Source: an uncultured Prevotellaceae bacterium (GTDB lineage: Bacteria > Bacteroidota > Bacteroidia > Bacteroidales > Bacteroidaceae). From it: a stretch of DNA of 64,000 nt. The position numbers were made by a program, and so were the translations under genes. Shown in pieces: positions 1-64,000 of this stretch. The notes beneath the pieces are model-generated. The model did not search any database and had not been told where the DNA came from. It saw only the letters and a list, made by a program, of their open reading frames with translations. The DNA is taken from positions 62,001 through 126,000 of the forward strand of contig CADADN010000003.1 in the NCBI GenBank assembly GCA_902786665.1, read 5' to 3'. Positions within the stretch are counted from its first letter, which is position 1; every line of letters starts with the position of its first letter.

Positions 1-1170
1 TGGCAAACTGGTCACACTTTCGATGGTACTGATTCGAAAATCAACTCTTATGAATATGGTGGTGATGTGTCGCTCGAAATACCTCGAATACACTATCCAT
101 GGGATTTCTTTAAAAAAAGAAAACCAGGACAGCGCAAGCCATTGACACCGGAACAACGAGAAAAGATGAGGCAGAGAAGACTCAAAAGACGTTCCTTCTC
201 CACGCCGACAACCATCATCAAAGCTTCCAGCAACATGGTCAACCGTTCGGGCTATTTCAGAAGGCACATCGTTTCTGGGGAGTTGACATACAAGTTCCAG
301 AAAAACGCCTTCTGGACCTTCCTCGTCACACCATTGTCTGTTGAGTACAACTATTTCAACCGACGAACCGACAAGTTTGTTGATATGTTGGTCGAACATC
401 CGTATCTACTCGCCACCATGCAGGATGTCTTCATCAACAAAATGAAGGCTACAGCTACCTACACCAATGCCTCAACAAACAGGAATCCTTTCTTTTGCTC
501 TGCTTCGGTTAGCGAGTCGGGAAACCTGCTCTCGTTGGGCTTCATGGCAGGAGGTAGGGAGTGGAACGAAAAAAACAAGGAACTGTTCAAGAACCCTTAT
601 GCACAATTTGTAAAATTCGATACTGAGATGAGCAAATTGTGGAGACTGAGTGAAAGCAGTCAACTCGTGGGGCATGTGAGCGCGGGGATTGCCTTCCCTT
701 TCGGAAATTCTGATTATGTTCCTTATACCGAACAGTATTGGGTGGGTGGCGCCAATAGTGTCAGGGCGTTTAATGTCAGAAGTTTGGGACCGGGAAAATT
801 CCATTCCGACGATAAGAGATGGAGGTTTGTAGAGGAGGTGGGTAACGTTAAATTGCAAGCCAACCTTGAATATCGGACACGACTGCTTGGAAAACTATAT
901 GGAGCCATGTTCCTGGATGCAGGCAATGTGTGGGATACCAAATCAATTGATGAGATGGATGAAACCACCTTCAAGGGCTCAAGGTTCTTCGATGACCTCG
1001 CACTTGGTACTGGCATAGGCTTACGCTATGACCTTGACTTCTTCGTTGTCAGGATAGACTGGGGTATAGGCATCCATGCGCCTTATGACACAGGGAAAAG
1101 CGGATATTTCAACATACCCTCTTTCAGGGACGGACAATGCCTGCATTTTGCCATAGGATATCCTTTCTGA
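1..1170 (+). CDS. TamL/BamA-like outer-membrane barrel protein, 3' part
   Basis: The reading frame is open from base 1, so the gene is truncated by the window edge; the GTG at 67 is internal. The visible part is an Omp85-type beta-barrel C-terminus. It has the family signature GGANSVRAFNVRSLGPG, alternating aromatic strands (GAMFLDAGNVWD, LALGTGIGLRYDLDFFVVRID) and a terminal aromatic residue (IGYPF) typical of substrates of the barrel assembly machinery. In Bacteroidetes this arrangement is commonly a TamL (TamA-like lipoprotein) or a BamA paralogue. The lipobox and POTRA domains that would distinguish them lie upstream of the window. It acts in the outer membrane, in protein insertion or translocation. 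The family call is firm, the subtype is not. Confidence 0.8.
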   Translation, partial: WQTGHTFDGTDSKINSYEYGGDVSLEIPRIHYPWDFFKKRKPGQRKPLTPEQREKMRQRRLKRRSFSTPTTIIKASSNMVNRSGYFRRHIVSGELTYKFQKNAFWTFLVTPLSVEYNYFNRRTDKFVDMLVEHPYLLATMQDVFINKMKATATYTNASTNRNPFFCSASVSESGNLLSLGFMAGGREWNEKNKELFKNPYAQFVKFDTEMSKLWRLSESSQLVGHVSAGIAFPFGNSDYVPYTEQYWVGGANSVRAFNVRSLGPGKFHSDDKRWRFVEEVGNVKLQANLEYRTRLLGKLYGAMFLDAGNVWDTKSIDEMDETTFKGSRFFDDLALGTGIGLRYDLDFFVVRIDWGIGIHAPYDTGKSGYFNIPSFRDGQCLHFAIGYPF

Positions 1171-1189
1171 GAAAAAAACTTCAAAAATA

Positions 1190-1221
1190 TTTGGCACAAT
1201 CATTTTTTCTGCTTACCTTTG
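1190..1221 (+). promoter_or_regulatory. Bacteroidetes-type promoter for the two tRNAs
   Basis: TTTGG at 1190-1194 and TACCTTTG at 1214-1221 are separated by 19 bp. This matches the -33/-7 consensus (TTTG / TANNTTTG) of the Bacteroidetes primary sigma factor. tRNA-Val begins 24 bp after the -7 box. Confidence 0.75.
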
Positions 1222-1244
1222 CAACCGCTATCACAAAAAGCGAT

Positions 1245-1319
1245 GGACGTTTAGCTCAGCTGGTTTAGAGTATCTGTCTGACAGACAGAGGGTCGACGGT
1301 TCGAATCCGCCAACGTCCA
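1245..1319 (+). tRNA. tRNA-Val (anticodon GAC)
   Basis: Cloverleaf: acceptor GGACGTT/AACGTCC, D-stem GCTC/GAGT, anticodon stem TCTGT/ACAGA with loop CTGACAG (anticodon GAC), T-loop TTCGAAT, discriminator A at 1319. CCA is not encoded. The T-stem GACGG/CCGCC carries one A-C mismatch, which is unusual but does not disturb the fold. Confidence 0.93.
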
Positions 1320-1325
1320 CAAAAA

Positions 1326-1408
1326 GGGTGTTTTCCAGAGTGGCCAAATGGGGCAGACTGTAAATCTGCTGTCTTTCGACTTCGGTGGTTCGAATCCATC
1401 AGCACCCA
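1326..1408 (+). tRNA. tRNA-Tyr (anticodon GTA)
   Basis: Class II tRNA with a long variable arm: acceptor GGGTGTT/AGCACCC, anticodon stem GCAGA/TCTGC with loop CTGTAAA (GTA), T-arm GGTGG-TTCGAAT-CCATC, discriminator A. It lies 6 bp after tRNA-Val and presumably shares its transcript. CCA is not encoded. Confidence 0.95.
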
Positions 1409-1417
1409 CTACAAAAA

Positions 1418-1450
1418 AGAGAGTCTTGTCTGACAAGACCCTCTTTTTTT
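1418..1450 (+). terminator. intrinsic terminator of the tRNA pair
   Basis: The stem AGAGAGTCTT...AAGACCCTCT with one mismatch and loop GTCTGAC is followed by a run of seven or more T. It sits directly after tRNA-Tyr. Confidence 0.85.
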
Positions 1451-1565
1451 ATGACCTGTTTGTAGATTCTTTGGCCTGCCTTCTCCCAGATTGCTTTCTC
1501 CGTATGTCCCGCTTTGCCGGCGCTGTCCTTGAATACTTGAAGAGGAAGTCAGAAAAATGTCCCCA

Positions 1566-1599
1566 TTTTTGGTAGGTTCGCATAATTCCACTACCTTTG
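1566..1599 (+). promoter_or_regulatory. promoter upstream of the YfhO-like gene
   Basis: TTTTTGG at 1566-1572 and TACCTTTG at 1592-1599 with a 19-bp spacer, the same geometry as the tRNA promoter. The ATG of the downstream gene is 34 bp past the -7 box. Confidence 0.7.
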
Positions 1600-1633
1600 C
1601 ACAAACATCTAAAACCATACCACATTATTAAAA

Positions 1634-4141
1634 ATGGAAAAACTGAAAAAAATACTGCCCGACATCATAGCTGTCGTGGCTTTCGTAATCATCGCATTCG
1701 CCTATTTCTTCCCTGCTGACTTCGAAGGGAGGATTCTCTATCAGCACGACACTGCAGCAGGAAGAGGGGCTGGACAAGAGGCTTTGGAATACTTCCAGAA
1801 GACAGGAGAGCGTACACGATGGACAAACTCCACATTTGGCGGTATGCCCACCTACCAGACATCACCGTCTTATAGCAGCACCGATGGCCTCTCGCAAGTG
1901 GTCAAAGCATACCATCTTTGGCTTCCAGACAACGTGTGGTATGTCTTCGTATATCTCTTGGGCTTCTACATCCTTATGCGAGCCTTCAATTTCAGACCTT
2001 TGCTTGCATCGCTTGGCGCAATAGTGTGGGCGTTCTCCAGTTATTTCTTCATCATCATTGCGGCTGGACATATTTGGAAAGTATGGGCTTTGGCATACCT
2101 CCCACCGATGATAGCGGGCATCGTCTTGGCATATAAAGGGAAATACATGTGGGGACTCGTGGTGACGGCACTTTTTGCAGCTTTCGAGGTGAACGCCAAC
2201 CACGTGCAAATGACATACTATTATCTCTTCATCATTGCATTCATGATTGTCGCATTTCTTGTGGAAGCCATTCGTGAAAAGCAAATGGCTCGCTTCCTCA
2301 AGGCATCTGCTGTATGTGCCGTGGCGGCTGCCATTGGTATTTGCTTGAACATCTCCAACCTCTATCATACTTGGCAGTACTCCAAGGAGTCGATGCGCGG
2401 CAAGAGTGAATTGGTGAAGGAAAACAGTGCCAACCAAACTGACAGTGGCTTGGAACGTGACTATATCACACAATGGAGCTATGGCATCGGAGAGACATGG
2501 TCGCTGCTCGTACCCAACGTAAAAGGTGGCGCATCAGTTCCCCTGGGCAATAATGAGAAGGCAATGGAAAAAGCCAATCCCCAATATTATCAGATTTACT
2601 CGCAAATTGGCCAATACTGGGGAGAGCAACCTGGTACGAGCGGACCCGTCTACGTGGGTGCATTAGTCGTCATGCTTTTCGTCTTGGGACTGCTCATCGT
2701 GAAAGGACCGATGAAATGGGCTCTATTGGCAGTCACCATCCTTTCAATATTGTTGTCTTGGGGAAAGAACTTCATGGGATTCACCGATTTCTTCATCGAC
2801 CATTTCCCTATGTACTCCAAATTCCGCACCGTGGCATCCATACTCGTCATTGCGGAGTTTACCATACCATTGTTGGCCATGTTGGCTCTGAAGCAAATCT
2901 TTGATGAGCCCGAAAAACTGAAGGAAAACCGCAAAAAAATATTGATCAGTGCCATTGTGACAGGTGGCGTATGCCTGCTGTTCGCACTTTTCCCATCGCT
3001 TTTCTTCTCCGATTTCGTGTCATCCAGCGAAATGGAGGCGTTTAAGCAGTTCCCCGCTGACCAACTGGGACCATTCCTTGCCAATCTCAGAGAGGTGAGG
3101 CAGGCCATCTTCACATCTGATTGCTGGCATTCGTTCCTCGTCATCATTTTGGGTACCATAGCTCTGCTTGTCTACAACCCACCCAAGGTGAAGGCTGCCG
3201 GGGTCGTGGCAATGGTCATCGCCATCTGCCTGATTGATATGTGGATGGTGAACAAACGCTACCTCAACGATGGCATGTTTGTGTCTAGCATGGTCAAGGA
3301 GACTCCACAGCAGAAGACAGAGACTGATGAAGCCATCTTGCAAGACAAATCGCTCGACTATCGTGTGCTCAATTTCGCTTCCAATACCTTCAACGAGAAC
3401 GAGACCTCGTTCTATCATAAGAGCGTGGGGGGATATCATGCTGCCAAGTTGCGCCGCTACCAGGAGATGATAGAGGCTTACATCTCACCGGAGATGCAGG
3501 CTGCCATGCCGGCCATCAGTGAACAGCAGGGCGATTTCTCCAAGATTCCTGGAGACTCGATATTCCCTGTCATCAATATGCTCAACACCAAGTATTTTAT
3601 CCTTCCGTTGCAGGAAGGGAAGACCATACCGCTCCCCAACCCCTACGCCTTTGGCAACGCGTGGATGGTGGACAAAGTGGAATATGCTGCAAATGCCAAT
3701 GAGGAAATAGAACGTGTTGGCAAGATAGATCTTCGTAAGACGGCGGTGGCTGACCAGCAGTTCAAGGAATGCTTGGGAGAGGGCACCCCGCAGGATTCCA
3801 CTGCAAAGGTGAACATCACTTCGTATGAACCCAATCACCTCACATACACTGCAGAGACAGGAAAGGGGGGCGTCGTGGTCTTCTCGGAAATCTACTATCC
3901 AGGGTGGACGGCGACGGTGGACGGCAAGCCTGCCACATTGGGTAGAGTCAATTACATCCTCAGGGCATTGCGTCTCGAACCGGGCAAGCATGAGGTGGTC
4001 CTCGACTTCCATCCAAAGACCATTGCTACCACGGAGGGCATCGCATATGGGGCTGGTATCATCCTCATACTCGCCATCCTCGCCGCATGTTTTATGGAAT
4101 ACCGAAAGAGGACGAGTAAGGCCGATGCCCCGCAGCCTTAG
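1634..4141 (+). CDS. YfhO-family polytopic membrane protein
   Basis: Large 835-aa inner-membrane protein of the YfhO type. These are GT-C-like multi-span proteins; characterised relatives take part in lipoteichoic-acid glycosylation, but the role in Bacteroidetes is not established. A hydrophobic segment at about residues 10-28 is followed by an extracytoplasmic loop (LYQHDTAAGRGAGQEALEYF), roughly ten further membrane spans to about residue 530, a long soluble domain, and a last helix at about 805-825 before a charged tail. The soluble part contains EIYYPGWTATVDGKPATLGRVNYILRALRLEPGKHEV, conserved in the family and resembling a beta-sandwich. It has its own promoter, and its stop is followed at once by a decamer array. 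Confidence 0.85.
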   Translation: MEKLKKILPDIIAVVAFVIIAFAYFFPADFEGRILYQHDTAAGRGAGQEALEYFQKTGERTRWTNSTFGGMPTYQTSPSYSSTDGLSQVVKAYHLWLPDNVWYVFVYLLGFYILMRAFNFRPLLASLGAIVWAFSSYFFIIIAAGHIWKVWALAYLPPMIAGIVLAYKGKYMWGLVVTALFAAFEVNANHVQMTYYYLFIIAFMIVAFLVEAIREKQMARFLKASAVCAVAAAIGICLNISNLYHTWQYSKESMRGKSELVKENSANQTDSGLERDYITQWSYGIGETWSLLVPNVKGGASVPLGNNEKAMEKANPQYYQIYSQIGQYWGEQPGTSGPVYVGALVVMLFVLGLLIVKGPMKWALLAVTILSILLSWGKNFMGFTDFFIDHFPMYSKFRTVASILVIAEFTIPLLAMLALKQIFDEPEKLKENRKKILISAIVTGGVCLLFALFPSLFFSDFVSSSEMEAFKQFPADQLGPFLANLREVRQAIFTSDCWHSFLVIILGTIALLVYNPPKVKAAGVVAMVIAICLIDMWMVNKRYLNDGMFVSSMVKETPQQKTETDEAILQDKSLDYRVLNFASNTFNENETSFYHKSVGGYHAAKLRRYQEMIEAYISPEMQAAMPAISEQQGDFSKIPGDSIFPVINMLNTKYFILPLQEGKTIPLPNPYAFGNAWMVDKVEYAANANEEIERVGKIDLRKTAVADQQFKECLGEGTPQDSTAKVNITSYEPNHLTYTAETGKGGVVVFSEIYYPGWTATVDGKPATLGRVNYILRALRLEPGKHEVVLDFHPKTIATTEGIAYGAGIILILAILAACFMEYRKRTSKADAPQP

Positions 4142-4150
4142 CTCCCTATG

Positions 4151-4280
4151 GCTTCTTGGAATTTCCTAGCATCTCCTAGTCCCTCCTAGAGCTTCCTAGA
4201 GCTTCCTAGAACTTCCTAGAGCTTCCTAGAGTTTCCTAGAACTTCCTAGAGCTTCCTAAAACTTCCTAGCACCTCCTATA
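4151..4280 (+). repeat. 10-bp tandem array (13 units, CTTCCTAGA type)
   Basis: Thirteen consecutive degenerate decamers of the form NNTTCCTAGN (for example GCTTCCTAGA, ACTTCCTAGA) run in perfect 10-bp register from just after the YfhO stop to 25 bp before the Fkp start. The pyrimidine-rich strand is the + strand. There is no coding potential. Confidence 0.9.
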
Positions 4281-4304
4281 AAATAAAACAATAGTCCTCG
4301 TCAT

Positions 4305-7145
4305 ATGCAGAAACTGCTCTCACTTCCCCCCAACTTGGTGGACTGCTTCCACCAAATCACAGGATATGACCCGAAACAATGGTTTTGCACCAACGACCCT
4401 ATTGGGCGCAAACTCGGAAGTGGGGGAGGGACGACTTGGCTGCTAAGGGAATGCCACAAGCATGAAGCTCCGGAAATCGACTTCATGCAATGGCTAGCTT
4501 CCGACAGACGCTTGTTGCTCCATGCTGGAGGACAGAGCAGAAGGCTACCGTCATACGCGCCATCGGGGAAAGTGCTCACGCCAATTCCCGTGTTTAGATG
4601 GGAGCGGGGGCAGAAACTCTCGCAAGACTTGTTGTCGCTTCAAGTACCTCTTTACGAGCGAATCATGCGTGCAGCACCCGAAAACTTGCACACCATGGTG
4701 GTCAGTGGTGACGTGTTCATACGTACCACCAAACCTCTGCCGGAAATCCCTGAGGCCGACGTGGTGTGTTTCGGACTATGGCTCAGCGACGATATTGCTA
4801 CGTCGCATGGCGTGTTCGTGGCTGATTGCCATTCGCCGTCAACGCTGAAATGCATGCTGCAAAAGCCGTCCATCGCTGAACTCAGCAAGTTGCGTCACGA
4901 CCACTATTACCTCACCGACATTGGCGTTTGGCTGTTCAGCGACAAGGCCATGAGTGTGTTGATGAACCACAGTGAGCGCGACGGGGAGGTGGTGGAATAT
5001 GACATGTATACCACATTCGGCGGGGCTTTGGGCACACATCCAGTCATTGCCGACAAAGACATCAATGCCCTCAAAGTGGCCGTGCTGCCATTGCCAGGAG
5101 GGGAGTTTTATCATTATGGTACGAGTCACGAACTCATCTCCTCCACTTTGGCCATACAAAACTTGGTGAACGACCAGAGGGAAATCATGCACAAGTCAAG
5201 GAAACCTCACCCCTCCATCATTGTGCAAAACGCACAGGTGTGGGTGAAATATGACATTGGCAACCAAAACCTCTGGATTGAGAACAGTTGTATCTCCGAG
5301 CAATGGATACTTTCGCGTAACAACATCGTGACCGGGGTGCCGGAAAACAATTGGAGGCTGAGGCTTGAACCTTCGCAATGCATCGACATCGTACCGGTGG
5401 GCGACTGTCAATGGGTGGTCAGGCCATATGGATACAATGACTTTTTCCGTGGAGAACTGACCGACCCTCGCACAACCTTCATCGGAGAACCTTTCGCTGA
5501 TTGGGCGAAAAGACGAGGTGTCGACATCTCTTCCATCGAGGAAGGGGATGACCTGCAGAAAGCAAGAATATTCCCCGTGGTGGACAACGTGCGTGACATG
5601 GGACTCGTGCTGCGATGGATGCTTTCCGAGCATTGGCAGGATGGAGGCAGGATGATTTGGAATGAAGCCAGGAAGATGAGCGCTGACGAAATCTCCCTCA
5701 ATGCCAATCTTGTCAGACTGACGGAACAGAGAAAGGGAAACCGTATGTTCAACTGGCCTTTCATCGCGAATAATTACCAACATAGCATCTTCTATCAAGT
5801 GGATCTCGACGATGCGGCAACTGACTTCGCTCGTGCACATATCGCTGAGCCGCATCCTCTACCTGAGGATGAGTCGTTGATGACAAGGATACATGACGCG
5901 ATGTTCAGGGCGAGATTGCGTTCTCTCAAGGGCATCCCCGGAGAGGAACAGGAAGTGAGGGCATTCCAACTGCTCAAGGATGGGCTGACGGCTACAGCAC
6001 TCGCTGCCAAACAGCAACCGGTTATGTCGGTATATGCCGACCAAATCGTGTGGGGGAGAAGTCCCGTGCGTATCGACATCGCAGGTGGGTGGACCGACAC
6101 GCCGCCTTTTTGCCTCATGGAGGGGGGGGACGTGGTGAACATTGCCATCGAGCTTAACGGGCAACAGCCTATACAGGCCTATGTGAGACCTTCGAAAGAT
6201 TTCAAGGTGGTGCTTAGAAGCATTGACCAGGGGGCTGCGGAGACTGTGACAACATATGAGCAGCTGGCTGACTTCCACCATGTGGGAAGTCCCTTCTCCA
6301 TTCCTAAAGCGGCTATGGTGCTCGCCGGATTCCAACCTGGGTTCTCTACTCTTGCATACGCTTCGTTGGAAGAACAACTCCGGGCCTTTGGGTGTGGCAT
6401 CGAACTGACGCTCCTATCTGCCATTCCTGCAGGAAGTGGATTGGGGACGAGCAGCATCCTCGCGGCAACCGTCCTGGGGGCGCTCAACGACTTCTGCGGG
6501 CTGATGTGGGACAAGCAGGAGATAGGTTATCGCACACTCGTGCTTGAGCAGCTGCTTACCACGGGTGGTGGATGGCAGGATCAGTTTGGGGGATTGCTGC
6601 AAGGAGTGAAATTGTTGCAGACACCAAGTGGCTTCGACCAATGCCCCACCGTCAGATGGTTGCCATCGGAAATATACACGCTGCCCGACTACAAGTCATG
6701 CCACCTGCTTTTCTATACAGGCATCACGAGAACGGCAAAAAACATACTCACGGAAATAGTTCGGAGGATGTTCCTCAACAACCATGACCAACTGCAGTTG
6801 CTGCGCTCCATGAAGGAGCATGCCATCGATATGTATGAAGCCATACAGCGCAACGACTTCACTAGGATGGGAAAACTTATGGCGAAGACATGGGAACAGA
6901 ACCAGCTCCTTGACAGCGGAACAAATCCTCCAGAGGTGGAAAAACTCACCAGGATGATCCACGACTATTGTCTTGGATACAAACTACCTGGCGCTGGTGG
7001 CGGGGGATACCTCTACATGGTGGCTAAAGACCCCGAAGCGGCCGCACGTATACGACAGACTCTCCTGGCCAACCGACTGAACAGCAATGCTAGGTTTGTA
7101 GATATGCAACTAAGTGGCACTGGATTGCAAGTCAGCAGAAGTTGA
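4305..7145 (+). CDS. fkp: bifunctional L-fucokinase / L-fucose-1-phosphate guanylyltransferase
   Basis: Converts free L-fucose to fucose-1-phosphate and then GDP-L-fucose, used in Bacteroidetes to fucosylate capsule and glycoproteins. At 946 aa it matches the usual length of this enzyme (about 950). The N-terminal half is the pyrophosphorylase part (LHAGGQSRRLPSYAPSGK near residue 70). The C-terminal part is a GHMP kinase with RIDIAGGWTDTPP near 588, the ATP loop PAGSGLGTSS near 707-716, and GAGGGGYLYM near 896. The ATG follows the decamer array by 25 bp with no Shine-Dalgarno. A fucose-isomerase-fold protein lies 25 kb downstream, but no fucose transporter is seen nearby. Confidence 0.95.
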   Translation: MQKLLSLPPNLVDCFHQITGYDPKQWFCTNDPIGRKLGSGGGTTWLLRECHKHEAPEIDFMQWLASDRRLLLHAGGQSRRLPSYAPSGKVLTPIPVFRWERGQKLSQDLLSLQVPLYERIMRAAPENLHTMVVSGDVFIRTTKPLPEIPEADVVCFGLWLSDDIATSHGVFVADCHSPSTLKCMLQKPSIAELSKLRHDHYYLTDIGVWLFSDKAMSVLMNHSERDGEVVEYDMYTTFGGALGTHPVIADKDINALKVAVLPLPGGEFYHYGTSHELISSTLAIQNLVNDQREIMHKSRKPHPSIIVQNAQVWVKYDIGNQNLWIENSCISEQWILSRNNIVTGVPENNWRLRLEPSQCIDIVPVGDCQWVVRPYGYNDFFRGELTDPRTTFIGEPFADWAKRRGVDISSIEEGDDLQKARIFPVVDNVRDMGLVLRWMLSEHWQDGGRMIWNEARKMSADEISLNANLVRLTEQRKGNRMFNWPFIANNYQHSIFYQVDLDDAATDFARAHIAEPHPLPEDESLMTRIHDAMFRARLRSLKGIPGEEQEVRAFQLLKDGLTATALAAKQQPVMSVYADQIVWGRSPVRIDIAGGWTDTPPFCLMEGGDVVNIAIELNGQQPIQAYVRPSKDFKVVLRSIDQGAAETVTTYEQLADFHHVGSPFSIPKAAMVLAGFQPGFSTLAYASLEEQLRAFGCGIELTLLSAIPAGSGLGTSSILAATVLGALNDFCGLMWDKQEIGYRTLVLEQLLTTGGGWQDQFGGLLQGVKLLQTPSGFDQCPTVRWLPSEIYTLPDYKSCHLLFYTGITRTAKNILTEIVRRMFLNNHDQLQLLRSMKEHAIDMYEAIQRNDFTRMGKLMAKTWEQNQLLDSGTNPPEVEKLTRMIHDYCLGYKLPGAGGGGYLYMVAKDPEAAARIRQTLLANRLNSNARFVDMQLSGTGLQVSRS

Positions 7146-7220
7146 TCTCGAAGTGGAGACTTGTTTTTGGCCATTCTTTTTATCCCGAATTTGAGAATTT
7201 CTTTTCAACGTGGAATACCA

Positions 7221-7257
7221 GGAAGTCATAGGGACGGGTCTTGTGACCCGCAATAGG
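7221..7257. repeat. palindromic intergenic repeat, copy 1
   Basis: CGGGTC-TTGT-GACCCG hairpin (7235-7250) flanked by AAGTCATAGGGA. A close relative with the same flank and loop occurs at 37728-37757, so this is a dispersed REP-like sequence. There is no T-run, although it could act as a weak terminator or mRNA end after fkp. Confidence 0.7.
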
Positions 7258-7283
7258 ACTTGTTGGGTTTGTTGACGTGAAAT

Positions 7284-7299
7284 TGGCACGTTTTTTGCA
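7284..7299 (+). promoter_or_regulatory. sigma-54 (-24/-12) promoter
   Basis: TGGCACG-TTTT-TTGCA matches the RpoN consensus TGGCACR-N4-TTGCW at every defined position, with the invariant GG and GC exactly 12 bp apart. It lies 28 bp before the ATG of the J-domain gene. No TANNTTTG box is seen in the gap. An activator site is not identifiable by eye. Confidence 0.8.
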
Positions 7300-7327
7300 T
7301 TGATATGGGTAAAAAAGGAGGTTTATC

Positions 7328-8008
7328 ATGGCATTTATAGACTATTACAAGATTCTGGGTGTGGACAAGAACATTCCACAGAATGAAGTGAAAAGGGCTT
7401 ATTTGAAAAGAGCCAAGCAATTCCATCCCGACCTGCATCCTGACGACCCGAAGGCGAAAGCCAAATTCCAGGCCCTCACCGAAGCTTACGAGGTTATTGG
7501 CGACCCGGAGAAACGGGCGAAATATGACAAGTATGGCGAACAATGGCGTCAAGCAGAAGCTTTCGATAACGCTGGCGGAGGCGGTCAATACTGGCAGTCG
7601 GGTGGGGGAGGGTCGCCCTTCGACGGCTTCGACTTTTCTGTCTTCAGTCAGGGAGGAGGGGGCTTCAGCAGCTTTTTCGAGCAGATTTTCGGGAATAGAG
7701 GTGGGGCGTCACGGCGTCAATCCACTTCGCGTCAAGGGAAGGGTGAAATGATGGCCAGCGTGGACATTGATTTGTATACCGCTTTGTTGGGTGGCGAGGT
7801 GATTGTTGCCCTCAGCAACGGTTCGAAAATCAAGCTCAAGGTGAAGCCCGAGACACAGAACGGAACCAAGGTGAGGATCAAGGGCAAGGGTATGGACCGA
7901 GGGGATGGTTCTTTTGGCGACCTTATCATCACCTACAATGTAAAGTTGCCCACCAATCTCACCGAGCGGCAACGACAGCTCATCAGGGAATTGCAACAGG
8001 CGCGATAA
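7328..8008 (+). CDS. J-domain co-chaperone (DnaJ/CbpA-like, short form)
   Basis: Stimulates the DnaK ATPase and delivers clients. Residues 5-70 are a J-domain with HPD at 33-35 (KRAKQFHPDLHP). Residues 80-130 are a Gly/Phe-rich linker (GGGGQYWQSGGGGSPFDGFDFSVFS). From 135 on there is one substrate-binding beta domain ending GDLIITYNVKLPTNLTERQRQLIREL. At 226 aa it is about 80 residues shorter than CbpA and has neither a zinc finger nor a second C-terminal domain. Short forms of this type are common in Bacteroidetes. AAAAAAGGAGG ends six bases before the ATG, a strong Shine-Dalgarno that is rare in this phylum. A sigma-54 promoter precedes it and a terminator follows. Confidence 0.9.
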   Translation: MAFIDYYKILGVDKNIPQNEVKRAYLKRAKQFHPDLHPDDPKAKAKFQALTEAYEVIGDPEKRAKYDKYGEQWRQAEAFDNAGGGGQYWQSGGGGSPFDGFDFSVFSQGGGGFSSFFEQIFGNRGGASRRQSTSRQGKGEMMASVDIDLYTALLGGEVIVALSNGSKIKLKVKPETQNGTKVRIKGKGMDRGDGSFGDLIITYNVKLPTNLTERQRQLIRELQQAR

Positions 8009-8040
8009 AAATGATGTGAAAAAAAAGAATGAAATGAAAT

Positions 8041-8079
8041 ATGACAAAAGCCATCGTATAGAGCGATGGCTTTTGTCAT
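8041..8079. terminator. bidirectional terminator
   Basis: Perfect 16-bp stem (8041-8056 with 8064-8079) around a 7-nt loop, with the A-run and T-run forming part of the stem. It lies between convergent genes (J-protein + and endonuclease -). Confidence 0.9.
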
Positions 8080-8089
8080 TGAAGGAATG

Positions 8090-9172
8090 TCATGGGGCGG
8101 GTGGTGTACAAGTGATGCCCCAATTATCTATATACCATTTATTTGTATCTGGGTCATATTTCTTTTCACATTGATTCTCCACAGCATCTTCAATATCGTC
8201 GGGCAGGTTGCAGAAGAAATCGATACCGGTCAGTTCTTCCAGTTTGTCTATGGATATGGCGTAGTCGCCATAGTTCTTGTTTTTGTCACTCACGTTTTCA
8301 TGTACAGTCCAAAGCCCGATGGCTTTGTAACTGTTGCTTTGCTTGTCATATGACAGAATGGCCATGTAGAAATATTTGGGCACAAGCAGCCTGTCGTTGC
8401 ATTTCTCTTCGTAAACTTGGTCGCTGCGGATGGTGGCTGCCTTGACCACATAGAGCGTGTCGCATTTGTCTGACCAGCCATGGACCAAACTTTCCAAATT
8501 GCTCCACAATACACCATTATGATTCTGCCACTGGGGTTGCATGTTGCTCAAGAAGAATGTCTGGGAGTTCTGGTCATTCGAACATAAACGGTCGGCCGAG
8601 GGACACAGATGACCACGCGAGAAGCCTGATTTGCTGTAATCATTAAGAGTAGAACGATATTGGGGGGCTATCTCAGGGTCCTCCCTGAAGTCATCTTGGC
8701 GTACCACCGAATCTCCTCTGAAATTATTACCTGAATGTAACTCATAACATGTCCAACGATTGGCCTTGTCGGCATAGCTCCATTCCAGACTGTAGGTGAT
8801 GCCGTAGTCGTCGGTCGACTTGATGATGAGCTGGTTCATGGTGGAGTCTGCGGCCAAATGGGGATATTCCAGGAGTTTGGCGCGGTAGAGGTTGCGGTTG
8901 ATGTTGTTGTCGGTGATGACACCACCGCCGCCATGGTATTCATGCACCTCCACTTTAGTGGCCAGGTAGTCTTTAGACTTGCCGTTCTTAAGATAGACTT
9001 TCACGCCATATCTCAGGTTGAAGATGACCTGGACACGGTCGAATTGGTCATCGGTGTATCTCACCTCAGAGCCATCCTGCAACGTGATGACCACGGTGTC
9101 TCTCTCTTCCTGTGCCATTGCCGTGAGTGAGGTCAGCAGCGTGGCGAGTATTATGATGATGTGTCTTTTCAT
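8090..9172 (-). CDS. exported DNA/RNA non-specific endonuclease
   Basis: Secreted nuclease of the NUC1/Serratia type that cleaves single- and double-stranded nucleic acid with one Mg ion. A signal peptide covers residues 1-20 (MKRHIIIILATLLTSLTAMA). A beta-rich region of unknown function (about 25-125) precedes the nuclease domain. The catalytic motif reads SRGHLCPSADR instead of the usual DRGHLAP: the histidine is kept but the leading Asp is Ser. The metal-binding Asn region is FFLSNMQPQWQNHNGVLW. It starts 15 bp after the stop of the larger exported protein upstream, so the two are probably co-transcribed. The family is clear; the Ser for Asp change could alter activity. Confidence 0.85.
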   Translation of the reverse strand: MKRHIIIILATLLTSLTAMAQEERDTVVITLQDGSEVRYTDDQFDRVQVIFNLRYGVKVYLKNGKSKDYLATKVEVHEYHGGGGVITDNNINRNLYRAKLLEYPHLAADSTMNQLIIKSTDDYGITYSLEWSYADKANRWTCYELHSGNNFRGDSVVRQDDFREDPEIAPQYRSTLNDYSKSGFSRGHLCPSADRLCSNDQNSQTFFLSNMQPQWQNHNGVLWSNLESLVHGWSDKCDTLYVVKAATIRSDQVYEEKCNDRLLVPKYFYMAILSYDKQSNSYKAIGLWTVHENVSDKNKNYGDYAISIDKLEELTGIDFFCNLPDDIEDAVENQCEKKYDPDTNKWYIDNWGITCTPPAP

Positions 9173-9187
9173 TGTTTTTCCTCCTCG

Positions 9188-10912
9188 TTATCTGATGACC
9201 ATTTTTTTGCCTGATTTCACATAAACGCCTTTGGGTAGCTTGCCTTTGGAGGTGCAGACCATCTGGCCTCCGATATTGTAGATGGGACCATCGGAAGATT
9301 CACCGTCAATGGTGGCGGTGGTGATGTTGGTCATCACACCGTCGACGAAGATGTTGGCGGGTTGACTGTCCATGGTCTGGAAATAGGCTCGGAAGCCTTT
9401 CAATTCATTGGTGACGTTAGGGTAGTAGAGCGTGTTGTTCTCTCCGAGGAAGAGCACGCTGGTGTCGCCGGCATAGAGCGTGGTGGGCTCGTAGATGCCC
9501 ACCATCTCATAGGTGCCGAAGACTATAGGGGAAAGGCCGCTTTTGATATTGGCTCCTTGAACGGCGATTTCATCAACATCTTCGACTGGGAATACGAGGT
9601 AAGGAACACCGCCTTGAAGGTCTTTCACAGAGGTGAATTCCAAACTGTTGTCGCCGGCATTGTAACCCGTGAACTCTGCCAGCTTCGCAGAAGACACGAT
9701 GTCGGAGAAACAAAAGATGTCGAAGGGCAGGCAGAGCGTGTTCCATGTATTGGTGACAAGATGCCTGTCAATGGTGACGTTGACCAACCTGTCGTCATAG
9801 CTGCCTATGGTGGCTAAATTGCTATGGAGTGTCTCACCCAAGGCGATTTCGGGAACTATCTCGTCGATTTGTGTGTAGTGGAGGACTGAACTGTTGCCGT
9901 CCTCGGACGCATCCAGGATGCCGGCGACATTGAACGTCCTTCCCCTAAGGTCGTCGGGGAGGTTGTCGCTCATTCCGAAATAGTTGTCCAAAGCGATTGT
10001 TTGCCCCTCGCTCTCCAGGTAATAGCCTTGGTCGGTGGTGCCGATGGTGACATCCTCCACTGCCACGTAGTCGGCGCGGTGGGTCTCGTCTGTCAGGTCG
10101 GATAAGTTGCTTATCAGAAGGGGGGCGGGCATCTCCCAGTTGTCCAGGCAGAGAATGGAGTCGGCAATGGAAGTGCTGACATGGGTGAACTCAGGCATGC
10201 CGTTGTTGAGGTTGTATTCACCATCCACGCTGCCGATGAGAGCGCCGCCGATGTGGGTGTGCCAACCCGCATCATCGGGAAGGAAATTCTTGAAACTCAC
10301 AGCCATGCCGTTATCGCGAACATAGGCGGTGATGACATCCCCTTCATGCACGTACTCTATCTTCCCGGGATTGTCGCGTCCGAAGGTGAGACGTGCCTTG
10401 GTGCCGTCTTCAAGTGCGCGCAAGGCGGTGATGGAGGTGACCTCGGGTGTTGGAGGGACTGATGCTTGTGTCTTCACGGTGATGGTTTGCAGACGCCAAT
10501 GCCCGGTTGAGGCCGTGTTGGTGAACACCACGGTGCTGGAATTGCCGGTCCAAGTCGTGGTGACACCAATAATGGCACTTCCGCAGTCAACACTGAAATC
10601 GCTATTTGAAGGACTATTGCTTTTTTGGAAACCCATTGTGATTTGTATGATGTCGAGTGAGCCTGCATCAACAGTGAGCGTGTTGCCGCCGTAAATCCTG
10701 ACGGCATTGCCTGTGTTGTAGTATTTGGGGCTGTAACTTCCATCTGCCTTGCTGAACGTAAGAGTGATGCCTTCCACTGTCAATGTACTGACGTCTTGTG
10801 CATTGGCATAGCCTTGTGCACTGAGGTTGATGGTCACCTCTCCAGCATTTGCCAAAGAGCAAGTGCCTAGAAGGATGGCAAATAAAAATAGGTGGGGTAG
10901 TTTTTTCATCAT
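9188..10912 (-). CDS. exported protein of unknown function with C-terminal sorting-like tail
   Basis: 574 aa from the chosen start. The frame is open to 11185, but only the Met pair at 10912/10909 is followed by a signal peptide (KKLPHLFLFAILLGTCSLANA), and the promoter lies just upstream. The mature part looks all-beta: an N-terminal jelly-roll-like stretch (YANAQDVSTLTVEGITLTF, WRLQTITVK), an OB-like segment near 280-370 (VTIGTTDQGYYLESEGQTI, GRTFNVAGILD), and a C-terminus of IYNIGGQMVC-(x)-LPKGVYVKSGKKMVIR. That ending recurs in Prevotella secreted proteins and resembles type IX secretion sorting tails. The function is not recognisable. It is transcribed with the endonuclease. Confidence 0.7.
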   Translation of the reverse strand: MMKKLPHLFLFAILLGTCSLANAGEVTINLSAQGYANAQDVSTLTVEGITLTFSKADGSYSPKYYNTGNAVRIYGGNTLTVDAGSLDIIQITMGFQKSNSPSNSDFSVDCGSAIIGVTTTWTGNSSTVVFTNTASTGHWRLQTITVKTQASVPPTPEVTSITALRALEDGTKARLTFGRDNPGKIEYVHEGDVITAYVRDNGMAVSFKNFLPDDAGWHTHIGGALIGSVDGEYNLNNGMPEFTHVSTSIADSILCLDNWEMPAPLLISNLSDLTDETHRADYVAVEDVTIGTTDQGYYLESEGQTIALDNYFGMSDNLPDDLRGRTFNVAGILDASEDGNSSVLHYTQIDEIVPEIALGETLHSNLATIGSYDDRLVNVTIDRHLVTNTWNTLCLPFDIFCFSDIVSSAKLAEFTGYNAGDNSLEFTSVKDLQGGVPYLVFPVEDVDEIAVQGANIKSGLSPIVFGTYEMVGIYEPTTLYAGDTSVLFLGENNTLYYPNVTNELKGFRAYFQTMDSQPANIFVDGVMTNITTATIDGESSDGPIYNIGGQMVCTSKGKLPKGVYVKSGKKMVIR

Positions 10913-10930
10913 AGTCGTGTTTGATTGCCC

Positions 10931-10938
10931 CAAAGATA
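10931..10938 (-). promoter_or_regulatory. -7 box for the exported protein/endonuclease pair
   Basis: TATCTTTG on the minus strand, 18 bp before the Met-Met start. TTG about 20 bp further upstream could serve as the -33 element. Its position rules out the longer upstream starts in the same frame. Confidence 0.6.
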
Positions 10939-11068
10939 GTGTTTTTTCTTTTAAAAAACAATTTTGAGCTACTTTTTTTCCTCCTTGGGACGTTTTTTCC
11001 CTTTTTATGAAGACAATCTTGCCTGTTTCGTTAATTTTTGCTAATTTTGCACCCGTAAAGATAATGAT

Positions 11069-11734
11069 ATGATTGATTTCCCTTTTCAAGCAGCACTTTT
11101 CGACTTGGATGGCGTCGTGGTGGATACTGAGTCTCAGTATTCCATCTTCTGGGGTGGGGTGTGTCGTGAATACCATCCTGAACAACCGGGGTTGGAGAAC
11201 AGGATCAAGGGGCAGACACTTGACCAGATTTTCGATGCCAATTTCGATTCACCGGCAGCGAGGGCTGACATCTTGAAACGTCTCAATATTTTTGAGGCGC
11301 AAATGGAGTATGCCTATATCCATGGAGTTGAGAACGTTATGAAATGGTTGAGGGATAAAGGCGTCGCCACCGCCTTGGTCACTAGTTCCAACATCCCCAA
11401 GATGAACTGTGTATATAGGGCGCATCCCGAATTCAAACAGTTGTTTGACATTGTACTTACTTCGGAGGATTTCACACAAAGCAAGCCTCATCCGGATTGT
11501 TATCTCAAGGCTGCCTCGATTCTGGGGGTGGCGCCTGATAAGTGTATGGTCTTTGAAGATAGTTTCAATGGCTTGAGGGCGGGGTGGACTGCAGGTATGC
11601 CGGTCGTCGGGTTGGCCACCACCAACCCGGCAAGCAAGATTGCATCGTTGTGTGATGTGGTCGTGGAGGATTTTTCTCATTTCGATGAGAACACGTGCCT
11701 TTTGGCTTTAGACCATTTCAAAAAGCGGTCTTAG
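11069..11734 (+). CDS. HAD-superfamily phosphatase (beta-phosphoglucomutase-like)
   Basis: Cytosolic HAD subfamily IA hydrolase acting on a small phosphorylated metabolite, probably a sugar phosphate. Motif I is DLDGVVVDTES (residues 11-21), where DxDxV/T is the nucleophile pair. Motif II is TSS (near 109). Motif III is the Lys of QSKPHPDCY (near 138). Motif IV is VFEDSFNGLRAG (near 165). A cap domain lies between motifs I and II. A -7 box TAATTTTG at 11042-11049 with CTTGCC 19-20 bp upstream precedes the ATG. It is followed 24 bp later by an MFS transporter on the same strand, which suggests a sugar-uptake/phosphatase pair, but the substrate is unknown. Confidence 0.85.
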   Translation: MIDFPFQAALFDLDGVVVDTESQYSIFWGGVCREYHPEQPGLENRIKGQTLDQIFDANFDSPAARADILKRLNIFEAQMEYAYIHGVENVMKWLRDKGVATALVTSSNIPKMNCVYRAHPEFKQLFDIVLTSEDFTQSKPHPDCYLKAASILGVAPDKCMVFEDSFNGLRAGWTAGMPVVGLATTNPASKIASLCDVVVEDFSHFDENTCLLALDHFKKRS

Positions 11735-11758
11735 TATTTCTTTGACTGACAGAGAACA

Positions 11759-12934
11759 ATGTATACCCAAAACACTCCCGTTCACATTCGACTATGGAAC
11801 AAGGACTTCTGGCTTCTGGCCATTGCCAACTTGTTCTTGGGAATGGCTGTTAACGTCCAGATGGTGATGACGTTCCTCATGGCTGATTCTCCTTATGAGG
11901 CTTCAAAGGCGATGGGGGCTTTCGGCATTGGAATAATGGTGCTGGGGATGTCGGTATCGTTCCTTGTGGAAAGATATCGCAGAAACCATGTGTGTTGGTA
12001 TGCCATACTTGGCGTGGTGGCGTGCCTCGCCATTCCCATTTTTTATGACTTGCCCGTTGGTGGAATGGTTGGGGTGAGGTTGGCCACTGGTATTTGCTAC
12101 GGCTTGGCGGAGATGGTGTTATACAGCACGTTGGTGCTCGACACCTGTGAATCACATCAACGCACAGAAGCCAATTATGCCGTCACTTGGTTTGGAAGGA
12201 TTGCATTGGCTTTGGGGCCATTTTCCGCTCTTTTACTTGTCAGGTTTTTGGATGTCAGACTACTCTCTTGGATATCGGCGGGGGCCGCTGTGGTCGCTTT
12301 GTTGATGGTGATGATGGTGAGGTTCCCCTTCCGCTCTCCTGGTGACAATATCAAATTGGTGAGTCTGGATAGGTTCATCCTGCCTGCCTCTTGGGGGTTG
12401 ATGCTCAATCTCTTTTTCTTTTCCACTGTCTTGGGGTTGATTCTTTCCATAGAAATGGCGCATCTTTCTTTTTTCGCCTTGCTCATGGTGGGGTTCTTGT
12501 TGGCAATCGTGGCAGAGAAATACGTTTTTGTCAATGCGGAATTGATGAGTGAGGCAATCGCGGGGATGCTGTTGGTGGGATTCGCTTTGTTGCTTATGTT
12601 GGTGGAAATCGAACAGGCTTTTGTTACCATTCCCATTCTCATAGGACTTGGCTCGGGAATCATGGCGTCAAGATTCCTCCTGTTTTTCATCAAGTTGAGT
12701 GACCATTGCCAGCGTGGGACATCTCAAAGCTCTTTCTTCCTGGCGTGGGAGTTGGGGCTGGCATTGGGATTGTTCATGGGATTGGGAAGAAACGCTAATG
12801 CCGTAATCCCCTTGGTTGGAGAGTTGCCATCTTGGAAGGTGGTGGGAGTCATTGCTTTGTTTTTCGATGTGGCAGCATTATTGTTGTATGTGGCTTTTAC
12901 GCATCAATGGTATATGAAGCATAAAAACAGGTAA
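11759..12934 (+). CDS. MFS transporter
   Basis: 391-aa integral inner-membrane protein with about 11-12 hydrophobic helices, beginning near residues 17-40 (LLAIANLFLGMAVNVQMVMTFLM). The loop after the second helix, MVLGMSVSFLVERYRRNHVCW, resembles the MFS loop 2-3 signature. A polar central loop (MVRFPFRSPGDNIKLVSLDRF) separates the two six-helix halves. The N-terminus MYTQNTPVHIRLWNKDFWLLAIANLF is typical of Bacteroidetes MFS carriers. It probably shares the promoter of the HAD gene. The substrate cannot be deduced. Confidence 0.8.
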   Translation: MYTQNTPVHIRLWNKDFWLLAIANLFLGMAVNVQMVMTFLMADSPYEASKAMGAFGIGIMVLGMSVSFLVERYRRNHVCWYAILGVVACLAIPIFYDLPVGGMVGVRLATGICYGLAEMVLYSTLVLDTCESHQRTEANYAVTWFGRIALALGPFSALLLVRFLDVRLLSWISAGAAVVALLMVMMVRFPFRSPGDNIKLVSLDRFILPASWGLMLNLFFFSTVLGLILSIEMAHLSFFALLMVGFLLAIVAEKYVFVNAELMSEAIAGMLLVGFALLLMLVEIEQAFVTIPILIGLGSGIMASRFLLFFIKLSDHCQRGTSQSSFFLAWELGLALGLFMGLGRNANAVIPLVGELPSWKVVGVIALFFDVAALLLYVAFTHQWYMKHKNR

Positions 12935-12943
12935 AAACAGATG

Positions 12944-12990
12944 AAAAAGCAAGAAGGTTGAAAATACTTTTTCAACCTTCTTGCTTTTTT
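12944..12990. terminator. intrinsic terminator, probably bidirectional
   Basis: GCAAGAAGGTTGAAAA, loop TACT, then the exact complement, flanked by A5 and T6. It follows the MFS gene and faces the convergent coiled-coil gene. Confidence 0.9.
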
Positions 12991-13036
12991 GGGGAGCTAT
13001 GCAATATCTTCTATGGCATCTATAGCTTCTCAAATA

Positions 13037-13516
13037 TCACATGTTATTTAGTTCTTTCACTGCTTTGGCGTGTTTTTTTTCCGCCTTGATCTTTTGTTTT
13101 TCGGCTTTTTCAGCCTTCTTCATCAGTTTCTCCTTTTTCTTCGCTTCTTTTTCTTGCCTCTTGGCCTCTTTTTCAGCGGCCTTGGCTTGTTTCTCTAATT
13201 TCTTCTGCTCTTTCTTGGCTTCTTTGGCTGCCTTCTCTTTTTCTTTTTCTGCTTTTTTAGCCTCTTTTTCTGCTTTTTTAGCCTCTTTCTCTGCTTTTTT
13301 AGCTTCTTTTTCTCTTTTTTCATTCTCCTTCTGCAATTGGGCGGCTTTTTCTTTCTCGCGTTGTGCCTCTTTCATTTGGGCTTCACGTGCTGCCTGTTGC
13401 TCGGGCGTCAACTCTCCTTGCGGAATGACACCGCTTTCCACGTTGCTTTGTGCTCTTGCACTGATGTTGAAGAACAGGGCGGCAAGCAACATGATGAATA
13501 ATGCTCTTGTTTTCAT
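13037..13516 (-). CDS. exported Lys/Glu/Ala-rich coiled-coil protein
   Basis: 159 aa. A signal peptide covers about 1-22 (MKTRALFIMLLAALFFNISARA), then a short Gln-rich stretch. Residues 50-155 are an almost uninterrupted charged helix of KKAEKEA-type heptads (KEAKKAEKEAKKAEKEAKK). In the DNA this includes about three near-identical 21-bp units at 13250-13315. The protein would be a single long alpha-helix or coiled coil in the periplasm. It resembles the helical linker of TolA without the membrane anchor or end domains; a periplasmic spacer role is only a guess. A TATTTTTG -7 box on the minus strand at 13548-13555 precedes it. Confidence 0.65.
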   Translation of the reverse strand: MKTRALFIMLLAALFFNISARAQSNVESGVIPQGELTPEQQAAREAQMKEAQREKEKAAQLQKENEKREKEAKKAEKEAKKAEKEAKKAEKEKEKAAKEAKKEQKKLEKQAKAAEKEAKRQEKEAKKKEKLMKKAEKAEKQKIKAEKKHAKAVKELNNM

Positions 13517-13672
13517 ATCAAATGTTTTTATAGGTTATACACTTTTGCAAAAATAGTAAATAAATTCCTATCTGACACCATGAGTGCCTTATATTTTTGA
13601 TTTTTTTATGTTTTTGCCAAGACTCTCTGGGAGTGATCTTTTGAAAGGCTCGGCTGGTTGGATCTCATGATG

Positions 13673-15490
13673 TTAAATGAGGTATCCAAGGCTCTTCAGT
13701 CTATTCTCAAATCTGGTATGGTTGGCATTCGTCACCAGGATGATGTAGTTTTCTGCCCTGATGATGAGCTTTTGCAATATGGGGTCGGAAGCCAGAAGCT
13801 TGACAAGGGGCTTGTTGTCGGGTGAGATGCTGTAAAGGTGGTATTTGCTTAATTCCAATGGAGTGAGAGGTTTGCATCGCTTGAGCAGGCTGTCGAAGAA
13901 CTCTTGCCACATGGGACTGAGTTCACCACTGATGTATCGCTTGAAGAAGGCAATCTTCTGTTCAACGTCTTTCCTGCTCTTGCAATGTGAGAGGAAGGTT
14001 TCTGCGTTCATCTTGTATCGCCGGTTGCCTATGTAGGTGCAGGTGTCTGTGAGGAGGCTTTCGTAGGGGTTGTCATCAGGGAGAGAACGGATGATAAGGC
14101 GTTCTGGGTCGAGTTCGAACAGAACCTCGTCATTCTCCAAAATCGGTGCTTGGTAAGTGGGGGAGAGGTCGTAGACGTATTCACCAAGGCGGGTGAGACG
14201 GATGTAGAGCAGGCTGTCATAAGGACTGACGTCGTCTTTGCTGTAATCCCTGCAACCTGCCTCAAGGATTCCCCACGAAGCAAGGAGGAACAATAAACCT
14301 TTTACATATGGCTTGCCCATCTCGTTGATTTGGTCGAAGTAGTTGATTTCATGCTCTATCCTTGCAAACTTGTTGTTGATTCTTGCACTGGAATTGGAAC
14401 GATAGAAAAAGGTGAGATGGCTATGGTAGTGTCTGCTGTCAAACGCGTGGCGAATGAATGAGTCGACTGATATCCATTTGCCAGTTGGCAAGTCCAAGAG
14501 ATTGGAGATGGTGTGTTCGATGAGGGAGGCGCCGTAACAGTTGTAATAATGGTTCGGGCGCAAACCGCTGATGTAGTTCAGCACCATCGGGTAGGTTTGG
14601 GCGGTGAGGGGCATCATCTTACGAACATAGTGCTTGATGGCATCTTCTGGAGCGTCTGGCTTTTTCACCTTTCTGGTCAACTTGCTCACGAAACCGGCGG
14701 TTTGCAATAAGAATGAGTTGCGTATCAGTGTCATCTCCTTGGGGAGGGCGTTGTTGGTGAAAAACTCCTTCGCGCCGAGTTGCTTGGCGGCTTTCTTGAT
14801 AGAGGCTGCAGTGAAGCGGGCACCGTTGAACTCCAATATGTCTCGTTCAAGCAATGCTTCAACCACCGGCAGTATCTGAAGAGATGATAGTTCGTTGTCG
14901 TATGTGTGAATGGATTTTGGTGGTTCCTCGAAAACCTCCAGTTGACTCATGCCGGGCAGCAAGGGCTCGTAGATGAATTCTCGTAACCCATCTTGGATGT
15001 AGACGTTATAGGTGTAGTTCCATTTTGAGTCGTAGCCGGAATAGATGTAATCGATGAATGGGAGGTCTAGCTTGTCTCTGTTCCTCCATCCATATCTGTT
15101 GTTGTCTGTCTTGAGAGGGATGCCGTATTTCTTCTCTATCTCCTCCATTGGAATGAAATGGTGCAAAAGTATGTCTCTCAAGGCATTGGTTTGCTTTTCG
15201 GGTAATAAAGCGAAAAAGGCCTCCATGTTGCGTTCCTCACAAAGCATCATGGCGCAAAATTGGGTGTATACCAACTTGATCTGGTTGCGTGACGACAGCA
15301 GGCTGGAGACATACTGCGGCGTGGGAGCAAGCTTTCCGTTTTCCCAAAACATGATGGGGGCTTGCCCAAAGGCTTTGAAAAAGATTTCGGCCACTTCTTG
15401 CAATGTATCTTTGTTGTTGTGGTATTCTAATTGTTCCCGCAAGGATTGGAACGCCTTGGTCTCTGGAATGTATAAGTCGATGTTTGGCAT
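13673..15490 (-). CDS. unknown 605-aa protein encoded with the SNF2 helicase
   Basis: I do not recognise the family. It has no signal peptide or membrane segment and is predicted cytosolic, mixed alpha/beta. Features: N-terminus MPNIDLYIPETKAFQSLREQLEYH; a His/Tyr-rich stretch RHAFDSRHYHSHLTFFYRSNSSARINNKFARIEHEINYFDQ (about 345-385); a segment FLLASWGILEAGCRDYSKDDVSPYDSLLYIRLTRLGEYVYDL that reads like a winged-helix motif; and a C-terminal helix-rich end. The start lies 8 bp after the stop of the SNF2 gene, so the two are very likely translated from one mRNA. Probably a partner or target-recognition subunit of the helicase (inference from adjacency only). Confidence 0.7.
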   Translation of the reverse strand: MPNIDLYIPETKAFQSLREQLEYHNNKDTLQEVAEIFFKAFGQAPIMFWENGKLAPTPQYVSSLLSSRNQIKLVYTQFCAMMLCEERNMEAFFALLPEKQTNALRDILLHHFIPMEEIEKKYGIPLKTDNNRYGWRNRDKLDLPFIDYIYSGYDSKWNYTYNVYIQDGLREFIYEPLLPGMSQLEVFEEPPKSIHTYDNELSSLQILPVVEALLERDILEFNGARFTAASIKKAAKQLGAKEFFTNNALPKEMTLIRNSFLLQTAGFVSKLTRKVKKPDAPEDAIKHYVRKMMPLTAQTYPMVLNYISGLRPNHYYNCYGASLIEHTISNLLDLPTGKWISVDSFIRHAFDSRHYHSHLTFFYRSNSSARINNKFARIEHEINYFDQINEMGKPYVKGLLFLLASWGILEAGCRDYSKDDVSPYDSLLYIRLTRLGEYVYDLSPTYQAPILENDEVLFELDPERLIIRSLPDDNPYESLLTDTCTYIGNRRYKMNAETFLSHCKSRKDVEQKIAFFKRYISGELSPMWQEFFDSLLKRCKPLTPLELSKYHLYSISPDNKPLVKLLASDPILQKLIIRAENYIILVTNANHTRFENRLKSLGYLI

Positions 15491-15498
15491 GGGGGGTG

Positions 15499-18291
15499 TC
15501 AGCTTAAGATGAATTCAATGTCTTCTTCTGTAAGTACCTTGGTGGAGGACGAGTCGCTCCCTATCAGGCCGTTGAAGAGTTCGGCTTTTTGCTGTTGTAA
15601 CAGTTGGATTTTCTCCTCTATGGTGTCGCGGGTGATGATGGAGTAACTCATTACTTTCTGCTTCTGACCGATGCGGTGAAGTCTGTTGATGGCTTGCTCC
15701 TCAGCGGCTTTGTTCCACCATGGCTCAAAGATGAATACGGTGTCGGCGACAGTGAGGTTCAATCCCACGCCTCCTGTCTTCAGAGTCATCAGCATCACGT
15801 AGCAGGAGGGGTCGTTTTGGAACCGTTCTACAACCGTGCGACGGTCTCTCGTGGAACCTGTCATGGTCACGAAGTAGATGCCTTCATGGTCAAGACGCTC
15901 GCTCACTATTTCTATCCCGGCGATGAAGTTGAAGAACACCACCACTTTGTGACCGTTGCCAACGGCGTCGAGCACGTTCTCCATCAATAGGTCTATCTTG
16001 GGGGACGCCACTTGACCGTCGCTGAGGCTCTCTGGAACGGAGGCGATGCGTCTCAATTCACTGAGGGCCTGGAACATCACAAACTGGCTCTTGGCGATTC
16101 CCTTGTCGTGTATCTCTGAGCGCACGATGCCTTGATAATATCGTCGGCGCTCTTCATAGAAACGTTGTTGTTCGGCCGACATCTCACAAAACAGCATCTG
16201 CTCTGTACGGTCGGGGAGTTCCTTGAGCACGTCTTTTTTCAAACGCCTCAACAGGAAGGGGTAGATCTTACGCCTCAGAGCTGTCATCACTACTTTGTCT
16301 CCTTGCTGCTGGATGGGGTAGGTGTATTCCCTGTTGAAATCTTCCAATTGTCCGAACATTGCCGGGTTGAGGAAGCGGAAGAGCGAGTAGAGTTCGGTGA
16401 GGTTGTTCTCAATGGGGGTGCCGCTCAGCGCCAGCCTGTGCTTGCCTTGGAGGAGCATGACGGCCTGGGTGGTTTGCGAACCGACGTTCTTGATGTTTTG
16501 GCTTTCGTCAAGGATGATGTAGTGGAATTTCTTCTTGCAGAGGGCTTCGATGTCATTGCGAACCAATGCGTAGGTGGTGAGGACCAACTGGCTTTTCAGC
16601 GCTTCGTCCAAGTTGCGCTGATTGCCGTAGTAGATGCTGAAGGTCAACTGTGGGGCGAATTTCTTCAATTCATCCTGCCAGTTGAACAGCAGCGTTCGGG
16701 GCATCACGATGATGGAAGGTGTCTTCGTCTTCGGATAGATGCGTGTCAGCATGGCGATGGTTTGCAGAGTCTTGCCCAAACCCATGTCGTCGGCAAGGCA
16801 GCCGCCAAGGGATTGCTCGTGGAGGTAGTTGATCCATTTCACACCATCTGCCTGGTAATTGCGGAGCGTGGCATTCACCTGAGGGAATTTCATCTTTTGT
16901 TCTTTCAGGTGGTTGAATCCTTCGAACACTTCTCTGTGGTGTTCGAAAGCCGCTCCTTCCATCCGCTGATGCATGAGTTCTTCCACTTCTGGCAAGTCGA
17001 AGAAGGATATGCGCAAGGTGCCGTCTTTCTTGGCTCCGTGCTTGTAGATGCGTTCCAACCGTCGCATATATCCCTCGTCAACGATGGCGCGGTTGCCGTC
17101 TGCCAAAGTGATGTATTTGTTCTTCTTGTATTGAGTGAGGAATTTTTTCAAGGAGAACTCCTCGTCGTCGATGGTGATGCTGGCAGCTCCTTCGAGGATG
17201 TCGATGCCCGAGCCGATGCTCATCTTGAGCTTGGGCATGGCGGTGTGAACCTTGTATTTTATCAATTTGTCGGAGCCGACCAGACGGTATTCACGCACTA
17301 GATCTGGAAGAGACCCCACGAGGAATGGCCCTGCTGTCTCTTCAGGGATGATGAAGAGGTCGCCTTCTTGATAGATCTCCTTTTTCCCCTTCGGAGTGGC
17401 GAAGGACAAGATTTTCTTATTTAGGGCCTTGATTTGTTCAAGGTTGTCGTGATGGGTGATGCGTTGCAACAAGATTTGGTGCTCCATCGTCAGACGGGCA
17501 ACGTACACAAGGTCGAAGCGTTGAACGAAATCATAGTCCAAACCCTCGACGCCTTGCACGAGGCGAAGATAAAGAGACATGTCTTCATCCACTTTCTCGA
17601 AAATGATGGTCGGAACGGTCGATATGGGCTGTTCGCTAACCACCAGTTTGTAATCGTCCATCACAGGAACGATGTGCTCCATGTAGGAGTAGAAGACGGA
17701 GAGGAATGACTCCAACCATGCTTCAGGGAATTGGATGAGGAAGAATTTCAAGGAGGAGAAATTGTCTCCTATGGGGTGGATGGGGTGGATGGTGTTGGAA
17801 GTAAGGACATGACTGTCGGAAAGGAACATGAATTGCTGCAGGTCGCTACTCTCGCCCACCACGTCAACGTGGGTGGAGCATTGGCCGTTTCCTGCCTTTT
17901 CTATCACAAGGCGCACCTGCAACGTCTCCTCAGAAACGCTGACTTTATGCATCTTTTCGTCTACGATGTTGTCGCAGCGCATCAATTCGTAGAGCAACCA
18001 GCGATATTCATGGAGATAGACGCGTTTTTGCTCTGTTCCCCATGTGATTTTCTCTTGCATGTCCTCCTTCGCTCTTGCCATGGAGCGAAGGACATTGAAA
18101 TTGTTGTCTGTATAGAGGCGGTACTCGGTTTCCACCTCCTCGCCGTTTTTATCAACCACTTTCAAAAAGGCAAGGCCTTGTTCGTTGAAGCAGATCATGA
18201 AGAATATGCTGTCAGGCCTTTTGCTCTTGGAGCTGATGCTGATGGCTTTGTTTCGGGTGAAATGTTGTAAGAATAGTGACTTGTCGTCCAT
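15499..18291 (-). CDS. SNF2-family (RapA/HepA-type) DEAD/H ATPase
   Basis: 930-aa DNA translocase of the SWI2/SNF2 class. The N-terminal 440 residues lack recognisable motifs. Then come the two RecA-like lobes: motif I ADDMGLGKTLQT (near 500), motif II DESQ instead of DEAH (YIILDESQNIKN near 594), motif III LSGTPIENN, then motif V TGGVGLNLTVAD and motif VI QAINRLHRIGQKQK near 870. The SNF2 signature WWNKAAEEQAINRLHRIGQ is complete, so an active ATPase is expected. It starts 29 bp after ttcA and is followed within 10 bp by the 605-aa gene. Possible roles include remodelling of nucleoprotein or RNA polymerase recycling. Confidence 0.9.
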   Translation of the reverse strand: MDDKSLFLQHFTRNKAISISSKSKRPDSIFFMICFNEQGLAFLKVVDKNGEEVETEYRLYTDNNFNVLRSMARAKEDMQEKITWGTEQKRVYLHEYRWLLYELMRCDNIVDEKMHKVSVSEETLQVRLVIEKAGNGQCSTHVDVVGESSDLQQFMFLSDSHVLTSNTIHPIHPIGDNFSSLKFFLIQFPEAWLESFLSVFYSYMEHIVPVMDDYKLVVSEQPISTVPTIIFEKVDEDMSLYLRLVQGVEGLDYDFVQRFDLVYVARLTMEHQILLQRITHHDNLEQIKALNKKILSFATPKGKKEIYQEGDLFIIPEETAGPFLVGSLPDLVREYRLVGSDKLIKYKVHTAMPKLKMSIGSGIDILEGAASITIDDEEFSLKKFLTQYKKNKYITLADGNRAIVDEGYMRRLERIYKHGAKKDGTLRISFFDLPEVEELMHQRMEGAAFEHHREVFEGFNHLKEQKMKFPQVNATLRNYQADGVKWINYLHEQSLGGCLADDMGLGKTLQTIAMLTRIYPKTKTPSIIVMPRTLLFNWQDELKKFAPQLTFSIYYGNQRNLDEALKSQLVLTTYALVRNDIEALCKKKFHYIILDESQNIKNVGSQTTQAVMLLQGKHRLALSGTPIENNLTELYSLFRFLNPAMFGQLEDFNREYTYPIQQQGDKVVMTALRRKIYPFLLRRLKKDVLKELPDRTEQMLFCEMSAEQQRFYEERRRYYQGIVRSEIHDKGIAKSQFVMFQALSELRRIASVPESLSDGQVASPKIDLLMENVLDAVGNGHKVVVFFNFIAGIEIVSERLDHEGIYFVTMTGSTRDRRTVVERFQNDPSCYVMLMTLKTGGVGLNLTVADTVFIFEPWWNKAAEEQAINRLHRIGQKQKVMSYSIITRDTIEEKIQLLQQQKAELFNGLIGSDSSSTKVLTEEDIEFILS

Positions 18292-18320
18292 AGGGCGTAA
18301 GGTTCAAAGTATTAGTAAGT

Positions 18321-19055
18321 TTATTGTTCTGTCAATTTCCCTTCTTTGTTGAGGGCGCGCCACATGCATGAGCGGACTTCGGGGGTCATCTTCTCTATTT
18401 GGTCAAGGAGTTTCTTGATTTCATGGCGGTGGGAGGCATGCTCGTAGGGGCAGTGCTTCACTTGTTTCTGATATCCTCTTATCTGGGCGAAGGCTTGGAG
18501 GTCTTCCTCTTTTTCCATGCATAATGGCCGGATGATGGCGAGTGGCATCTTCCTCATTTTGAGAAAGGCAGGCATGGAACCGAACTGTCCTTGGTAGAAC
18601 AGACCCATCAGCGTGGTTTGGAGGATGTCGTCTTGATGGTGGCCGAGGGCGATTTTGTTGCAACCTAGTTCCTGGGCGACATTGAAGAGGATTTTTCTGC
18701 GATACCAACTGCAGAGAAAGCAGGGGGAACGTCGAGTGTCGGTTGACGGGTCGAACCGTGTTGTCTTGACATGCAAGGGGACTCCCAAGGATTGAGAGAA
18801 AGATTCCAGGTAGGAAATGTCGCTTTCGTATTCGATGTTGTCCATCCTGACGTGGATGGCTTCCAACTCAAAGCGGGGATGTTGTATCTTCTGTCTTTGG
18901 GAAAGAAGTTCCAACAAGCATAGGGAGTCTTTTCCTCCTGACAGTCCCACGAGGATGCGGTCGTCGTCGGAGATGAGGTCGTATGTGGCCATCGCCTTCA
19001 CCAAACGTTCCTTCAACCGCTTTTCTAGTAGCTGGCTTTCGTTAGGCTTCGGCAT
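18321..19055 (-). CDS. ttcA: TtcA-like tRNA 2-thiocytidine synthetase
   Basis: PP-loop ATPase that thiolates cytidine 32 of certain tRNAs using an oxygen-sensitive Fe-S cluster. PP-loop SGGKDS at residues 39-44. Cluster cysteines C112 and C115 (SPCFLCSWYRR) and the third at C202 (VKHCPYE) give the TtcA pattern. GHHQDD at 139-143 is the second conserved motif. At 244 aa it is a little shorter than the E. coli enzyme. It starts 3 bp after the stop of the DUF486 gene. Confidence 0.85.
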   Translation of the reverse strand: MPKPNESQLLEKRLKERLVKAMATYDLISDDDRILVGLSGGKDSLCLLELLSQRQKIQHPRFELEAIHVRMDNIEYESDISYLESFSQSLGVPLHVKTTRFDPSTDTRRSPCFLCSWYRRKILFNVAQELGCNKIALGHHQDDILQTTLMGLFYQGQFGSMPAFLKMRKMPLAIIRPLCMEKEEDLQAFAQIRGYQKQVKHCPYEHASHRHEIKKLLDQIEKMTPEVRSCMWRALNKEGKLTEQ

Positions 19056-19058
19056 GGG

Positions 19059-19427
19059 TTATTCCATGAATACCAAATACACGGCGCAGATGATGAGCAG
19101 GAACGCGAGGAAGTGATTCCAATTGAGATGTTGGCCTTGGAACATGATGTTGGCCAAGATGGCAAACACGATGATGCTGATGCATTCTTGCAACACTTTG
19201 AGTTGCACCAAATTGAATGGACCTCCGTTGCCGTTGAAACCCAAGCGGTTGGCGGGCACTTGACAGCAATATTCAAAAAAGGCGATGCCCCAGGAGAATG
19301 CAATGACAGCAATCAGGGGCCAGTCTTTGCTGGCTCCTGATTGTTGAAGTCTCAGATGCCCATACCAAGCGAGTGTCATGAACACGTTGCTGGTGATGAG
19401 CAGGATGATGGTGTAAAGGCCGTTCAT
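19059..19427 (-). CDS. DMT-superfamily small membrane protein (DUF486)
   Basis: 122-aa protein with four hydrophobic helices (about 4-22, 38-55, 75-95, 102-120), typical of the DUF486 branch of the drug/metabolite transporter superfamily. Conserved points are NVFMTLAWYGHL in helix 1 and the loop FFEYCCQVPANRLG. Substrate unknown. Its ATG overlaps the stop of the oxidoreductase gene in an ATGA junction (19424-19427), implying translational coupling. Confidence 0.85.
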   Translation of the reverse strand: MNGLYTIILLITSNVFMTLAWYGHLRLQQSGASKDWPLIAVIAFSWGIAFFEYCCQVPANRLGFNGNGGPFNLVQLKVLQECISIIVFAILANIMFQGQHLNWNHFLAFLLIICAVYLVFME

Positions 19428-21772
19428 TCCTTGTTGCTGAGTTGATCGTGCATGTTGGCTGCTGCGGCACGTCCGTCGCCCATGGCGAGGATGACGGTGG
19501 CACCACCGCGCACGATGTCGCCCCCGGCAAACAGGCCATGCCTCGACGATTGCATATGCTCATCCACTACGATCGTATTCTTCCTGCCCAGTTCCAGTCC
19601 TTCCACACTCTTGGGGACAAGGGGGTTGGGAGATACGCCGATGGCTACTATCACCTGGTCCACATCAATGGTCTTCTGCTCGCCGGTGGGCTCCGGACGG
19701 CGTCGGCCACTGGCATCGGGCTCGCCAAGGCGCATCACTTCCAATACGGCTTGCTTCACGGCACCGTTCTCGTCGCCGATGTAGGCGATGGGATTGTGCA
19801 ACGTGAGGAAGTCGATACCTTCTTCCTTGGCATGCTTCACCTCTTCAAAACGGGCGGGCATCTCGGCTTCGCTGCGACGATAGACCAATGTCACTTGGGC
19901 ACCAAGACGTTTGGCGGTGCGCACGGAGTCCATGGCGGTGTTGCCTCCACCTACCACCATGACGTTCTTAGCGGGGTTGATGGGGGTGTCGGTGGTGGGG
20001 TTGGCGGCGTCCATCAAGTTGACGCGGGTCAGGTATTCGTTGGACGACATGATGTTGATGAGGTTCTCGCCGGGAATACCCATGAAGTTGGGAAGGCCGG
20101 CGCCGGAGCCTACGAAGATGCCCTTGAAACCGTCGGCTTCCAATTCTTGGATGCTGATGGTCTTGCCGACGATGCAGTCGGTCTGGAAATGCACGCCCAT
20201 TTTGCGGAGGTTGTCAATTTCCACATCGACGATGTGGTTGGGAAGACGGAATTCGGGAATGCCGTATTTCAGCACGCCGCCAATCTCGTGGAGTGCCTCG
20301 AACACATATACGTCATAGCCCAGTTTCACCATGTCGCCGGCGAAACTCAGACCGGCGGGACCTGAACCGACAACGGCTATCTTGATGCCGTTGGAGGGGG
20401 CGATGTCGGGGATGCTCATGTTGCCGCTCTCACGCTCGAAGTCGGCGGCGAAACGCTCCAGGTAGCCGATGGCGACGGCTGGCTCGTTCATCTTCAAGTG
20501 GATGCACCTGGCCTCGCATTGCTTCTCTTGGGGACAGACGCGGCCGCAGACGGCGGGAAGTGCGGAGGTGTCTTTCAACACTTTGGCGGCGGCAAGGAAT
20601 TGCCCGCGCTCGATGTTCTTAACGAAGGAGGGGATGTTCACACCGACAGGACAGCCTTCCACACAGGTGGGCTTGGCACAGTCGAGGCAACGTTTCGCTT
20701 CGGTGAGGGCCATCTCCTTGGTGAGACCGGTGTTCACTTCTTCGAGGCGAGTGGTGGCGCGATAGACGGGGTCGAGTTCGGGCATCTTCACCCTTGGGAT
20801 GGCGGTGCGCTCTTTCGGCTTCATCTGCTTGCGCAGTGCCTGGCGCCACTCGGCGTTCCTGTCCGTGAGAATCTCGATGGTGTCGTTGGTCGGGTCGTCG
20901 TCCATCACCACGTCGGTGCTTTCAATGACGACGGACTCTTCTGAAGTGCCCATATGCTCTTCGAAATGCTCCAACTCTTCCTGCTCTGCACGTTTGAAGG
21001 TGCCCATGCGCTTGAACATCTCGTCCCAGTCGACCAGACTGCCGTCAAACTCTGGACCGTCAATGCAAACAAACTTGGTCTTGCCGCCGATGGTAAGACG
21101 GCAGGCACCACACATGCCGGTGCCGTCTACCATGATGGTGTTGAGTGACACGTCGGTGGGGATATTGTATTTCTGGGTGAGAAGGCAGCAGAATTTCATC
21201 ATGATGGGAGGGCCGATGGCAAACACCTTGTCGATATGCTCTTGGTTGATGAGTTTCTCGATGCCGATGGTGACGACGCCTTTCTCGCCATAACTGCCGT
21301 CGTCGGTCATGATGATGGTCTCGTCGCTGCTGGCCCTGACGGCGTCCTCAAGAATGATGAGGTCTTTGCTGCGGCCGGCGAGGACGCTGAGCACACGGTT
21401 GCCGGCGGCTTTCAATGCGCGGATGATGGGAAGCATCGGGGCTACGCCGACACCACCACCGGCGCATATCACCGTGCCGTAGTTCTCAATGTGGGTGGGA
21501 TTACCAAGTGGCCCCACCACGTCGGTTACATAGTCTCCTTCATTCAGGTTGCATAGTTTGATGGAGGAGAGACCTACTTTCTGCACGACGAGCGTGATGG
21601 TGCCTCTTGCAATGTCGGCATCGGCGATGGTGAGAGGCATGCGCTCGCCTTTCTTCCCTACGCGGACGATGACGAAATTACCGGCTTTGCGACTTTTCGC
21701 AATCAGTGGAGCTTCTATCTCAAAGAGAAACACTTTCTCGGAGAATTGCTCTTTCTTGATGATTTTGTTCAT
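19424..21772 (-). CDS. fused NfnA/NfnB-type ferredoxin:NADP oxidoreductase (PyrK-like plus GltD-like)
   Basis: 782-aa fusion, usually annotated as dihydroorotate dehydrogenase B NAD-binding subunit / NADPH-dependent glutamate synthase. Residues 1-250 are a ferredoxin-reductase-like FAD/NAD domain with a [2Fe-2S] motif, DGTGMCGACRLTIGG-(x)n-FVCIDGP. A linker (250-320) leads to a GltD-like part with two 4Fe-4S cysteine sets (CLDCAKPTCVEGCPVG and CGRVCPQEKQCEARC), the FAD fold VVGSGPAGLSFAG and the NADP fold VMVVGGGNTAMDS. By analogy with NfnAB it may couple ferredoxin, NADH and NADPH pools, giving NADPH for anaerobic metabolism. No large glutamate-synthase subunit is nearby, which favours the Nfn reading. 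Confidence 0.88.
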   Translation of the reverse strand: MNKIIKKEQFSEKVFLFEIEAPLIAKSRKAGNFVIVRVGKKGERMPLTIADADIARGTITLVVQKVGLSSIKLCNLNEGDYVTDVVGPLGNPTHIENYGTVICAGGGVGVAPMLPIIRALKAAGNRVLSVLAGRSKDLIILEDAVRASSDETIIMTDDGSYGEKGVVTIGIEKLINQEHIDKVFAIGPPIMMKFCCLLTQKYNIPTDVSLNTIMVDGTGMCGACRLTIGGKTKFVCIDGPEFDGSLVDWDEMFKRMGTFKRAEQEELEHFEEHMGTSEESVVIESTDVVMDDDPTNDTIEILTDRNAEWRQALRKQMKPKERTAIPRVKMPELDPVYRATTRLEEVNTGLTKEMALTEAKRCLDCAKPTCVEGCPVGVNIPSFVKNIERGQFLAAAKVLKDTSALPAVCGRVCPQEKQCEARCIHLKMNEPAVAIGYLERFAADFERESGNMSIPDIAPSNGIKIAVVGSGPAGLSFAGDMVKLGYDVYVFEALHEIGGVLKYGIPEFRLPNHIVDVEIDNLRKMGVHFQTDCIVGKTISIQELEADGFKGIFVGSGAGLPNFMGIPGENLINIMSSNEYLTRVNLMDAANPTTDTPINPAKNVMVVGGGNTAMDSVRTAKRLGAQVTLVYRRSEAEMPARFEEVKHAKEEGIDFLTLHNPIAYIGDENGAVKQAVLEVMRLGEPDASGRRRPEPTGEQKTIDVDQVIVAIGVSPNPLVPKSVEGLELGRKNTIVVDEHMQSSRHGLFAGGDIVRGGATVILAMGDGRAAAANMHDQLSNKE

Positions 21773-21790
21773 TATGGTTGATGTTTTGCT

Positions 21791-21850
21791 AGATTTCCTA
21801 GTGTTTCTGGTTTTCCTAGTTCCCCTAGTTTTCCTGGTCTTTCTGGAAAT
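21791..21850 (+). repeat. degenerate CCTAGT/TTTCTGG array
   Basis: About six imperfect 9-10-bp units (TTTCCTAGTG, TTTCTGGTTT, TCCTAGTTCC and similar) fill the gap between serS and the Nfn-like gene. Both genes are on the minus strand, yet the pyrimidine-rich strand is the + strand as in the other arrays. Confidence 0.7.
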
Positions 21851-21879
21851 ACCAGGACTTCTAGTAAGGCGAGGGATTC

Positions 21880-23172
21880 TTATTCAAAGTTGTTGTCGTC
21901 GAGCATTTCGAAACCGCAATAGGGGACGAGGACCTTGGGCACGCGGATGCCGTCGGGGGTCTGGTTGTTCTCCATAATGGCGGCAACGATGCGTGGAAGG
22001 GCAAGGGCCGAACCGTTGAGGGTGTGGCAGAGTTCGATTTTTTTGCTTTCGGAACGACGGAAGCGGCATTTCAAACGGTTGGCTTGGTAGCTCTCGAAGT
22101 TGGAAACCGAGGAGACTTCCAGCCAACGTTGCTGGGCGGCACTCCATATCTCAAAGTCATAACAAAGGGAAGAGGTGAAACTCATGTCGCCACCACAGAG
22201 CCTGAGGATGTGGTAGGGTTGCTCCAACTTCTTCATCAAGCCTTCCACATGGGCAAGCATCTCGTCAAGGCTTTCATAGGAATGTTCTGGCTTGTCGATG
22301 CGAACGATTTCCACCTTGTCGAACTGATGGAGGCGGTTGAGGCCGCGAACGTCCTTGCCGTAACTGCCGGCTTCGCGACGGAAGCAACCGGAATAGGCGC
22401 AGCGCTTGATGGGCAGTTGGCTCTCGTCAAGGATCACGTCTCGGAAGATGTTGGTAACAGGTACTTCGGCTGTGGGGATGAGGTAGAGGTTGTCAAGGTT
22501 GCAGTGGTACATCTGGCCCTCCTTGTCGGGCAACTGACCTGTGCCATAGCCGGATGCTTCGTTGACAACGTATGGAGGTTGTACCTCCAGATAGCCGCTC
22601 TTGCGGGCCTCGTCGAGGAAGAAGGCCTCTAGAGCGCGTTGGAAACGGGCCATCTTGCCGATGTAAACAGGAAAACCGCTGCCGGTGATCTTCACGCCGA
22701 GGTCGAAATCGATGAGGTTGTATTTCTTGCAAAGATCCCAATGGCAGAGGGCGTCGGATGGGAGGACGGGCTTCTCGCCGCCTTCCTTCACCACGACGTT
22801 GCTGCTGGCGTCTCTTCCTTCGGGGACGGACTCGTGGGGGATGTTGGGGATGGTGCAAAGGAAGGCGTTCAACTCCTTCTCTGCCTGGGCCATAACCTCT
22901 TGTAATTCCTTGTCACGCGACTTGAGTTGAGCAACTTCAAGCTTGGCTTGTTCGGCTTCCTCGCGATTCCCTTGTTTCATCAAGGCGCCTATGCGTGATG
23001 CCATTTGCTTGGCTTGCTGCTTGGTACTGTCGAGCTCACGCTGGGCCTCGCGCCTGCGTTTGTCGATGGCAAGGGCTTTCTCCACAGCTTCTCGGGCTCC
23101 TTCGAAATGTTTCTTCTCAAGACCTTTTACCACTCTCTCGGTCTCTTCGCTGATAAGTTTTAGTGTAAGCAT
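21880..23172 (-). CDS. serS: seryl-tRNA synthetase
   Basis: Charges tRNA-Ser (and tRNA-Sec where present) with serine. 430 aa, the same length as the E. coli enzyme. Residues 1-100 form the long antiparallel coiled-coil arm (EAVEKALAIDKRRREAQRELDSTKQQAKQ). The class II core follows, with motif 2 FRREAGSYGKDVRGLNRLHQFDKVE near 265-290 and motif 3 LNGSALALPRIVAAIMENNQ near 387-406. A promoter lies about 60 bp upstream. It appears to head the minus-strand block running down to the 605-aa gene. Confidence 0.97.
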   Translation of the reverse strand: MLTLKLISEETERVVKGLEKKHFEGAREAVEKALAIDKRRREAQRELDSTKQQAKQMASRIGALMKQGNREEAEQAKLEVAQLKSRDKELQEVMAQAEKELNAFLCTIPNIPHESVPEGRDASSNVVVKEGGEKPVLPSDALCHWDLCKKYNLIDFDLGVKITGSGFPVYIGKMARFQRALEAFFLDEARKSGYLEVQPPYVVNEASGYGTGQLPDKEGQMYHCNLDNLYLIPTAEVPVTNIFRDVILDESQLPIKRCAYSGCFRREAGSYGKDVRGLNRLHQFDKVEIVRIDKPEHSYESLDEMLAHVEGLMKKLEQPYHILRLCGGDMSFTSSLCYDFEIWSAAQQRWLEVSSVSNFESYQANRLKCRFRRSESKKIELCHTLNGSALALPRIVAAIMENNQTPDGIRVPKVLVPYCGFEMLDDNNFE

Positions 23173-23229
23173 ATCTTTATAACCTAATTATGAATTGATT
23201 CCAAAAACACCAAAAATGATTTCAAACTG

Positions 23230-23262
23230 CAAAATTACATCAATTTCCACAAACACCCAAAA
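23230..23262 (-). promoter_or_regulatory. promoter of serS
   Basis: Minus strand: TTTTGG (23262-23257), 19-bp spacer, TAATTTTG (23237-23230). The spacing matches the best promoters in the window. About 57 bp of leader follows to the serS ATG. Confidence 0.7.
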
Positions 23263-23366
23263 TAATATAAGGTTAATTGCATGAACTCACTTGAAAAGAA
23301 TGACTAGATTAAAAACTCGCACGTTGTACTTGCAAAAAGTATCTGTCATCCTATATGAAAGCAGAA

Positions 23367-23390
23367 ATCCCATCTCCGAGGAGATGGGAT
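23367..23390 (-). terminator. terminator of rplU-rpmA
   Basis: Perfect 10-bp stem ATCCCATCTC/GAGATGGGAT with a 4-nt loop. Read on the minus strand it is followed by a T-rich tail (TTTCTGCTTTC). It lies 35 bp beyond the rpmA stop. Confidence 0.75.
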
Positions 23391-23424
23391 GCTGTTGTTT
23401 GTTTGGAATAGTTTACTTGTTTGA

Positions 23425-23682
23425 TTAGGCTTCGGGGATGACCGATACCACGCTCTTGTTGCGAGCACCTTTGTGGAAATTCACCACACCGTCTGTCAAT
23501 GCATAGAGGGTGTCATCCTTGCCGATACCAACATTTGCACCGGGGTTGTGCTTGGTGCCACGCTGGCGAACAATGATGTTGCCGGCGATCACTTTTTGAC
23601 CACCCCAGATCTTCACGCCGAGTCGTTTTGATTCTGACTCGCGGCCGTTCTTAGAACTACCTACACCTTTTTTATGTGCCAT
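23425..23682 (-). CDS. rpmA: 50S ribosomal protein L27
   Basis: 85-aa L27, which reaches the peptidyl-transferase centre through its N-terminus. [29 protein letters not shown] is the conserved N-terminal region, without the cleavable extension found in Firmicutes. It lies 19 bp after rplU in the usual L21-L27 operon. Confidence 0.98.
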
Positions 23683-23701
23683 TTCTTGGTTCTCCTACGT
23701 T

Positions 23702-24019
23702 TTAGCCGATGATTGATTTGATTTCTACTTGTGTGAACTGGGCGCGATGGCCGTTCTTCTTGCGAGAGTCCTTGCGACGCTTCATCTTGAACACGATTAC
23801 CTTGTCGCCCTTTACCAGTGGATTGACCACTTCACATACTACTTTCGCACCCTCGATCGTTGGGGTGCCTACGGTCACGGCTCCCTCATTGTCCAAAAGG
23901 AGCACTTTCTCAAACTCAACAGACTGGCCTTCTTCCACGTCTTTCATGTGGTGAACGAACAATTTCTTTCCTTGTTCGGCCTTGAACTGTTGACCCATGA
24001 TTTCTACAATTGCGTACAT
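23702..24019 (-). CDS. rplU: 50S ribosomal protein L21
   Basis: 105 aa, normal length. [25 protein letters not shown] and the C-terminal [26 protein letters not shown] are diagnostic. First gene of the rplU-rpmA transcript, behind a GC-rich leader. Confidence 0.98.
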
Positions 24020-24110
24020 TATTTATTGTATAACAGGTTGTTCCGCAAGGCGGACAGCACCGCGCCGCCACTTGTTAGAGCCTCCACGGAGTAAATCGGA
24101 TGCAAAATTA
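24020..24110 (-). promoter_or_regulatory. rplU promoter and structured leader
   Basis: The minus-strand -7 box TAATTTTG (24110-24103) is followed by an 83-nt leader. The leader contains a GC-rich pairing, GGCGG with CCGCC, nested inside AACAAG...CTTGTT-like arms. That GC content is out of character for an intergenic stretch here. It is a candidate L21 autoregulatory leader. From 24111 to 24292, upstream, I see no other feature. Confidence 0.45.
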
Positions 24111-24292
24111 CTACTTTTTCTCCTAATAATCAGCCCAATTCATACCTATTTTTGATTTTTTAACAATACGCGGTGTCCCATTTTTCTGTCCCGGTGCCGC
24201 AAGTGCACCTACGTTCCCTGCGGATGCAACAATAGTCACACCGTCATCCCGTTCTCAGTGAGCTCCGGTTGTGCCGGTGCCTCTCCTTGTCT

Positions 24293-26689
24293 TCATTTCA
24301 CCACAATGCTTGTTTGTGCCGACAACGTGGCGTCTTTCTTGTCTCTCACCTTGAGCGTGAGCGTTCCCTTTTCCTTTGCTGCTTGCACAACAACAACGAG
24401 TTGACCGTTGAAGAGGCGCATGGTGGGCGACGTGAATGGCTCCAATGATGTGGCGTCCCCGTTGCAGGCTGCCTTGAAACTCCCTGCTCCCTCCACCTCG
24501 AACTCCAATTGGTTGTCGGCGAAAGGTATGAGCGTGCCGTCCTTGTCGGTCAAACTCACCGTGACGAAGCAAAGGTCGGTGCCGTCGGCGGAGAGGCTCT
24601 CGCGCTCACATTCAAGTTTGAATGTGGCTGCTTTCCCTGCTGTCTTGATGGTTTTCTCACCAACGGCTTTCCCCTGGTTGTCATACACCACAACACGTAA
24701 TTCCCCAGGTTGGTATTTCACGTCGTTCCACCTCAGGCGGTATCTGTCGAGACGTGACGACACGTCCTTGAAGAGGCGTCCTTGGCTCTGACCGTTGACG
24801 AACAACTCGGCCGAGGGACAGTCGGTGTAACAATACACAGGAGTGGTTTTTCCTTTACGCTCGGGCCAAGTCCAATGGGGGAGGAGATGGATGGTGTGAT
24901 CCTTCTTGTTCCACTTGCTGCGGTAGAGGTAGTAGCGGTCCTTGGGAAGTCCGGCAAGGTCGCAGATGCCGAAATAACTGCTTCTTGAAGGCCAATATTC
25001 GTCATAGGGTGTCGGCTCGCCAAGATAGTCGTATCCTGTCCATACAAACTCACCGATGACCCACGGGAAATCATCTTGCATGCGCCAGTCATCGTCGGGA
25101 AGGTTGCTCCACGAACAATACTCAGTGTCGTAACTCGAGCATTGTCCGTCTGGATAGACTGCGTGGTTGGAAACCTCGACGGGGAACTTGTAAACCCCTC
25201 TTGAACTGACCGTTGAGGCGGTCTCGGAGCCTAAGAGGAATCCTTGTGGCAACTGTTTGATGTTGTTCTCGTATTTGTGAACACGATAGTTGAATCCAGG
25301 AACGTCCATCACTTGTGCGAATCCTGACTTCAAGGCTTGTTCTGCACGGTCCATGCCTTGGGTGACAGGGCGGGAGGGGTCGAGTTGATGACAGAGGTCT
25401 TGCAGGTGGCGGGATATCTCGCGACCTTCTTCGCTCCACTGTTCGGGAATCTCGTTGCCTATGCTCCACATGATGATGGAGGGGTGGTTGCGGTGGTTGA
25501 GCACTAGGTTCTCGATGTCACGGTCGGCCCATTCCTTGAAAAAGCGTGCATAACCGTTCTTGCATTTGGGATAAATCCACATGTCAAAGCTTTCTGCCAT
25601 CACCATCATACCCAGGGAGTCGCACACTTCCATCTGAAGGGTGGAGGGCATGTTATGGGCGGTTCGTATGGCATCACAACCCATCTCTTTCATCATCTTC
25701 ACCTGTCGGATGAGAGCGGCTTTGTTGACTGCAGCACCTAAGGGACCAAGGTCGTGGTGCAGGCAGACTCCCTTGATTTTTCTTGTTACGCCGTTGAGGG
25801 CGAATCCTTTCTCCTTGTCGACCGTGACGGTGCGAATACCCACCTTGACGCTTTTCTGGTCTACCAATCGCAGGTCGCGGAAAAGCTTGACCTCGAGCGT
25901 ATAAAGATAAGGCGTCTCTGGCGACCACAACTGTGGGTTGTTCACGTGCATCACGTCCTTGTGGCATCCTTTGGCATCCAACGGGGAGTGGACGGAGGCA
26001 ACGGTGGCACCTTTCGCATCGCGAAGGGAGATGTCCATGGCCACCGTACCGGTGACGATGTCGCCGATGGTGCCGGCCTCAACTACAAGTTCTGCCTTCT
26101 TGCCTTCGATTTTGACGGTACGGAAATAAATGGACCAGTCGTCAATCATTGCATCACCACCTAGGATGAGTTTGACTGGACGGTAAAGACCGCCGCCGGG
26201 ATACCAACGGCTGCTCTCTTCTATGTTGCTCAGGCTCACTTCTATGCTGTTGGAGCCTTCCTTGAGGAAGGGGGCGGCGTCAATGCGGAAGGCGTTGTAT
26301 CCGTATTTCCAATAACCTGCTACCTGGCCGTTGATGTAAACCGTCGGTTCGCTCATCGCACCGTCGAAGACAAGAATGGCCGACTGGGGCTTTTCCTTTA
26401 GGTCGACAGTGGTACGGTAGTACCCTTTGCCTATCCATGGAAGGGCGCCCGAACGCCCGGACTTCTCCGTCTTCTCTTTCTCTCCGTTTTGCTCGATGGC
26501 CACAGTTTGCAAGTCCCATTTCTTGTCGAAAGGACCGCTGATGGCCCAGTCGTGAGGGACTGTTACTGTCGTCCACTCTACGCTGTCGCGGGAGAACAGC
26601 CACCCGTCTGACAAGGTGGTCTCCTGGCGCTGGGCAAACGAGACAAGTGGTAAAAGCATCAAAAACAAGGTGAAAAACTTTTCTCTCAT
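24293..26689 (-). CDS. exported GH2 glycosidase (beta-galactosidase-like)
   Basis: 798-aa periplasmic or surface glycosidase that removes non-reducing beta-sugars, probably galactose. Signal peptide 1-19. The sugar-binding jelly roll (about 20-190) contains VPHDWAISGPF and WYPGGGLYRPV, the immunoglobulin-like domain follows, then a TIM barrel with the acid/base at about E413 (MWSIGNEIPEQ) and the nucleophile at about E547 (WVIGEFVWTGYDYLGEP). C-terminal beta domains follow from about 610. A minus-strand TACCTTTG at 26718-26725 is the probable -7 box. It stands alone, with no SusC/SusD genes beside it, so exact specificity (galactosidase, glucuronidase, mannosidase) is not settled. Confidence 0.88.
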   Translation of the reverse strand: MREKFFTLFLMLLPLVSFAQRQETTLSDGWLFSRDSVEWTTVTVPHDWAISGPFDKKWDLQTVAIEQNGEKEKTEKSGRSGALPWIGKGYYRTTVDLKEKPQSAILVFDGAMSEPTVYINGQVAGYWKYGYNAFRIDAAPFLKEGSNSIEVSLSNIEESSRWYPGGGLYRPVKLILGGDAMIDDWSIYFRTVKIEGKKAELVVEAGTIGDIVTGTVAMDISLRDAKGATVASVHSPLDAKGCHKDVMHVNNPQLWSPETPYLYTLEVKLFRDLRLVDQKSVKVGIRTVTVDKEKGFALNGVTRKIKGVCLHHDLGPLGAAVNKAALIRQVKMMKEMGCDAIRTAHNMPSTLQMEVCDSLGMMVMAESFDMWIYPKCKNGYARFFKEWADRDIENLVLNHRNHPSIIMWSIGNEIPEQWSEEGREISRHLQDLCHQLDPSRPVTQGMDRAEQALKSGFAQVMDVPGFNYRVHKYENNIKQLPQGFLLGSETASTVSSRGVYKFPVEVSNHAVYPDGQCSSYDTEYCSWSNLPDDDWRMQDDFPWVIGEFVWTGYDYLGEPTPYDEYWPSRSSYFGICDLAGLPKDRYYLYRSKWNKKDHTIHLLPHWTWPERKGKTTPVYCYTDCPSAELFVNGQSQGRLFKDVSSRLDRYRLRWNDVKYQPGELRVVVYDNQGKAVGEKTIKTAGKAATFKLECERESLSADGTDLCFVTVSLTDKDGTLIPFADNQLEFEVEGAGSFKAACNGDATSLEPFTSPTMRLFNGQLVVVVQAAKEKGTLTLKVRDKKDATLSAQTSIVVK

Positions 26690-26843
26690 AATTCTATAGG
26701 CTTTTAGGTTTGCATGGCAAAGGTAACATTTTTCTTCATATCTTTAGCACTAAATGACAGAAAAATGCATCTTGTCTGTTCCAATATCCTCTTTAAAAAA
26801 ACAAAAAGCTCTGTTTTTGCTTCTGTTTTTATGAAAAAAACAC

Positions 26844-26851
26844 TAATTTTG
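26844..26851 (+). promoter_or_regulatory. -7 box upstream of the SpoU methyltransferase
   Basis: TAATTTTG followed by a 49-nt leader to the ATG at 26901. A short frame from 26714 crosses this promoter and is not treated as a gene. The -33 element is weak (TTCTG). Confidence 0.5.
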
Positions 26852-26900
26852 CATCCCATAGCTGAAAAGGCTTTGAGGAAACCGCTACATCCATATCCTT

Positions 26901-27719
26901 ATGTCTGAAAACATCATCACCAGCACGCAGAATCCGAAGGTCAGGCTCCTTCTCGCACTACAACAAAAATCTTCCGAGCGTCGAGCAAGGGAGTTGTTCG
27001 TCGTGGAGGGGGTGCGTGAAGTTTCCCATTGCCTTGCTGCAGGCTTCGCTGTGGAGACGCTCTTTTATTGTCCGGATTTAATGGCTGATGACAACGAGGC
27101 TTATGGCCTCCTCGATGGGATTCCTGTGTTCCGTCGCTTTAAAGTCACTCCTGAGGTTTATTCAAAAATGGCTTATCGTGGAGGAACAGAGGGGGTTATG
27201 GCTGAAGTGAGGCCCAAAAGGCTATCTCTCGGCGATTTGTCTTTGGGTGTATCCCCACTTGTCGTGGTGCTTGAAAGCGTGGAAAAACCGGGCAACCTGG
27301 GGGCGGTGTTGAGAAGTGCAGATGCTGCGAAAGCTGATGCAGTCATTGTCTGCGACCCACTCACTGACATCTACAACCCCAACCTCATACGCAGTTCACT
27401 GGGGGCTGTTTTCACCGTACCTTGCGTGGCATGCACCTCGGAAGAATGTATCCAATTCCTCAAAGAGAAGAATGTCAGGATTCTAACTGCGCAATTGCAA
27501 GACTCGCATCTGTATTATGATACTGATATGACAACCGCTACAGCACTGGTCATGGGAAAAGAGTCGACAGGGCTTTCCGAACAATGGAGGAGGGTGGCGG
27601 ATGCTCATATACGCATACCGATGATGGGAAGGCTGGACTCTCTTAATGTGTCGGTGAGCACTGCTATACTGCTCTTCGAGGCGGTCAGACAAAGACTTTC
27701 TCACGTCGCTAATGAGTAA
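26901..27719 (+). CDS. SpoU/TrmH-family RNA 2'-O-methyltransferase
   Basis: SPOUT-fold enzyme using SAM to methylate a ribose 2'-hydroxyl in rRNA or tRNA. 272 aa: an N-terminal L30e-like substrate domain (ITSTQNPKVRLLLALQQKSSERRARELFVVEGVREV, 5-40), then the knotted domain with motif 1 ESVEKPGNLGAVLRSADA, motif 2 LVMGKESTGLSEQWR, and motif 3 IPMMGRLDSLNVSVSTAILLFEAVRQR. It resembles RlmB/TsnR-type proteins; the exact target nucleotide cannot be read from sequence. Confidence 0.9.
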   Translation: MSENIITSTQNPKVRLLLALQQKSSERRARELFVVEGVREVSHCLAAGFAVETLFYCPDLMADDNEAYGLLDGIPVFRRFKVTPEVYSKMAYRGGTEGVMAEVRPKRLSLGDLSLGVSPLVVVLESVEKPGNLGAVLRSADAAKADAVIVCDPLTDIYNPNLIRSSLGAVFTVPCVACTSEECIQFLKEKNVRILTAQLQDSHLYYDTDMTTATALVMGKESTGLSEQWRRVADAHIRIPMMGRLDSLNVSVSTAILLFEAVRQRLSHVANE

Positions 27720-27730
27720 AAAGAAAAATA

Positions 27731-27764
27731 TTTTTGGCTTTTCACATGTTTATTCGTACTTTTA
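27731..27764 (+). promoter_or_regulatory. promoter for the salvage operon
   Basis: TTTTTGG (27731-27737), 19-bp spacer, TACTTTTA (27757-27764). The spacing is ideal, but the -7 box lacks the final G. It would drive the small membrane protein and the AmgK-RapZ gene. Confidence 0.55.
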
Positions 27765-27793
27765 CACCCGATTTCTAAAAAACTCGTATCATC

Positions 27794-28009
27794 ATGGATA
27801 AAAGGGCTGTTATTCACATCATAGTGGTGCTCATCGTCTCATCGTGTCTGTATATCATCACTGAGTCGTTTCTCATGTCCTTGGGCATCTTGATGATTTT
27901 ATTGCTTATCGACCAACTGCTCATACAATATGACAGTAAGCGCCGTAGGGAATGGGAGGAAAGGCAAAGAAAAGAGAGGGAGGAAGAAATAGAAAACAAT
28001 AACCTTTGA
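27794..28009 (+). CDS. small two-helix membrane protein, unknown function
   Basis: 71 aa: two hydrophobic helices (about 6-22 and 25-45) separated by a short ITESF turn, then a very charged cytosolic tail (KRRREWEERQRKEREEEIE) that should form a helix. No recognised family. It overlaps or abuts the AmgK-RapZ gene (20 bp between the stop and the preferred ATG of that gene), so a shared mRNA and possible physical partnership at the membrane are plausible. Confidence 0.65.
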   Translation: MDKRAVIHIIVVLIVSSCLYIITESFLMSLGILMILLLIDQLLIQYDSKRRREWEERQRKEREEEIENNNL

Positions 28010-28029
28010 GCAACACAGCAACACTTGAA

Positions 28030-29556
28030 ATGGAAGAAATCAAACAACTTTTTGCGCGTACATATGGCGTATGGCCCTTGGAGGTCACTGCTATCACCGG
28101 TGCAGGAAGCAACAGGCTTTATTATAGATTGAAACATCCCGATGGCACTTCGGTGATTGGAGTCAAAGGCACAAGCAGGGAGGAAAACCATGCTTTCATC
28201 TACCTGGCCAGACATTTTGCGGAGAAGAGGTTGCCGGTTCCATCTATTATTGCTGTGAGTGGGGACGAGATGTGTTATTTGCAGCAGGACCTGGGGGCGG
28301 TTTCGCTTTACGATGTCTTACGCTCTGGAAGGGAAGCGGGAGGAAGATACAGTTTGAAACAACAAAAACTATTGGTGGAAACCATACGCCAACTGCCTAG
28401 TATCCAATTCGCTGGAGCACAGGATATGGATTGGAGCATTTGCTATCCACAACCAGAATTCAACGAGGTGAATGTCGTTTTCGACCTCAACTATTTCAAA
28501 TATTGCTTCTTGAAGCCTTCGGGGCTGGATTTCCATGAACTCAAATTGGAAAATGACTTCCACTTGTTTGCCAAAGACCTCGTGGAGGAAACGGTCGATA
28601 CTTTCATGTATCGCGATTTCCAAGCTCGCAATGTGATGCTCGTTGATGGAAAACCAGCTTTCATTGATTTTCAAGGGGGACGAAAAGGACCTTACTATTA
28701 CGACCTTGCATCGTTCCTTTGGCAGGCATCTGCCATATATCCCGACAAATTGAAACGGAGACTCGCATTGGAGTACTATGATGCTCTGAAAAAATACATT
28801 GAAGTGCCTTCAAAACGTCATTTTGCCGACAGACTGTCTCTGTTCGTGCTGTTCAGGACGTTGCAGGTCTTGGGCGCTTATGGCTTCAGAGGTTATTTTG
28901 AGAGAAAGAAGCATTTCATCGACTCCATACCACACGCCATCGCCAACCTTGGGAAAATACTCGATATCAAGAGGTTCCCTTATCCATATCTTATCAGCGT
29001 ATTGAGACAACTTACCCTACTCCCCGCATTCGTGCAGCAGGAACAGGCTAATAAAGTGAAAGTTGACGACAACAATGTTGATAAGACTCAACAACAATAC
29101 GGACCTGCCTCGTTCTCAAAATATGATGGGAAAGGGCCGCTTGTGGTGCGAGTGTTCAGCTTCTCCTACCGCAAGGGTATTCCTAAAGACACGTCTGGAA
29201 ATGGAGGTGGCTATGTTTTTGATTGCCGCTCCACTCACAACCCCGGACGTTATGAGCAATACAAACAGCTTAACGGATTGGACGAACCGGTCATCAGCTT
29301 CCTGGAAGAGGACGGGGAAATCCTGACATTCCTCGAGAGCGTGTACAAGTTGGCAGACGCACACGTTACACGATACATACAGCGTGGATTCACTAGCTTG
29401 ATGTTTGCTTTTGGGTGCACGGGAGGAAGGCATCGTAGTGTCTATTCCGCACAGCATCTGGCTGAACATATACACGAGAAATTCGGCATAGAGGTGCGAG
29501 TGTGCCATCGTGAAATGGGCATAAGCCAAACACTGCAAGCCAACATCAAATATTGA
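28030..29556 (+). CDS. AmgK-like sugar kinase fused to a RapZ C-terminal domain
   Basis: 508 aa from ATG 28030; a TTG at 28006 overlapping the previous stop is an alternative giving 516 aa. Residues 1-330 are an aminoglycoside-phosphotransferase-fold kinase with the catalytic loop YRDFQARN (194-201) and metal Asp D213 in FIDFQGGRKGPYYYDLASF, as in AmgK. AmgK phosphorylates MurNAc/GlcNAc at C1 in cell-wall recycling. Residues 367-508 match the C-terminal domain of RapZ: FSYRKGIP, YVFDCRSTHNPGRY, GLDEPVISFLEED and GCTGGRHRSVY (462-472). In E. coli RapZ this domain binds glucosamine-6-phosphate. The MurU-like gene follows, which supports the pathway. The RapZ N-terminal ATPase domain is absent. 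Confidence 0.85.
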   Translation: MEEIKQLFARTYGVWPLEVTAITGAGSNRLYYRLKHPDGTSVIGVKGTSREENHAFIYLARHFAEKRLPVPSIIAVSGDEMCYLQQDLGAVSLYDVLRSGREAGGRYSLKQQKLLVETIRQLPSIQFAGAQDMDWSICYPQPEFNEVNVVFDLNYFKYCFLKPSGLDFHELKLENDFHLFAKDLVEETVDTFMYRDFQARNVMLVDGKPAFIDFQGGRKGPYYYDLASFLWQASAIYPDKLKRRLALEYYDALKKYIEVPSKRHFADRLSLFVLFRTLQVLGAYGFRGYFERKKHFIDSIPHAIANLGKILDIKRFPYPYLISVLRQLTLLPAFVQQEQANKVKVDDNNVDKTQQQYGPASFSKYDGKGPLVVRVFSFSYRKGIPKDTSGNGGGYVFDCRSTHNPGRYEQYKQLNGLDEPVISFLEEDGEILTFLESVYKLADAHVTRYIQRGFTSLMFAFGCTGGRHRSVYSAQHLAEHIHEKFGIEVRVCHREMGISQTLQANIKY

Positions 29557-29570
29557 TAAGTCATTAGGAT

Positions 29571-29721
29571 GAAGAAGTTATCGAAGTTAAGGAAGTTTTC
29601 ACTACGCTCGAAGTTTTCGACAATACTACACGTGTAGTGATCTCAACACCAAGGCTACCACACCAATAATTACTCCTAATATTATAAATTGTAAATTGTT
29701 AATTATTAATTATTAATTAAA
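29571..29721 (+). other. intergenic region with GAAGTT run, palindrome and AT-rich leader
   Basis: GAAGTT recurs at 9-bp spacing (29571-29600) and again near 29610. This is the only short array in the window whose pyrimidine strand is the minus strand. A perfect 14-bp palindrome, ACTACACGTGTAGT, spans 29625-29638. The last 40 bp before the MurU-like ATG is TTAATTA-type 7-bp repeats. Confidence 0.7.
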
Positions 29722-30480
29722 ATGAGGCAAGCCATGATTTTTGCCGCCGGGCTGGGCACACGTCTGCGACCTCTTACCGACCATATGCCCAAAGCAATGG
29801 TGAGGGTGGGGGAGCATCCGCTACTGTGGCATGTCATCATGAAGCTGAAACAGGCGGGGGTCGAACGGATGGTGGTCAATGTGCACCATTTCGCTGAACA
29901 AATCGAAGATTATCTAAAAGCAAACGATAATTTCGAACTCGACATACGTATCAGCGATGAACGTGAAATGTTGCTTGAGACGGGAGGCGGCATCAGAAAA
30001 GCCTTGCCGCTTCTTGATCCTGATTCACCGGTGCTGATACACAACGTGGACATTTTGAGCAATGTAGACCTTGCCGGTTTTTACCAGGATGGTGAGGTAA
30101 GTGATGCGGAGGCATGTCTGCTGGTGAGCAGGAGAAAAACCAAGCGATACCTCCTTTTCGATGAAAACCATCGGATGAGGGGATGGACAAATATACAAAC
30201 AGGAGAAGTCAAACCTTCTCAAGAAATACTTGAAGCAAAGCCTCTGGAAAAACTCGCCTTCAGTGGAATACATTTATTGAAACCATCTCTCTTCCCCTTG
30301 CTTGAGGCTTGGCCTCAGCGCTTCCCCATCATGGATTTCTATATTCAGAATTGTGGGCAACACTACTTTGAGGGTAAGGAAAATACCGACCTGCAATTGA
30401 TTGATGTAGGGAAAATCGACATCCTTGAAGAGGTTGACAAATGGATCTCACGACAAAAGAAAAAGTTATCTTATCTATAA
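29722..30480 (+). CDS. murU: nucleotidyltransferase, MurU-like (MurNAc-1-P uridylyltransferase)
   Basis: 252-aa sugar-1-phosphate nucleotidyltransferase: signature IFAAGLGTRLRPLTDHMPKAMV (5-26), ETGGGIRKAL near 91-100, Mg-binding Asp in LIHNVDILSN near 113. Its short length, without hexapeptide repeats, fits MurU rather than GlmU or RmlA. With the AmgK-like kinase it would turn recycled MurNAc into UDP-MurNAc, bypassing de novo synthesis and the fosfomycin target MurA. The symbol is an assignment from context; other NDP-sugar substrates are possible. Confidence 0.75.
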   Translation: MRQAMIFAAGLGTRLRPLTDHMPKAMVRVGEHPLLWHVIMKLKQAGVERMVVNVHHFAEQIEDYLKANDNFELDIRISDEREMLLETGGGIRKALPLLDPDSPVLIHNVDILSNVDLAGFYQDGEVSDAEACLLVSRRKTKRYLLFDENHRMRGWTNIQTGEVKPSQEILEAKPLEKLAFSGIHLLKPSLFPLLEAWPQRFPIMDFYIQNCGQHYFEGKENTDLQLIDVGKIDILEEVDKWISRQKKKLSYL

Positions 30481-30504
30481 TATTCATTTCCATACATACC
30501 AACC

Positions 30505-32049
30505 ATGCAACAAAAAATCATCATTCTTGACTTTGGATCGCAGACCACCCAACTGATTGGAAGGCGTGTTCGTGAATTGGACACATTCTGTGAAATCTTG
30601 CCTTACAACAAGTTTCCTGAAAATGACCCCTCAGTCATTGGCGTCATCCTTAGTGGATCTCCTTATTCTGTACATGACCCGAAGGCGTTCAAAACAAATC
30701 TTTCATTATACGTGGGAAAAGTCCCTGTTCTCGGAATATGCTATGGAGCACAGTTCATCGCTCATTCCAATGGGGGGAAGGTGGAGAAGACTAACACACG
30801 AGAATATGGAAGGGCAAAACTCACATCCATCGATAACGGAAACCCTCTTTTCAAGGGATTTGAACAAGATTCTCAGGTGTGGATGAGCCATGGAGACACT
30901 ATAACGGCCATTCCTTCCGACTGCAAGGCTATCGCATCCACGGAAGACGTGAAATATGCGGCATACGCCAGCGAGGCACAACCCTTGTGGGCTGTGCAGT
31001 TCCACCCCGAGGTGTTCCATACCTTGCAGGGAAAACAACTGTTGCGCAACTTCGTGGTCGACATTTGTGGGAGCAAACAGGAATGGAGCCCCGCATCTTT
31101 TGTAGAAACCACAGTCGAGGAACTCAAGAGCCAGTTGGGTGACGATAGGGTCATACTTGGGCTCAGTGGGGGGGTGGACTCCTCGGTTTGCGCCACGTTG
31201 CTCAATCGTGCCATTGGCGACAGGCTCACATGCATCTTCGTGGACCATGGAATGCTTAGGAAAAATGAATTCCAAAAGGTGATGGATGCTTACAGGGGGC
31301 TTGGTCTCAATGTCGTGGGGGTGGATGCCAGCGAGAAATTCTTCAACGACTTGAAAGGGGTCGTGGATCCTGAGCAGAAACGTAAGATTATTGGGCGGGA
31401 TTTCGTGGAGGTGTTCAATGCCGAGGCGAAGAAAATCACCGACGCAAAATGGTTGGCACAGGGCACCATCTACCCCGACCGAATAGAGAGCCTCAGCATC
31501 ACGGGAATGGTTATCAAGAGCCATCATAATGTGGGGGGGCTTCCAAAAGAGATGCATCTGCAACTATGCGAACCCCTTAAATGGTTGTTCAAGGATGAGG
31601 TCAGACGTGTGGGATATCAGTTGGGCATGCCGGAGCGTCTCATCAAGCGACACCCGTTCCCGGGACCGGGACTCGCCGTGCGAATACTCGGCGACATCAC
31701 GCCGGAGAAAGTGCGCATACTACAGGATGCCGATGACATCTATATCGAGTCCATGCTAAATTACGTTTGTGAGGACGGAGAACTGCTTTATGACAAGGTG
31801 TGGCAGGCGGGTGCCGTTCTGCTCTCCACCATCCGAAGCGTGGGGGTGATGGGCGACGAGCGCACTTATGAGCATCCTGTGGCACTTAGGGCAGTGACAA
31901 GCACTGATGCCATGACTGCCGACTGGGCGCATCTCCCATACGATTTCATGGCGAAGGTCTCCAATGAAATCATCAACAAGGTGAAAGGCGTCAACCGCGT
32001 ATGCTACGACATCTCATCAAAACCACCTTCAACCATCGAGTGGGAATAG
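30505..32049 (+). CDS. guaA: GMP synthase (glutamine-hydrolysing)
   Basis: Amidates XMP to GMP using glutamine and ATP. 514 aa. The class I amidotransferase domain has nucleophile C79 (VLGICYGAQ) and H167/E169 (FHPEV). The PP-loop SGGVDSS sits at 221-227, and the C-terminal dimerisation domain ends KPPSTIEWE, which is conserved in the family. It starts 24 bp after the MurU-like gene with no riboswitch-sized leader, so it is likely read through from the salvage operon. Confidence 0.97.
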
Positions 32050-32120
32050 GATGAAATTTGTAATCTTTTAAAGATGAAAAAAGTAATCTTTCAATAACGA
32101 TTCGGTTTTAGGAGGCTGGT

Positions 32121-32200
32121 TCCTCCAGATTCCCTGGATTGCCTATAGCCTCCTAAAACTTCCTATTCCCTCCTAAGACCTCCTGTTCCTTCCTAAAACC
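32121..32200 (+). repeat. 10-bp tandem array (TCCTAAAACN type)
   Basis: Eight decamers in register (TCCTCCAGAT, TCCCTGGATT, GCCTATAGCC, TCCTAAAACT, TCCTATTCCC, TCCTAAGACC, TCCTGTTCCT, TCCTAAAACC). The first three are degenerate. They fill most of the gap between guaA and the next gene. Confidence 0.85.
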
Positions 32201-32219
32201 TTCAATAATATCAATCACC

Positions 32220-33440
32220 ATGTCACAAGAAATAGCAATCTACACTCTCACATCACGACTGCACGACGAACAGTCCGTGGCGGCAGTCACTGCAGAATTC
32301 TTGAACAGCCTGGGGCTGGCCCATACGTTGCAAGGAGCCGATTTCAGCACTTATGGCACCCATCCTCTCGACCTCATCTATGTTCGCACGGGTGGGACGG
32401 AAGGCATTTTCAAGAAATTATTGCCGCTACTGCAAAAGAATTCAAATCGTCCTTTCTTCCTTCTCACATCGGGGAAAAGCAATTCACTTGCCGCTTCTAT
32501 GGAAATCTTGTCCTATCTCCATCAGGTAGGGGGCAGAGGGGAAATCATCCATGGCAACACTGAATTTGTAAAACAAAGGATAGCATCGTTGCTGAAAGTC
32601 GAAAAGGCTTTACGGCAATTGAATGGATGCCGCCTTGGCGTAATCGGGAAACCCTCTGACTGGCTCATTGCAAGCAAGGCCGATTCTGATGCAATAAAAC
32701 AAAGATTGGGGGTGGAGTTGGTCGACATCCCCATGCAAGCACTGATGGAGGCCATCAATGAGGCGCCCTTGGAGCCGGCTTCTGTCAAGTGTGCATTGCC
32801 AGCAGTCAATCAAGCCCTTCCTGGCGCTTTCCAAATCTTGAAAGGATTGGAAAAAGTCATCAAGGATTACAACATCCAAGGGTTTACGTTAAGGTGTTTT
32901 GACTTGTTGGAGGCTATTCACAATACGGGATGCCTTGCTCTTGCATCCCTCAATGCAGACGTTGTGGCTTCATGCGAAGGTGATGTGCCGGCCATGCTTT
33001 CCATGTGCATCGCCCGACAACTCGTCGGCGTGTCGGGGTTTCAGGCAAATCCATCACGCATAGATGTTTCAACAGGGGAGATGGTGCTCGCTCATTGCAC
33101 CATACCTTTTAATATGGTGGAAGACTACGAACTCGACACTCATTTCGAGTCGGGCATCGGCGTGGGAATACAAGGGCGCATGCAACCTGGACCTGTGACC
33201 ATTTTCAAGGTTTCCGGAGACCTTTCGCGAGTGTTTATCGCAGAAGGAACGCTTGTGGAAAACTTGTCGCATCAAGACCTTTGCCGCACACAACAACTCA
33301 TCCGGTTGAATGATGCTTCGCAATGCCGGTATTTCCTTACCAATCCCATCGGAAATCATCATATCGTCTTACCTGGCCATCATCAAGCGTTGTTGGAGGA
33401 TTTTTTCATCCAAATAGATAAAATCACTCCCCAATCATAA
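32220..33440 (+). CDS. L-fucose/arabinose-isomerase-fold protein
   Basis: 406 aa, resembling the fucose isomerase-like family (FucI/AraA fold). N-terminal alpha/beta domain (IAIYTLTSRLHDEQSVAAV; DLIYVRTGGTEG), a central domain, and C-terminal residues that could bind a metal: CEGDVPAMLSMCIARQL, VLAHCTIPFN and the ending GNHHIVLPGHH. A true FucI is nearly 600 aa, so this is the shorter and poorly characterised branch. A role in interconverting an aldose and ketose is plausible, but no substrate can be named. Flanked by decamer arrays on both sides. Confidence 0.65.
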   Translation: MSQEIAIYTLTSRLHDEQSVAAVTAEFLNSLGLAHTLQGADFSTYGTHPLDLIYVRTGGTEGIFKKLLPLLQKNSNRPFFLLTSGKSNSLAASMEILSYLHQVGGRGEIIHGNTEFVKQRIASLLKVEKALRQLNGCRLGVIGKPSDWLIASKADSDAIKQRLGVELVDIPMQALMEAINEAPLEPASVKCALPAVNQALPGAFQILKGLEKVIKDYNIQGFTLRCFDLLEAIHNTGCLALASLNADVVASCEGDVPAMLSMCIARQLVGVSGFQANPSRIDVSTGEMVLAHCTIPFNMVEDYELDTHFESGIGVGIQGRMQPGPVTIFKVSGDLSRVFIAEGTLVENLSHQDLCRTQQLIRLNDASQCRYFLTNPIGNHHIVLPGHHQALLEDFFIQIDKITPQS

Positions 33441-33450
33441 TCCCAATATT

Positions 33451-33497
33451 TTCCTGTTTCCTCCTATTCTCTCCTAAAACCTCCTTTCCCCTCCTAT
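33451..33497 (+). repeat. 10-bp tandem array (CTCCTNNNNN type) ending at a start codon
   Basis: Decamers TTCCTGTTTC, CTCCTATTCT, CTCCTAAAAC, CTCCTTTCCC and CTCCTAT run directly into the ATG at 33498, so the array is the whole 5' leader next to the HAD gene. Confidence 0.85.
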
Positions 33498-34211
33498 ATG
33501 AAAACCAAGCTGATCATATTCGATTTCGATGGAACCTTGGGCGATACCCGACGGAATATCGTCACTACTATGCAGATGACTATTGCAGAGCTGAAACTGC
33601 CGACTCGAAGTGATGACGAATGTGCCTCCACCATAGGACTGCCTCTTGCAGGATGCTTCAAGGCGCTTTTTCCTGACTTGAGGGATGAAGAAATCCAATG
33701 TTGTGCGGATACTTACAGGAGGATTTTTGATGAGAATCTAAAGGCCATTATCCCACAGCCTTTCCCAAAGGTCGCGGAAACCTTGTTCGCTTTGAAGAAG
33801 AAGGGATTCACGCTCACTATCGCATCGTCACGTTCCAAAGCCTCATTGGTGGAACTTGTCAGGGATATGGGAATATCGGATTGTTTCTCTTTGCTCATCG
33901 GAGCAAACGACGTGGAGAATGCAAAGCCAAACCCGGAGCCTGTCCTCAAAACGATTGAAATGCTCAATCAATTGTTGAGCAAGTGTTTGATAGACGAAAG
34001 GCAAGCGTTGGAGCAAGGAGACATACTCCATTTCAAAACCGGTCAAGCACTCGTCGTTGGAGATATGGCTGTTGACATCCTGATGGGTGCCAATGCTGGC
34101 GCAAAAACGTGCGGAGTGACATGGGGTAACGGAAGCAGGGAAGAACTTCAGCAGGCTGGAGCCGACTACCTCATTGACAATATGGATGAACTCTTGGAGA
34201 TGATTTCCTGA
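33498..34211 (+). CDS. HAD-superfamily phosphatase (phosphoglycolate-phosphatase-like)
   Basis: 237 aa. Motif I FDFDGTLGDTRRN (9-21), motif II TIASSRSKA near 112, motif III KPNPEPVL near 151, motif IV VVGDMAVDILMGANAGAKTCGVTWGNGSREEL near 185. The helical cap lies between motifs I and II, as in Gph. Removes phosphate from a small metabolite in the cytosol. An unusually long stretch between motifs III and IV (LLSKCLIDERQALEQGDILHFKTGQ) distinguishes it from standard Gph. Confidence 0.85.
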   Translation: MKTKLIIFDFDGTLGDTRRNIVTTMQMTIAELKLPTRSDDECASTIGLPLAGCFKALFPDLRDEEIQCCADTYRRIFDENLKAIIPQPFPKVAETLFALKKKGFTLTIASSRSKASLVELVRDMGISDCFSLLIGANDVENAKPNPEPVLKTIEMLNQLLSKCLIDERQALEQGDILHFKTGQALVVGDMAVDILMGANAGAKTCGVTWGNGSREELQQAGADYLIDNMDELLEMIS

Positions 34212-34300
34212 TAGGGATTGGTTGATATAACTCAACTTGCGCAAGAGGAAAATGTGACGTGAAGATGGTTTTAATGAAGTATGGATTGCTGCATTGTATC

Positions 34301-34475
34301 CCAAAATGGCACCACGCAATCATATCTAAATTGGCATTACGCGAACATATCCAAAATGGCACCACGCAATCATATCTAAATTGACATTACGCGAACATAT
34401 ACAAAATGGCACTATGCGAACATATACAAAATGGCACTATGCGAACATATACAAAATGGCACTATGCGAACATAT
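34301..34475 (+). repeat. 25-bp tandem repeat, 7 units
   Basis: Seven exact-length 25-bp units begin at 34301, 34326, 34351, 34376, 34401, 34426 and 34451. Units 1 and 3 are identical, units 2 and 4 differ by one base, and units 5-7 are identical. Each unit contains AAAATGGCAC-like and GAACATAT-like cores. There is no protein-coding signal. Confidence 0.95.
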
Positions 34476-34586
34476 GTCCCTTTAACTCCCCTTTAACTCC
34501 CTTTTAACTTCTCTTTAACTCCTAAAAATCTCCCCTTTAACTCCCCTTTAACTCCCTTTTAACTTCTCTTTAACTCCTAAAAAAAC
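34476..34586 (+). repeat. 10-bp TTTAACTCC array with internal duplication
   Basis: CCCTTTAACT-type decamers. A block of about 45 bp ending in CTCCTAAAAA is present twice in a row. The pyrimidine-rich strand is the + strand. Confidence 0.9.
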
Positions 34587-34597
34587 TTCCCTTCAAC

Positions 34598-35263
34598 TTG
34601 AAAACAAAGCAGATTACATTAGCCAATGCTGATGGACTGATAAGACGACTTTACGAAACGGCATTTCCTGAAGGAGAACAGATTCCTTGGGATGACCTCA
34701 TGCGCCTCGTCGAGGATATGCCGCTCGATTTTACCGCATATTATGATGATGAAGAGGTGATGGAGCAGCGAGAGCAAAGCCAAGCTTGCTTGGAACTTGC
34801 CGAGTCGCGACAGAACTCGACCGAAGGTCGATTCATTGGGTTCACCATCGTCTATCTCAGACCGTCATACAATTGGTTCTGGTACTTTGCTGTCAGGGAG
34901 GAACTGCGAGGAAAAGGCTTTGGACAACAAATCCTGACACTGTTGATAGAGCGTTATAAAGAGCAAACTTGTGTGCTGGATATGGAAGCCGTAGAGCAAC
35001 AAATACCTTCAAAAAGGCTTGAAAGATTAAATGTCGATGGGCTGTCTGATTCTCAAATCTTGAACAATCTGGAACAGCGGAAACGTCGCCATGCCTTCTA
35101 TCTTCGCAACGGTTTTCGTGACACTTGTCTCTATCGCACCTACAACGATATCACCATGACCATCATGATGAGGGGGGAAGGTACGTTTACAATGAAGGAT
35201 TGGGACAAGTTGGTTGGTGAATTGAAAAGGTTTTGGTGGCCGGATGATATCTCGGAAAGCTAA
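34598..35263 (+). CDS. GNAT N-acetyltransferase carrying an in-frame repeat insert
   Basis: 221 aa from a TTG start immediately after the array; no ATG gives an intact first strand, so TTG is preferred. The acetyl-CoA loop is VREELRGKGFGQQIL (about 105-119). Residues 52-76 (from VMEQREQSQACL to NSTEGR) form an insertion between what should be adjacent strands, FTAYYDDEE and FIGFTIVY. The inserted DNA matches the palindromic element duplicated at 43951-44106. The acceptor substrate is unknown. The insert lies in a hairpin turn away from the acetyl-CoA loop, so activity could be kept. Confidence 0.8.
   Translation: MKTKQITLANADGLIRRLYETAFPEGEQIPWDDLMRLVEDMPLDFTAYYDDEEVMEQREQSQACLELAESRQNSTEGRFIGFTIVYLRPSYNWFWYFAVREELRGKGFGQQILTLLIERYKEQTCVLDMEAVEQQIPSKRLERLNVDGLSDSQILNNLEQRKRRHAFYLRNGFRDTCLYRTYNDITMTIMMRGEGTFTMKDWDKLVGELKRFWWPDDISES
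34769..34805 (+). repeat. palindromic element inside the GNAT coding sequence
   Basis: CGAGAGCAAAGCCAAGCTTG continuing CTTGG, then GCCGAGT, matches the core of the element at 43951-44106 with few changes, in the same reading frame (REQSQACL). Confidence 0.75.
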
Positions 35264-35288
35264 GTGCTTTTCAAGCAGACACACCGTT

Positions 35289-37457
35289 TTATTTTGCCGT
35301 AAACGAGGTGACATTCGTGGTTCCTTGGTGCGACGAACCCAAATAGAGGCCGTGCCAGACGGTGGTGGCGTCTGTAGGCCCGTCGGTGGAATACTTCACA
35401 TTGTAGGTGTTCCCTTTCACCATTCCTGTGGCGGTGAACAGGGAAAGTCTGCTGGAACATGACATTGGGAAGCTGTAGGTCACCAAGTTGTTGCCTGATG
35501 CGTCAGCCAATGTGTAATAGCGGTTGGCGGCATAACTGATGGTGCTCGTGACAAAGGCATAGCCTTGTTGGGCGTTGGAGATGGTGTTGCCGCTGCCGCC
35601 ACCGCCACCTGGCCAACCTCCACCACCACCACCTTGACTGCCACCGGCACTGAGGCCGATGCCAGAGCCGGAAATCTGGATGTAGGAGTTGTTGTCGCAG
35701 TCGAAACCTTCTTCTGGTGAACCTTTCGAGGTGTAGGCAAATATGGTGCCGTCGCCTATGGTGATGGCTCCCGTGGTGCCTGCGTTGGAGTCTACAGCAT
35801 CATTGCCATTGGAGTAGCACACGGTGACTCCGCCGTTGAAAAGAATCTTGCCTGATGAGTTGATGCAGTCGTCGTAACACTTGAAGTAGTGCTGGCCGCC
35901 ATTGATGTTGATGCTCGTCTTCGATTCCAAACCTTCACCGCCGTCAGACTGGGTGGCCACTTCTGTCTGACCGCCATGGATGGTGACGGCGCAGATGGCC
36001 TTGATGGCCTTGGCAGATGAAGAATTGTAGGTTGAACCTGTCTGTGAGAGGGTGAGTGTGGGACCTGTGCCGTCGCTCTTGCCTTGGGTGTAAGAACCGG
36101 TGACGTTGGTCCATCGGGTGCCGCCGCCCCAACCGCCCCAACCGCCACCGCTGGTGGTCTTGGTGCCGTCGCCGCAGCGTATGCCTTTGCTGGCCTTGCC
36201 GCTCATGGTGATGTTGATGGTGCCGTCGTTGAGGGCGATGTGGAGTGCCTTGAGGCCTTTGGCGCTCTTCACGTCGCTGCTGAGGATGGTGGGCGTGCCA
36301 CTGTTGGTGATGGTCAATGTGCCGCCGTTGGTGATGATGCTGTCGTTGGCTGTGATGCCTCGGCCTGCAATGCCGGTCACCTTGATGTCGACGGTCCCGT
36401 TGTTCACTGTGACGTTGGTGCCCTTGATGGCTGCCGTGAACGAAGGGTCGCTGCTATCGCTGGTGTCAACTTTGCCGTTGGCTGACAATGTCAGCATACC
36501 GCCGTCGATACGAGCCAAACCTGCTGCATTCAAGCACTTGCCACCAGCAGCGGTGAGGGGGATGGTGATGGTGAGCGTGCCGCCCTCCACGTAGAGGTTG
36601 CCTGAGTTCTCACCTTCATGGTCCATGGTTTCGCCTGTGGTGGCGGCGTCTGACTCATAGTCGACCTGGATGCCATCGTCGCCCACATCCAGGATGGTCA
36701 GGTTGCCACTCTTCATCAGGAAATCCTTGTTGCATGAGATACCGTCCTTGACGGCAGAAGGGATGTTCAGGGTCAGGTTCTTCATCGTGATGTAGTCGCC
36801 ACTCTTGATGGCGTGTGCCGTATTGCCTGTGACGGTCAGCGTGCCGTTGCCCTGAAACTGCAACTGTCCCTTGCTGTAGAAGCAGGCCTTCTGCGAGCCG
36901 TTGGCTCCGTCGGCAAGCGTGTTTTCCGTATCTTTCTTGATGCTGACTTGTATGCGCTTCTTGTTGGTGATGTCGATGACGGCTCCGTCGGGGTTGGTCA
37001 GCGTAACGCCGGCCAATTGGAGGGTGCACTTGTAGGTGCCGTCAAGTGTGAGGGAGCCGTTGGATGACGAACCATTAAGGATGTAGGTGATCTCGTCGCC
37101 ATCGATGTCGCCAGAATTGGTCTGGTTGATGGTGACGTGAGCATCGTTGACGGTGGCATCGACATATTGCGCCACGTTGCCTGCGATGGTGACGCTGGCT
37201 GTAACGCCGTCGTAATAAATGACGACGCTGTTGTCCTTCACATTGGTGTCATCTATGGTTATCTCGTCTATGTCACTGATGGTGAAATCCTTGCCCATGA
37301 TGGTCACCGTCTTGCCCTCGACATAAGTCATTTCTCCTGTCTGGGGGGAGGGAAACTTATAAGTCACATTACCTGTCTTCACATTCAGCGTCTGGGCAAT
37401 GGCTGACGTTGTCAGCAGGAGGAGCGAGAGGAGTGTTGCTATTTTCTTTATCATCAT
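35289..37457 (-). CDS. exported DUF4353 (Cthe_2159-like) beta-helix carbohydrate-binding protein
   Basis: 722 aa, signal peptide 1-22. After a beta domain (TISDIDEITIDD, about 55-70) comes a long right-handed beta-helix of repeated rungs (GNGTLTVTGNTAHAIKSGDYI, GGTLTITNSGTPTILSSDVKSAKGLKAL). Asp-rich corners (DVGDDGIQVDYESDA, DCDNNSYIQISG) are likely calcium sites. Gly/Trp-rich linkers (GGGWGGWGGGTRW, GGSQGGGGGGWPGGGGG) precede the C-terminal domain. Cthe_2159, which defines the family, binds cellulose and pectin-like polymers and resembles polysaccharide lyases; catalysis here is unproven. It lies alone behind a gene-free kilobase. Confidence 0.8.
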   Translation of the reverse strand: MMIKKIATLLSLLLLTTSAIAQTLNVKTGNVTYKFPSPQTGEMTYVEGKTVTIMGKDFTISDIDEITIDDTNVKDNSVVIYYDGVTASVTIAGNVAQYVDATVNDAHVTINQTNSGDIDGDEITYILNGSSSNGSLTLDGTYKCTLQLAGVTLTNPDGAVIDITNKKRIQVSIKKDTENTLADGANGSQKACFYSKGQLQFQGNGTLTVTGNTAHAIKSGDYITMKNLTLNIPSAVKDGISCNKDFLMKSGNLTILDVGDDGIQVDYESDAATTGETMDHEGENSGNLYVEGGTLTITIPLTAAGGKCLNAAGLARIDGGMLTLSANGKVDTSDSSDPSFTAAIKGTNVTVNNGTVDIKVTGIAGRGITANDSIITNGGTLTITNSGTPTILSSDVKSAKGLKALHIALNDGTINITMSGKASKGIRCGDGTKTTSGGGWGGWGGGTRWTNVTGSYTQGKSDGTGPTLTLSQTGSTYNSSSAKAIKAICAVTIHGGQTEVATQSDGGEGLESKTSININGGQHYFKCYDDCINSSGKILFNGGVTVCYSNGNDAVDSNAGTTGAITIGDGTIFAYTSKGSPEEGFDCDNNSYIQISGSGIGLSAGGSQGGGGGGWPGGGGGSGNTISNAQQGYAFVTSTISYAANRYYTLADASGNNLVTYSFPMSCSSRLSLFTATGMVKGNTYNVKYSTDGPTDATTVWHGLYLGSSHQGTTNVTSFTAK

Positions 37458-37727
37458 CTTTTTTCCTTTTCGAAGTTGTCAAATTTGTTGATGTCAACTA
37501 AGTGGGTTGCATCGGTCATATTGCATAAGGAGTGTTGTCGTAAAATTCAAACGCAGCGATTACTTCATCAACTTCACGAACTTCACTTATGGTTTCTTCT
37601 ATTTCCAATTTTTGCTTTAGTAGTTTTGCATGCAAAAGTACGATAAAAACCTGAAAAACGTTTGAAATGGTGTTGAGTTTTAAGTTTTTTAAAGCTTGCT
37701 TTATTTATGCCGAAAAATGGTTCTAAG

Positions 37728-37757
37728 AAGTCGTAGGGGCGGGTCTTGTGCCCGCCC
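37728..37757. repeat. palindromic intergenic repeat, copy 2
   Basis: GGGCGGG-(TCTTGTG)-CCCGCCC hairpin preceded by AAGTCGTAG. It shares flank and loop with the copy at 7221-7257, and stem changes in this copy are compensated by pairing. Confidence 0.75.
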
Positions 37758-38139
37758 GAGCCTCAAGGGGGGCAACTTTAGGTAGACGTGCGAAGGGCAA
37801 ACAACGCCAAGAATGTTCAGTCGGCAAACAACGCCAAGAAGGGAATCACGGCACGGAGTTATTGATTCGTTTTGTGCTTCTAAGACAGAGATTTGCTGAA
37901 GTTTCCGGAACTCGATGAATAGAAGAAGTGGAAATGTGCTTTTAACATTTGCCACAATGCCCTTTGTCTCTATCATCGCAAACTAAGAGACTAAAATCTT
38001 TACCTGATGGCACCAAAATTACGAGAATGAAACTGCTGTTTCCGAAATTTTATAGTGCAAAAAATAGCAGGATACTTCAAGACTGAAAAAACGGCTTGAA
38101 AGGACAAAACTGTCATGCCCTTGTCATCACGAATAACGC

Positions 38140-38176
38140 AAGACTGCCTCCATGTTCATCACATGGAGGCAGTCTT
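38140..38176. other. isolated perfect hairpin
   Basis: 15-bp perfect stem (38140-38154 with 38162-38176) and a 7-nt loop TTCATCA, with no T-run on either side. It is far from both neighbouring coding ends (364 bp from the GH78 stop). It could be the end of a small RNA, an mRNA 3' structure, or a recombination site. Confidence 0.7.
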
Positions 38177-38541
38177 GGCAATCATCACTATGATTCACTT
38201 TGCGTTCAATTCGCAAAAAATACCAACCTAATTATCAACTTAAACCTAATAACTAAAAACTTAACTATTATCTTATGAAATAACTTGTCTGCTTTTGACA
38301 ATACAAAGGTAAGACGAGATTGGTTGGCATGGAAATAATTGCTGTTTTTTCTTTTCGTCACGTTGCGACAAAGGGGTGAAAATGCGACAAAACGGGAAGT
38401 TTGTGCCAAAATTTGTCTGAAACAGGGTCGTCGGCCATCTCTATCGTCCTTGCTTCATCACCAACCATTTCGACATCCCGGGCTACATAGTCACCCATGA
38501 TGTAGCATGTTTGCCATACACATGGTACGCTTTTCTTACAA

Positions 38542-41529
38542 CTAATCTCTTTTTGAAATGGACTCGGTAAAATGATGCTTGCCCTGCTTCAATTCTGTTG
38601 GCACTTTCCCTGTCAGCATTAGTGTGGCTGACGTGCCTTCGGGAATCGTGAATGTGTAACTGACAGAACCGTCGGGATTGGTTTGCCAACTGCTTTCGAT
38701 ACGTCCATGGCGCGTATCCAGGTATCCGCGTGCGTACGTCATTCTGCCCGTTGGGTCTGGTTCTGGACGAAGAATGAAGTGGCTGAATCCCGGGTGCTGT
38801 TCATCACGTTCAATACCCAGACAACGGTTGACGAGCCACTGGCCTACAGCCCCGAAGGAATAATGGTTGAATGAATTCATGGAGTTGTTGCCACCGAATC
38901 CCGCCGTGTGGGTGTAGGAGTCAAGGCGCTCCCAGATGGTTGTCGCGCCCTGGGTCACAGGATAGAGCCATGAGGGATAATCCTCTTGCTGCAACAAGCG
39001 GTAGGCCACGTCGCTACGTCCGGCATCGCTGAGCACCCGGCTTATCCATGCCGTGGTGATGAAGCCCGTCATCAGCGAATAGGGCGGGCATCGCACACCT
39101 CTGTCTGTTGTGTTCTCACGCTCGATGCAGGCGACCAAACGCTCTACGAGTTTCTGGCGCAAATCACCTTCTACGATATTGAAAGCCAACGGCAGGACAT
39201 AGGAACCCTGGATATCAATGGGCTGTCCCTTGCGCTGCTGGTTGAAGGCCGAGAAGACAGTCATTCCCGTTTCGGTGTCGAGATAATGGTCGATGAAAAA
39301 TTGCTTTCGCTCTGCCAAGCGCCGTTGGTATCGTTCGGCGTCTGCCGACTTGTCGAGCAACAGGGCCGTCTGCCGCATGATGTCGAGGTCGTAGATATAG
39401 TAGGCCTCGAAGAGCAGCGTCTTGTCGTTCTTCTCGTCTTCCAGTCCGAGCCAGTCGCCTAGGTCGCCCCACTGCCGCTGCTGCATCAGCAGTCCCGTCG
39501 TAGGGTCGAAATAATGGCTGTCTACATACTCGATGTAGCGGGCCATCGCCTCATAGTGGTCGGCCAGTATGTCGAGGTCGCCATATTGCAGCCAGCATTC
39601 CCAGGGCACGGTGATGCCTGCGCTGCCCCACAGCAGTCCGCCGAATCCACCGCCTATGGGTGCGATGTCGGGGAACCGGCCGTCGGCAGTCTGCACGTCG
39701 CGTATGGCCTGCATGTGCTTTTTGAGGAACTCATCCACGTCGGCCATGTTGACAGCCGTGCGTGAGAACACGCTGATGTCGCCACTCCATCCCATGCGCT
39801 CGTTGCGTTGCGGGCAGTCGGTGGGTATGCTGATGAAGTTGGACAGCATCGACCATCGGATGTTTTGCCAGAGACGGTTCACCATCGGGTTGCTGCATTC
39901 GAAACCGGCGGTGAAATGGTCTACACTACTGACAACAAGTCCCTCGACGTCGGCTATGGGAAGTGGTTGGCTGAGGCCTGTTATCTCCATGTAACGATAA
40001 CCGTGCAAGGTCATGTCGGGCGAGAATATCTCACAGGTGTCACCACTGGCAACGTATATATCCTGTGCCATGGCGGCGCGGATGTTTTCGAGCATCAGCA
40101 TGCCTTTCTTGTCTTCATATTCAGGCAAGTCGGGATAGAGCACTTCTGCAAAGCGGAACTTCAGCGTCTGTCCCCGACGCAAGCCGTGCATCTTGATTCG
40201 AGGCACACCTGCCATGTTCTGCCCCATGTCATAGACATAGACGCCTGGCCGAACCTCTTTCACATTTTGGGCGGTCAGCACGGTGTGCAATCCAACGGTA
40301 GTTGTGGCTGGCAGCAAATGAAAGTTGCCATAGTCGCATACCTGGGGCTGCGTGCCGCCACCCTCGGTCGGCAGATGCCCTTCAAGTTTGGCTTCGCAGG
40401 CCTTCTTCCACCCGTTGGATGCCGCTGTGTTGTCGTAGATCTCCCCTTGGAACATACTGGCGTAAACAACCTTGGAATGGTCGCATACCTCCCAATTGTC
40501 GGGTTGGGTGGTGATGACGGTGGAGTCGCCATCCTCATATCTCACCAGCAGTCTCGCCATGAATGCTAGTTGGTCGCCAAAGTAGTTCCAGTTGCCGCCA
40601 GTGAAGGTCAAGCTACCTGCCCACCAGCCTTCACCCAATCTGACTCCCAAACAGTTGTCTGTCTGCAGCATCGTCGTTACATCATACTGCTGGTAATAAT
40701 GGGTCTTGTTGTACTGCGATACGCCTGGTGCATAGTATTCGCTACCCACCTGATGCCCATTCAATGTTGCACAATAGATGCCTCGTGCCGTAGCAGTGAG
40801 CGTGGCCTCTTTCACAGTCTTCTGTTTCAGTGCAAATTGGCACCGCAGTTCCGGCATGGCTCCGTGGCTGGGATTGATAAGATACACAATAGGCTTTTTC
40901 CTGTTGCCGATCTTCCGCAAGTTCTTGTCTTCGTAGAGAATGCCGTATGGCGAGCGGTAGTTGCGCACTTCCACCTTGTGGATAACCGCCCGTTGACCTG
41001 CTTCCATCTCGTAACCGATATGTGCCAACTGTGGGAAGGCGATGTAATCACCGCCTTTGCCCATCGGATTGAGCACCACATCGCCCAAATTCCGCCCATC
41101 GAGCAGGATGTCGACACTGCCCAGACAGCAATGTGCTTCGACAGTGTGTGGTGCGTAGGTGTCGAGATTTCCCAGTTCGAACGATTTCAGCAGTTCCTTT
41201 CCCTGGGTCGTATAGCCTATTCGCCAAACATTCAGGTGGGCGGATGCCGCGTCAAGTTCCAACTTGACATACGACTCGTTTGCACCGTTCTCCACGCCCA
41301 GTATGTTCATGTTGCGATTCATCAGACGGGGGTCGTTGCCTCCGAAAAGAAGCCCCAGCCTGTCCGATTTCGATGCCTTGTCCAATTGCACGGTCCAGTT
41401 GATTCTGAACTGAGGAAGGTAGTCGGCATACAAAACTGATTGTTCGCTGCCAATCCACTTGGCATCCTCAAATTGGGCATGGCATAAACAAGGCAGAAGA
41501 GCCATTAGTAGTATCTGTATTTTTTTCAT
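38542..41529 (-). CDS. exported alpha-L-rhamnosidase (GH78)
   Basis: 995 aa from the Met at 41529, which begins a good signal peptide (MKKIQILLMALLPCLCHA); a longer frame to 41571 adds 14 residues without signal character. N-terminal beta-sandwich domains (20-440) include YYAPGVSQYNKTHYYQQYDVTTML and GEGWWAG. The (alpha/alpha)6 barrel carries TDCPQRNERMGWSGD (about 569-583), the GH78 hallmark with catalytic acidic residues, and QRQWGDLGDWLG. The beta-sandwich ending PTELKQGKH closes the protein. It hydrolyses terminal alpha-L-rhamnose from plant pectins or glycosides. It sits at the end of the redox operon. Confidence 0.93.
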   Translation of the reverse strand: MKKIQILLMALLPCLCHAQFEDAKWIGSEQSVLYADYLPQFRINWTVQLDKASKSDRLGLLFGGNDPRLMNRNMNILGVENGANESYVKLELDAASAHLNVWRIGYTTQGKELLKSFELGNLDTYAPHTVEAHCCLGSVDILLDGRNLGDVVLNPMGKGGDYIAFPQLAHIGYEMEAGQRAVIHKVEVRNYRSPYGILYEDKNLRKIGNRKKPIVYLINPSHGAMPELRCQFALKQKTVKEATLTATARGIYCATLNGHQVGSEYYAPGVSQYNKTHYYQQYDVTTMLQTDNCLGVRLGEGWWAGSLTFTGGNWNYFGDQLAFMARLLVRYEDGDSTVITTQPDNWEVCDHSKVVYASMFQGEIYDNTAASNGWKKACEAKLEGHLPTEGGGTQPQVCDYGNFHLLPATTTVGLHTVLTAQNVKEVRPGVYVYDMGQNMAGVPRIKMHGLRRGQTLKFRFAEVLYPDLPEYEDKKGMLMLENIRAAMAQDIYVASGDTCEIFSPDMTLHGYRYMEITGLSQPLPIADVEGLVVSSVDHFTAGFECSNPMVNRLWQNIRWSMLSNFISIPTDCPQRNERMGWSGDISVFSRTAVNMADVDEFLKKHMQAIRDVQTADGRFPDIAPIGGGFGGLLWGSAGITVPWECWLQYGDLDILADHYEAMARYIEYVDSHYFDPTTGLLMQQRQWGDLGDWLGLEDEKNDKTLLFEAYYIYDLDIMRQTALLLDKSADAERYQRRLAERKQFFIDHYLDTETGMTVFSAFNQQRKGQPIDIQGSYVLPLAFNIVEGDLRQKLVERLVACIERENTTDRGVRCPPYSLMTGFITTAWISRVLSDAGRSDVAYRLLQQEDYPSWLYPVTQGATTIWERLDSYTHTAGFGGNNSMNSFNHYSFGAVGQWLVNRCLGIERDEQHPGFSHFILRPEPDPTGRMTYARGYLDTRHGRIESSWQTNPDGSVSYTFTIPEGTSATLMLTGKVPTELKQGKHHFTESISKRD

Positions 41530-41578
41530 ACCTTTCTGTTTTATGTGGATACTACTTCTTTTGCGCTTCATTCCCCAT

Positions 41579-42295
41579 TTATTTCACTTCGCGCTCCTGA
41601 ATGGCCTTGCCCGCCCCCCAGGCATCTCCGACCTTTTCGCCCACTACACGGTAGGTGTTCTTGGAAGAGTCGAAGATGACAGGCTGCAGCTTGCCGAGGT
41701 CGATGTTGCCCTCCTCGTCGAGGATGCTCTCATCGGCACTCATATTGACAATCTCGCCCACTACACGGGCACCGCCGTTGCCATCCTCGTCGAAGGTCAC
41801 CACCTTGCATTCCAGTGCCATCTTGTATTCGTTGATGATGGGAGCGTCGACGTTCGGACTTGGAGTGATGGTGAAGCCGGCTTTTGCCACCTTGTCGGGC
41901 ACGTCGTTGCCGGAAACGATGCCGAAGTAGTCGCTCTGCATGATGTCGTCCTTGGTGGCGAAGCTGATGGTGAACGCCTTTTTCAGACGGATGTTCTCCG
42001 TGGTCTTGTGGGCAGAGAGTTCGAAGGTGATGTGCTTGGGCCCGCACTGGCCACCCCAGGCGGCCATCATCACGTCGGGATTCTTGTCTGCGTCCCATGT
42101 GGCGATCATGATGGCGGGCAGCGGTGTGATTACGGCTTTGTCGCTGAAGTTCTTGCGTCCTTCCACCGCCTTCACTTCCACCTTCTCCGAGGTGGGGTTC
42201 TCGTTGCTCTCATTCTTTTGCTCTTTATTTCCACAGGCAGCCATGAGCATTGCGCCTGTCAGCACGAGGGCTGAAAAGGTCATGTAGTGTTTCAT
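41579..42295 (-). CDS. lipoprotein flavin-reductase-like protein
   Basis: 238 aa. A lipobox LMAAC puts the acylated Cys at residue 21, followed by a linker rich in Asn, Glu and Lys. The rest is a split-barrel flavin-reductase domain: PLPAIMIATWDADKNPDVMMAAWGGQCGP, AFTISFATKDDIMQSDYFGIVSGNDVPDK, ALECKV. It is clearly paralogous to the cytosolic protein at 48426-48992 (both share AAWGGQ and DYFGIVSG/DYVGIVSG). FMN would have to be supplied outside the cytosol. It may reduce flavin or another small acceptor at the cell envelope. It lies 49 bp from GH78 and 69 bp from the UroD-fold gene. Confidence 0.8.
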   Translation of the reverse strand: MKHYMTFSALVLTGAMLMAACGNKEQKNESNENPTSEKVEVKAVEGRKNFSDKAVITPLPAIMIATWDADKNPDVMMAAWGGQCGPKHITFELSAHKTTENIRLKKAFTISFATKDDIMQSDYFGIVSGNDVPDKVAKAGFTITPSPNVDAPIINEYKMALECKVVTFDEDGNGGARVVGEIVNMSADESILDEEGNIDLGKLQPVIFDSSKNTYRVVGEKVGDAWGAGKAIQEREVK

Positions 42296-42364
42296 TTTTA
42301 TGCTTGATGTTTATGGTGATTTTTAGCTTGATTGTTAATTGTGCATGCTTGTTGCAGCTATCAT

Positions 42365-43390
42365 TTACCGTCCGTGGGCTGTACTGACGACAGCATGGAT
42401 GTTGGCGGTGATGTCAAGAGGGGAGGGGACGGAGCAGTCGGCTCCAATCATGAGATGTCCACGAGGATCATTTGCAATGATCTGTCGTGTCATCTCGACG
42501 ATTTTCTCCGGTGAAGCCTTGTCGATTTCCGTCTTGCGGTTGAATCCGCCAAGCACAGGCCGCCCGAACAGCTTGTAGGTATCGTTCAGGGAAAGGGGCT
42601 TGCCGTCGATGGTCAGTGGCACGTTGACGATTTTACCAGGATAGTCGAGATAGCGAGTCAGGTCATCCATCGCACCCTCCCAGTCGCAGATGTGGAGGAT
42701 GGTCAGTTTGGTGTCTTTGTTGGCCTCGCCCATCACCTGGAGGTCGTAGGGGCGGATGTATGTCTCGAAGAAGCCTCCGGGTACTTTGAGCTCGTAGAAC
42801 TTCTTCTCACCTCCCTGGGTGGCGGTGAAGAAGGCTTCCACACCGGCAGCCTTGCACTCTCGTATGTACCACAGGATGGCCTTGGTGTAGGAGTCGAGCA
42901 TGCGCTTGTAGGCCTCAGGCCGCTCCACGGCATAGATGGTCAGGCGTTCATCCCCGAATCCTTGCCGAGCCACCTGGTGGGTGCTGAGGATGGTGGGCAT
43001 CACATACACGTCGTTGCCCACGTATGTGAGTATTTCCTTGATGAGTTCGAGGGTCGGGCGATAATAGTCCTCGGGCACCAATGGCGTGTCCATGGTCAGG
43101 TCCTGTACACGTGGCATCGGTTGTTCGGTTTGAACCTTGAGAATGTCGGCACCGCCTTTTAGGAAAAGACTTAGGTGTGCTTTCAGTGCTCCCTCGCCGA
43201 GTTTCTTCCCGTTGCCGAAATGGCCGAAGAAGAGAGCGGGGGGGTACGATGGGTCGAGCGTTCCGGCAAGGAAGCGGTCGATGATTTCCTTCTTGTCGGA
43301 AGGGATGCTGTTGGTGGGCTGTTGCTGACCGTATGCGGTGAAAATGGTGGCCGAAAATATGGTCAGTAGGAGTAATTTGAGATGTTTCAT
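42365..43390 (-). CDS. exported uroporphyrinogen-decarboxylase-fold protein
   Basis: 341 aa with a clear signal peptide (MKHLKLLLLTIFSATIFTAYG, 1-21). The mature protein has a UroD/MtaA-like TIM-barrel sequence: RFLAGTLDPSYPPALFFGHFG; PRVQDLTMDTPLVPEDYYRPT; ILWYIRECKAAGVEAFFTATQGGEKKF; LTILHICDWEGAMDDLTRYLDYPGKIVNVPL; and FGRPVLGGFNRKTEIDKASPEKIVEM. Family members are normally cytosolic decarboxylases or corrinoid methyltransferases, so an exported one is unusual. The HICDW segment resembles the metal-ligand region of methyltransferase members. It may act on a tetrapyrrole or methylated compound outside the cytosol (inference). It starts 10 bp before the ClbS-like stop. Confidence 0.8.
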   Translation of the reverse strand: MKHLKLLLLTIFSATIFTAYGQQQPTNSIPSDKKEIIDRFLAGTLDPSYPPALFFGHFGNGKKLGEGALKAHLSLFLKGGADILKVQTEQPMPRVQDLTMDTPLVPEDYYRPTLELIKEILTYVGNDVYVMPTILSTHQVARQGFGDERLTIYAVERPEAYKRMLDSYTKAILWYIRECKAAGVEAFFTATQGGEKKFYELKVPGGFFETYIRPYDLQVMGEANKDTKLTILHICDWEGAMDDLTRYLDYPGKIVNVPLTIDGKPLSLNDTYKLFGRPVLGGFNRKTEIDKASPEKIVEMTRQIIANDPRGHLMIGADCSVPSPLDITANIHAVVSTAHGR

Positions 43391-43400
43391 AGGTATGTTG

Positions 43401-43937
43401 TTAAGTATTGAGGTTTTTCTGATGCGTCTTCAGCAGTTTGACAGCCTGTGAATAGGGGCTTGTCGTCACGCTCTCGAAATAGGCTGCCATGGTGGTCGTA
43501 TAGGTGCATTTGTACACACCTCTGGAAAATAGTTCTTCGTCTGAGAAAGTGTCGGCAAGGCTGAGCATCTCCTGATGTGTCTTTGCAAGCAGTGATTCCG
43601 CTTCTTCAAGACCTGTGTCTTGGTGCTTCTCCACAATCATTTTGTCCATCTCATGGTAGTTCTTGCGGTATTCGTCGGGTAGGAAATCTCTCGGATTTCC
43701 TTCACGGATGTTCTGGACGAACACGCGCATCAGCACCTGCCATTCATAAAGATGGACCAGGAGGTTGCGCAGACAGCGGTCGTACATCCATCGTACGCCG
43801 CACTTCTTGGGATCGGAAGGGAAGTTGAATGGAGCAACGGCAGTTTCAGCACTCAACTTGTTGATTTGCTCATTCAGTTTCGCATAGCCATCCTGCATGG
43901 AGGCGATCAACTCTTTTTTGTTTGTTGGCTTTGGCAT
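43401..43937 (-). CDS. ClbS/DfsB-family four-helix protein
   Basis: 178 aa, cytosolic, of the DinB-like ClbS/DfsB family: KPTNKKELIASMQDGYAKLNEQI at the N-terminus, VRWMYDRCLRNLLVHLYEWQVLM in the second helix, and FSRGVYKCTYTTTMAAYFESVTTSPYSQAVKLLKTH at the end. ClbS from colibactin producers inactivates the genotoxin by opening its cyclopropane; most relatives are uncharacterised. It is placed between a NimA-like protein and the UroD-fold protein in a run of detoxification-type genes. It is the only clear self-protection homologue in the window and there is no colibactin-like cluster beside it. Confidence 0.85.
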   Translation of the reverse strand: MPKPTNKKELIASMQDGYAKLNEQINKLSAETAVAPFNFPSDPKKCGVRWMYDRCLRNLLVHLYEWQVLMRVFVQNIREGNPRDFLPDEYRKNYHEMDKMIVEKHQDTGLEEAESLLAKTHQEMLSLADTFSDEELFSRGVYKCTYTTTMAAYFESVTTSPYSQAVKLLKTHQKNLNT

Positions 43938-43950
43938 AATATATAAATTT

Positions 43951-44106
43951 GACTATCGTCTTATTCCTCCTCACTCGGCAGAGCCCAAGCAAGCTTGGCT
44001 CTGCTCTCGTTCGTTCGTCATTTGACTGTCGTCTTATTCCTCCTCACTCGGCAGCACTCGGCAGAGCCCAAGCAAGCTTGGCTCTGCTCTCGTTCGTTCG
44101 TCATTT
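43951..44106 (-). repeat. tandemly duplicated palindromic element
   Basis: Copy A is 43951-44023 (73 bp). Copy B is 44024-44106 (83 bp), identical except for one base and an extra 10 bp (a second ACTCGGCAGC). The core is an imperfect palindrome, CAGAGCC-(11)-GGCTCTG. Read on the minus strand, each copy opens with ATGACGAACGAACGAGAGC and encodes MTNEREQSQACLGSAE. In copy A the next codon is TGA. In copy B the 10-bp insertion shifts the frame past that stop. Confidence 0.92.
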
Positions 44107-44605
44107 CATCACCGTGTTTGTCATATTGCTTGCGTTTGCCGGTCGGTGGTTCCGTCAAGGTTATCCTCACCACGGCTGTCCGTTCCAGGCTCCGTTCAAT
44201 GGCACCATCGAAAGCATCCATGTGGTGAGGAAGAAAACGCTGGCAGATGGCTCTCATCCCTTCAATCTTCTCTGTCCTGTCCGTTACAATCTCTGCTTTG
44301 CCCATAGCCATGGCCGAGCGGTACTGGAGGGTGAAACTCCCATCTTTCGGTCCTATGGTTGGGGCGCCTTTGGTCACGGCAGACAATGCGACGATAGGAC
44401 TATGGGCCATGCAATCCATTTTCTCGCCCTCCAATGCACCGTGGAAGTAGAAGGTCTTCTCATCTGTACGTGCCAAAGACAGGGGTACGCCGTATGGCTT
44501 GCCGTCCGGTCTCGTGAAACTAACCGTGATATAGGGAGCCTTATCAAAGACCTCCAATGCGAATGCCGCATCCATTTCTCTACTCTTTTTTCTCATATGT
44601 ACCAT
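44018..44605 (-). CDS. NimA-like pyridoxamine-phosphate-oxidase-fold protein with repeat-derived tail
   Basis: 195 aa from ATG 44605 (Met at 44596 is an alternative). The frame is open to 44689, but that would overlap the flavodoxin gene upstream. It is a split-barrel FMN/heme-binding fold resembling 5-nitroimidazole resistance (Nim) proteins: MRKKSREMDAAFALEVFDKAPYITVSFTRPDGKPYGVPLSLA, TFYFHGALEGEKMDCM, FTLQYRSAMAMGKAEIV. The natural protein probably ends near YDKHGDE. The last 28 residues (MTNEREQSQACL to NKTTVK) are encoded by copy B of the palindromic element, and the stop is at its junction with copy A. It would reduce or bind small nitro- or flavin-linked compounds. Confidence 0.8.
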   Translation of the reverse strand: MVHMRKKSREMDAAFALEVFDKAPYITVSFTRPDGKPYGVPLSLARTDEKTFYFHGALEGEKMDCMAHSPIVALSAVTKGAPTIGPKDGSFTLQYRSAMAMGKAEIVTDRTEKIEGMRAICQRFLPHHMDAFDGAIERSLERTAVVRITLTEPPTGKRKQYDKHGDEMTNEREQSQACLGSAECCRVRRNKTTVK

Positions 44606-44658
44606 GGTAAAATCAACATAATTCAAGTTCCGCATATACTCAACTTGCGGGAGTTGAG

Positions 44659-45231
44659 TCAATATAACTTTTGTATCGCCTTCCGGCATTTTTTCTTGTC
44701 TTTATCAGTCAGTGTGGGATGCATCACTGTGCCGCCGCGCTCGATGGTCTTTACGATTTTGAAGCCAGCATAGCGGCCAATCTCCTTCATGGCACGGATG
44801 GCTCCCCGCGACTGGTTCATCCAGATGTTGAACGGCCATGGTGTGGTGCAGGTACTGACGAGAATGCACCTCTTGCCCTTCATCAGCGGTTCAGGAAAAC
44901 GTGGCGTGTCGCGCATCATTCCGTATACCTGCCGGTCAAACATCAGTTTCATCTGACCAGGGATGTTTCCCCAATAGCAGGGTGCACCCATGATAATGGC
45001 ATCGGCATCCTGCATCATTCCAAGCACCCGTTGGGAATCATCCTCTGCGAGCACGCACCTGACTCTCGTCCTGCAGGCCATGCAGCCGGTGCAGGGTTTC
45101 ACGCTCAGGTCGTTGGTGTACACCGTTTCAACCTTGTCGCCATATTTTTCCGCCTCTTCACGCATGATGCCAAGCATCTGGGCTATCAGTCCCTTTTTCC
45201 TGGGGCTGCCATTGATGATAAGGATATTCAT
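44659..45231 (-). CDS. flavodoxin-fold NAD(P)H-dependent oxidoreductase
   Basis: 190 aa. N-terminal FMN phosphate loop INGSPRKKGLIAQM (5-18). Cysteine cluster PCTGCMACRTRVRC (47-60), as in iron-sulfur flavoprotein-like reductases. GAPCYWGNIPGQMKLMFDR (near 82-100) is the second flavin loop. It probably moves electrons from NAD(P)H or ferredoxin to small molecules. It heads the minus-strand run ending with GH78. It is similar in type to the protein at 54322-55023. Confidence 0.88.
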   Translation of the reverse strand: MNILIINGSPRKKGLIAQMLGIMREEAEKYGDKVETVYTNDLSVKPCTGCMACRTRVRCVLAEDDSQRVLGMMQDADAIIMGAPCYWGNIPGQMKLMFDRQVYGMMRDTPRFPEPLMKGKRCILVSTCTTPWPFNIWMNQSRGAIRAMKEIGRYAGFKIVKTIERGGTVMHPTLTDKDKKKCRKAIQKLY

Positions 45232-45352
45232 TTTCTATTTTCGTTTTTTGTTCATTGGTTCCTGCCCAACCACCATCATACTGTCCAGCGACAGAAAAAC
45301 ACTTTAATGTTCTGTTCTTTCTTTTTCATTCATTATGTATCATCCACTCTTG

Positions 45353-45850
45353 TCAACCTATGATGCAGGCGAAAATCCCAGACCCAATGAGACAGGGAAT
45401 GAGACCGATGAGCATTCCCCAGAGGGACTGGATGAAATGATACCGTTTCTGGTGATAAGCCTTGTCCATGTGCTCTGTGCCTGGCAGCCTGACAGACTTC
45501 ATGTTGGCAAACAGCACCCAGTCGAGGAAGAAGCAGTCATACCAGTCGATGAAGAGCCAGATGCCGTAGCTCAATGCCAAGGCCGACCAGAAGTCATAGG
45601 CTTCTGCCAACTTCATCAGGACAAGCAGCAAGATGAGGGCGACGAGCAGCGCACATCCTTTCTTGAGCAGCACGCTCTTCGAGAAGAATTCGGAAGGCAC
45701 GCGCTCGTGGGTCTTGAAATACTCCTCCTGGATATCCTTCGGGTAGTCATGGATCCACCACACGGGATCCTTCACCAATGGGATCAGAACCATCGCCGTG
45801 AAAGCGATGGTCATCACAATGGTTTCTATGATAATGATTGTCCAGTTCAT
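45353..45850 (-). CDS. multi-span membrane protein, unknown function
   Basis: 165 aa with four membrane helices (about 4-24, 65-85, 92-110 and 143-163). An amphipathic loop at 25-62 contains VWWIHDYPKDIQEEYFKTHERVPSEFFSK, and a second, conserved-looking loop reads IDWYDCFFLDWVLFANMKSVRLPGTEHMDKAYHQKRYH. I cannot assign a known family. The Asp/His-rich second loop is reminiscent of membrane enzymes or metal binders. A minus-strand TATCTTTG at 45983-45990 is a possible promoter. Confidence 0.65.
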   Translation of the reverse strand: MNWTIIIIETIVMTIAFTAMVLIPLVKDPVWWIHDYPKDIQEEYFKTHERVPSEFFSKSVLLKKGCALLVALILLLVLMKLAEAYDFWSALALSYGIWLFIDWYDCFFLDWVLFANMKSVRLPGTEHMDKAYHQKRYHFIQSLWGMLIGLIPCLIGSGIFACIIG

Positions 45851-46402
45851 ATATAGACTTGTATTATTTCCTTTTCTTTATCGTCATAGAAAGCCTGAAT
45901 GGCATCATCATCCTCAATATTGGCTCGGTATTACGCCATCTGCTATTTGTCTTGAGTTGTTGCTCGTTTTGCAATGTCAAGGCAAAGATACGATAAAAAT
46001 GATGGATTTCGTCATCTTTGTGTGATAATATGTGCATTTTTATGACGAATGGAAGACAAGAAAGCAGGAAGATAAGGTGAAATGCTCGTTCTTTGACTAC
46101 AGAGATGTCGCCCTCACTGTAATAGAAAAAAACGGGACGCTCCTTTTTTTCATTCTTGTTCTGTTTTTTTTCTTTTTTATTTCTTATTCTTTTTTGCACG
46201 ATTTCTTACAGTAAATTCGTACCTTTGCAACGTGTGTTGTACACTCTGATTTATAAACATTCAACTACCACAAATATGGTGGATTAGGTATGAAGACGGT
46301 TTTGAAGAAGTATGTATGTTTAAAAAGGCTGAAAAAGTGAACATACGTCCCTTTAACTCCGCTTTAACTCCCTTTTAACTCCTCTTTAATTCCAATAAAA
46401 AC
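45851..46402. other. intergenic region with divergent promoters and composite element B
   Basis: Minus-strand TATCTTTG box at 45983-45990. Plus-strand TTTTTGC (46191-46197) and TACCTTTG (46220-46227) would start a leader of about 170 nt for the nitroreductase. Within it, GGTATGAAGACGGTTTTGAA and AAGTATG (46289-46315) match part of composite element A, and decamers follow. No gene is seen between 45991 and 46190, which is T-rich. Confidence 0.65.
46347..46392 (+). repeat. TTTAACTCC decamer array
   Basis: GTCCCTTTAACTCC then CTTTAACTCC-type units, preceded by GTGAACATAC as in the arrays at 34476, 58705 and 60545. It ends 10 bp before the nitroreductase ATG. Confidence 0.85.
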
Positions 46403-47089
46403 ATGACCCTACATGAAGCTATAGAAGCCCGCCACAGCGTCAGGGCTTACAAAGACCAACCATTGGAAGACGATGTTGTCAAGGTGCTTGAAGAGCAGAT
46501 TGCACAAGTGAACCACGATGCAGGTTTGCATGTCCAGTTGATTCTCAATGAGCCGAAGGCCTTCCTTGGACCGTTTGCCAAATATGGGAAGTTCCGAGGG
46601 GTAAGTAACTACCTCGTCATGGCTGGGAAAAAGGCCGATGACCTCGACGAGCGTGTGGGGTACTATGGCGAACACTTGGTGTTGTTGGCGCAGACGCTTG
46701 GCTTGAATACATGCTGGGTGGGGCTCAGTTATACGAAAATACCGGGTACCTATGTGCTTGAGGATGGCGAGAAAATCGCTTGTTACATCGCCATTGGTTA
46801 TGGTGAGACGCAAGGAGTGAGTCATAAGATTAAAGCCGTAGAACAAGTGAGTAACAGCCAAGTCATTTCTCCGGCGTGGTTCAAGAAGGGTGTGCAAGCC
46901 GCTCTGCTTGCACCGACTGCCGTGAACCAACAGAAATTCTCGTTTGAGTATGTCGGCTTGGAAAATGGGCATCATATGGTGCATGCAAAAAAGGGATTCT
47001 CTCTGATTGGATATACTCAGATGGATTTGGGTATCGCTAAATATCATTTTGAAATTGGTGCTGGAAAAGAAAATTTCAAGTGGGTGTGA
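46403..47089 (+). CDS. nitroreductase-family flavoprotein
   Basis: 228-aa FMN enzyme. The N-terminal signature is LHEAIEARHSVRAYKDQPLEDD. LVLLAQTLGLNTCWVGLSY (about 92-110) covers the dimer/FMN region, and LLAPTAVNQQKFSFEY (about 169-184) is the second conserved flavin-contact region in this Bacteroidetes branch. Reduces nitro groups, quinones or other acceptors with NAD(P)H. Cytosolic. It begins the plus-strand run that ends with the MmcQ-like gene. Confidence 0.85.
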   Translation: MTLHEAIEARHSVRAYKDQPLEDDVVKVLEEQIAQVNHDAGLHVQLILNEPKAFLGPFAKYGKFRGVSNYLVMAGKKADDLDERVGYYGEHLVLLAQTLGLNTCWVGLSYTKIPGTYVLEDGEKIACYIAIGYGETQGVSHKIKAVEQVSNSQVISPAWFKKGVQAALLAPTAVNQQKFSFEYVGLENGHHMVHAKKGFSLIGYTQMDLGIAKYHFEIGAGKENFKWV

Positions 47090-47128
47090 AGATGATACCT
47101 TAATACAGGGTGAAAAATAGGATTTGAC

Positions 47129-47656
47129 ATGGCGATAACAAGCGAGAGGCTAAGACAGACCTTTAGCGAGGGGGGTGCTCAGGAGATATACCTGGAAATA
47201 AAGGCAGAGGGTGATTTCCTTGGCTTCGCAAGACGGTATGTCTTCGATGAAGATTTCATGGTCGCGAGAAGTGCACTATGGGGGCTGACCAAGGCCAGCA
47301 AAACAGAGTTGACCCAGTTGCAGGTGATACTCGACGAATTGATCAACCTTGCCATGCAGACAGAGAACTCTTCCGTGAGGCGACTGACCTTGAACATCAT
47401 TGAACGGCTGGAAATGGATGAGGATGACTTGCGAACAGACTTTCTAGACTTCTGCCTCGAACATATGGTCAGCATCAAGGAGTTTCCCGGCATCCAGTCG
47501 ATTTGCATGAAACTTGCCTTTCGCATGTGTTCTTTCTATCCTGAATTGATGGAAGAGTTGAAGCGCACCCTTGAAACGATGGAGATGGATTATTACAAAC
47601 CTGCTGTGAAAGGTGTAAGAAATAAAATCTTGTGCGGAAGGCTGAAACGCATGTAA
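47129..47656 (+). CDS. alpha-helical HEAT-repeat-like protein
   Basis: 175 aa, predicted all alpha. Paired helices such as DFLGFARRYVFDEDFMVARSALWGLTKAS and LINLAMQTENSSVRRLTLNIIERLEM look like HEAT/armadillo-type repeats, a protein-binding scaffold. The tail is basic (KGVRNKILCGRLKRM). No catalytic motif. The next gene starts one base after its stop codon, so the two are co-translated and may interact. DNA-glycosylase-type AlkD proteins share this fold, but this one is too short to assert that. Confidence 0.6.
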   Translation: MAITSERLRQTFSEGGAQEIYLEIKAEGDFLGFARRYVFDEDFMVARSALWGLTKASKTELTQLQVILDELINLAMQTENSSVRRLTLNIIERLEMDEDDLRTDFLDFCLEHMVSIKEFPGIQSICMKLAFRMCSFYPELMEELKRTLETMEMDYYKPAVKGVRNKILCGRLKRM

Positions 47657-47657
47657 T

Positions 47658-48419
47658 ATGGGGGAGATGTGGAACTTGTGGCATGGCTGCCATAAGAAAA
47701 GCGAGGGCTGCAAGCACTGTTATGTGTTTCGGCGCGATGCAGAGTTTGAAAAAGACTCCAACGTCGTGACCAAGACTGCAAGTTTCAATCTACCCGTCAG
47801 ACGTAACCGAAAGGGAGAGTGGAAAGTGCCGCCGGGAACGCTGATGTGGACATGCTTCACATCCGACTTCTTCATCGAGAATGCCGACGAATGGCGTGGA
47901 GAAGCCTGGCGTATGATAAGGCAAAGGAGCGACCTCCATTTCTTCATGGTCACGAAACGGCCAGAAAGGATTTTGCAATGTCTGCCAGAGGATTGGGATG
48001 AAAGGTTACGCTTCGGGGAGCGGGATTCGTTCAACGGATACGAAAACGTCACCATCTGCTGCACGATGGAGAACCAACGGCGTACGGACGAACGCTTGCC
48101 TGTCTTTCGAGACTTGCCCATCCGCCACAAGGCCATTGTCTGTGAACCGCTGTTGGAGACCATTGTTTTCCGTGGTAGACTTGGCTCTTGGTGTGAACAG
48201 GTGACTGTGGGTGGCGAGTCCGGGCGTGACGCTCGTATCTGCGATTACGCATGGGTTCTTGGCATCCGGGAGCAGTGCATGGATGCCGATGTGCCCTTTC
48301 ACTTCAAGCAGACGGGGGCGCATTTCCGCAAGGATGGTCGCCTCTACAACATACCAAGAAAACTACAGATGGCGCAAGCTCATCGTGCAGCGATTGATTT
48401 TATAGGAACCAAAATATAA
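47658..48419 (+). CDS. DUF5131 / phage Gp37-Gp68-type cysteine-motif protein
   Basis: 253 aa. The N-terminal motif WNLWHGCHKKSEGCKHCYVFR gives cysteines at 11, 18 and 21, the pattern of the Gp37/Gp68 family, thought to bind an Fe-S cluster in a radical-SAM-like arrangement. Further conserved stretches: WTCFTSDFFIENADEWR, FFMVTKRPERI, GYENVTICCTMENQRRTDERLP, VTVGGESGRDARICDYAWV and FKQTGAHF. Bacterial and phage members have no established reaction. It lies 1 bp from the HEAT-like gene and 6 bp from the flavin-reductase gene. Confidence 0.85.
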   Translation: MGEMWNLWHGCHKKSEGCKHCYVFRRDAEFEKDSNVVTKTASFNLPVRRNRKGEWKVPPGTLMWTCFTSDFFIENADEWRGEAWRMIRQRSDLHFFMVTKRPERILQCLPEDWDERLRFGERDSFNGYENVTICCTMENQRRTDERLPVFRDLPIRHKAIVCEPLLETIVFRGRLGSWCEQVTVGGESGRDARICDYAWVLGIREQCMDADVPFHFKQTGAHFRKDGRLYNIPRKLQMAQAHRAAIDFIGTKI

Positions 48420-48425
48420 TGAAAA

Positions 48426-48992
48426 ATGATGAAAAGTTTTAAATCGACAGCGTGGATTCTTCCACAACCCGTGCTGATTATCGGCACTTATGACAAGAAC
48501 GGCAAACCCAATGCAATGAATGCAGCTTGGGGCGGACAATGGGATATGCATGAAATCATCATTTCGCTTGGTGCTCATGCCACAACCGACAACCTCGCAG
48601 TGAATCCTGAATTCACCGTGGCTTTTGCTACTGTTCAAACAATGGTGGCTGCCGACTACGTGGGCATCGTGAGCGGGAGGAATACCCCCGACAAGATGGA
48701 GAAGACGGGATGGACCGTGGAGAAGGCGCCCAACGTGAACGCACCGGCTTTCAAAGAGTTGCCGATGACCCTTGAGTGTCGTGTGAAGCAGAAAATCGAT
48801 GAGAGTGAGACTGGCTATTATCTCGTCGCTGAAATAGTGAACATTCTCTGTGATGAGGCTTTTCTGGCTGAGGATGGCAAGCCCGATGTGGAAAAGATGC
48901 AATTGATCACCTTCGACCCCGTACACCACACTTACATCCAACTGGGTAAGACCGTGGGCAAGGCTTTCGCCGACGGAAAGCAAATCAAGTAA
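48426..48992 (+). CDS. cytosolic flavin-reductase-family protein
   Basis: 188 aa (a second Met follows the first). Split-barrel FMN domain: FKSTAWILPQPVLIIGTYDKNGKPNAMNAAWGGQWD, FTVAFATVQTMVAADYVGIVSGRNTPDKMEKTGWTVE, MTLECRVKQ. Same family as the lipoprotein at 41579-42295, but with no signal sequence. Likely an NAD(P)H:FMN reductase or flavin-dependent small-molecule reductase. Part of the tight plus-strand run with the DUF5131 gene. Confidence 0.87.
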   Translation: MMKSFKSTAWILPQPVLIIGTYDKNGKPNAMNAAWGGQWDMHEIIISLGAHATTDNLAVNPEFTVAFATVQTMVAADYVGIVSGRNTPDKMEKTGWTVEKAPNVNAPAFKELPMTLECRVKQKIDESETGYYLVAEIVNILCDEAFLAEDGKPDVEKMQLITFDPVHHTYIQLGKTVGKAFADGKQIK

Positions 48993-49044
48993 GCTTTCCC
49001 CCACTGCCTAACTAACGTCTAAGGTCTATCTAAAAACTAAAAAC

Positions 49045-49386
49045 ATGAACATTGAGGACTATCGGGAGTTTTGTCTTTCGCTTGGCGATGACGTGGATGA
49101 GAAAATGCCTTTTACATCCTTCCATCGTGCAAGTAGTGTGTTGGTCTTCTATGTGCATGGCCATATGTTCTCGTTTTTTGATTGCGACGACTTCAGCATC
49201 ATCACGTTGAAATGCCAGCCTGACAGCATCGAGGAACTTCGTGCCAACCACGATAGCATCGGAAAACCGCACAACATGTCGGACAAGCATTGGATTGGCG
49301 TCTGCCCACAAACAGCTCCTGGCAACCTCCTTCGTGAATTGACACGAAACTCATACGAAATCGTCAAGGCAAAGTACAAATCATGA
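49045..49386 (+). CDS. MmcQ/YjbR-family protein
   Basis: 113 aa with the CyaY-like MmcQ/YjbR fold: MNIEDYREFCLSLGDDVDEKMPF at the N-terminus, FDCDDFSIITLKCQPDSIEEL in the sheet, HWIGVCP and the C-terminal helix SYEIVKAKYKS. The family is widespread, sometimes annotated as DNA-binding, without a proven role. It closes the plus-strand run. Confidence 0.85.
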   Translation: MNIEDYREFCLSLGDDVDEKMPFTSFHRASSVLVFYVHGHMFSFFDCDDFSIITLKCQPDSIEELRANHDSIGKPHNMSDKHWIGVCPQTAPGNLLRELTRNSYEIVKAKYKS

Positions 49387-49419
49387 TTTGGCCAGAAGGA
49401 ATCAACCTTCTGGCCAAAT
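49386..49419. terminator. bidirectional hairpin between convergent genes
   Basis: Perfect 14-bp stem ATTTGGCCAGAAGG / CCTTCTGGCCAAAT with loop AATCAA, between the MmcQ stop and the convergent SDR stop. Neither side has a strong T-run, so it is a weak intrinsic terminator or an mRNA-stabilising end. Confidence 0.7.
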
Positions 49420-49446
49420 AGGGATTTAAAGAATCAAGTAAATGCC

Positions 49447-50151
49447 TTACTTCTCTTCAACGATGGGATAGAGTTCGATGAACTCTCCTTGGTGACTTTG
49501 GCCGTCATTGATGAGCTCGGCCATTTTTCGACCAACCGTCTCTATGTCATGGAAGCCGGGGAGACTCATATTGCCGTTCAAGTCGGTCGTCGTGGGGCCA
49601 GGATGGACGGAGAAGATTTCAATAGGTGTGCCTTGTTGTTGGAATTCTATCGCCATCACACCCATCATGGCATTCTGGGCGGCCTTGCTGGCCACGTAGG
49701 CCAGGGGATGCCAGTAGGGACTGATTTCTGATGGGACGGTGACGTTGACAATCCTTCCTTTGTTTTTACTGATTAGCGGAGCCAACGCCTTGGTGAGTGC
49801 GAAGGTGCCGATGAAGTTCACTTCGAGCGTTTCTCTGATGATGCCTATCTCAGAATGCAAACTGTCCACACCCATGTCGCCAGGAATGCCGGCATTGTTT
49901 ACTAGCAATGATGTTTCTGGATATTTCTCGTTGATTTCCTTGGAGGCCTTGTCTACACTTGCGAGGTCGGATAATTCGATGTACACCCATCCCGGAACGT
50001 CAATGCCCAATGTTCGCAATTCGCTGATGGCTTTCTCGGCACGTTCCTGATTGCGCGCACCAATGATTACTTTCCAGCCACTAAGTCCCAAATGCTTCGC
50101 TATTCCAAAGCCGATGCCTTTGTTGGCACCTGTTACAAAAACTGCCTTCAT
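49447..50151 (-). CDS. short-chain dehydrogenase/reductase
   Basis: 234-aa classical SDR. Cofactor motif TGANKGIG (7-14) with R33 after the second strand, pointing to NADP. NNAG is at about 89-92 and the catalytic Tyr/Lys pair in LAYVASKAAQNAMM near 150. VHPGPTTTDLNG is the substrate-loop region, close to carbonyl-reductase-type SDRs. A minus-strand TACCTTTG at 50191-50198 is the probable -7 box, so this gene is a separate unit from the genes to its right. Confidence 0.9.
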   Translation of the reverse strand: MKAVFVTGANKGIGFGIAKHLGLSGWKVIIGARNQERAEKAISELRTLGIDVPGWVYIELSDLASVDKASKEINEKYPETSLLVNNAGIPGDMGVDSLHSEIGIIRETLEVNFIGTFALTKALAPLISKNKGRIVNVTVPSEISPYWHPLAYVASKAAQNAMMGVMAIEFQQQGTPIEIFSVHPGPTTTDLNGNMSLPGFHDIETVGRKMAELINDGQSHQGEFIELYPIVEEK

Positions 50152-50296
50152 TCTTTATTCTTTATTTTTTATCTTCTTGTATGATGATGGCAAAGGTACG
50201 ACATATCAGCATTCTATGAAATAACACGATATGAGTAAAAGGCATACCATATGTGTGGTATTTTGACAGTTTGTTATGACTACCTATGGCATATCA

Positions 50297-50800
50297 TCAC
50301 TTTTTCACGGCTTTTGGAGTCCAGTTCCTGAAAAAGCGCAAAACTTTCTCTTGGTTGTAGCCCTGGCCCTCTTCCAAAAAACTTGAATCTTGGATGTGGA
50401 GGACCTTGCCTTCTTCATCTAGCACCACGAAAACAGGAAAACCGAAACGTGCTGGGTTGTTAAGACGCTTCAGCATCTTCTTGGCCAACTGAGTCTTTTC
50501 CTCTCCCTCCGACTTCTTGGGATTGTAGTTCACATGGATGAAGACAAAGTTCTCGTCTATGACATTGCTGATGACGTTGTCCTTCTTGATGAAGTCGGCA
50601 AACCGAAGGCACCAGGGACACCAGTTGCCTCCCACTTGACAGATGACGAACTTGCCTTCCGACTTCGCTTTCATTACTGCTTGGTCGATTTGTTCGATAG
50701 GGTTGACGTCCTCGTCATAGACTTTGGGCAATGCCGTTTGGGCGTTCATCGTCAAGGCGAAGACGAGGGCCAACAATGCTAGTAATGTCTTTTTGCTCAT
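50297..50800 (-). CDS. exported thioredoxin-fold protein
   Basis: 167 aa. Signal peptide 1-20 (MSKKTLLALLALVFALTMNA). Thioredoxin active site WCPWC with C61 and C64, followed by FADFIKKDNVISNVIDENFVFIHVNY and GFPVFVVLDEEGKVLHIQDSSF with the conserved cis-Pro. A periplasmic thiol reductase or oxidase. The start codon overlaps the RidA stop (ATGA, 50797-50800). Confidence 0.9.
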   Translation of the reverse strand: MSKKTLLALLALVFALTMNAQTALPKVYDEDVNPIEQIDQAVMKAKSEGKFVICQVGGNWCPWCLRFADFIKKDNVISNVIDENFVFIHVNYNPKKSEGEEKTQLAKKMLKRLNNPARFGFPVFVVLDEEGKVLHIQDSSFLEEGQGYNQEKVLRFFRNWTPKAVKK

Positions 50801-51180
50801 TTTCCTGCGACGACTTCAATTTCCACTAATGCTCCTTTGGGTAATGTCTTTACGGCGACAGCTGACCTGGCGGGGTAGGGCTCTGTGAAAAACTCCGCAT
50901 AAACAGCGTTCATTTCCACAAAGTCGTTCATGTCTGCCATGAAAACCGTCGTCTTCAATACATCACACATCGTCAGGCCGGCTTCTTCAAGGATGGACTT
51001 CACATTTTGCAGTGACTGGCGGGTTTGTTCCTTGATGCCTCCCTCTACAAAAGCACCTGTCGATGGGTCGATGGGAATCAGCCCGGAAGTGTAGACGAGA
51101 TTCCCCACTTGGATGGCTTGGCTGTAAGGCCCTATTGCAGATGGTGCCTTTGCCGTTTTAATCACTTTTTTCATCATCAT
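50797..51180 (-). CDS. ridA: RidA-family imine/enamine deaminase
   Basis: 127 aa from 51180. The frame extends to 51207, but that would overlap the nitroreductase stop. Three successive Met codons make the exact start uncertain by six bases. KAPSAIGPYSQAIQVGNLVYTSG is the RidA signature, with the catalytic Arg in PYPARSAVAVKTLPKGALVEIEVVA. It hydrolyses reactive enamines such as 2-aminoacrylate. Translationally coupled to the thioredoxin gene. Confidence 0.93.
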   Translation of the reverse strand: MMMKKVIKTAKAPSAIGPYSQAIQVGNLVYTSGLIPIDPSTGAFVEGGIKEQTRQSLQNVKSILEEAGLTMCDVLKTTVFMADMNDFVEMNAVYAEFFTEPYPARSAVAVKTLPKGALVEIEVVAGK

Positions 51181-51184
51181 GTTT

Positions 51185-51808
51185 TTAGAAGAATTTGACA
51201 ATTTCATCCAGACTCCTATGTGCGGGGCGTTTCGGGTCCTCTGCCCTGTAGCCTAAGGAGATGACGGCCATCACGGATTCGTTCTCCGGGATGCTGAAAA
51301 GTTCCCGCAGTTTGTCAGCATCACGCATGCCCATGATGAGGGTGTCGAAACCCATCGCCCTGGCTTTCAGGATAAGATAGCAGGTGCTTAAACCATTGTC
51401 GTATGCTCCCCATCCGTCGCCTACTTCATTGGTTTGTTCACCTTGGAAGAACCCTGACTTCCCACGTTCATAGGTGGAGACGATGAGCACTGGGGCATTG
51501 GCTATCTTTTCCTTGTTCCCTCCAACGAGGTCTTGCACGGCTTCCAACTTCTCTTTGCTGATGGCTACATAATACTTCGTTGGCTGGGTGTTTGCCCAAG
51601 ACGGAGCGTCTTGAACTGCCGCTAATAATTCACGAACTTCTGCCTCTGTAATCTTCTTGGAAGCATCATAACTGCGGACGCTTCTACGAGACGTTAACAC
51701 TTCATCGAATGATGGTGATGATGATGACGTGGCATTCTCATTGCTCTTTGAACAACTTGCCAGTGATAACAGTGCTATTACTGCACCAAGAAATATATGT
51801 TTTGTCAT
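51185..51808 (-). CDS. lipoprotein nitroreductase
   Basis: 207 aa. A lipobox (LSLASC) puts the lipidated Cys at residue 19. A Ser/Asn linker leads into a nitroreductase domain: FDEVLTSRRSVRSYDASKKITEAEVRELL, APSWANTQPTKYYV, YDNGLSTCYLILKARAMGFDTLIMGM, SIPENESVMAVISLGYRAEDPKRPAHRSLDEIV. Nitroreductases are normally cytosolic, so a membrane-anchored form outside the cytosol implies envelope redox chemistry with its own electron supply. It overlaps the small protein upstream by ATGA. Confidence 0.88.
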   Translation of the reverse strand: MTKHIFLGAVIALLSLASCSKSNENATSSSSPSFDEVLTSRRSVRSYDASKKITEAEVRELLAAVQDAPSWANTQPTKYYVAISKEKLEAVQDLVGGNKEKIANAPVLIVSTYERGKSGFFQGEQTNEVGDGWGAYDNGLSTCYLILKARAMGFDTLIMGMRDADKLRELFSIPENESVMAVISLGYRAEDPKRPAHRSLDEIVKFF

Positions 51809-51993
51809 TCCTGATATTTTGTGAAGTTATACTTTTCCCTGAATTCTTTCTTCTTGTCGTCATCCAAGCTGGTGAAAAATGCTTTCCAACCCGGACAGAA
51901 GTTGATGTGCCAACGCCAGAAACGGCCCAACAGGGATTTGGGCTCCTGGTCATATCTTGCCCTCAACTTGCAATTCTCACAAAGGTGTGCCAT
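51805..51993 (-). CDS. small CxxC protein, unknown function
   Basis: 62 aa: MAHLCENCKLRARYDQEPKS, then FWRWHINFCPGWKAFFTSLDDDKKKEFREKY. Cysteines at 5 and 8, with C33 and H29 in the middle, could bind a metal ion. No signal peptide. It overlaps the lipoprotein nitroreductase start (51805-51808), so it is translationally coupled. The composition and coupling argue that it is a real gene. Confidence 0.75.
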   Translation of the reverse strand: MAHLCENCKLRARYDQEPKSLLGRFWRWHINFCPGWKAFFTSLDDDKKKEFREKYNFTKYQE

Positions 51994-52008
51994 AATCGAT
52001 TGTTATGT

Positions 52009-52150
52009 ATAAACCCAACTTTCTTAAGTAAGGAAAAATGAGGTGTGGCGTTCTGAAGATTCAAATCGGCAGTTAATACTATATACATCCCTTATCCTCT
52101 TTTGTCCTCTTTTGTCCTCTTTTGTCCTCTTCAGTCCTCTAAATCCTCTT
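52009..52150 (+). repeat. composite element segment plus TCCTCTTTTG decamer array
   Basis: AACTTTCTTAAGTAAGGAAA and AATGAGGTG (from 52018) match the conserved upstream half of the composite element. Six decamers in exact register occupy 52091-52150 (CTTATCCTCT, three TTTGTCCTCT, TCAGTCCTCT, AAATCCTCTT). Both flanking genes are on the minus strand. The array reaches into the stop codon of the flavin-reductase-like gene. Confidence 0.8.
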
Positions 52151-52736
52151 ATCTCTTCCATGCATTGACAACTTCGCCGATGTACATGGAGTGGATGCCG
52201 GCGGGGAAACGACTATACATATTCTTGGGTATGTCGCTCTTGAATCCGTCTGGGTCGAATGGTGCGGCATACATGGTCTTGCACTCTATCACCATGGTTG
52301 CCTCAATATAATAAGGTGTCCCATTCGCAGTGTATGCTGTATGCAACCCAAGGGCCTGGGCTTTGTCGCCGTCGCGACCGCTCTTGGTGCCCATATAATT
52401 TAAAACCTTGCTGTTCTCCACGTCAAACGACATCACTGTGAAGTATTCCGAGTTGTCCATAAACTCCTTCGTGTAGCGTTTTTCAGCAACATATACGGTG
52501 AGTGCTGGTCTTTGCCAAAGTGTTCCCACAGAGCCCCAACCAATGGTCATGGCGTTGCTCTTCTCCTTGTTGTCGGCTGCCAGCAGCTGTGCTTCGCGAA
52601 ACCATTGGAATCCGTTGTCGCTGAATGACTCCACGACGTTGAACTTCTTGTAACCATGTTCTTCCTGGGCCATGGCAGGTGTGGCTGTTAACACAAACGC
52701 AGCCAAGAACGCGTTGAAAACAATTTTCCTTTTCAT
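52149..52736 (-). CDS. secreted flavin-reductase-like protein
   Basis: 195 aa from the Met at 52736, which begins a signal peptide (KRKIVFNAFLAAFVLTATPAMA). The 20 extra upstream codons come from the 7-bp repeat region and are rejected. Mature part: a split-barrel flavin-reductase-like domain, FQWFREAQLLAADNKEKSNAMTIGWGSVGTLWQRPALTVYV, EYFTVMSFD, TPYYIEATMVIECKTMYAAPFD, MYIGEVVNAW. It is more distant from the other two family members in the window. It is exported, but not lipidated. Confidence 0.82.
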   Translation of the reverse strand: MKRKIVFNAFLAAFVLTATPAMAQEEHGYKKFNVVESFSDNGFQWFREAQLLAADNKEKSNAMTIGWGSVGTLWQRPALTVYVAEKRYTKEFMDNSEYFTVMSFDVENSKVLNYMGTKSGRDGDKAQALGLHTAYTANGTPYYIEATMVIECKTMYAAPFDPDGFKSDIPKNMYSRFPAGIHSMYIGEVVNAWKR

Positions 52737-52763
52737 CTTCTTATAGTCTTTAAAAACATATAT

Positions 52764-52880
52764 GTCATTCTCCAATCTCCAATCTTCAATCTTCAATTTT
52801 CAATCTTCAATTTTCAATCTTCAATTTTCAATTTTCAATTTTCAATCTTCAATTTTCAATCTTCAATCTTCAATTTTCAA
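52764..52880 (+). repeat. 7-bp TTCAATY tandem array
   Basis: About 15 units of TTCAATC/TTCAATT, with CTCCAAT variants at the left end. The right end covers the stop codon and the last codons (KIED) of the esterase gene, and the left end lies upstream of the flavin-reductase-like start. The pyrimidine-rich strand is +. Confidence 0.9.
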
Positions 52881-54317
52881 TCTTCTTCGTTCCTGGTCGC
52901 TGACGGCGTAATCGTAGATGCGGAAATCTGCCACTTCTGTCTGTGTCAGATATTTGTCTCCACGGAATGGGGCACGTCCTATCCAACAGTTGGCTGGAGC
53001 TTCCTTGAATATCTCCGAGAGGATGGGCATGTTGTCATTCTTGCCAATCAGTTTTCCATCCAGGAATAGTTCACCTTTGTGTCCCTTTTGCCGGTAAAGG
53101 ACGTGCACCCATGTGTCGCGCTTGGGTTGTCCTCCCTGCATGATGATTTCTTCGTGCTCATATCCACCTGTGGAAATCTCGAATCGCTGCTCGTTCAAAC
53201 GCATGGCCATGTATGGGCCTTCATTAGCGCTGTTCTCTGCCAGTTGGGAGAAGGCGAAAAGGAAATGGCCGTAGCCGTCGAGCTTGTTTCCCGACCCTAC
53301 CTTGAACCAGACGGAGACGGAAAAGTCCTTGAGGTTCTTGATGAGTGCTCCTGTCTCTGAAGTGAGGTCGTAATAGTCATTGTTCGCACCGAGATGGAGG
53401 ATGGCTGGATTCCTCTCGTCTATCTTCGCATCGTGTCTCAGGTATTCTGGTTGCCAGGTGAAACGGTATTCTGCCTGCTGGGCCGTCTTTATCGATGGGG
53501 CGGGTAGGGCGGAGGTCATCTTGGCGGTTATCCGCTTGATATGTTCTTTCAGGACATGATAGGCTGGGCGTGCCATGGCACCGTGGTCGTAGCCTTGCAT
53601 CTCGTAGAGTGTGACGTCTTTGTGCCCAACCAATTTCAGCATGCGCCAGAAATAGGCTTGCTCTTCATATCGCCCGAATAGTTCCAGTTCCCTGTCGCCG
53701 GAGATGATGATGATGGGTGGGGCGTCAGGACGGATGAAGGTCAGCGGGGCATATTGGTCGATGGTGGGTTGCAAGGGACCGATGCCTTGTTGCTTGCGCA
53801 CGTTGTAATGGGTGACGCATTGGCCGCTGAAAGGGATGAGGGCTGCCAGGGAGTCGGCGTCGACATCGTATTTGGCAAGCCATTTCTTGTCCAATCCGAT
53901 CATGTCGAGAAGATAGCCGCCGGCAGAGTGGCCTGCTACGAAAATCTTGCGTTTGCTGCCACCGTACTTCTCGATGTTCTTGTAGGTCCATGCCACAGCG
54001 GCGGCGGCATCGTCAAGGCATTGGTCGATGCTTGCTTTGGGCAGCAAACGGTAATTGGCTGCTACAACGACAAGACCGCTGTTCTTCAGTTCCGGGTCGA
54101 TGTGCTTGTTGCCTCCTTCTATGCCTCCACCGTGAAACCACACCACCACGGGTGCGTTTTTGCCGTTGGTGGGATAATAGACGTCGAGTTTGCAACGTTC
54201 CTGGGCGTAGGCATCTGACGATTCCGTGTATGGGATGTCATTGACTTGTTGATACTGCGCCATCGCGACTGACGTGCACAGCAGAAGTGCGAGGGTGAGA
54301 AAAATGTTTTTATTCAT
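52863..54317 (-). CDS. exported alpha/beta-hydrolase with LamG-like C-terminal domain
   Basis: 484 aa, signal peptide 1-20. Esterase domain: oxyanion motif FHGGG (61-65), nucleophile S131 in GHSAGG, Asp near GDRELEL (about 200) and His in GYDHGAM (about 243), of the BD-FAE/acetyl-esterase type. From about 285 to 480 there is a concanavalin-like LamG domain (FSVSVWFKVGSG, WVHVLYRQKGHKGELFLDGKLIG, VADFRIYDYAVSDQERRRL). It may remove acetyl or feruloyl groups from glycans, with the LamG domain binding the substrate. The last codons lie inside the 7-bp array. Confidence 0.87.
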   Translation of the reverse strand: MNKNIFLTLALLLCTSVAMAQYQQVNDIPYTESSDAYAQERCKLDVYYPTNGKNAPVVVWFHGGGIEGGNKHIDPELKNSGLVVVAANYRLLPKASIDQCLDDAAAAVAWTYKNIEKYGGSKRKIFVAGHSAGGYLLDMIGLDKKWLAKYDVDADSLAALIPFSGQCVTHYNVRKQQGIGPLQPTIDQYAPLTFIRPDAPPIIIISGDRELELFGRYEEQAYFWRMLKLVGHKDVTLYEMQGYDHGAMARPAYHVLKEHIKRITAKMTSALPAPSIKTAQQAEYRFTWQPEYLRHDAKIDERNPAILHLGANNDYYDLTSETGALIKNLKDFSVSVWFKVGSGNKLDGYGHFLFAFSQLAENSANEGPYMAMRLNEQRFEISTGGYEHEEIIMQGGQPKRDTWVHVLYRQKGHKGELFLDGKLIGKNDNMPILSEIFKEAPANCWIGRAPFRGDKYLTQTEVADFRIYDYAVSDQERRRLKIED

Positions 54318-54321
54318 ATTC

Positions 54322-55023
54322 CTATCTGATATAATGTGTCTCTACTAATGGTTCCTGGATTTTCGGTGAGCCGAACTCTTTCAATCCTAAATGGATGGCT
54401 TTGATGAGAAACGCCATGTTCAGGCCCAACTGTCGCATGGTTTGCATGCCTTCTTCGTCGCGTGTCACTTCGCCGGGGTCGGTGCCATGGGCAATGCTCC
54501 AGTATTGCGAAGGGACCACTGGCATGTTCGTCTTCAAAAAATACTTGTTCAGTACGTCCATCGTGGCTGTGGCTCCACCACGTCGGGCGATGCTCACAGA
54601 GGCGCCCACCTTCATACTCCAGTCGCTGTGCAGGTTGGAATAGAAAAGCCTGTCGAGCAGTGACAGCAGCGTGCCGTTGGGTGATGCGAAATACACGGGA
54701 GAACCGATGAGCAGGCCATCGGCTTCTTGCATCTTCTCAGAGATGGTGTTTACGATGTCGCCAAAAGCGCAACATCCTGTCTCCCAACACTTGTTGCAGG
54801 CGATGCAGCCGTGTATCTGGAGATGTCCCACATGGAGCCATTCCGTATCGATGCCTTGTTGCTGCAGCGTGCGCTCCACTTCGTGAAGGGCGGTAGACGT
54901 ATTGCCATGGGCTTTCGGACTGCCGTTGAGAATGATGACTTTGTGTTTCTTCCCCCTTTTGTCTTCAATGGAAGAATTCGTGCAAGGCCGGATTTGTTCT
55001 TGGGACTTGTCGATATTGTTCAT
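54322..55023 (-). CDS. flavodoxin-fold NAD(P)H-dependent oxidoreductase
   Basis: 233 aa from the Met at 55023; the frame is open to 55065, but that would overlap the SDR upstream. After a polar N-terminus comes the FMN loop ILNGSPKAHGNTS, the cysteine motif IHGCIACNKCWETGCCAFGD, and IGSPVYFASPNGTLLSLLDRLFYSN. It resembles multimeric iron-sulfur flavoproteins. It lies 4 bp from the esterase start. Confidence 0.87.
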   Translation of the reverse strand: MNNIDKSQEQIRPCTNSSIEDKRGKKHKVIILNGSPKAHGNTSTALHEVERTLQQQGIDTEWLHVGHLQIHGCIACNKCWETGCCAFGDIVNTISEKMQEADGLLIGSPVYFASPNGTLLSLLDRLFYSNLHSDWSMKVGASVSIARRGGATATMDVLNKYFLKTNMPVVPSQYWSIAHGTDPGEVTRDEEGMQTMRQLGLNMAFLIKAIHLGLKEFGSPKIQEPLVETHYIR

Positions 55024-55033
55024 GTCTGATTGC

Positions 55034-55765
55034 TTATTTTTCCAAATTCCATCCGTAGTCGCCATGATAAATCATTTGTCGGGTCATGCCGCCGTCGATG
55101 CAGATGTTTTCGCCTGTGATGAAACCAGCTTTGTCGGAACAGAGGAACAGCACCATGTGGGCGATGTCCAAAGGATTGCCGACGCGTCCCACAGGCTGCT
55201 GAGTGGCATCTGGACCTTCATATGCTGTATAGGCAGTGTCTATCCAACCCGGAGAGATGGAGTTGACACGGACACGGCCGGCGAGGCTCACTGCCAATGC
55301 ATGGGTCAGTGCGGCGATGCCTCCCTTGGCGGCGGTATAACTATCTGTCTGGGGCTGGCTCATTCGGTCTCTCGATGATGAGATGTTGACGATGGCTGCT
55401 CCCCTGGCAAAATGTGGGGAGAAGAGCTTGGATAGATAGAACGGGGCGGTGACTCCCACGCTCATGGCATATTGGAACTCTTCATAACTGCATTCGTCGA
55501 TGCCTTTCATCAGTGGTAGCGCATTGTTGATGAGGTAGTCCACATGGCCATGCTTCCCAATGACTTCTTGCGCGAAGCGTTCCAATGTCTGTTTGTCGGC
55601 GATGTCGCCTACAAAATGCGGCCCCTCTTGTTTGTCTATTATGCAGACTTGAGCCCCTGCTTTTTGGAACTCGTCGGCGATGCAGCGACCGATGCCCTGT
55701 GCGCCTCCTGTGATTACGGCTGTCTTGTCCTTGAAATACTCCATGTGTGTTCGTTGGCTGTCCAT
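55034..55765 (-). CDS. short-chain dehydrogenase/reductase
   Basis: 243 aa (Met at 55744 would remove seven residues and is also plausible). Cofactor loop TGGAQGIGR; D/K after strand 2 (IIDKQEG) suggests NAD. NNA, IVNISSSRDRM with the catalytic Ser, and YTAAKGGIAALTHALA with Tyr/Lys complete the active site. ISPGWIDTAY and the ending NICIDGGM are typical of FabG-like SDRs. Between the aldo-keto reductase and the flavodoxin-fold gene on one strand. Confidence 0.9.
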   Translation of the reverse strand: MDSQRTHMEYFKDKTAVITGGAQGIGRCIADEFQKAGAQVCIIDKQEGPHFVGDIADKQTLERFAQEVIGKHGHVDYLINNALPLMKGIDECSYEEFQYAMSVGVTAPFYLSKLFSPHFARGAAIVNISSSRDRMSQPQTDSYTAAKGGIAALTHALAVSLAGRVRVNSISPGWIDTAYTAYEGPDATQQPVGRVGNPLDIAHMVLFLCSDKAGFITGENICIDGGMTRQMIYHGDYGWNLEK

Positions 55766-55801
55766 GATTATAGATGCATTCTTGTTTGCCCACCATGCAT
55801 G

Positions 55802-56629
55802 TCACCAAGGGAATGTCTCTGGGTCGTTGAGCACATTCGAACGAAGGTCCTGGTTGAGGGAACTGACCAATGCCATGTCTTCTCCGCTCAAGGTGAAAGA
55901 CATGATTTCCAAATTCTCAGCGAAGTGGTTGGGCTTGGCGCGGGGGATGGTGATGAGTCCTCGTTGGACAATCCAGCGCAGCACGATTTGTGATGCTGTC
56001 TTTTGGTATTTCTGGGCCAGTGACTGAAGTACGGGGTGTCCCACCACGTCGATGTCGCCTTGTCCGAATGGTCCCCATGCCTCCACCTGGATGCCAGATT
56101 GACGATTGTAGGCGATGTTCTCCTCTTGTGTCATTAGTGGATGGACCTCAATCTGATTGATGACGGGGCGGAATGTTGCGTAACAAAGCAATTCATCCAA
56201 ATGATGGCGGTTGAAATTGCTCACGCCGATGGAATGTACCTTTCCTTTTTTCACATATTCTTCCATTGTCTGCCATGTATCCTTCACGCAGTCCTTCACA
56301 GGCCAGTGGATGAGCAGTAAGTCGATGTAGTCTGTCTTCAACTTGGAAAGGCTCTCGTCTATGGACCGGCCGACAGCCTCGCATCCTTCACGCATGATGT
56401 TGGTGGCCACCTTGGTGGTGAGGAAGATGTCATGTCGTGATACACCACTGTCGACGATGCCTTGTCCCACCTCTGCTTCGTTGCCATAGGCTTGTGCGGT
56501 GTCGATGTGGCGGAATCCGGCCTCCAATGCCAGGCGCACGTTCTGCCGTGCCGTCTCACCGAGCAGCGTCCAGGTGCCGACACCTATCTGTGGGATTTCG
56601 AAACCGTTGTTCAGTCTTATCGTTGTCAT
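55802..56629 (-). CDS. aldo/keto reductase
   Basis: 275-aa NADPH-dependent carbonyl reductase of the AKR5-like group. Catalytic tetrad: D in HIDTAQAYGNE (about 46-52), Y in AYGNE, K in LTTKV, H in LLIHWPV. The C-terminal cofactor-binding segment is IPRAKPNHFAENLEIM. Its start overlaps the stop of the DUF2271 gene (ATGA at 56626-56629). Confidence 0.93.
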   Translation of the reverse strand: MTTIRLNNGFEIPQIGVGTWTLLGETARQNVRLALEAGFRHIDTAQAYGNEAEVGQGIVDSGVSRHDIFLTTKVATNIMREGCEAVGRSIDESLSKLKTDYIDLLLIHWPVKDCVKDTWQTMEEYVKKGKVHSIGVSNFNRHHLDELLCYATFRPVINQIEVHPLMTQEENIAYNRQSGIQVEAWGPFGQGDIDVVGHPVLQSLAQKYQKTASQIVLRWIVQRGLITIPRAKPNHFAENLEIMSFTLSGEDMALVSSLNQDLRSNVLNDPETFPW

Positions 56630-57246
56630 TTGAGCACTGCTTTCACGTTGGTCACCATGTTCTTGTGTGCTTCGTCTTCTTTGGTGAGCGTTGAGGTGAG
56701 GACGATGTCGCCTGCCTTGTCTTTGGTGGAGAAGGTGCCGGAATAGATGATGTCACTGTCGAATATCAGGGTGGCTTCGACGAACACCTTGTACGTTCCC
56801 TTGGGCACGGCCTTGCCTGCCTGGTCGGTGAAGTCCCATGTGAAGGTCTGTGTGCCGTCGGCTTGCGGGGTGGCTCCCGTGAAGGCATCCAACTGCTGGT
56901 CGGTCTGTTCTGCGGCTTTGGAGGATTTCACCCATGTGGGCACACAGGCGGGGCGCTTGACGTAGCCACGCATAGGCTCCTCGCCGGGGCGCGTGCGGCC
57001 CTTGGTGGTGTATGAGGTGACGAAGAGCGTCTTCACGACATCGCCCTTGTCGTTCTCTATCCATACGGCATATTGGTTAGAACCAGGACCTGCCTGACGT
57101 TGGTAGTCGAAGGACACTTCAAGGCTCTTGGCTTTTCTTGCTTGCGACTGCTCTTGTGCATCCGATGACTTGATGCCAAGGACAATGACGGGCACTGACA
57201 GTAACATGGCTGCAAGAATGGCGATAAATAACTTCTTTTGTCTCAT
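56626..57246 (-). CDS. exported DUF2271 protein
   Basis: 206 aa with an N-terminal signal or anchor (KKLFIAILAAMLLSVPVIVLG). A linker DAQEQSQARKAKS follows, then a DUF2271 domain: VSFDYQRQAGPGSNQYAVWIENDKGDVVKTLFVTSYTTKGR, PTWVKSS, DAFTGATPQADGTQTFTWDFTD and PKGTYKVFVEATLIFDSDIIYSG. The family is often found beside PepSY/flavin-transfer genes, suggesting envelope redox, but function is unknown. First gene of the minus-strand run down to the esterase. The linker DNA bears a faint likeness to the palindromic element. Confidence 0.82.
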   Translation of the reverse strand: MRQKKLFIAILAAMLLSVPVIVLGIKSSDAQEQSQARKAKSLEVSFDYQRQAGPGSNQYAVWIENDKGDVVKTLFVTSYTTKGRTRPGEEPMRGYVKRPACVPTWVKSSKAAEQTDQQLDAFTGATPQADGTQTFTWDFTDQAGKAVPKGTYKVFVEATLIFDSDIIYSGTFSTKDKAGDIVLTSTLTKEDEAHKNMVTNVKAVLK

Positions 57247-57296
57247 TTTTTCTATTTTTTATTTGGGTTGATACGATAGTGGCTAAAATGTGGGTA

Positions 57297-57334
57297 CAAA
57301 TATAGTGAAAAGTCTTCAAATTTTCGTATTTTTG
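57297..57334. promoter_or_regulatory. closely spaced divergent -7 boxes
   Basis: Minus-strand TATATTTG (57304-57297) serves the DUF2271 operon and plus-strand TATTTTTG (57327-57334) the Sel1 gene. They are only 22 bp apart, so the two promoters must interfere or share regulators. Confidence 0.5.
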
Positions 57335-57393
57335 CCGTGGGATTTCATAAATTTTGTAAAGATTGCAGAATATGGGGACAGAAAAGGAACCCC

Positions 57394-57426
57394 AAATGGG
57401 TGATATAATCTTTCTTTCACCCATTT
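57394..57426 (+). promoter_or_regulatory. hairpin in the leader of the Sel1 gene
   Basis: AAATGGGTGA pairs exactly with TCACCCATTT around a 13-nt loop, 24 bp before the ATG. It is too close to the start to be a terminator of the previous unit and could control translation. Confidence 0.5.
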
Positions 57427-57450
57427 ATGCATAAAATGAAACGATAAAAC

Positions 57451-58095
57451 ATGCCAAAAGAGAGAAACAAAGCAGACTCGTATCGTGAGAAGGCATACGA
57501 AGGCGACACAAGGGCAATGAACAATCTTGGCGTCTGCTACGAGCGTGGCACTGGTGTCAAGGTCAACTTGGAACTGGCTTTCGAATGGTATATGAAGGCG
57601 GCTGAGTTAGGTGATGTGTACGGTTGTTTCAACGTTGGTGAGTGCTATTACCATGGAAAGGGTGTGCAACAGAGTGATGGACAGGCATTCTTCTGGTATA
57701 TGAAAGCTGCGGAAAAGGGAGACATGCAGTCGCAGGTGAATGTGGCCAACGCATATTACCTTGGACAGGGGGTTGAGCAAGACCATCACAAGGCTTTCCT
57801 ATGGTATCGCGAGGCTGCTTTTCAGGGCCATGTCCTGAGTCAGAAGAACTGTGGGGCGGCCTATTGGAATGGTGATGGCGTGGAGAAAAATTTGGTGGAG
57901 TGCGCCTTTTGGTATGAGCTCGCTGCCAATGGTGGCGATGCACAGGCGCAGTTTGCCATCGGATGGTTCCATATGACGGGCAATGGCGTTCCTGTGGATG
58001 AGAAAATAGGCTTGAAGTGGATACGAAAGGCCACCTTCCAGGCTTACCAGCCTGCCATAGACTATTGCAAGGAACACGGGTATAAATGGTATTGA
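57451..58095 (+). CDS. Sel1-like repeat protein
   Basis: 214 aa made of about five Sel1-like repeats of 36 residues (AMNNLGVCYERGTGVKVNLELAFEWYMKAAELGD and successors), forming an alpha-solenoid for protein-protein contacts. No signal peptide, so cytosolic. Its partner is unknown. The GNAT gene follows after 21 bp, suggesting a two-gene unit. Confidence 0.92.
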   Translation: MPKERNKADSYREKAYEGDTRAMNNLGVCYERGTGVKVNLELAFEWYMKAAELGDVYGCFNVGECYYHGKGVQQSDGQAFFWYMKAAEKGDMQSQVNVANAYYLGQGVEQDHHKAFLWYREAAFQGHVLSQKNCGAAYWNGDGVEKNLVECAFWYELAANGGDAQAQFAIGWFHMTGNGVPVDEKIGLKWIRKATFQAYQPAIDYCKEHGYKWY

Positions 58096-58116
58096 AAATG
58101 AAAGAATGCTCACATC

Positions 58117-58647
58117 ATGGAGATGAAAATGATAATCAGAGACGCTACACTGTCGGACGCAAAGGCGATGCTCGACATCTATGCACCTTATGTGGAACAT
58201 ACGGCCATCACGTTCGAGTATGACGTGCCTGCCTTGGAGGAGTTCTGCCACCGTCTGGAAAAGGTGCAAGCGAAATATCCTTGGATAGTGGCTGAGAAGG
58301 ATGAACGTGTATGGGGGTATGCTTATGCCAGTGCTTTCAAAGAGCGGGATGCCTACCAGTGGGCGGTCGAGACGTCCATATATGTCGATGAGACAGCGAA
58401 ACGACAAGGGATTGGACGCAAACTCCACGAAGCTCTTGAACAGCGGTTGAAGGCTCAAAGCATCCTGAATATGAATGCTTGCATTTCTTATATCGAACAA
58501 GAAGACGAGTTCTTGTCCCAGGACAGCATACATTTCCATGAGCATCTAGGATACAAGACGGTGGCACACTTCCATCTGTGTGGCAAGAAGTTCGGAAGGT
58601 GGTATGACATGATATGGATGGAGAAGATGATTGGAGAACATGTCTGA
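58117..58647 (+). CDS. GNAT acetyltransferase, phosphinothricin-acetyltransferase-like
   Basis: 176 aa (Met at 58126 is an alternative start). IIRDATLSDAKAMLDIYAPYVEHTAITFEYDVP at the N-terminus and the acetyl-CoA loop DETAKRQGIGRKLHEAL (about 88-104) are characteristic of the PAT/MddA-like branch, as is HEHLGYKTVAHFHLCGKKFGRWYDMIWMEK near the end. Characterised relatives acetylate phosphinothricin or methionine analogues. Cytosolic. Confidence 0.9.
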   Translation: MEMKMIIRDATLSDAKAMLDIYAPYVEHTAITFEYDVPALEEFCHRLEKVQAKYPWIVAEKDERVWGYAYASAFKERDAYQWAVETSIYVDETAKRQGIGRKLHEALEQRLKAQSILNMNACISYIEQEDEFLSQDSIHFHEHLGYKTVAHFHLCGKKFGRWYDMIWMEKMIGEHV

Positions 58648-58677
58648 CTTGCTTCCGATGAGGTTATCACATATTCC

Positions 58678-58930
58678 TAAAAAAACTCCCCTTTAACTCC
58701 CTCCAACGAAGTGAACATACGTCCCTTTAACTGCTTTTTAACTTCCTTTTAACTCCCCCAACGAAGTGAACATACGTCCCTTTAACTCCTTTTTAACTTC
58801 CCTTTAACTCCCCTTTAACTCCTAAAAAAAGCTCCCCTTTAACTCCTCCCAACGAAGTGAACATACGTCCCTTTAACTCCTTTTTAACTTCCCTTTAACT
58901 CCTCTTTAACTCCTAAAAAAACTCCCCTTT
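58678..58930 (+). repeat. TTTAACTCC decamer array with three higher-order units
   Basis: About 250 bp of CTTTAACTCC-type decamers interrupted three times by the same module, AACGAAGTGAACATACGTCC, at 58705, 58760 and 58851. The third module repeats the second almost exactly over about 80 bp. Contains no gene. Confidence 0.92.
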
Positions 58931-58946
58931 ATCAAGTTCATAAATT

Positions 58947-58963
58947 TTGCAACCGGGTTGCAA
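58947..58963. promoter_or_regulatory. inverted repeat, operator candidate
   Basis: TTGCAACC-G-GGTTGCAA is a perfect 8+8 dyad covering the -33 region of the promoter whose -7 box TACCTTTG is at 58975-58982. A dimeric repressor bound there would block the methyltransferase gene. Confidence 0.55.
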
Positions 58964-58974
58964 CATCTTTGCCA

Positions 58975-58982
58975 TACCTTTG
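58975..58982 (+). promoter_or_regulatory. -7 box of the methyltransferase gene
   Basis: TACCTTTG, 27 bp before the chosen ATG at 59010. A start at 58947 would place the promoter inside the coding region, so the shorter start is preferred. Confidence 0.65.
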
Positions 58983-59009
58983 CACCTGGATTACAAAAAC
59001 AAGAAGCAA

Positions 59010-59675
59010 ATGAAAGACAAAATCAAGAGTTCATACAAGTTCAGCAAGAGTTTCTACGACGATGCCATCACTCAGGGCAAATGGTGGAGCCGCGTGTATT
59101 TCAAATTGCTATGGGGTGGTGTCGATGACAACGAGATTGCCCGCAGGGTGCTTGAATGGATACCGGATGGATTCACGGGGAAGTTGCTCGACGTGCCTGT
59201 GGGTACGGCTGTGTTTACTACTGAGAAATACAAGCGGATGACCTCGGCTGATATCACCTGTCTCGACTACAGCCAGGATATGTTGGAGAGGGCGGAAAGC
59301 AGGTTCCACGAGAAGGGTGTCACCCATATCAAGACGATGCAGGGCGATGTTGGTGCACTGCCTTTTGGGGACGGGTCTTTTGATATCGTGCTTTGTATGA
59401 ATGGACTCCATGTGTTCCCTGACAAGGACAAGGCCTATGATGAAATCCTCCGTACACTAAAACCGGGCGGCGAACTCCTCGCTTGTTTCTATATCGCCGG
59501 TGAGCAAAAGGTGGCGGACTGGCTCGCCAACACCGTTATGACACGTATGGGATGGTTCACTCCGCCTTTCGACACGGCAGACGACGTGCGACTGCGATTG
59601 GTGTCTCACTACGACATCCTCGATTTTCACGTGGAGGGGGCGATGCTCTATTTCAGGGCGAAGAAGATCCCATGA
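59010..59675 (+). CDS. class I SAM-dependent methyltransferase
   Basis: 221 aa from 59010. Motif I GKLLDVPVGTAVFT is shifted from the usual DxGxGxG. Motif II ITCLDYSQDMLERAESRF, then MQGDVGALPFGDGSFDIVLCMNGLHVFPDKDKAYDEILRTLKPGGELLACFYI, is the UbiE/Methyltransf_11 pattern. Acceptor unknown. The VPVGT replacement for a Gly-rich loop is a real deviation in the SAM pocket. A dyad-operator promoter precedes it. Confidence 0.85.
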   Translation: MKDKIKSSYKFSKSFYDDAITQGKWWSRVYFKLLWGGVDDNEIARRVLEWIPDGFTGKLLDVPVGTAVFTTEKYKRMTSADITCLDYSQDMLERAESRFHEKGVTHIKTMQGDVGALPFGDGSFDIVLCMNGLHVFPDKDKAYDEILRTLKPGGELLACFYIAGEQKVADWLANTVMTRMGWFTPPFDTADDVRLRLVSHYDILDFHVEGAMLYFRAKKIP

Positions 59676-59748
59676 TGTTTTTTGCTATAACCTAACTTAA
59701 TTTAGAAAAAAGGTGTATATTTGCACTTAGATTTATAGATTACTTAAC

Positions 59749-59882
59749 TTTCTCAAGTAGGAAAAATGAGGTGAGAAGAAGGTTATAAAGAAGTTCAACT
59801 GCTAAGCAAGATGTCGGTAAAAGTAGAAATATGTCCTTTTAACTCCTCTTTAACTCCTCTTTAATTCCTTTTTAACTCCTGA
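59749..59882 (+). repeat. composite element D (conserved segment plus decamers)
   Basis: TTAACTTTCTCAAGTAGGAA and AATGAGGTGAGAAGAAGGTT (from 59743) match the upstream half seen at 34233, 52018 and 60466. ATATGTCCTTTTAACTCC then CTCTTTAACT decamers follow at 59829-59880, just before the carbonic anhydrase. A possible -7 box TATATTTG is at 59716-59723. Confidence 0.8.
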
Positions 59883-59917
59883 AAGTAGCGCAAATGCGAA
59901 TATAGAATAATACAACT

Positions 59918-60457
59918 ATGATTGACCAGATTATTGATTTCAACAAGACTTTCGTGGCTCAGAAGGGCTACGAGAAGTATGTCACTGACAAGTACCCAGA
60001 TAAGAAACTGGCGGTGCTGTCGTGTATGGACACCCGATTGACTGAACTGTTGCCCGCCGCACTCGGACTGAAGAATGGTGATGCCAAAATCATCAAGAAC
60101 GCCGGCGGCTTGGTGATTTCCGCCTTCGACTCCGCCATGCGCAGCCTGATTGTCGCCATCTATGAATTGGGTGTGGAGGAGATCATGGTGGTGGCTCACT
60201 CCAATTGCGGTGCCTGCCATATGAGTTACGAGCATTTCCACCACGAGATGATTGCACGTGGAGTGACGGAAGAGACGCTCGACACCATACTCAAGTGTGG
60301 CATCGACCTTGATGCCTGGTTGGAAGGCTTCAAGGATACGCCGACTTCTGTAAAGAAAACCGTGGAAACCATCAAGACCCATCCCCTTATGCCAAAGGAT
60401 GTTGTGGTCAGGGGATTCATCATTGATTCCGAGACAGGGGCATTGGAGGAAATATAA
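59918..60457 (+). CDS. beta-class carbonic anhydrase
   Basis: 179 aa. Zinc ligands C36, H94 and C97 in SCMDTR (35-40) and AHSNCGAC (93-100), with the catalytic D38-R40 dyad and KNAGG (60-64). Interconverts CO2 and bicarbonate, which anaerobes need for carboxylations such as succinate production. Cytosolic. Shorter than E. coli Can, matching the type found in Firmicutes and Bacteroidetes. Confidence 0.95.
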   Translation: MIDQIIDFNKTFVAQKGYEKYVTDKYPDKKLAVLSCMDTRLTELLPAALGLKNGDAKIIKNAGGLVISAFDSAMRSLIVAIYELGVEEIMVVAHSNCGACHMSYEHFHHEMIARGVTEETLDTILKCGIDLDAWLEGFKDTPTSVKKTVETIKTHPLMPKDVVVRGFIIDSETGALEEI

Positions 60458-60465
60458 TCCTCAAC

Positions 60466-60635
60466 TATCGCAAGTTAGGGGAAATGAAGTTTGAAGAGGG
60501 CTTAAAATATAAATGGAATTGCATCATTGCCATCAAATATGGCACCAAATGAACATATGTCCCTTTAACTCCCCTTTAACTCCTCTTTAACTCCCTTTTA
60601 ACTCCTGTTTGTGATGTCCCTTTAACTCTCTGAAA
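60466..60635 (+). repeat. composite element E (conserved segment plus decamers)
   Basis: AACTATCGCAAGTTAGGGGA and AATGAAGTTTGAAGAGGGCT (60465-60505) open the element. A single relative of the 25-bp unit follows (ATATGGCACCAAATGAACATAT, 60537-60558), then GTCCCTTTAACTCC and further decamers to 60635, ending next to the ATG at 60642. It links the 25-bp repeat, the decamers and the conserved segment in one short piece. Confidence 0.82.
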
Positions 60636-60641
60636 TAGAAT

Positions 60642-61355
60642 ATGAAATATGAAAACGACCCCATGGGAAGGGCCATCCTCGACCATGTCAAACGACAGGG
60701 TGGGGAAGTGGACAGACTCAGGGTGTTCTCCCCGATGTTTGAGGAGGACGAAATGCCTATGCAAACTCTTTTCCGCCAATACAATGACATGCCGGAGATT
60801 GAACGGATGGCTCTCGATATGGTGGAAGGAAAGACCCTGGATGTGGGAGCTGGTTCTGGCTGCCATTCGCTTATCCTTCAGCAAATGGGAGTCGATGTGA
60901 CCGCCATCGATATTTCACCTTTGGCTGTGGAGGCTATGAAACTCAGAGGGGTGAAGAAAGCCTTTGTGCAGGACTTCTTCTCTCTTGAAGGATGCTTCGA
61001 CACCATCCTTATGATGATGAATGGTATTGGTATAGTCGGGTCATTGGAACGCTTGCCTGTTTTCTTCCGACAACTCGACAGAATCCTGGCACCAGGGGGG
61101 CAACTGCTGTGTGATTCTTCAGACATCAGTTATGTCTTCGAGGATGAAAACGGGATGGTGGAATATCCCGACACCGGGCATTACTATGGTGAACTGAACT
61201 ACAGGATGCAATACAAGGACATCATCGGGGAGCCTTTCACGTGGTACTATATCGATGCTGACACACTAAAACAAAAGGCTGAGAAAAACGGATATGATGT
61301 CAAGGTGGTCGCTGAAGGTGACCATTATGAGTACTTGGCTAAAATTACAAAATAG
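60642..61355 (+). CDS. class I SAM-dependent methyltransferase
   Basis: 237 aa. Motif I GKTLDVGAGSGCHSLILQ (about 63-80), motif II VTAIDISPLAVEAM, motif III FDTILMMMNGIGIVGSLERLPVFFRQLDRILAPGGQLLCDSSD. The C-terminal region YYGELNYRMQYKDIIGEPFTWYYIDADTLKQ may bind the acceptor, which is unknown. The start follows element E by 6 bp. Confidence 0.9.
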   Translation: MKYENDPMGRAILDHVKRQGGEVDRLRVFSPMFEEDEMPMQTLFRQYNDMPEIERMALDMVEGKTLDVGAGSGCHSLILQQMGVDVTAIDISPLAVEAMKLRGVKKAFVQDFFSLEGCFDTILMMMNGIGIVGSLERLPVFFRQLDRILAPGGQLLCDSSDISYVFEDENGMVEYPDTGHYYGELNYRMQYKDIIGEPFTWYYIDADTLKQKAEKNGYDVKVVAEGDHYEYLAKITK

Positions 61356-61405
61356 TTGAAAACAGAAATTGCGACTTGTCAACTCACCATCTACTCCCTT
61401 GATAT

Positions 61406-61687
61406 ATGTTCAAAGAATTCATCTTCCCACATTCCGTGCTGTTTTACCTCGTTGTTGTTAATGTGGTCACCTTCTTTATTTATGGCATCGACAAAAGGAA
61501 GGCTATGCATGGAAAATGGCGAATCTCTGAAATATCGCTATTTGCATGGGCTATCATCGGCGGCTCCATCGGGGCGTGGATGGGAATGTATCTATGGCAT
61601 CATAAGACGTGCCATAAGAAATTCACATATGGCATACCACTGCTCTTGATAGTCCAAATCGTTCTTGCATATTGTATTTTAAAGTAA
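61406..61687 (+). CDS. DUF1294 small membrane protein
   Basis: 93 aa with three hydrophobic segments. VVNVVTFFIYGIDKRKAMHGKWRISEISLF and GGSIGAWMGMYLWHHKTCHKKFTYGIPLLL are diagnostic of DUF1294 (often the C-terminal half of cold-shock fusion proteins). Function unknown. It lies 50 bp after the methyltransferase and is followed by a terminator. Confidence 0.9.
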   Translation: MFKEFIFPHSVLFYLVVVNVVTFFIYGIDKRKAMHGKWRISEISLFAWAIIGGSIGAWMGMYLWHHKTCHKKFTYGIPLLLIVQIVLAYCILK

Positions 61688-61691
61688 ACGT

Positions 61692-61715
61692 AAGGCGCCA
61701 TTTGGGCGCCTTTTC
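61692..61715 (+). terminator. intrinsic terminator
   Basis: AAGGCGCC-(ATTTG)-GGCGCCTT followed by TTCT, 4 bp after the DUF1294 stop. Confidence 0.9.
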
Positions 61716-61824
61716 TATTTGTCCAAATCTCATTCTAAGTTTCATTTTTTTTATATAGTGTTTATTTGATACTCAAAACCCGCAAATTTCTCACAAAAAT
61801 AAGACAATATTCATCAAAATCCAT

Positions 61825-61832
61825 TATCTTTG
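61825..61832 (+). promoter_or_regulatory. -7 box of the carboxylesterase gene
   Basis: TATCTTTG, 44 bp before the ATG. The -33 element is not obvious. Confidence 0.5.
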
Positions 61833-61875
61833 CAACATACTTTAAACGTAAAAAACAACTATTCAACTATTCATC

Positions 61876-63384
61876 ATGAAAAAACTTTTATTGCCTCTTC
61901 TGTTTATGGCGGCGGTGTCTGCCTATGCACAAGAAAACCCAGTGTTAACTATTGAGGGGGGTCAGGTAAAGGGCGTGTTGGCCGATGACCATCCTGACGT
62001 GTATGTCTATCGTGGCATTCCATACGCTGCGCCTCCCATCAAGGAAAACAGATGGAAGGAACCACAACCTGTCGTGCCATGGAAAGGCGTGAAAATCTGC
62101 GATACATTTGGCCATCCAAGCTATCAGGCTATTCAATACCCCGGTGGATACTTCACGGAGTGGGGCTATGGAAAAGAGGCTCCTTATAGTGAGGACTGCC
62201 TTTACCTGAATGTATGGACCAAGGCTCCCGGCAAGGTGTCGAAGAAACTTCCCGTCGCACTATGGATACATGGCGGCGGCTATCGCGAGGGATGGGGCTC
62301 GGAACCTGAGTTCGACGGACAGGAATGGGGCGCTAAGGACGTGGTGCTCGTTTCCATCAACTACCGTCTCGGAGTGTTCGGCTTTTTGACTCACCCTTTG
62401 CTCTCGGAGGAGAGTCCACACAAGGTGTCGGGAAACTATGGCATTCTCGACCAGATTGAGGCATTGAAATGGATTAAGAAAAATATCGAACAGTTTGGCG
62501 GCGACCCCAACAATGTCACTATTTTCGGACAGAGTGCCGGCGGTGGTAGCGTGCGCACACTTTGTGAGTCTCCTTTGGCTCGCGGTCTCTTCCACAAGGC
62601 GGTTATCATGAGTGCACAGGGGCTCAGCATACCAAATCCCAATGGAGGAGGCATGATGGGAGGCCGTTACGGTGGTGGCTCCATCGCCGATGCTGCCGCT
62701 AATGCAAAGAAAGTGTTTGACTGGGCCGGACTGACCGACTTGCAGAAGATGCGTCAGGCATCCACGGAGACCGTCTTCGCACTTAGCAATCTCTACGGAC
62801 AGGTAACAGGCGAACGTATGATGTTGCCATATATGCCGTTGATTGATGGTTATGTCAGCGTGAAAAGCTTTGACGATGCCACCCGCGAAGGCACTTTGGC
62901 CGACGTGCCCTATATGATTGGTTTCACGCTCAACGACATGGGCAACATGGCACCCAACATCGCTGAGTTCTGCAAGGTGCGCCAGAGCAAGGGGGGGAAG
63001 GCTTGGGCCTATGAGTTTGCTAGGCCGTTGCCCGACGACGGCTCTCATCCTGAGGTGACACAGCGCCTGAGGGGGGCTTTCCACTCTTCCGACCTTTGGT
63101 TCGTCTTCAAGTCGCTGAAGCATTGCTGGCGTCCTTGGACAAAGGGCGACTGGGACCTCTCAGAGAAGATGCTGACGGCATGGACCAACTTCGTGAAGTA
63201 CAGCGACCCCAATGGCAAGAATGGTGGCAATTGGGCTCCTTGCACGGAGAAGAAACCTCATTTCATGGTGTTCAAACTCAACGACCAGGATGTTGAGGCT
63301 TCCTTCTTCGGAGAACCTGAGATTGCTCCTCAACAAGGATTCGGACCTATGTTCGGCCCCGGACCAGCTGGTGGCAGAAGATAA
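61876..63384 (+). CDS. exported type-B carboxylesterase
   Basis: 502 aa, signal peptide 1-19 (MKKLLLPLLFMAAVSAYA). Carboxylesterase-B signatures: EDCLYLNVWTKAP, oxyanion HGGGYREGWG, nucleophile S220 in FGQSAGGGS. The catalytic His falls in the C-terminal third, after the SDLWFVFKSL segment. It cleaves esters of small alcohols or glycan-linked acids at the envelope. It precedes the GH43 gene, separated by a terminator and promoter, so independent transcription is likely. Confidence 0.93.
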   Translation: MKKLLLPLLFMAAVSAYAQENPVLTIEGGQVKGVLADDHPDVYVYRGIPYAAPPIKENRWKEPQPVVPWKGVKICDTFGHPSYQAIQYPGGYFTEWGYGKEAPYSEDCLYLNVWTKAPGKVSKKLPVALWIHGGGYREGWGSEPEFDGQEWGAKDVVLVSINYRLGVFGFLTHPLLSEESPHKVSGNYGILDQIEALKWIKKNIEQFGGDPNNVTIFGQSAGGGSVRTLCESPLARGLFHKAVIMSAQGLSIPNPNGGGMMGGRYGGGSIADAAANAKKVFDWAGLTDLQKMRQASTETVFALSNLYGQVTGERMMLPYMPLIDGYVSVKSFDDATREGTLADVPYMIGFTLNDMGNMAPNIAEFCKVRQSKGGKAWAYEFARPLPDDGSHPEVTQRLRGAFHSSDLWFVFKSLKHCWRPWTKGDWDLSEKMLTAWTNFVKYSDPNGKNGGNWAPCTEKKPHFMVFKLNDQDVEASFFGEPEIAPQQGFGPMFGPGPAGGRR

Positions 63385-63407
63385 TCTGAGCAGAATTCCA
63401 TATTATG

Positions 63408-63439
63408 AAAAAAAGCCGACGATCATGCCGGCTTTTTTT
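63408..63439 (+). terminator. intrinsic terminator
   Basis: A7-GCCG, loop ACGATCATGC, CGGC-T7, 24 bp after the carboxylesterase stop. Confidence 0.88.
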
Positions 63440-63536
63440 CGAATACAATGCTATTCTTCTTGTCTAATAATGTTTTCATTTTGACGCAATACACAAAATA
63501 GCGCGATTGTTGCATGGAAAAATGTCAAATCATTGC

Positions 63537-63544
63537 TATCTTTG
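63537..63544 (+). promoter_or_regulatory. -7 box of the GH43 gene
   Basis: TATCTTTG, 48 bp before the ATG; TTGTTGC about 23 bp upstream may be the -33 element. Confidence 0.55.
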
Positions 63545-63592
63545 TGCGTGATATCGTAATCCTTGCACAATACAATCATTAATATCAACATT

Positions 63593-64000
63593 ATGAAACA
63601 TTTTTCAGCTTTTCTGCTTTTGAGTTTGATGTGTACCTTCGGATTTGCCCAAACGATGAAGGAAGCACCCGTAAAGAACCCGATGTTGTGGGCGGACGTG
63701 CCCGACCCTGATGTCATACGAGTGGGCGATACTTTCTATCTCGTCAGCACCACCATGCACCTGATGCCTGGGGCTCCGGTGATGGCGTCGAAGGACTTGA
63801 AAAACTGGGAGACCGTAGGCTACATCTTCGACAAACTGACCGACTCGCCGAAGTACGACTTGGCTTTCTCCTTGCCTCTCGACCAACAAAAGGGTGAGGG
63901 GGTCGGCACTGTTTATGGGCGTGGACAGTGGGCCACATCGCTGAAATATCATGATGGAAAGTTTTGGGCCCTCCTCGCTCCCAACGAGCAGGGCTCCATG
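63593..64000 (+). CDS. exported GH43-type glycosidase, 5' part
   Basis: The frame is open from ATG 63593 through the window end. Signal peptide MKHFSAFLLLSLMCTFGFA, then the five-bladed propeller start: NPMLWADVPDPDVIRVGDTFYLVSTT with the likely catalytic base Asp (VPDPDVI), and LKNWETVGYIFDKLTDS. This is typical of beta-xylosidases/arabinofuranosidases acting on plant xylan or arabinan. About 136 residues are visible, so the subfamily and any C-terminal carbohydrate-binding domain cannot be judged. Confidence 0.88.
   Translation, partial: MKHFSAFLLLSLMCTFGFAQTMKEAPVKNPMLWADVPDPDVIRVGDTFYLVSTTMHLMPGAPVMASKDLKNWETVGYIFDKLTDSPKYDLAFSLPLDQQKGEGVGTVYGRGQWATSLKYHDGKFWALLAPNEQGSM

Follow-up and report, generated by a model that had tools for sequence, protein, structure and literature searches.

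Coding palindromes are best known from Rickettsia, whose palindromic elements of ~150 bp are dispersed, encode a conserved peptide and lie in frame in unrelated genes (PMC10969869). The accessible part of that review treats similar protein evolution in other prokaryotes as a conjecture only (PMC10969869). Protein-coding palindromic repeats of Wolbachia and Methanocaldococcus jannaschii, likened here by title, are coding palindromes outside Rickettsia (PMC2996958). The PARCEL repeats are also palindromic and coding but, as presented in the available part of the same source, form tandem amphipathic domains mainly in membrane proteins (PMC2996958), whereas the element described below occurs as single insertions into enzymes. 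The enterobacterial intragenic repeats RU-1, RU-2 and RU-3 are likewise small and mobile and keep the open reading frame (ORF) inside genes; they measure 103–168 bp, and the accessible text on them does not report a single dominant phase (PMC2759123). REP elements with their RAYT (TnpA-REP) transposases are a further point of comparison, being dispersed, hairpin-forming repeats that are mostly outside genes and partly tandem.

Here we describe a large family of repeats in Bacteroidales, starting from copies in a 64,000-nucleotide stretch of an uncultured Prevotellaceae genome (the window, meaning the whole stretch of DNA analysed). The repeat is very probably a mobile element of Bacteroidales that is short, structured and non-autonomous, analogous to the Rickettsia palindromic elements. 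A preliminary description of the window had suggested this likeness, and the behavior of the element supports it: the palindromic repeat is dispersed in coding and non-coding DNA, lies in frame in unrelated genes (26 host clusters) and, for three hosts, is missing from the majority of orthologues. The likeness to the Rickettsia elements, as far as the available part of PMC10969869 describes them, is one of description and not of sequence: the element here is 73–75 nt long and found in Bacteroidales, has one dominant phase, a covarying stem with conserved tandem GA mismatches, and AA boundaries. Unlike REP elements, it is a longer, two-hairpin unit that is repeatedly in frame in genes, and the loci examined have no adjacent Y1 gene. 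Searches of the openly accessible literature, a scope outside which most subscription journals lie, returned no description of such an element in Bacteroidales or of its peptide; the absence is weak evidence.

Copies of the element in the window

The element core occurs three times in the window and not at all in 100 shuffles. The copies and their host genes are as follows.

34598–35263, plus strand: host gene 1, a GNAT acetyltransferase of 221 aa (Pfam Acetyltransf_1, 5.1e-08; Acetyltransf_7, 6.4e-08)
34757–34829, plus strand: palindromic element in the GNAT gene, 73 nt, encoding VMEQREQSQACLELAESRQNSTEG; its boundaries are shared with most of 86 copies
43951–44023, minus strand: the 73-nt tandem copy B, arranged head to tail with copy A (repeat families D1/D2)
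44024–44106, minus strand: the 83-nt tandem copy A, which contains an internal duplication of 10 nt (repeat families D1/D2 and end sequences)
44018–44689, minus strand: host gene 2, a NimA-like pyridoxamine 5'-phosphate oxidase-fold protein of 223 aa (Pfam Pyridox_ox_2, 3.1e-17)

The 73/83-bp tandem duplication reported in the preliminary description is real: 52 nt are identical at a spacing of 83 and 35 nt match at 97% at a spacing of 73, with a tandem-repeat score of 231 for positions 43947–44106. Counted from the preceding AA, copies A and B both terminate in GTC, followed by AA. Read on the minus strand, the 83-nt copy A encodes the final 28 residues, MTNEREQSQACLGSAECCRVRRNKTTVK, of the ORF at 44018–44689, as had been proposed; to judge from the sequence, this C-terminus of the NimA-like protein is element-derived. 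Copy B is not part of a long ORF in the EQSQACL frame and carries the hairpin CAGAGCC/GGCTCTG. The copy in the GNAT gene, previously recognized as a 37-nt core (34769–34805), is present but not limited to that core. It is a complete 73-nt element within an insert of 75 nt and 25 residues (34757–34831), the last two bases of which (GA, 34830–34831) follow the element and are AA in the relative G049. The GNAT and NimA-like genes hold the element in the same orientation and frame, as first noted.

A fainter likeness, in a DUF2271 linker (QEQSQARKAKS, window position 57124), is a resemblance of peptide without the element in the DNA; neither hairpin nor element arms were seen there, and it was rejected as a copy. 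Separately, the region upstream of the GNAT gene (34302–34598) contains two tandem arrays, one of 25-bp units (CAAAATGGCACTACGCGAACATATA) and one of 11-bp units (CCCTTTAACTC).

Empty and filled insertion sites

The window's GNAT protein was compared with 19 same-genus loci (L113–L131), of which 18 gave alignment rows that span the insertion site. All 25 residues are missing from 17 of these 18 orthologues, and the remaining one (G049, the nearest relative in the set, 94% identical) is filled. Locus L116 is interrupted by a stop; in the alignment its upstream ORF spans the site with 25 residues fewer, so that this locus too seems to lack the insert. An ancient conserved protein motif or domain, spread via ordinary gene duplication or fusion, might account for a near-identical peptide that recurs in many proteins, mostly in the same frame. 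However, the orthologues without the repeat do not keep the residues, and the GNAT segment is therefore not an ancient part of its family; more generally, most examined orthologues of the GNAT protein, the NimA-like protein and a second host family described below lack the segment. We consider an ancient motif very improbable, and further points against it arise from the census and the base pairing given in later sections.

The segment had been placed between two predicted beta-strands. This placement agrees with the alignment (DFTAYYDDE / FIGFTIVY) but is unconfirmed by a model: structure prediction without an alignment gave a mean pLDDT of 39.8, too poor to place the insert, and the case for a loop position is based on alignments. 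A comparison of the GNAT protein with solved structures gave no match at E 0.01. From the alignments, copies of the element probably occupy loop positions in their host proteins.

The GNAT gene also contains a second lineage-restricted insert, at window positions ~34986–35056 (residues ~141–163), which by eye is not a copy of the element described here. A different insert occupies that place in G063 (L114), and L122 has an 11-residue insert elsewhere.

The GNAT result extends to a second host, a 201-aa protein with no Pfam match at E 0.001. It is filled in five genomes (L066, L147, L157, L160 and L171) and is empty, without the residues, at 20 places, which were picked from a longer search listing because the gap was visible there. 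The empty site in L404 reads GAATGGGAAATCTACTC, and the filled site in L160 reads GAATGGGAA-AT...GGTC-AAATCTACTC. In L066, which belongs to the window's own genome, the insert is displaced by ~2 codons with the frame kept, and would most simply be a second, independent insertion into the same place. Two empty versions of this gene (L401 and L402) occur beside the filled L066 in the window's genome, which is consistent with the contamination of that genome.

For the NimA-like protein, 23 of 28 orthologues terminate in a common K(Y/W)(G/Q)RM and a short tail (longer in one), and three have other endings. The other two (L384 of G019 and L368 of G127) have, by eye, decayed element-like DNA at the place of the C-terminus, interrupted by a stop or in a different frame. 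A yak-rumen Prevotella record (L252) carries an element tail that resembles the window's, and two genomes (L152 and L168) have a copy close to the C-terminus of a related oxidase-fold protein. On this comparison, the C-terminus looks like a recurrent insertion place. The interrupted host proteins probably still work, given their intact frames and retained Pfam domain matches.

Dispersal across genomes and host proteins

The element family is wider than the three window copies from which it was first recognized. With at most one mismatch, the core has 75 matches in the window's genome (44 forward, 31 reverse; reversed-pattern control, 0). The search in related genomes that the preliminary description had proposed revealed a dispersed family with coding and non-coding copies and at least one match in 58 of 150 same-genus genomes, a count that includes the window's own. 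The matches listed in a scan of named genomes extend across Bacteroidales, with records labelled, among others, Prevotella, Bacteroidaceae, Alistipes, Muribaculaceae, Paludibacteraceae, Prolixibacteraceae and Marinifilaceae.

At the protein level, a search at E 0.01 with the 27-residue element peptide matched 135 of 398 same-genus genomes. Under a permissive score, the peptide occurs in 44 distinct ORFs, counted from stop to stop and no shorter than 140 aa, in some of them at the ORF end only. The hosts include four kinds of GNAT protein, a LytTR response regulator, pyridoxamine-oxidase-fold proteins, a phosphatidylglycerol lysyltransferase-type domain and a tetrapyrrole methylase-like protein (the last with a match just below the Pfam cut-off). 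Most core copies nevertheless seem to lie outside genes: under a strict test, 8 of 162 evaluated copies are inside genes and 154 fail (28 more were too near an end), which again speaks against an ancient protein motif.

Since the window's genome is fragmented and contaminated (9.67% contamination), as many of the compared genomes are fragmented and MAG-like, and several copies lie near contig ends, an artefact of MAG assembly or binning has to be weighed. Yet separate assemblies have the same insertion at the same codon, a coding copy (L472) is present in the single-contig genome G117 and, among the matches listed, the core occurs in two records not labelled as MAGs, Prevotella sp. khp7 and Proteiniphilum acetatigenes DSM 18083. 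An artefact is thus scarcely credible as the source of the family, and a dispersed genomic element remains the preferred reading.

Among the matches listed, the core was also seen in L259 and L330, from one MAG (GH39) labelled Candidatus Delongbacteria, outside Bacteroidota; these may reflect misbinning or transfer. Many of the non-gene copies (L020, L026, L302 and others) are flanked by arrays of the 7-mer (ATTGAAA)n, also in Proteiniphilum acetatigenes, and the element seems to sit within these arrays.

Reading frame within genes

Because a peptide search favors one frame, copies were also sought by a DNA pattern, which lies in the 3' arm, derives from the subfamily that occurs in genes and matches in 58 of 398 genomes. 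Nearly all listed places were fetched, giving 93 distinct copies, 7 of which were too near an end; one of the 86 left contains an N, so that 85 entered the frame census. A copy was called coding by the summed codon scores of both flanks, a test that the window's own GNAT copy (L112) fails.

By this measure, 43 of the 85 copies are coding: 34 in frame +0 (the EQREQSQACL frame), five in −0, two in +1, one in −1 and one in +2, so that nine lie in frames other than +0; some of the +0 calls (for example L177, L186 and L493) depend mainly on one flank. Counted by host cluster (n = 26), the frames are +0 in 18, −0 in four, +1 in two, −1 in one and +2 in one, with one −0 copy (L487) sharing its cluster with two +0 copies. 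A stricter two-sided test, which misses known coding copies including the window's GNAT copy, places 28 of the 86 copies inside genes (+0, 24; +1, 2; −0, 2). Among the eight core-pattern copies inside genes, six are in the EQSQACL frame and two in another; the core pattern misses copies with different stem tips.

The bias toward +0 does not come from stop codons alone, because three other frames are also mostly open: in the same 85 copies, the frame is open in 76 for −1, 68 for +0, 66 for −0, 57 for +2, 24 for +1 and 3 for −2. Frame +0 thus makes up 68 of 294 open frame-copies (~23%), as against 18 of 26 host clusters. Neither does the supply of targets explain the bias, since the [GC]AA target is in codon phase at 12,208 of 37,095 sense sites. 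Of the six frames, +0 gives the most hydrophilic peptide (mean GRAVY −1.46), and the bias probably reflects survival of the best-tolerated phase and peptide. The +0 frame is interrupted by a stop in ten of 31 non-coding 73-nt copies, a further point against an ancient protein motif.

A covarying hairpin

For the structure alignment, 55 of the 86 copies were hand-picked in register, a choice that favors the structure. Over 25 pairs in these 55 copies, 93.5% of cells are paired, 19 of the 25 pairs show double changes and there are 163 double-change cells; none of the five measures is attained in any of 500 shuffles, and pairing drops to 23–42% in slid controls. In all 85 N-free copies (79 distinct sequences), pairing is 93.0% for coding copies (the 43 census copies plus 11 assigned by hand, some of them, such as L149, L175 and L188, weakly) and 83.7% for non-coding copies. 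Three tandem GA/GA sites are conserved in 44, 45 and 52 of the 55 copies, and the stem tips vary in step (CAAGC/GCTTG, GATGC/GCATC, GGAGC/GCTCC). Four base pairs make up the 3' mini-hairpin of the 73-nt subfamily. That of the common intergenic form has 3 bp, and this form includes GCGAAGC, a DNA hairpin of unusual stability.

Single-sequence DNA-fold z-scores are unexceptional (GNAT copy, +0.37; intergenic consensus, −0.91; copy A, −1.07; copy B, −2.57), and the structure claim therefore depends on the covariation. Because base pairs covary, selection has acted on a nucleic-acid hairpin and not solely on the peptide, which an ancient protein motif does not account for.

The pairing is kept in both coding and non-coding copies, and the NimA-like copy lies at a gene end, as might be expected of a functional RNA motif (terminator-like, stability or regulatory) that is selected in transcripts and has coding copies as by-products. 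Against such a motif stand the patchy presence among relatives, the empty sites, the AA boundaries and the tandem arrays, and an Rfam search of four loci returned a single match at E 0.55, taken as chance. An RNA motif is in our view improbable, and a mobile element with a selected hairpin is the better account.

Insertion boundaries and proposed mobilization

AA is present on both sides of the element in 63 of 86 copies. In 19 of these 63, bases 1–2 of the element equal bases 3–4 of the 3' flank (shuffled mean 7.1; largest 15 in 2,000), a count that kinship inflates. This match is compatible with either a short AANN duplication or pairing of the outer arm to the target. Since the target bases differ from the element bases in the GNAT copy and in the filled second-host sites L147, L157 and L171, the comparison favors a similarity-guided choice of target over a strict 4-bp duplication. 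In a comparison with a MITE of a DDE transposon, for which terminal inverted repeats and a target duplication of fixed length would be expected, columns 1–2 of the element pair with columns 59–60 inside the hairpin and not with the far end.

Spread as a REP-like sequence by a Bacteroidetes-type TnpA-REP (RAYT) Y1 transposase would specify the mobile-element reading and not replace it. The element is palindromic, dispersed and partly tandem, and a Y1_Tnp match is present in 88 of 150 genomes. There is also a precedent in the Bacteroidetes TnpA-REP subclass 2.6, whose genes, according to the accessible part of the source, have atypical secondary structures on their flanks, copies of which occur elsewhere (PMC6006769). 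Against it, a first scan of 36 Y1-transposase loci, by a method that detects the element in 23 of 30 control loci, found no element, and a structural scan of 56 loci (53 places, three of them twice; reversed control, 0), which covered part of the Y1_Tnp matches listed and detects 65 of 86 known copies, missing about a quarter, found no convincing one. A weak match in L439 bears no resemblance to the element and was set aside. REP elements have a GTAG or CGTC tag at the hairpin foot, in the available part of the source (PMC3733652), whereas inspection of the consensus of 55 copies revealed neither tag at its ends. We regard such a RAYT transposase as a possible but doubtful mobilizer.

Our preferred reading remains a non-autonomous mobile element. 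The ~71–75-nt unit forms one long imperfect hairpin, its stem segments split by the three tandem GA/GA mismatches, with a bulged inner stem and mostly a CTTG loop, followed by the mini-hairpin, usually with a GAA loop. It inserts at AA dinucleotides and leaves AA on both sides, and the 73-nt subfamily, by adding 75 nt, keeps the reading frame. Movement would probably depend on an enzyme that works in trans and recognizes the strand in its folded form. Within genes, copies survive mainly in one orientation and phase, encoding the very hydrophilic xEQREQSQACLxSAESRQxSTEGQ, probably in loops, and at termini. The internal guide at IS200/IS605 ends is a model for target choice by base-pairing. A more specific and unlikely version is that a single-strand DNA hairpin moves passively, that columns 59–60 read the AANN target and that the 75-nt, frame-keeping subfamily is shaped for coding spread in one phase, where its product would be a surface peptide that hosts tolerate.

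If the hairpin-guided reading is true, nearly the same 25-residue loop has been added repeatedly to Bacteroidales proteins. Pairs of filled and empty orthologues allow one to ask which protein positions accept such segments, why one phase wins and what moves the elements. For annotators, a 25-residue block of the EQREQSQACL type should be read as a mobile insert and not as a domain.

The same inner core occurs with other outer arms, complementary by eye in several cases, at L056, L065, L008, L097, L105, L106 and L237. One such other-arm subfamily encodes KAAIEREQSQACL-type peptides in the EQSQACL frame.
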